A model generated the notes under the pieces. It had not been told where the DNA came from. It saw nothing but the letters and a program-made list of their open reading frames with translations, and searched no databases. 12,737 nt of DNA from Bryobacteraceae bacterium (GTDB lineage: Bacteria > Acidobacteriota > Terriglobia > Bryobacterales > Bryobacteraceae), in contig JANXXV010000852.1 of NCBI GenBank assembly GCA_025350445.1, positions 1 through 12,737 of the forward strand, read 5' to 3'. Positions 1 to 12,737 of the stretch are shown piece after piece. Made by a program: the position numbers and the translations under genes. Positions within the stretch are counted from its first letter, which is position 1. Each line of letters opens with the position of its first letter.

Positions 1-1681
1 TGCTGATATAGACCTGATTGGCCTTCACGAGATCACCTTGCAGGAAATAGGCGATGCCCGACGTTGTGTTCAGATGAATCTTGTTATATCCCGCATCGAG
101 ACTGAACCAATCCCGTGGAGTCCAGGTGGCATCGGCCGAGTAGTTCCGCGAACGCGAGCTGTAGGCCGACAAGGTGACGGAATTTGTGTTGTAGTTCGTG
201 CGGGCGGCTGCGCTGAGAACCAGCGATTTCACCTTGTACTGCACGCGTCCGTTAAGCGCCTGGTAGTTCTTTTCGCTAATCGGATAAAACGGACGGTCCG
301 CGCGGCCAACTTCGGCATCCAGCCGAATCGTCAGCGCCTTGGCAGGCTTTAACCTCACGCCAAACAGGCCCGCGTGTACGGTGTTTTCCTGTTCGGCCTT
401 GACACTGTCCGGAAATCCGGCGAAGACGGTTTGCTCGGTGGATCGGATGCGGCGATTGGAGAACTGATACCCGCCATACACCGACGCCCAATTGTTCCAT
501 TGATAGTTGACGTCGGTCGTATTGGTGATGGCGCGGATGCCCAGGTACTGAAAATTTACCAGCGTGGTGCTGAAAGTGGCGTTGTTGATCTCGGTGAACG
601 TGGAGTCGCCATCCATCCGGGTGCTGTGGAATGAGGTCTGATTGGTGATGGTGAGTTTGCTGCCGGGAAACAGCGTGGCCGTGAAATTGGCGGCGGTCAC
701 CGGTCTCCGCGCGTTACCGAAGACGTAGGTCTGGCGCAGGCGGTTCGATCCAAAACGATCCGTGCCAAGGGCGTTTTCGTCCAGGATGAAATCGCGCCGT
801 CCACCGGCGTATGTAAACCGTCCGCTCAGGCTGTAAAGCTTACTCCGGTCGGAAAGAATGTTCACCCGCCAACTATCCGTGCTGCCGTGATTTGGCTGCG
901 ATCTGGCAAAGGTGGCCAGCTTCACCGAATCGGTAAGATTGTTCCCCGGCTCCAATTGGCTTATTGTTGCTCCAGTATCGTCCTTGAAGAATTCCCAGCC
1001 CCGCAGAACGCCCAGCTTAATGCCCGCGATTTCAAATTCTCCGCCCAGCCGGTATTCATCCTGAACCCGGCGTATGTTGCTGAACAGCGGGAACTCGTCG
1101 CCGCGGCTGTCCGGATACTGGATGGTTGTCAGCGCCGGACCGCTTTGCGAGTTCCGGCCGTACCCCAGGAAGAACTTCAATTTGGCCTGCGGAAACAGTG
1201 TGAGCGACTGATCGTGGAAGCGGCGCGTGGTGTCGAGCAGATGTTGCCCGTTTGAGATAGTCAACGCCGGGTTGTAATAGTCGTTCTCGCGCCACAGCAA
1301 ATCGTAACGGTAAAGCTTATTCTTCTGAATCCGCAAATTCGCAAATTGGTAAGGATCGTTGCCCAGGCCGCCGGTGGTGAGCAGCAGTTCGTCGAAGTAG
1401 TGCCCGTGGCCATCCTTGGAATTCACCGTCAACGTGCTTCCGAGCAGGCGAATTCCGTTGCCGAAATTCACGTCGCTGCGGTATTTTCCGATGTTGCCGT
1501 CGACGGTGTGCCAGCGGTATCCGGTCTCAAAGGAGTTGGTGACGTTGTAATCGCCGGTATTTTCTCCGCGTGGCGGTCCCACGGGTTCATTGGTGGGCGC
1601 GACGACGGGCTGAGCGGCGGCAAACTCCGACAGTATGCCGATGAAAAGGAGAGCGGCAATAGCATGCCTGGCGACGCTCAT
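1..1681 (-). CDS. MtrB/PioB-class outer-membrane beta-barrel (porin of a porin-cytochrome conduit), C-terminus cut off by window edge
   Basis: Reading the minus strand from the ATG at 1681 gives an open frame of 560 codons with no stop before the window edge. The N-terminus is a signal peptide (MSVARHAIAALLFIGIL..., likely cut after AAA-23, before QPVV). The rest alternates polar and aromatic/hydrophobic residues, with many Tyr/Trp/Phe, Asn and Gly and no long hydrophobic helix, as expected for a large many-stranded barrel. The start is set by GAGG (1690-1693), 8 nt upstream, and by an ATGA overlap: its ATG shares bases with the TGA of the decaheme cytochrome. In the known MtrAB/PioAB/DmsEF systems such a barrel sheathes the periplasmic decaheme cytochrome and lets it reach through the outer membrane. 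Family members are roughly 650-800 residues, so the C-terminal strands are probably missing here. No CXXC is seen near the mature N-terminus, unlike Shewanella MtrB. The barrel class is fairly sure; the conduit role is inferred from the partner gene. Confidence 0.82.
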   Translation of the reverse strand, partial: MSVARHAIAALLFIGILSEFAAAQPVVAPTNEPVGPPRGENTGDYNVTNSFETGYRWHTVDGNIGKYRSDVNFGNGIRLLGSTLTVNSKDGHGHYFDELLLTTGGLGNDPYQFANLRIQKNKLYRYDLLWRENDYYNPALTISNGQHLLDTTRRFHDQSLTLFPQAKLKFFLGYGRNSQSGPALTTIQYPDSRGDEFPLFSNIRRVQDEYRLGGEFEIAGIKLGVLRGWEFFKDDTGATISQLEPGNNLTDSVKLATFARSQPNHGSTDSWRVNILSDRSKLYSLSGRFTYAGGRRDFILDENALGTDRFGSNRLRQTYVFGNARRPVTAANFTATLFPGSKLTITNQTSFHSTRMDGDSTFTEINNATFSTTLVNFQYLGIRAITNTTDVNYQWNNWASVYGGYQFSNRRIRSTEQTVFAGFPDSVKAEQENTVHAGLFGVRLKPAKALTIRLDAEVGRADRPFYPISEKNYQALNGRVQYKVKSLVLSAAARTNYNTNSVTLSAYSSRSRNYSADATWTPRDWFSLDAGYNKIHLNTTSGIAYFLQGDLVKANQVYIS

Positions 1682-2652
1682 CGCAGGAACCTCGAGTCCG
1701 CATTAGAGCCGTGTATCCGGACATGGCATGTGGTGCAATTCTGGTATCTGGGGTCCGCCATATTGTGCGAAGGACTTTGCGTCAGGATTCCCGCGCCCTG
1801 ACGGCCGAAGGTACCCGCGCCGTTGTGGCACTCAAGGCACAGCGTGAAGGTGACAGGCCGCTTCAGCAACCGGGCGTTCATAGATCCGTGCGGGTTGTGG
1901 CAGCTCTCACAGCCCTCCACGCGAACCGCCGCGTGCTCGAAGAGGAATGGACCGCGCTTGTCTATGTGGCACTTCAGGCAAGGCTCTTCGTTGCCTTGCG
2001 CCTGCTCCACCATTCGCGGGCGCAAGCCGGCGCGCCAGGTGGGCGCGGGCGATCCATGCGGATTATGGCAATCCGAACACTGAATGACGCCTTCGTTGAC
2101 CCGGTGTTTGAAGGGCATGGAGAACTGCGCCCGCACGGAAGAGTGGCAGGAATAGCAGAGGTCCGTCTGCTTCTTCGCCAACAGAAACTTTGGGGCCGCC
2201 GCCTTGTGAATGGAATGGCAACTGCTGCAAACCACATCGGTCAGGGTATGCGGGGACCTGCGGATATTGGCGCGCGAAAAGTCTTTCGCGTGACAGGTCA
2301 GGCAGTCGTCGAGGATTTCTTTCGGTTGCATCAGCGAGAAGGCGTGCGGGATGGTCGTCTTGCCGCCGCGAGCCTCGACGTGCGCCTTCGCCGGGCCGTG
2401 GCAACCTTCGCAGCCTGTCCGCGCGGGAGTTTCAGTTCCCGAGGCAATGCTTTTATAATGCGGATTCTTGTAAAAGTTCAACCAGATGTTCGGGTGGCAG
2501 GTCTTGCAGACCGCGCTGCCGACATACTCGGAAGAAGTTGGATTGGAGGGAGTTGCAGCAGGCCCGGACTGTGCCCGAGCCACTGCTAGAAAAACTACGA
2601 AAGAAATCAATACCCCGTTAGAAAGACCCACTTGCCCACTATGATAGACCAA
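1678..2652 (-). CDS. Periplasmic decaheme c-type cytochrome, MtrA/DmsE/PioA class
   Basis: The 324-residue product carries ten CXXCH heme-binding motifs with first cysteines near residues 49, 81, 117, 142, 166, 192, 225, 248, 272 and 306 (CKTCH, CEGCH, CLTCH, CSSCH, CYSCH, CSDCH, CLKCH, CESCH, CLECH, CTTCH). Two are followed by NPHGS, a repeat typical of this class. Length and heme count match MtrA/DmsE (about 330 residues, ten hemes). A hydrophobic export segment (VLISFVVFLAVARA, then Q) precedes the heme domain. Family knowledge: such proteins form a heme wire plugged into an MtrB-type barrel, and the next gene, overlapping by 4 nt, is such a barrel. The start is uncertain. The TTG at 2652 directly follows the TAA of the upstream gene in the same frame with no clear Shine-Dalgarno; GTG at 2631 and TTG at 2610 are alternatives. 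No version has a Lys/Arg in the signal n-region, which is odd. Confidence 0.92.
   Translation of the reverse strand: MVYHSGQVGLSNGVLISFVVFLAVARAQSGPAATPSNPTSSEYVGSAVCKTCHPNIWLNFYKNPHYKSIASGTETPARTGCEGCHGPAKAHVEARGGKTTIPHAFSLMQPKEILDDCLTCHAKDFSRANIRRSPHTLTDVVCSSCHSIHKAAAPKFLLAKKQTDLCYSCHSSVRAQFSMPFKHRVNEGVIQCSDCHNPHGSPAPTWRAGLRPRMVEQAQGNEEPCLKCHIDKRGPFLFEHAAVRVEGCESCHNPHGSMNARLLKRPVTFTLCLECHNGAGTFGRQGAGILTQSPSHNMADPRYQNCTTCHVRIHGSNADSRFLR
1690..1693 (-). promoter_or_regulatory. Ribosome-binding site for the large barrel, inside the cytochrome gene
   Basis: GAGG on the minus strand lies 8 nt before the ATG at 1681 and within the last codons of the cytochrome gene. With the 4-nt ATGA overlap (1678-1681) it implies translational coupling, which would keep cytochrome and barrel in fixed proportion. 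Confidence 0.6.
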
Positions 2653-3288
2653 TTAGAAAGCGAATGAGATTCCCGCGGTCGCAACGATGTTGTTGAACCA
2701 GCCGCTGGCCTTCGAGTTCAACGCAGGTGTAATGATCTTCGACGGGAAAGGCGTGATGTAATCGTGGACGTCGACACGAAATAGGATACGGTTCGTCAAG
2801 GCAACCTTCACTCCCGCCCCAACCGAGAGCATGCCCTGCACCTCCGTAGTCTTCGTCAAGAGAGCGATATTGCTGAGCGGCTGGAACGGAACTTCCGTTC
2901 CGGTGCCCCGATAGAACTTGATACCGCCGCCCGCCGCAACGTACGGCCTGATGGTTGAGCCCACCGGAGTGGCATGGATCAGAAAGTCATAGTTGATGGC
3001 ATGCGACTCGGCGCCAAAGGTCGCCTTGGCGGAGCCGGAGCTCAGCTTGGCGTCATTGTGGAGATAGGTGTAGCGGACCTCGCCGCCGACATGTTGGTAC
3101 ATGTTATTGCCGACGGCAACGCTACCCGCCCAGCCATTGTCGAATCCGGCGCTGGCATCCCCTTTTGGATTGGTGACCGTATGGGACTGATAGAAGCTCC
3201 CGCCGCCAGCCAGGGCGAATTCGTATTTCTGAGCGAAGGCCGGAAGAACCGTCAACGCGGCCGTGATGGTGTAGAGGAAGATTCGCAT
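2653..3288 (-). CDS. Small outer-membrane beta-barrel protein (OmpA/OmpW-like 8-strand type)
   Basis: The 211-residue protein begins with a signal peptide (MRIFLYTITAALTVLPAFA, cut before QKYE). It continues as alternating beta-strands (for example EFALAGGGSFYQ, HVGGEVRYTYL, IRPYVAAGGGIKFY, GMLSVGAGVKVAL, ILFRVDVHDYI) and ends in ISFAF. A C-terminal phenylalanine on the last strand is the recognition signal for the BAM outer-membrane assembly machinery. Size and pattern fit the generic 'outer membrane beta-barrel' domain of about eight strands. The ATG at 3288 has an AAGG about 10 nt upstream, so its ribosome-binding site is moderate. It lies 41 nt after the propeller gene and directly abuts the cytochrome gene, so it is probably in one operon with both. 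Its specific role is unknown; it could be a structural barrel or an accessory to the electron conduit. Confidence 0.8.
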   Translation of the reverse strand: MRIFLYTITAALTVLPAFAQKYEFALAGGGSFYQSHTVTNPKGDASAGFDNGWAGSVAVGNNMYQHVGGEVRYTYLHNDAKLSSGSAKATFGAESHAINYDFLIHATPVGSTIRPYVAAGGGIKFYRGTGTEVPFQPLSNIALLTKTTEVQGMLSVGAGVKVALTNRILFRVDVHDYITPFPSKIITPALNSKASGWFNNIVATAGISFAF

Positions 3289-3329
3289 AGAGTTATGGCC
3301 TTAAGTTGTTTGCTCGATATATTCGGTTA

Positions 3330-6326
3330 CTACTCAACAACCCGGACCGCTACCGACGTAGAGCCGGTGCCCTGACTGATGACAAGCGGTACGCTGAGCC
3401 CGAGCGGCACGCGGCCGTTTACCCGAACGTTAATCTGATATACGCCGATCTGCCCCGGGGTCAACCCGGCGAATTCCACAGCGACGGGGACGCCTCCGAT
3501 TGTGACGAACAGCGGAATTACCACGCCGGCGAGTTCATCGGTAGGCGCCGGCGTCCCAGGCGGAACTTCCGGACTGGTCCGGCCGAGGCCGGTTGCGTAG
3601 ATGACGATCGTGTCGGTCCGATGCACCGGATTGGACGGCGTCACCAGCTCATTATTGGATGCGCGGAGGATGGCTGCGCTGGACCCATCGGGACCGGCCG
3701 AGGCAATTCGGAACACGCTCGGAGCTGCCGGAAGAATCGTGAGGTTAAAGTTGTCGCTCACGCCGCCCGGAGTATATACGGTCAGTGTGGTGTTGCCATC
3801 AAAATTCGGCAATTGGCCGTTGATCTGCGTGGGGGAAACGAACAGAACCGGCACGCCTAGACCGTTCACCTGTAAGCAGCTGTCCGCCAGTGCGGTCGGC
3901 AACGATCCAGGCGTTGTCGCCTGGCTGATGGGACTCAAGTTCGTTCCAAACACCGTGATCAAACCGCCCGGGGCAATCGGCTGCGAGAAGTCCGCTGCAT
4001 TGACTACACGATCGATCGAGGGGGGTGCAACCGCGGCGGCGTAATTCCAGGGAAGAACGGTGAATCCCGATGTCGTCAGGGCGATGATCGCCGTCCGGTT
4101 AGCCAGCGGAGCGAGCGTCCGGGTAAAGGGCAGGGTGGCCAGCGGATCGCTCAAGAGTGGGGCTTCGATGATGCGAGTTACACCGGATCCCGTGCCGGAC
4201 TGTAAGTCCACCTTCTGAATGATTCCGGGACTCGAGGCATTTGGCGCGGTAATGCGCAGTCCGCTTTGGTCGATGAAGGCAAATCCCGACGAGAGGCCGG
4301 TACCGGTTTCCAGCTGGCGAACGGCAACCAACGAAGAGTTCAACAGGGTATTGCCTACTACGAACTGATCGAAGCTCGACGCGGCATAGGCGCCGGATAG
4401 CGCCGTTGAGTCTTTCCGCGAAATCGTGAACGTGTCGGCGTTCGAATTGTAGAGGAGCACATTCCCATCTCCTTCGACCGCCATGATCGAAGAGCCATTA
4501 GGCGAGGCGACCAACGCAGTATTGATGTTGATGTCGTTCTTATACACACCCAGGCTCGGAAGCTCGGTAGCAGTCCGGGAATTCAGATCGACCTTGTCGA
4601 TCGTATGAATGGGCCCGGCAACGCGGTTCGCCACCAGAATGGCGCCCGCCGAGGATGCCACGGACTTCGGATAGTGCCCACCCGGCATCCGGACGGGTTG
4701 AGTAGCCTGGAGAGTCTCGAGATCGTATACGTAGAGTAGCTGCGAATCGGTGGAACCGGCTAGCAGATAGCGGCGGTCAAACGTGATGGCCATCTGGGTC
4801 GGCGTGTTGCCTGTGCGCAAGGTGGCGATTTGCGTATTCGAGTTGGAATCGAAAACAAGGACTTGATTCTTATCCTGCCTGAGAATATAGAACCGCGCCC
4901 GGGCGGGGTCCGGCAGGATATCCACCAGCTTGCCGGGAACATTGACGAACGTACCGCGCTGGTCGGGCTGCCGCGTATTGACGATCACCCTGATGGAGGT
5001 TGGCAGGTTTATGGCACGAGCCGAAGCGATGCCGATGGTCCCGACGGTGGTGCCCTTCGAATTCTGGAAGCTTGCCGGGTCAACGCTGATGCGAATTCGG
5101 GCCGGAGTGGTTCCACTGGTCGGAGAAACACGGACACCCGCCGGAATGTTGGTCAGTGAAAAGTCGGTGTTCGCTCCGCTCTGATCGAGGATGGTGATCT
5201 CTTGCGAGGCGGCTTGCCGGTCGCAGAAACTTCCGCGGAAGACCACGTCCTCCTGCGAGGCGGTCACGCGCCGTGCCTGGCTCAAACTTCCCACCGGAAA
5301 CACCGTGACACCGCTGTCCGAAATCGAATAGAGCGTATTATAGTCGTTCGAAAGAACGCTCTTGCCGGCGAGATTCTCCGCCAGTTGTATCCGCTCCCGC
5401 ACCGCCAGATTGTCGGCTTCCACAATTTGAAGGATGGGCGGGTTTGTGACGCCCGCAACGACCGGTGTCGGCATCTGCGCATAGATCAACCCGCGGGAGG
5501 AGTCAATCGCGTGGCTGCCGATGCTTAGATCGCCCGTCGGGCTTGGGAATTCGGACATTAAGCCGAAGCGGCCGCCGAAGATACCGGCGCCTTCAAACAG
5601 ACCCCAACCTGCCGCGAAAACAGATCCATCCTGATTGACGCTGACCACCCTCGGGCCTAGCGGCGGAGAAGCGACATAAAGGCCGGCCCGAACGGTTCGC
5701 GTATTTACGTCGTAGCCAAAGCGGATGGTGTCGGTAAGTCCATAGATTTTCAACCCGTCCCTAGAGGCGGCAAGAGAAGCGGTTGTAATTTGAAGCGGGA
5801 AAGACGCAGGCGGTTGTGGAAGCGTCTTCGTCGTCACATTCGCGATTGTGTCGAGGGTAACTGTTGTGCCGAGGACCGGGTCGAACAGCAGGAACTCGCT
5901 TGCGGTTGCGACGAATGCGCGATTGTCGATCCCAAACGCTACTCCGAAGGGAGGCGCTCCAAGAGCGAACGTCTGCCTCGCATTCGTCTCCAGGTTGATG
6001 ACGGTAAGCCCGTTCGACGGAGATTGAGGTTTGTCAAAATTCCCATAGTGGGCAATGACGAGATACTTTCCGTCTGGCGACACCGACAGCGAGGCCGGCT
6101 GCGATGGTACATTAATAGAGCGCTGCACCGTATTATCAGCCAGCGACATCACGTCAATGCGGTTCGCAGTGAAATTCGCGATGTACAGGACACCCCGCCC
6201 TTCGTCCAGCGCTAGATCCGACGCGTGGCCGCCAATGGCGACTACTTTGCCGAACGTTCCCGCCCAGGCCGAAGCCGCGAGGCATACCGCGATCGTAACT
6301 CCCCAAATCCAGGACTTGCTTTTCAT
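3330..6326 (-). CDS. Secreted double beta-propeller protein with Ig-like linker and Solibacter-type C-terminal domain
   Basis: Using the ATG at 6326 the product is 998 residues. This start is preferred over a TTG at 6377 because GAGGG lies 8 nt upstream (6335-6339) and a clean signal peptide follows (MKSKSWIWGVTIAVCLAASAWA). Residues ~25-345 contain YVTN/WD40-like propeller blades (GRGVLYIANFTANRIDVMSL, SPDGKYLVIAHYG). Residues ~365-455 look like an all-beta Ig/BACON-like segment (FSLTNIPAGVRVSPTSGTTP). Residues ~463-760 form a second propeller (ARFYILRQDKNQVLVFDSN, RRYLLAGSTDSQLLYVYDLE). Residues ~768-995 match the TIGR03437-type domain: VVNAADFSQPIAPGG, VFGTNL, VLFVSPTQINGQLP, IYATGLGRTSPEVPPGTPAP and PGQIGVYQINVRV. 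The domain's function is not known. No enzyme motif is seen, so a binding or scaffold role outside the cytoplasm is inferred. It heads the cluster that includes the small barrel, cytochrome and large barrel. Confidence 0.85.
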   Translation of the reverse strand: MKSKSWIWGVTIAVCLAASAWAGTFGKVVAIGGHASDLALDEGRGVLYIANFTANRIDVMSLADNTVQRSINVPSQPASLSVSPDGKYLVIAHYGNFDKPQSPSNGLTVINLETNARQTFALGAPPFGVAFGIDNRAFVATASEFLLFDPVLGTTVTLDTIANVTTKTLPQPPASFPLQITTASLAASRDGLKIYGLTDTIRFGYDVNTRTVRAGLYVASPPLGPRVVSVNQDGSVFAAGWGLFEGAGIFGGRFGLMSEFPSPTGDLSIGSHAIDSSRGLIYAQMPTPVVAGVTNPPILQIVEADNLAVRERIQLAENLAGKSVLSNDYNTLYSISDSGVTVFPVGSLSQARRVTASQEDVVFRGSFCDRQAASQEITILDQSGANTDFSLTNIPAGVRVSPTSGTTPARIRISVDPASFQNSKGTTVGTIGIASARAINLPTSIRVIVNTRQPDQRGTFVNVPGKLVDILPDPARARFYILRQDKNQVLVFDSNSNTQIATLRTGNTPTQMAITFDRRYLLAGSTDSQLLYVYDLETLQATQPVRMPGGHYPKSVASSAGAILVANRVAGPIHTIDKVDLNSRTATELPSLGVYKNDININTALVASPNGSSIMAVEGDGNVLLYNSNADTFTISRKDSTALSGAYAASSFDQFVVGNTLLNSSLVAVRQLETGTGLSSGFAFIDQSGLRITAPNASSPGIIQKVDLQSGTGSGVTRIIEAPLLSDPLATLPFTRTLAPLANRTAIIALTTSGFTVLPWNYAAAVAPPSIDRVVNAADFSQPIAPGGLITVFGTNLSPISQATTPGSLPTALADSCLQVNGLGVPVLFVSPTQINGQLPNFDGNTTLTVYTPGGVSDNFNLTILPAAPSVFRIASAGPDGSSAAILRASNNELVTPSNPVHRTDTIVIYATGLGRTSPEVPPGTPAPTDELAGVVIPLFVTIGGVPVAVEFAGLTPGQIGVYQINVRVNGRVPLGLSVPLVISQGTGSTSVAVRVVE

Positions 6327-6334
6327 AGGACCAA

Positions 6335-6339
6335 CCCTC
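6335..6339 (-). promoter_or_regulatory. Ribosome-binding site deciding the propeller-protein start
   Basis: GAGGG on the minus strand is 8 nt upstream of the ATG at 6326. It places translation start at the methionine immediately before the signal peptide, not at the earlier in-frame TTG at 6377. Confidence 0.65.
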
Positions 6340-6348
6340 AGATCAACC

Positions 6349-6372
6349 TTCGAGAAAAATTTTCCGCTCGAA
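6349..6372. promoter_or_regulatory. Perfect 6-bp inverted repeat upstream of the propeller gene (possible operator)
   Basis: TTCGAG at 6349-6354 is mirrored by CTCGAA at 6367-6372, separated by 12 bp that contain an AT-rich AAAAATTTT core. The dyad ends 22 bp upstream of the ATG at 6326. Its symmetry and AT-rich centre suit a dimeric regulator's binding site; as RNA it could also form a small leader hairpin. No regulator can be named and chance is possible. Confidence 0.3.
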
Positions 6373-6393
6373 AACAAACACCGATGCTAGTGA

Positions 6394-6418
6394 CCGGCCC
6401 ACGGAACCCGCGGGCCAG
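6394..6418 (-). terminator. GC-rich hairpin between the small membrane gene and the propeller gene
   Basis: The arms 6396-6404 (GGCCCACGG) and 6408-6416 (CCGCGGGCC) pair with one wobble around a 3-nt loop and extend outward by about two more pairs. Read on the minus strand, the stem is not followed at once by a T-run; the nearest T-rich stretch (6375-6382 region) is some 14 nt further on. It may be an imperfect terminator for the Tad transcript, or a leader structure of the propeller gene. Confidence 0.35.
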
Positions 6419-6435
6419 CCGAAGTGCATTTACTT

Positions 6436-6473
6436 AGCGGGCGGGACGCGGCGGCATCTCGCCGGCGCCCGCT
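6436..6473 (-). repeat. Inverted repeat just downstream of the small membrane-protein gene
   Basis: AGCGGGC (6436-6442) and GCCCGCT (6467-6473) are perfect 7-bp arms, with a further inner CGGC/GCCG pairing. On the minus strand this stem begins 20 nt after the stop at 6493. There is no T-tract, so it is more likely an mRNA 3'-end-stabilising or pausing structure than a standard intrinsic terminator. Confidence 0.35.
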
Positions 6474-6492
6474 CTTGGAATTTCTAACTCAA

Positions 6493-6585
6493 CTAGTCGG
6501 CGCTTTTTTTGCGGCGCATTACGATCAGGCCCAGAAGTACAACGGCGATGATCGAGCATACGAGCCGTACTGTAGACGAATCCAT
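6493..6585 (-). CDS. 30-residue single-pass membrane protein downstream of tadC
   Basis: ATG at 6585 to TAG at 6493 encodes 30 residues: a short polar head (MDSSTVR), one hydrophobic segment at residues 8-23 (LVCSIIAVVLLGLIVM) and a positive tail (RRKKSAD). By the positive-inside rule the tail should face the cytoplasm, giving an N-out/C-in single-pass topology. A strong GGGAG (6594-6598) lies 8 nt upstream, the best support that it is translated. It lies 120 nt after tadC on the same strand and is followed by an inverted repeat. No function is known to me. The hydrophobic-plus-RRKK layout resembles the C-terminal anchor of sorted surface proteins but without a sorting motif. A run of seven A residues occurs in the RKK codons. 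An accessory role in the Tad machine is only a guess from position. Confidence 0.62.
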   Translation of the reverse strand: MDSSTVRLVCSIIAVVLLGLIVMRRKKSAD

Positions 6586-6593
6586 TTTGTGTT

Positions 6594-6598
6594 CTCCC
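6594..6598 (-). promoter_or_regulatory. Ribosome-binding site of the 30-residue membrane protein
   Basis: GGGAG on the minus strand, 8 nt before the ATG at 6585, within an AT-richer context. It selects this short frame over the overlapping 67-codon frame, whose start at 6637 lacks a comparable site. Confidence 0.6.
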
Positions 6599-6610
6599 TA
6601 TCAAAATATC

Positions 6611-6661
6611 CGGGCGTGATATCCCCAGCGGGAACACCCGGTGCGCGGCCGGCTGGCGCGC
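6611..6661 (-). other. Spacer after tadC with two imperfect hairpins
   Basis: The 120-nt spacer between tadC (stop at 6706) and the small membrane gene holds two imperfect dyads. One is 6643-6661 (GCGCG/CGCGC arms). The other is 6611-6640 (CGGG/CCCG outer arms, a bulge, then CCC/GGG around a 3-nt loop). On the minus strand the second is followed by ATATTTTGATA, a weak T-run. They could reduce read-through from tadC or mark an RNA-processing point. No other gene or promoter is evident here. Confidence 0.3.
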
Positions 6662-6705
6662 TCTTATGGTGCCGGCAAGTCAATCCACTACACCAACGCA
6701 ACCTG

Positions 6706-7626
6706 TTAAATCGACATCATCATCGGGATCAATTCGCGAACGATCCTCACGGCCACGGGGCCAACGGTAACCACAAACAGCGTGGGCAAGATACAAAAAA
6801 AGATCGGGAAAATCAGTTTGACGCCGAGCTTGGCCGCCTTCTCCTCGGCGATCTGCCGGGCCTGGACGCGCATGTAATCCGCATGTCCCCGAAGGCTCTG
6901 CGCGACCCCCGTTCCAAATCGGTCCGCCTGGATCAGAACCGCAACCAACTTCTTCAGATCGTTCACTCCGGTGCGTTCAGCCAAATTCCTGAGGGCCTCG
7001 ATCCTTCGCTTGCCGGCCTTCAATTCCAGGTTCACCAACGAATACTCTTCACTGATCTCCGGGTGGGCGTGCTGCAACTCCTTGGCCACCTGCATGATGG
7101 CCTGATCCAGGCCTAAACCGGACTCCACGCAGACCACCATCAGATCGAGAGAGTTCGAAAGTCCGCGCTGAATCTGTTTCTGCCGGCGCGCGCCGACGAT
7201 CTTTACATACTCATTCGGCCCGAAAAAGCCCATCGCCACCGCGGCAAGCACAGCCATCACCTTATTAGCCTGTTCGGCGCCCGAGTTAGCGACTAGCAAA
7301 AGCGTGATCAGAGGCAGCAGGATCGCGCAAACCAATTTCGCGCCGTACAAAGTCTTCAAAGCATTTTCGCCGCGGAAGCCGGCACGAATCAGCCGCCGCT
7401 GCATCGTGTTTGCATCCTTCGGATTGGAAGGAATGACGTTGCCGATCTTTTTCATCAAGTCGGCGAAAACCAGACTCGGATGCGGCCCCGCGTGTTCGCG
7501 CGGGTCGATCATAACGCCGGACACCCGCTCCATCGCTTCCTTGGGACGAACCCAAAAGCGCAGGCCGGCCACCGCGATCATGACCACCAGGAACACGAAC
7601 AGGAACAAACTCATGAAAATAGCCAT
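6706..7626 (-). CDS. tadC: Tad pilus inner-membrane platform protein TadC (type II secretion F family)
   Basis: The 306-residue protein has an N-terminal membrane helix (residues ~4-22), two more helices (~97-113 and ~122-137), a cytoplasmic helical F-domain (~155-265: NSLDLMVVCVESGLGLDQAI, then RTGVNDLKKLVAVLIQADRFGTGVAQSL) and a C-terminal hydrophobic hairpin (~268-300). The SGLGLDQAI and QADRFGTGVAQSLR elements are typical of TadC. With TadB it forms the inner-membrane platform on which the TadA ATPase acts to extrude the pilus. The ATG at 7626 is 5 nt after the tadB stop, with GAGGT (7636-7640) inside the last tadB codons, indicating coupling. It is the last recognisable tad gene before the 379-nt gap region. 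Confidence 0.93.
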   Translation of the reverse strand: MAIFMSLFLFVFLVVMIAVAGLRFWVRPKEAMERVSGVMIDPREHAGPHPSLVFADLMKKIGNVIPSNPKDANTMQRRLIRAGFRGENALKTLYGAKLVCAILLPLITLLLVANSGAEQANKVMAVLAAVAMGFFGPNEYVKIVGARRQKQIQRGLSNSLDLMVVCVESGLGLDQAIMQVAKELQHAHPEISEEYSLVNLELKAGKRRIEALRNLAERTGVNDLKKLVAVLIQADRFGTGVAQSLRGHADYMRVQARQIAEEKAAKLGVKLIFPIFFCILPTLFVVTVGPVAVRIVRELIPMMMSI

Positions 7627-7631
7627 TGTGG

Positions 7632-8609
7632 TCAGACCTCAATCGTTACAATCTTCTTCATGATCAGGTATCCCGTTATCTGCAGAAAGACCGCGGTACC
7701 TAACATCAAGTTGCCGGTTTCGTCCTTGAAAAAGAACGTCACATAATCCGGATTGGTGAAGAACATCAAGATGGCTACGCCAATCGGAATACACGAAAGA
7801 GCGATGCCGGTTAACTTGCCGTGCGCGCTGATGGCGCGAATCCGGCCCCGCAGTTTGAACCGCTCCCGAATGATATAAGCCAACTTGTCTAAAATTTCGG
7901 CAAGGTTGCCACCGGTCCGCTTCTGCAGTAAGACCGCCGAGACAAAAAAGTGAACATCGAGCAGCGGCACGCGCTTGGCGAGCGACTGCAAAGCCACATC
8001 CAAGGGAAGCCCGAGGTTGTGCTCCTCAAAAGTGCGGCGGAATTCTCCAGCCAGCGGCTCCTGGAATTCCCGGTGGATCATTTCCAGCGAAACGGAAAAG
8101 GCGTGGCCGGCACGCATCGAACGGGAGATAAACTCCAGGCTATCGGGGAAAATCTCCTCAAATGCCTTGATTCGCTTCCCCTTGAGGCGCAAAACATAAA
8201 ACAGCGGCAGGAACCCGGCGAAGATCGCGATGAAGATGGCCAGCGGCCGCGCCGAATCCGGTAGCACCAGGTACATAATGACGTAGGCCCCAATGAAGAA
8301 TGCCATGCAGCTATGAATGAATCGGCCGGGATTCCATCTCAGGCCGGCCTGCTCGAGCAATTGCTTCAGCTTTTCGTTCAGCTTGTACTTCTCGAGGATA
8401 CCGATGACGATCTTTCCTTTCGCCGGTTCTTCCGCGGTAAAGAGTGCCGCCTCTTCAGGGTTCGCGCCCTTAGCTTTCTTCTGCTGTTTCCCCATCAAGC
8501 GGCCCTTGATACGGTCCATGTCCGCGTTTCGAACAGACTTTGATACCATCAGCCAGACTGCCAAGGCAAGCAGCCATATGCCGATTACTGTGAATATGAA
8601 AGTTGTCAT
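7632..8609 (-). CDS. tadB: Tad pilus inner-membrane platform protein TadB (type II secretion F family)
   Basis: The 325-residue protein has a membrane helix at ~4-22, a charged linker, an amphipathic stretch (LNEKLKQLLEQAGLRWNPGRF, residues ~77-97), two helices (~98-115 and 121-140), the F-domain (~150-260: FPDSLEFISRSMRAGHAFSV, LLQKRTGGNLAEILDKLA) and two final helices (~264-284 and 300-318). RSMRAGHAF and TGGNLAEILD are strong TadB/GspF signatures. It partners TadC beneath the secretin and is driven by TadA. GAGGG (8617-8621) overlaps the tadA stop codon and stands 7 nt from the ATG at 8609, so translation is likely coupled to tadA. Length is normal and no defect is seen. Confidence 0.94.
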   Translation of the reverse strand: MTTFIFTVIGIWLLALAVWLMVSKSVRNADMDRIKGRLMGKQQKKAKGANPEEAALFTAEEPAKGKIVIGILEKYKLNEKLKQLLEQAGLRWNPGRFIHSCMAFFIGAYVIMYLVLPDSARPLAIFIAIFAGFLPLFYVLRLKGKRIKAFEEIFPDSLEFISRSMRAGHAFSVSLEMIHREFQEPLAGEFRRTFEEHNLGLPLDVALQSLAKRVPLLDVHFFVSAVLLQKRTGGNLAEILDKLAYIIRERFKLRGRIRAISAHGKLTGIALSCIPIGVAILMFFTNPDYVTFFFKDETGNLMLGTAVFLQITGYLIMKKIVTIEV

Positions 8610-8619
8610 CGGTATACCC

Positions 8620-9981
8620 TCAAATCTCCATCACTTCGTCGAACAGGTCGGGACGCAGCCGGATTCCGGCCGCCAGTAATTTCTCGTAGAACTTAGGCCG
8701 GATGCCGGTGGCCGCAAACCGGCCGATCACCTTGCCCTCCGGACTCAGGCCGCGCTTCTCAAACACAAAAATATCCTGCAGAGTGACGATGTCGCCTTCC
8801 ATGCCCGTCACCTCCGTAATGCTCATGATGCGGCGCGAACCGTCGCTGAGGCGCATCGGCTGCACAAGGACATTCACAGCGGCGGCGATCTGCTGGCGGA
8901 TGGAAACCATCTGCATGTTGGCGGCGGCCATCGAAACCATCACCTCCAGGCGCGAAACTGCGTCGCGGGGGCTGTTGGCGTGGACCGTGGTCAGCGAGCC
9001 GTCGTGGCCGGTGTTCATCGCCTGCAACATGTCGAGCGCCTCTCCGCCGCGGACTTCACCAACCACGATCCGGTCGGGACGCATGCGAAGACTGTTCACC
9101 AGCAATTCTCTGATACGCACCGCGCCATTTCCTTCGAGATTCGGCGGCCTGGTTTCAAGACGGGCGACGTGCGGCTGCTTCAATTGCAGTTCCGCCGCGT
9201 CTTCAATGGTGACGATGCGCTCTTTTGGATTGATGTACGCCGATAGCGCGTTTAGCAGGGTGGTCTTACCGGAACCGGTGCCACCGGAAATAATGATATT
9301 CAGCTTCGCCTTTACCGCGGCTTCCAGCAGTTCCATCATGCCGGGCGTCATCGCCTTGCGATCCACCAGATCCGGCGCCGTGAGTTTGTCCTGCGCAAAG
9401 CGGCGAATCGACATCAGCGGCCCGTCCAGCGCAAGCGGAGGAATAATTGCGTTGACGCGCGAGCCGTCCATCAGCCGCGCATCCACCATTGGCGTCGATT
9501 CATCCACGCGCCGGCCAACCTGCGACACGATTTTGTCGATGATGCGGAGCAGGTGCTGATCGTCGCGGAAGGTGACGCTGGTCAACTCCAAAAGGCCTTT
9601 GCGCTCTATGTAAACCTGTTTATGGCCATTCACCAGAATGTCGGAGATGCTATTGTCGGCAAGCAGCGGTTCGAGCGGGCCAAGACCGAAAACCTCATCC
9701 AGCACCTCATCGGAGATCTGCTGCTTTTCAAGCCCGCTCAGCAGCGTGGGCTCGCCGTCAATGAGCGAAATCAGCGCCTGCCGGACTTCTCCGCGGACAC
9801 GCTGGTTGTCGATCGTAGCCAAGGCTTCGAGATTGATCTTGTCGAGAAGCTTGCGGTGCAACGTGAATTTCAGTTCCTGATATTCCGGCTTGAGGCTCTG
9901 GCGAGGCTGGCCGGAGTTCTTCAGCAGGCGTTGCTCCCAGGAGAGCTGTGCGGGCGATCTTTGGTCGTGTGTCGGAAGCAT
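8620..9981 (-). CDS. tadA: Tad pilus motor ATPase CpaF/TadA (type II/IV secretion ATPase)
   Basis: The 453-residue cytoplasmic ATPase carries all expected motifs: Walker [10 protein letters not shown] (residues 233-241, Lys239), an Asp box ([10 protein letters not shown], ~258-267), Walker [17 protein letters not shown] (~304-319, Glu309) and a His box ([14 protein letters not shown], ~324-337). The N-terminal half has the usual helical part and the sensor-like domain ([20 protein letters not shown], ~98-117; [18 protein letters not shown]). It hydrolyses ATP to assemble, and in some bacteria retract, Flp pili through TadB/TadC. The ATG at 9981 lies 14 nt after the tadZ stop, with only a weak ribosome-binding site, so it may depend on coupling. 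No missing catalytic residue was found. Confidence 0.96.
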
Positions 9982-9995
9982 GTTTATCTATCGGC

Positions 9996-11201
9996 CTAAG
10001 TTTGCGAGAGCGCTAGTCTCGTGGCGGCGAATCCTGAAGTCCCTTTTTTGTCAAGCCGCGCCGAACCGCAGAGCTTGCTTGCCAGTTCCTCTACCGCCTT
10101 GCCTAATTCCGTATCCCCTTCCAGCGCTTCTCCCAGCGTCACTACCCGGTGAAGAGAAAAGTAATCGTTCGGAAGGCTGATGTCGATCGGCCCGCCGAAG
10201 AGCTTGCTCAAATCCGATCCGCTCAATCCATCGCGCTTATCGAGGCGATTGATGATCATCTGGAAACGGCTTGCATCAAACCCGAGGTGGTTCAGCAGCT
10301 TGATTGCCCGCCGGGCCAGATGCAGGCTCGCCAGTTCGGAGGTAGATACCAGGAATGCCCGATCCGAATGCGAAAGAGCCAACAGACTGACGCGGTTGAA
10401 AATCGACGGAAGGTCCACTATCACCCAGTCGTAGAGCATGCGCGCATACTGCAGCACGTCATGCAAACGGCCCGGGTCCACTGGTTCGGAATAGGGCATT
10501 TCCGGAGAAGGCAAAACTTCGATCATCCCGGCGCTGACGGTCATCGACGACCAGAGCCGCGCATCCATTCGTTCGGCGTTCTCCAGAACGTCAACCAACG
10601 AATGGGTCTGGTCCAATTTCAAATAGAATCCGAGCGTTCCGCCCATAAGGTCGAAATCGGCCAGCAACACCCGCTTTCCAGTGGTACGCTGCAACGCGAA
10701 CGCCGTTTGAGCCGCCAGCGTCGAGGCCCCGGACCCCGGCTTCGTACTCGAGAAGACAACCACCTTTCCCAACTCCCGCTCGGCCCCCCCTTCCGGCTGA
10801 ATCATACGCTGGAGCCGTGAGATTGCCGCTTCCTGAGTGGATGGATCAAAGGGCGCATGCAGAAATTCGGAAGCTCCCACCCGCAGCGATCTAAGAATCG
10901 CGTCCGAATCGTTCTTCAGATGCAGCCCCACAACCTGGATGGGCGGTTTTTGCAGGCTGATGTAACGAATCAGGTCGCAGGCGGCGTTGAGGTCGGTGGC
11001 GAGGTCGACGAGAATCACATCGGGACGGAGTTGGCGCAGACGCATCTCAAGAGTTTGCTCTACCGGATACACCTTCAGATCGGACACAATCTGGAAACTC
11101 TTGACCCGCGAGACCGATTGAGAAAACTGGTCCGCAAGCTCCCGGTTAGGGGAGATGATCAGCGCCGTGATTTCTCTTCCGTTATTTACCATGTCTTGCA
11201 T
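9996..11201 (-). CDS. tadZ: Pilus localisation ATPase CpaE/TadZ, MinD/ParA-like with altered Walker A
   Basis: The 401-residue protein has an N-terminal receiver-like domain (~10-130; ALIIS, DVILVDL with Asp66, VGASEFLHAPFDP) and a MinD/ParA-type ATPase domain (~145-375). The deviant Walker A is KPGSGAST (154-161): the signature lysine (Lys154) is kept but the usual second P-loop lysine is Ala159. Walker A' is ADFDLMGGTLG (~181-191) and Walker B is DWVIVDLPS (~258-266). The receiver lacks the conserved lysine near its end (HAPF where KPF is usual), so ordinary phosphorelay seems unlikely. Family role: it marks the cell position where the Tad apparatus is built. It lies 21 nt after the secretin gene. 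GAAGGA sits very close to the ATG at 11201; the in-frame ATG at 11192 is an alternative start. Confidence 0.92.
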   Translation of the reverse strand: MQDMVNNGREITALIISPNRELADQFSQSVSRVKSFQIVSDLKVYPVEQTLEMRLRQLRPDVILVDLATDLNAACDLIRYISLQKPPIQVVGLHLKNDSDAILRSLRVGASEFLHAPFDPSTQEAAISRLQRMIQPEGGAERELGKVVVFSSTKPGSGASTLAAQTAFALQRTTGKRVLLADFDLMGGTLGFYLKLDQTHSLVDVLENAERMDARLWSSMTVSAGMIEVLPSPEMPYSEPVDPGRLHDVLQYARMLYDWVIVDLPSIFNRVSLLALSHSDRAFLVSTSELASLHLARRAIKLLNHLGFDASRFQMIINRLDKRDGLSGSDLSKLFGGPIDISLPNDYFSLHRVVTLGEALEGDTELGKAVEELASKLCGSARLDKKGTSGFAATRLALSQT

Positions 11202-11222
11202 TCATCCTTCGATCGCGGATCT

Positions 11223-12656
11223 CTATCCTTTGGACTTCGGTTCGGTTGAATCGGACGTCTTCACCGCTTTCGCTTTCTTCGGCTTCGCCGGAGCAGCCGA
11301 ACCCGTACTTTCCTTGTCGGGCGCAGGCACCGGCGCAAGGAATTCCCTGGGCATAACCGGTATCGGAACCTGGTCGCCAGGCTCGTAAGGTTTCACGATT
11401 TCCGGCGTCACAATCACCACCAGTTCAGTGCGAGCCTTCTTCTGTTCCCTGCTCTTAAAAATCACACCAAGCAATGGGATGTTTGCCAGACCAGGAGTTT
11501 TAGAAAGCTGTTCGGTGACCCGGTCGTCGATCAAACCGCCAATCACGAAACTCTGTCCCTGTCCCAGCTCGATATTGGTTTCCATGCGCCGGGTAGATAG
11601 CGCCGGGATGAAGAATCCGGAAATGTTCACACCGTTGGCGGTATCGAGGGCGGAAACTTCCGGTTTCACGTACATTTTGATGGTATTGTTTTCAGTCACC
11701 ACCGGATTAAAGGTCAGACGAATTCCAAATTCGCGGAACTGAATGGTAACCGCGCCGGCATTGCCGCCGCCCTGCAATACGGGAATCGGAAATTCACCAC
11801 CGACCAGAAAGCTAGCCTCTTTTCCATTCGTGGTCACCAGATTCGGCTCGGCGAGAATTTGCAACACGGAATCTTGTTCCAATGCCTTGATAAAAGCGCC
11901 GAGATTCAGGTCCGGCCGGAAGGCGAACACGTTCAGCGCATCGGTAATTGTCAATTTGGTGGGGACGCCTCCTCCAATTTGGCTGATCGCAGCCGAGTTG
12001 AACTGGCCGGTTGAATAGCTACCGATCGTATTCGCCGCGCCGGTGGAAAAAATGTTCACACCCAGTTGCTGAACTCTTGCCCGGTCCAACTCGGCAAACT
12101 TGACCTTAAGTACAATTTGACGGTCTACAGGGGCAATCGGCAGCATCAGATAATTGACCACCGTCTTGGCAAACGGAGACACCATGGCGACGGCGCGGTC
12201 GCCGATATCCTTGGAAGAAACCCGTCCGGTCAACGACAACGAGTCGCGGGTGGACTGAATCTGAATATCTTCCTTCGGGAAGGTTTCCTTCATCAGCCGC
12301 CGGAGCGGCTCCAGATTCTGCTCGACGTTGATGGCGTAAATGGAGCGCTGCCCGCTCTTCGACCAAACAATAATCGTCGAGGTGCCCGGACCTTTCGCGC
12401 TCAAAAGCATTTCGCGCGTGGTTACCGCCATGGTGTCAACCACCGACGGATCGCTGGTAGAGATCTGCCGGATGTCCGTCGGATAATCGAGAACAATACT
12501 CTTCCCAACTGTCAACTTCAGCTCTTCAATCTGTTGACCGAAGGCGGCCTGTTGGCTAAAGGCGGCGCAAACTCCCAAAGCCAGAACCACGGGAGTACGC
12601 ATGCTTCTCTTTACGTTCCGAAACGAGATACTGCTGCTAAACAGAGTCATGTCCAT
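11223..12656 (-). CDS. cpaC: Tad pilus outer-membrane secretin CpaC/RcpA
   Basis: The 477-residue product has an export signal (RTPVVLALGVCAAFSQQAAFG, cut near residue 40), an N-terminal pilus-formation domain (~43-112: LKLTVGKSIVLDYPTDIRQI, LLSAKGPGTSTIIVW), a BON-like domain (~115-173: LTGRVSS, VVNYL) and the secretin domain (~180-420). The last includes ILAEPNLVTTNGKEASFLVG, the signature FVIGGLIDDRV...TPGLANIPLLGVIF (~370-400) and the final strand ELVVIVTPEIV. It forms the multimeric outer-membrane pore for the pilus. A Lys/Pro/Ala-rich tail (~440-477) extends beyond the barrel. The start is uncertain: ATG at 12656 and ATG at 12650 (GGGG 9 nt upstream) are both reasonable, and ATG at 12602 would give a conventional short signal peptide. 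It begins about 9 nt after the cpaB stop. Confidence 0.95.
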   Translation of the reverse strand: MDMTLFSSSISFRNVKRSMRTPVVLALGVCAAFSQQAAFGQQIEELKLTVGKSIVLDYPTDIRQISTSDPSVVDTMAVTTREMLLSAKGPGTSTIIVWSKSGQRSIYAINVEQNLEPLRRLMKETFPKEDIQIQSTRDSLSLTGRVSSKDIGDRAVAMVSPFAKTVVNYLMLPIAPVDRQIVLKVKFAELDRARVQQLGVNIFSTGAANTIGSYSTGQFNSAAISQIGGGVPTKLTITDALNVFAFRPDLNLGAFIKALEQDSVLQILAEPNLVTTNGKEASFLVGGEFPIPVLQGGGNAGAVTIQFREFGIRLTFNPVVTENNTIKMYVKPEVSALDTANGVNISGFFIPALSTRRMETNIELGQGQSFVIGGLIDDRVTEQLSKTPGLANIPLLGVIFKSREQKKARTELVVIVTPEIVKPYEPGDQVPIPVMPREFLAPVPAPDKESTGSAAPAKPKKAKAVKTSDSTEPKSKG

Positions 12657-12665
12657 GATCCCCGA

Positions 12666-12737
12666 CTAATTTGTAGGCCCCACGCGCTCAACCGTTCTGG
12701 TATTTCCGCGGATAACAACTACCTCCGGCGGTGGAGG
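12666..12737 (-). CDS. cpaB: C-terminal end of Flp pilus assembly protein CpaB/RcpC (partial)
   Basis: Only the last 23 codons and a TAG (12666-12668) are inside the window. The tail reads VVVIRGNTRTVERVGPTN, resembling the V-E-V-I-R-G-x-x-R-x-V-E ending common in CpaB/RcpC. CpaB is a periplasmic SAF-domain protein that works with the CpaC secretin, and cpaB directly before cpaC is the standard tad order. The stop is 9 nt before the secretin ATG at 12656. The call rests on a short motif plus context. Confidence 0.7.
   Translation of the reverse strand, partial: PPPPEVVVIRGNTRTVERVGPTN

Follow-up and report, generated by a model that had tools for sequence, protein, structure and literature searches.

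A decaheme cytochrome and an outer-membrane barrel, encoded back to back at one end of a 12,737-nt stretch from a Bryobacteraceae bacterium (contig JANXXV010000852.1; the whole stretch is called the window), quite probably form a porin-cytochrome electron conduit of the MtrA-MtrB or OmcK-OmcL kind, as judged from sequence and fold comparison. Little is known about the respiratory options of Acidobacteria, which abound in soils. If the pair works, much of the order holds a conduit that the MtrB/PioB models miss and that differs from the MtrCAB cluster previously described in Acidobacteriia. It would also be a minimal two-protein conduit, making the need for MtrC testable in an order with cultivated members. 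On a single strand of the window, Tad-type genes are followed by a propeller, a small barrel, the cytochrome and finally the conduit barrel:

2..1681, minus strand: conduit barrel, MtrB-like fold, nearest the GSU2204 type, with about 105 C-terminal residues beyond the window (open frame, relatives, fold, profile bridge)
1678..1681, minus strand: ATGA stop/start overlap of the cytochrome and barrel genes (read directly)
1678..2631, minus strand: exported decaheme c-type cytochrome of the DmsE/MtrA family, 317 aa (ten CXXCH, TIGR03508, 6r2q_A match, 20 invariant His)
2653..3288, minus strand: small outer-membrane beta-barrel protein, 211 aa (PF13505, 35.4 bits over a cut-off of 28.7)
3330..6377, minus strand: beta-propeller protein with a Solibacter C-terminal domain, 1015 aa (TIGR03437, 186.6 bits; YNCE-like propeller)
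6706..12656, minus strand: Tad-type pilus/secretion run upstream of the conduit (Pfam domains)
6706-7626, minus strand: TadC-like (T2SSF)
7632-8609, minus strand: TadB-like (T2SSF)
8620-9981, minus strand: TadA-type ATPase (T2SSE)
9996-11201, minus strand: TadZ/CpaE-like (AAA_31)
11223-12656, minus strand: secretin (Secretin, T2SS-T3SS_pil_N)

The decaheme cytochrome

On the minus strand, the open reading frame 2652-1678 spans 324 codons, with the CXXCH motif occurring ten times; in 10,000 residue shuffles of the 317-aa form the motif occurred 0.08 times on average and 3 times at most. The first-pass annotation had called an exported protein of 324 residues with ten such motifs. The motif count and, by eye, the signal peptide hold, but the length probably does not: the frame opens with a TTG at 2652, directly behind the stop of the upstream small barrel gene, and because the eight closest relatives (P0121-P0128) are all of 317 aa we favour the GTG at 2631, from which the signal peptide ends AVARA-Q. 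The protein matches TIGR03508 (DmsE family) over residues 45-319 with 277.2 bits, above the curated cut-off of 192.2, and scores 219 bits against NF041028 (GSU2203 family), below the curated cut-off of 325. Among PDB sequences it matches chain A of 6r2q best (E 4.4e-36), an entry titled ‘Structure of the Mtr complex’ in which the listing labels chain A ‘Cystathionine beta-synthase’; we take chain A to be MtrA and chain B to be MtrB. The AlphaFold model of the cytochrome is weak (pLDDT 65) and was used for one fold search only, in which 6r2q_A was the sole match at E ≤0.001.

All 53 cytochrome sequences of one set share the same twenty histidines (ten within CXXCH, ten free), which are likewise invariant across 46 sequences that include ten cytochromes from MtrCAB clusters. 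The ten free histidines are candidate distal ligands for ten predicted heme sites. Relatives were taken as the best 80 of 114 from a scan of genome contigs, giving 81 loci with the window, and in one of these (L056) the CXXCH count is nine.

The outer-membrane barrel

The barrel frame 1681-2 runs for 560 residues without a stop and without a cysteine, and begins with a signal peptide read by eye as ..EFAAA-QP, in agreement with the earlier call of a following frame of at least 560 codons with a signal peptide. At E ≤0.001 it has 1910 relatives, and since the closest full-length one, P0001, has 665 aa, about 105 residues are placed beyond the window. The annotation had made its reading depend on the completed barrel, and in P0001, a 92% relative, MtrB is the clear best fold match. 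Foldseek E-values hardly set MtrB (1.1e-12) apart from TonB-dependent receptors (2.2e-12); TM-score and Z separate the two.

Of the model searches that the annotation had proposed, the one for a DmsE-type decaheme succeeded, whereas the MtrB/PioB models were not reached and the GSU2204 family gave weak matches only. PF11854 and TIGR03509 (both MtrB/PioB) are absent among the matches of 37 barrel members at E ≤0.1. TIGR03509 matched none of ten relative genomes, a silence that we do not take as absence because the controls gave no match either. NF041027 (GSU2204 family) was matched weakly by nine of the 37 barrels (best E 7.3e-6) and not by the window barrel at E ≤0.01, and single members gave weak matches to other barrel models (EpsL, OmpX, BamA and OMP_b-brl). 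As a barrel alignment found no chain among PDB sequences, the link to MtrB rests on fold and on a profile bridge. Barrels of the window-type pair (A1) match barrels of the acidobacterial MtrCAB cluster (A2) at E 7.8e-55; A2 barrels in turn reach PF11854, with 32.3 bits for member 1 over a cut-off of 23 and matches at E ≤0.1 in six of nine. Through these intermediate sequences the barrel family shows homology to MtrB/PioB.

The trans-outer-membrane conduit put forward in the first-pass annotation is thus upheld on both sides, by the DmsE-type model (277 versus 192 bits) and by the MtrB fold of the full-length relative. By analogy with the solved Mtr complex, the cytochrome would be exported, loaded in the periplasm with ten bis-histidine hemes and held inside the barrel, so that a heme chain would lead from the periplasm to the cell surface and carry electrons across the outer membrane. 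Periplasmic cytochromes would feed the pair, and the outermost heme may deliver either to a surface cytochrome whose gene lies elsewhere or to an outside acceptor such as iron oxide, humics or a soluble shuttle. The same two proteins could instead handle heme or act in redox processes of the envelope without exporting electrons, for instance as a protective or sensing device, given that the function of the clade is a prediction and that many carriers are presumably aerobic soil heterotrophs. We consider this improbable, as the twenty histidines are invariant and the best matches of the two proteins are the partner chains of a single solved conduit, 6r2q (the cytochrome by sequence and fold, the barrel by fold).

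Pairing and spread

The ATGA overlap of stop and start is present at 1678-1681 as first described. As a conserved trait of the family it was rejected: a barrel start at -4 is available in just 34 of the 81 loci and is the called start in 15. In 80 of 81, however, a barrel start is located between -4 and +30 relative to the stop of the cytochrome gene. By motif search a barrel stands directly behind the cytochrome in all 81 loci, and since loci were chosen by their cytochrome, the barrel is the independent part of this count. A first gene caller chose by length and lost genes, its cytochrome cluster covering 58 of 81 loci, and a caller based on codon usage still missed the cytochrome in nine; pairing was therefore counted by motif search and multiheme neighbours by a six-frame count.

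Genome-wide searches were carried out in genomes of relatives, standing in for the window's own. Among 120 genomes from the order of G001, with up to ten barrel candidates per genome scored, 75 hold a barrel match of at least 650 bits, 14 a match of 460-650 bits (one of them, G038, with an internal stop), 24 weaker matches only and seven no match. The cytochrome adjoins the barrel in all nine neighbourhoods viewed (seven of the 14 genomes and two of the 75). At locus L098 the called cytochrome frame is partial.

That the DNA comes from an acidobacterium, as had been supposed, fits the Acidobacteriota names on 78 of the 80 related loci. In the barrel tree the rows nearest to the window are likewise Acidobacteriota, with no starred branch fixing the window's place. 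Two loci are titled ‘Bordetella parapertussis’ (L064) and ‘Acidimicrobiia’ (L060), yet their barrels sit among Bryobacterales in the tree, and they are probably mislabelled metagenome bins.

Gene neighbourhood

The small barrel gene (2653-3288) ends directly before the TTG at 2652, so small barrel, cytochrome and conduit barrel are likely co-transcribed, in a unit of three or more genes. The propeller (3330-6377) also matches a lactonase-type nitrous-oxide reductase model weakly (19.8 bits against a cut-off of 700), which looks like propeller likeness only. For the run at 6706-12656 the names Tad and CpaE are our assumption from the domains and their order.

Including the window, Tad genes occur in 25 of 61 loci with more than 7.5 kb upstream of the barrel, and of 79 loci with more than 2.2 kb there, 30 carry the small-barrel cluster. 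Behind the barrel, 41 of 70 loci with downstream sequence encode a short hydrophobic protein with an LLRFEF-like motif, which is found in 27 of 27 loci with the small barrel compared with 14 of 41 without it. One example, of about 104 aa, lies at L001:12901-13212; three members scanned gave no Pfam or NCBIfam match. These counts are probably lower bounds, given that the gene caller missed real genes. When the small-barrel label is mapped on the barrel tree, 13 changes are needed, compared with a mean of 23.5 in shuffles (0 of 500 as low), and the barrels of the carriers compared have a median identity of 50% (378 pairs). Hence, the arrangement is old and has been altered repeatedly, and what it demonstrates is linkage rather than function. 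In seven distant regions (L095-L101) the pair occurs with no Tad genes or short protein among the called genes, which makes the two-gene pair the core.

A pilus-coupled arrangement is a rather speculative extension: a Tad-pilus locus in a large part of Bryobacterales would incorporate the pair, the propeller, the small barrel and the short membrane protein, the pilus holding the cell to a mineral or partner surface while the MtrC-free pair exchanges electrons by contact.

A second, MtrCAB-type cluster

Ten genomes, chosen as holders of the pair, were inspected for a second cluster. A second TIGR03508 cytochrome scores over the cut-off in all ten, and in eight the A1 profile also detected a second barrel. 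In all ten regions a barrel-sized frame and a 10-heme protein (675-780 residues) accompany the second cytochrome, joined in six by a 4-heme gene. Both of the two 10-heme proteins scanned against NCBIfam belong to the OmcA/MtrC family with more than 500 bits each, and this family scores over its cut-off at the second-cluster site in all seven inspected genomes that are within the order sample. The cluster fits Group 5 MtrCAB of Acidobacteriia, for which passages of PMC8805035 report a tetraheme gene in all members. As the 10-heme MtrC-type cluster is separate and coexists with the pair in the inspected genomes, the window pair is not the Group 5 cluster.

MtrC-family matches (E ≤1e-20) occur in 54 of the 75 genomes with a barrel match of at least 650 bits, 1 of the 14 with 460-650 bits, 19 of the 24 with weaker matches and none of the seven without. 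This leaves 34 of 89 barrel carriers without an MtrC match, an upper estimate from drafts with up to eight candidates scored per genome.

Near one MtrCAB cluster, L091:11438-13543 encodes a protein of 701 aa that combines a cytochrome b561 domain with eight CXXCH, to us reminiscent of CbcL-type quinone oxidoreductases, and the cluster's barrel is split over two frames (L091:5900-7997) by a sequencing error or a broken gene.

Partners and direction of electron flow

The surface OmcA/MtrC-like cytochrome that the earlier annotation proposed to seek further left was not found beside the pair in relatives (six frames, 81 loci). The six-frame count, with 5 kb on both sides in 49 of 81 loci and the window itself ending inside the barrel, gave just one other frame with at least three CXXCH: L034:2172-4421, with nine, about 5.3 kb away from the pair and on the other strand. 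Of 16 genomes, 10 have NapC/NrfH-family matches, which in four of them fall inside the MtrCAB regions retrieved or at their edge.

A DmsEF-type conduit serving an extracellular molybdenum reductase (for DMSO, iodate or similar) is suggested by the cytochrome passing the DmsE-named TIGR03508. However, TIGR03508 is also passed by cytochromes of the MtrCAB clusters, and its name is therefore not decisive. Genes for molybdopterin enzymes are present in ten of ten genomes, yet no molybdenum reductase (DmsAB) was found near the pair in these ten; in mostly multi-contig genomes, the molybdopterin genes lie on other contigs in eight and about 190 kb and 700 kb from the pair in two. We hold this reading to be very improbable.

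A stronger rival shares the conduit and disputes its direction, with electrons entering from a partner cell, a cathode or Fe(II), as in PioAB/MtoAB or, as has been proposed, OmcKL of syntrophic sulfate reducers. PioAB and MtoAB have no adjacent MtrC, and neither has the pair. Passages of PMC8805035 are in line with this, and the text seen of PMC10654088 reports PioA/MtoA homologs in Acidobacteriia; the 34 carriers without an MtrC match point the same way. Against it, HiPIP (PioC) was found in 0 of 10 relative genomes, a family that matched in 1 of 14 control genomes, and the described relative Paludibaculum fermentans is, in passages of PMC8407742, a Bryobacterales heterotroph that reduces Fe(III). 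This species is a candidate carrier of the pair, although its Fe(III) reduction could rest on other cytochromes. An inward conduit is thus possible but clearly the less probable case, and within the conduit reading outward electron flow is modestly favoured. In Geobacter sulfurreducens, GSU2203 and GSU2204 are raised during growth with hematite or magnetite (PMC4070692, Table 2, in part), but kinship does not fix direction, because part of PMC10553843 proposes the OmcK/OmcL homologs of HotSeep-1, among the sulfate-reducing partners of methanotrophic archaea, as an inward conduit.

Comparison with known systems

GSU2203-GSU2204 (OmcK-OmcL) of G. sulfurreducens likewise combines a decaheme cytochrome with an MtrB/PioB-type barrel; we infer that OmcL is GSU2204. 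An excerpt from PMC10553843 describes no further periplasmic cytochrome gene adjacent to the HotSeep-1 homologs. The window pair differs in that its cytochrome stays below the GSU2203-family cut-off and its barrel is cysteine-free, whereas NF041027 is named, in an excerpt from PMC13188914, a CXXCH-containing (seleno)protein family. With MtrCAB of Shewanella and of Group 5 the pair shares an MtrA-like decaheme and an MtrB-fold barrel, the Group 5 barrels being homologous to those of the window type, but it has no multiheme gene beside it, neither MtrC nor tetraheme. PioAB of Rhodopseudomonas and MtoAB of Sideroxydans are also conduits of decaheme and barrel, the barrels 26-stranded by model (PMC10654088, in part). 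Unlike theirs, the window-type barrel scores below the MtrB_PioB models, and the HiPIP partner of the Pio system was not found in the ten relative genomes. DmsEF of Shewanella gave its name to the model that the cytochrome passes, and differs by its molybdenum reductase partner.

Passages of earlier reports describe acidobacterial MtrA/DmsE sequences (PMC3669403) and porin-cytochrome clusters in Holophaga (PMC7399161), besides the PioA/MtoA homologs above. The portions of open-licence full texts covered here describe neither this Bryobacterales pair lacking MtrC nor its linkage to Tad genes. The conduit type and its parts are already known; the two-gene, MtrC-less version is widespread among the relatives of the window.
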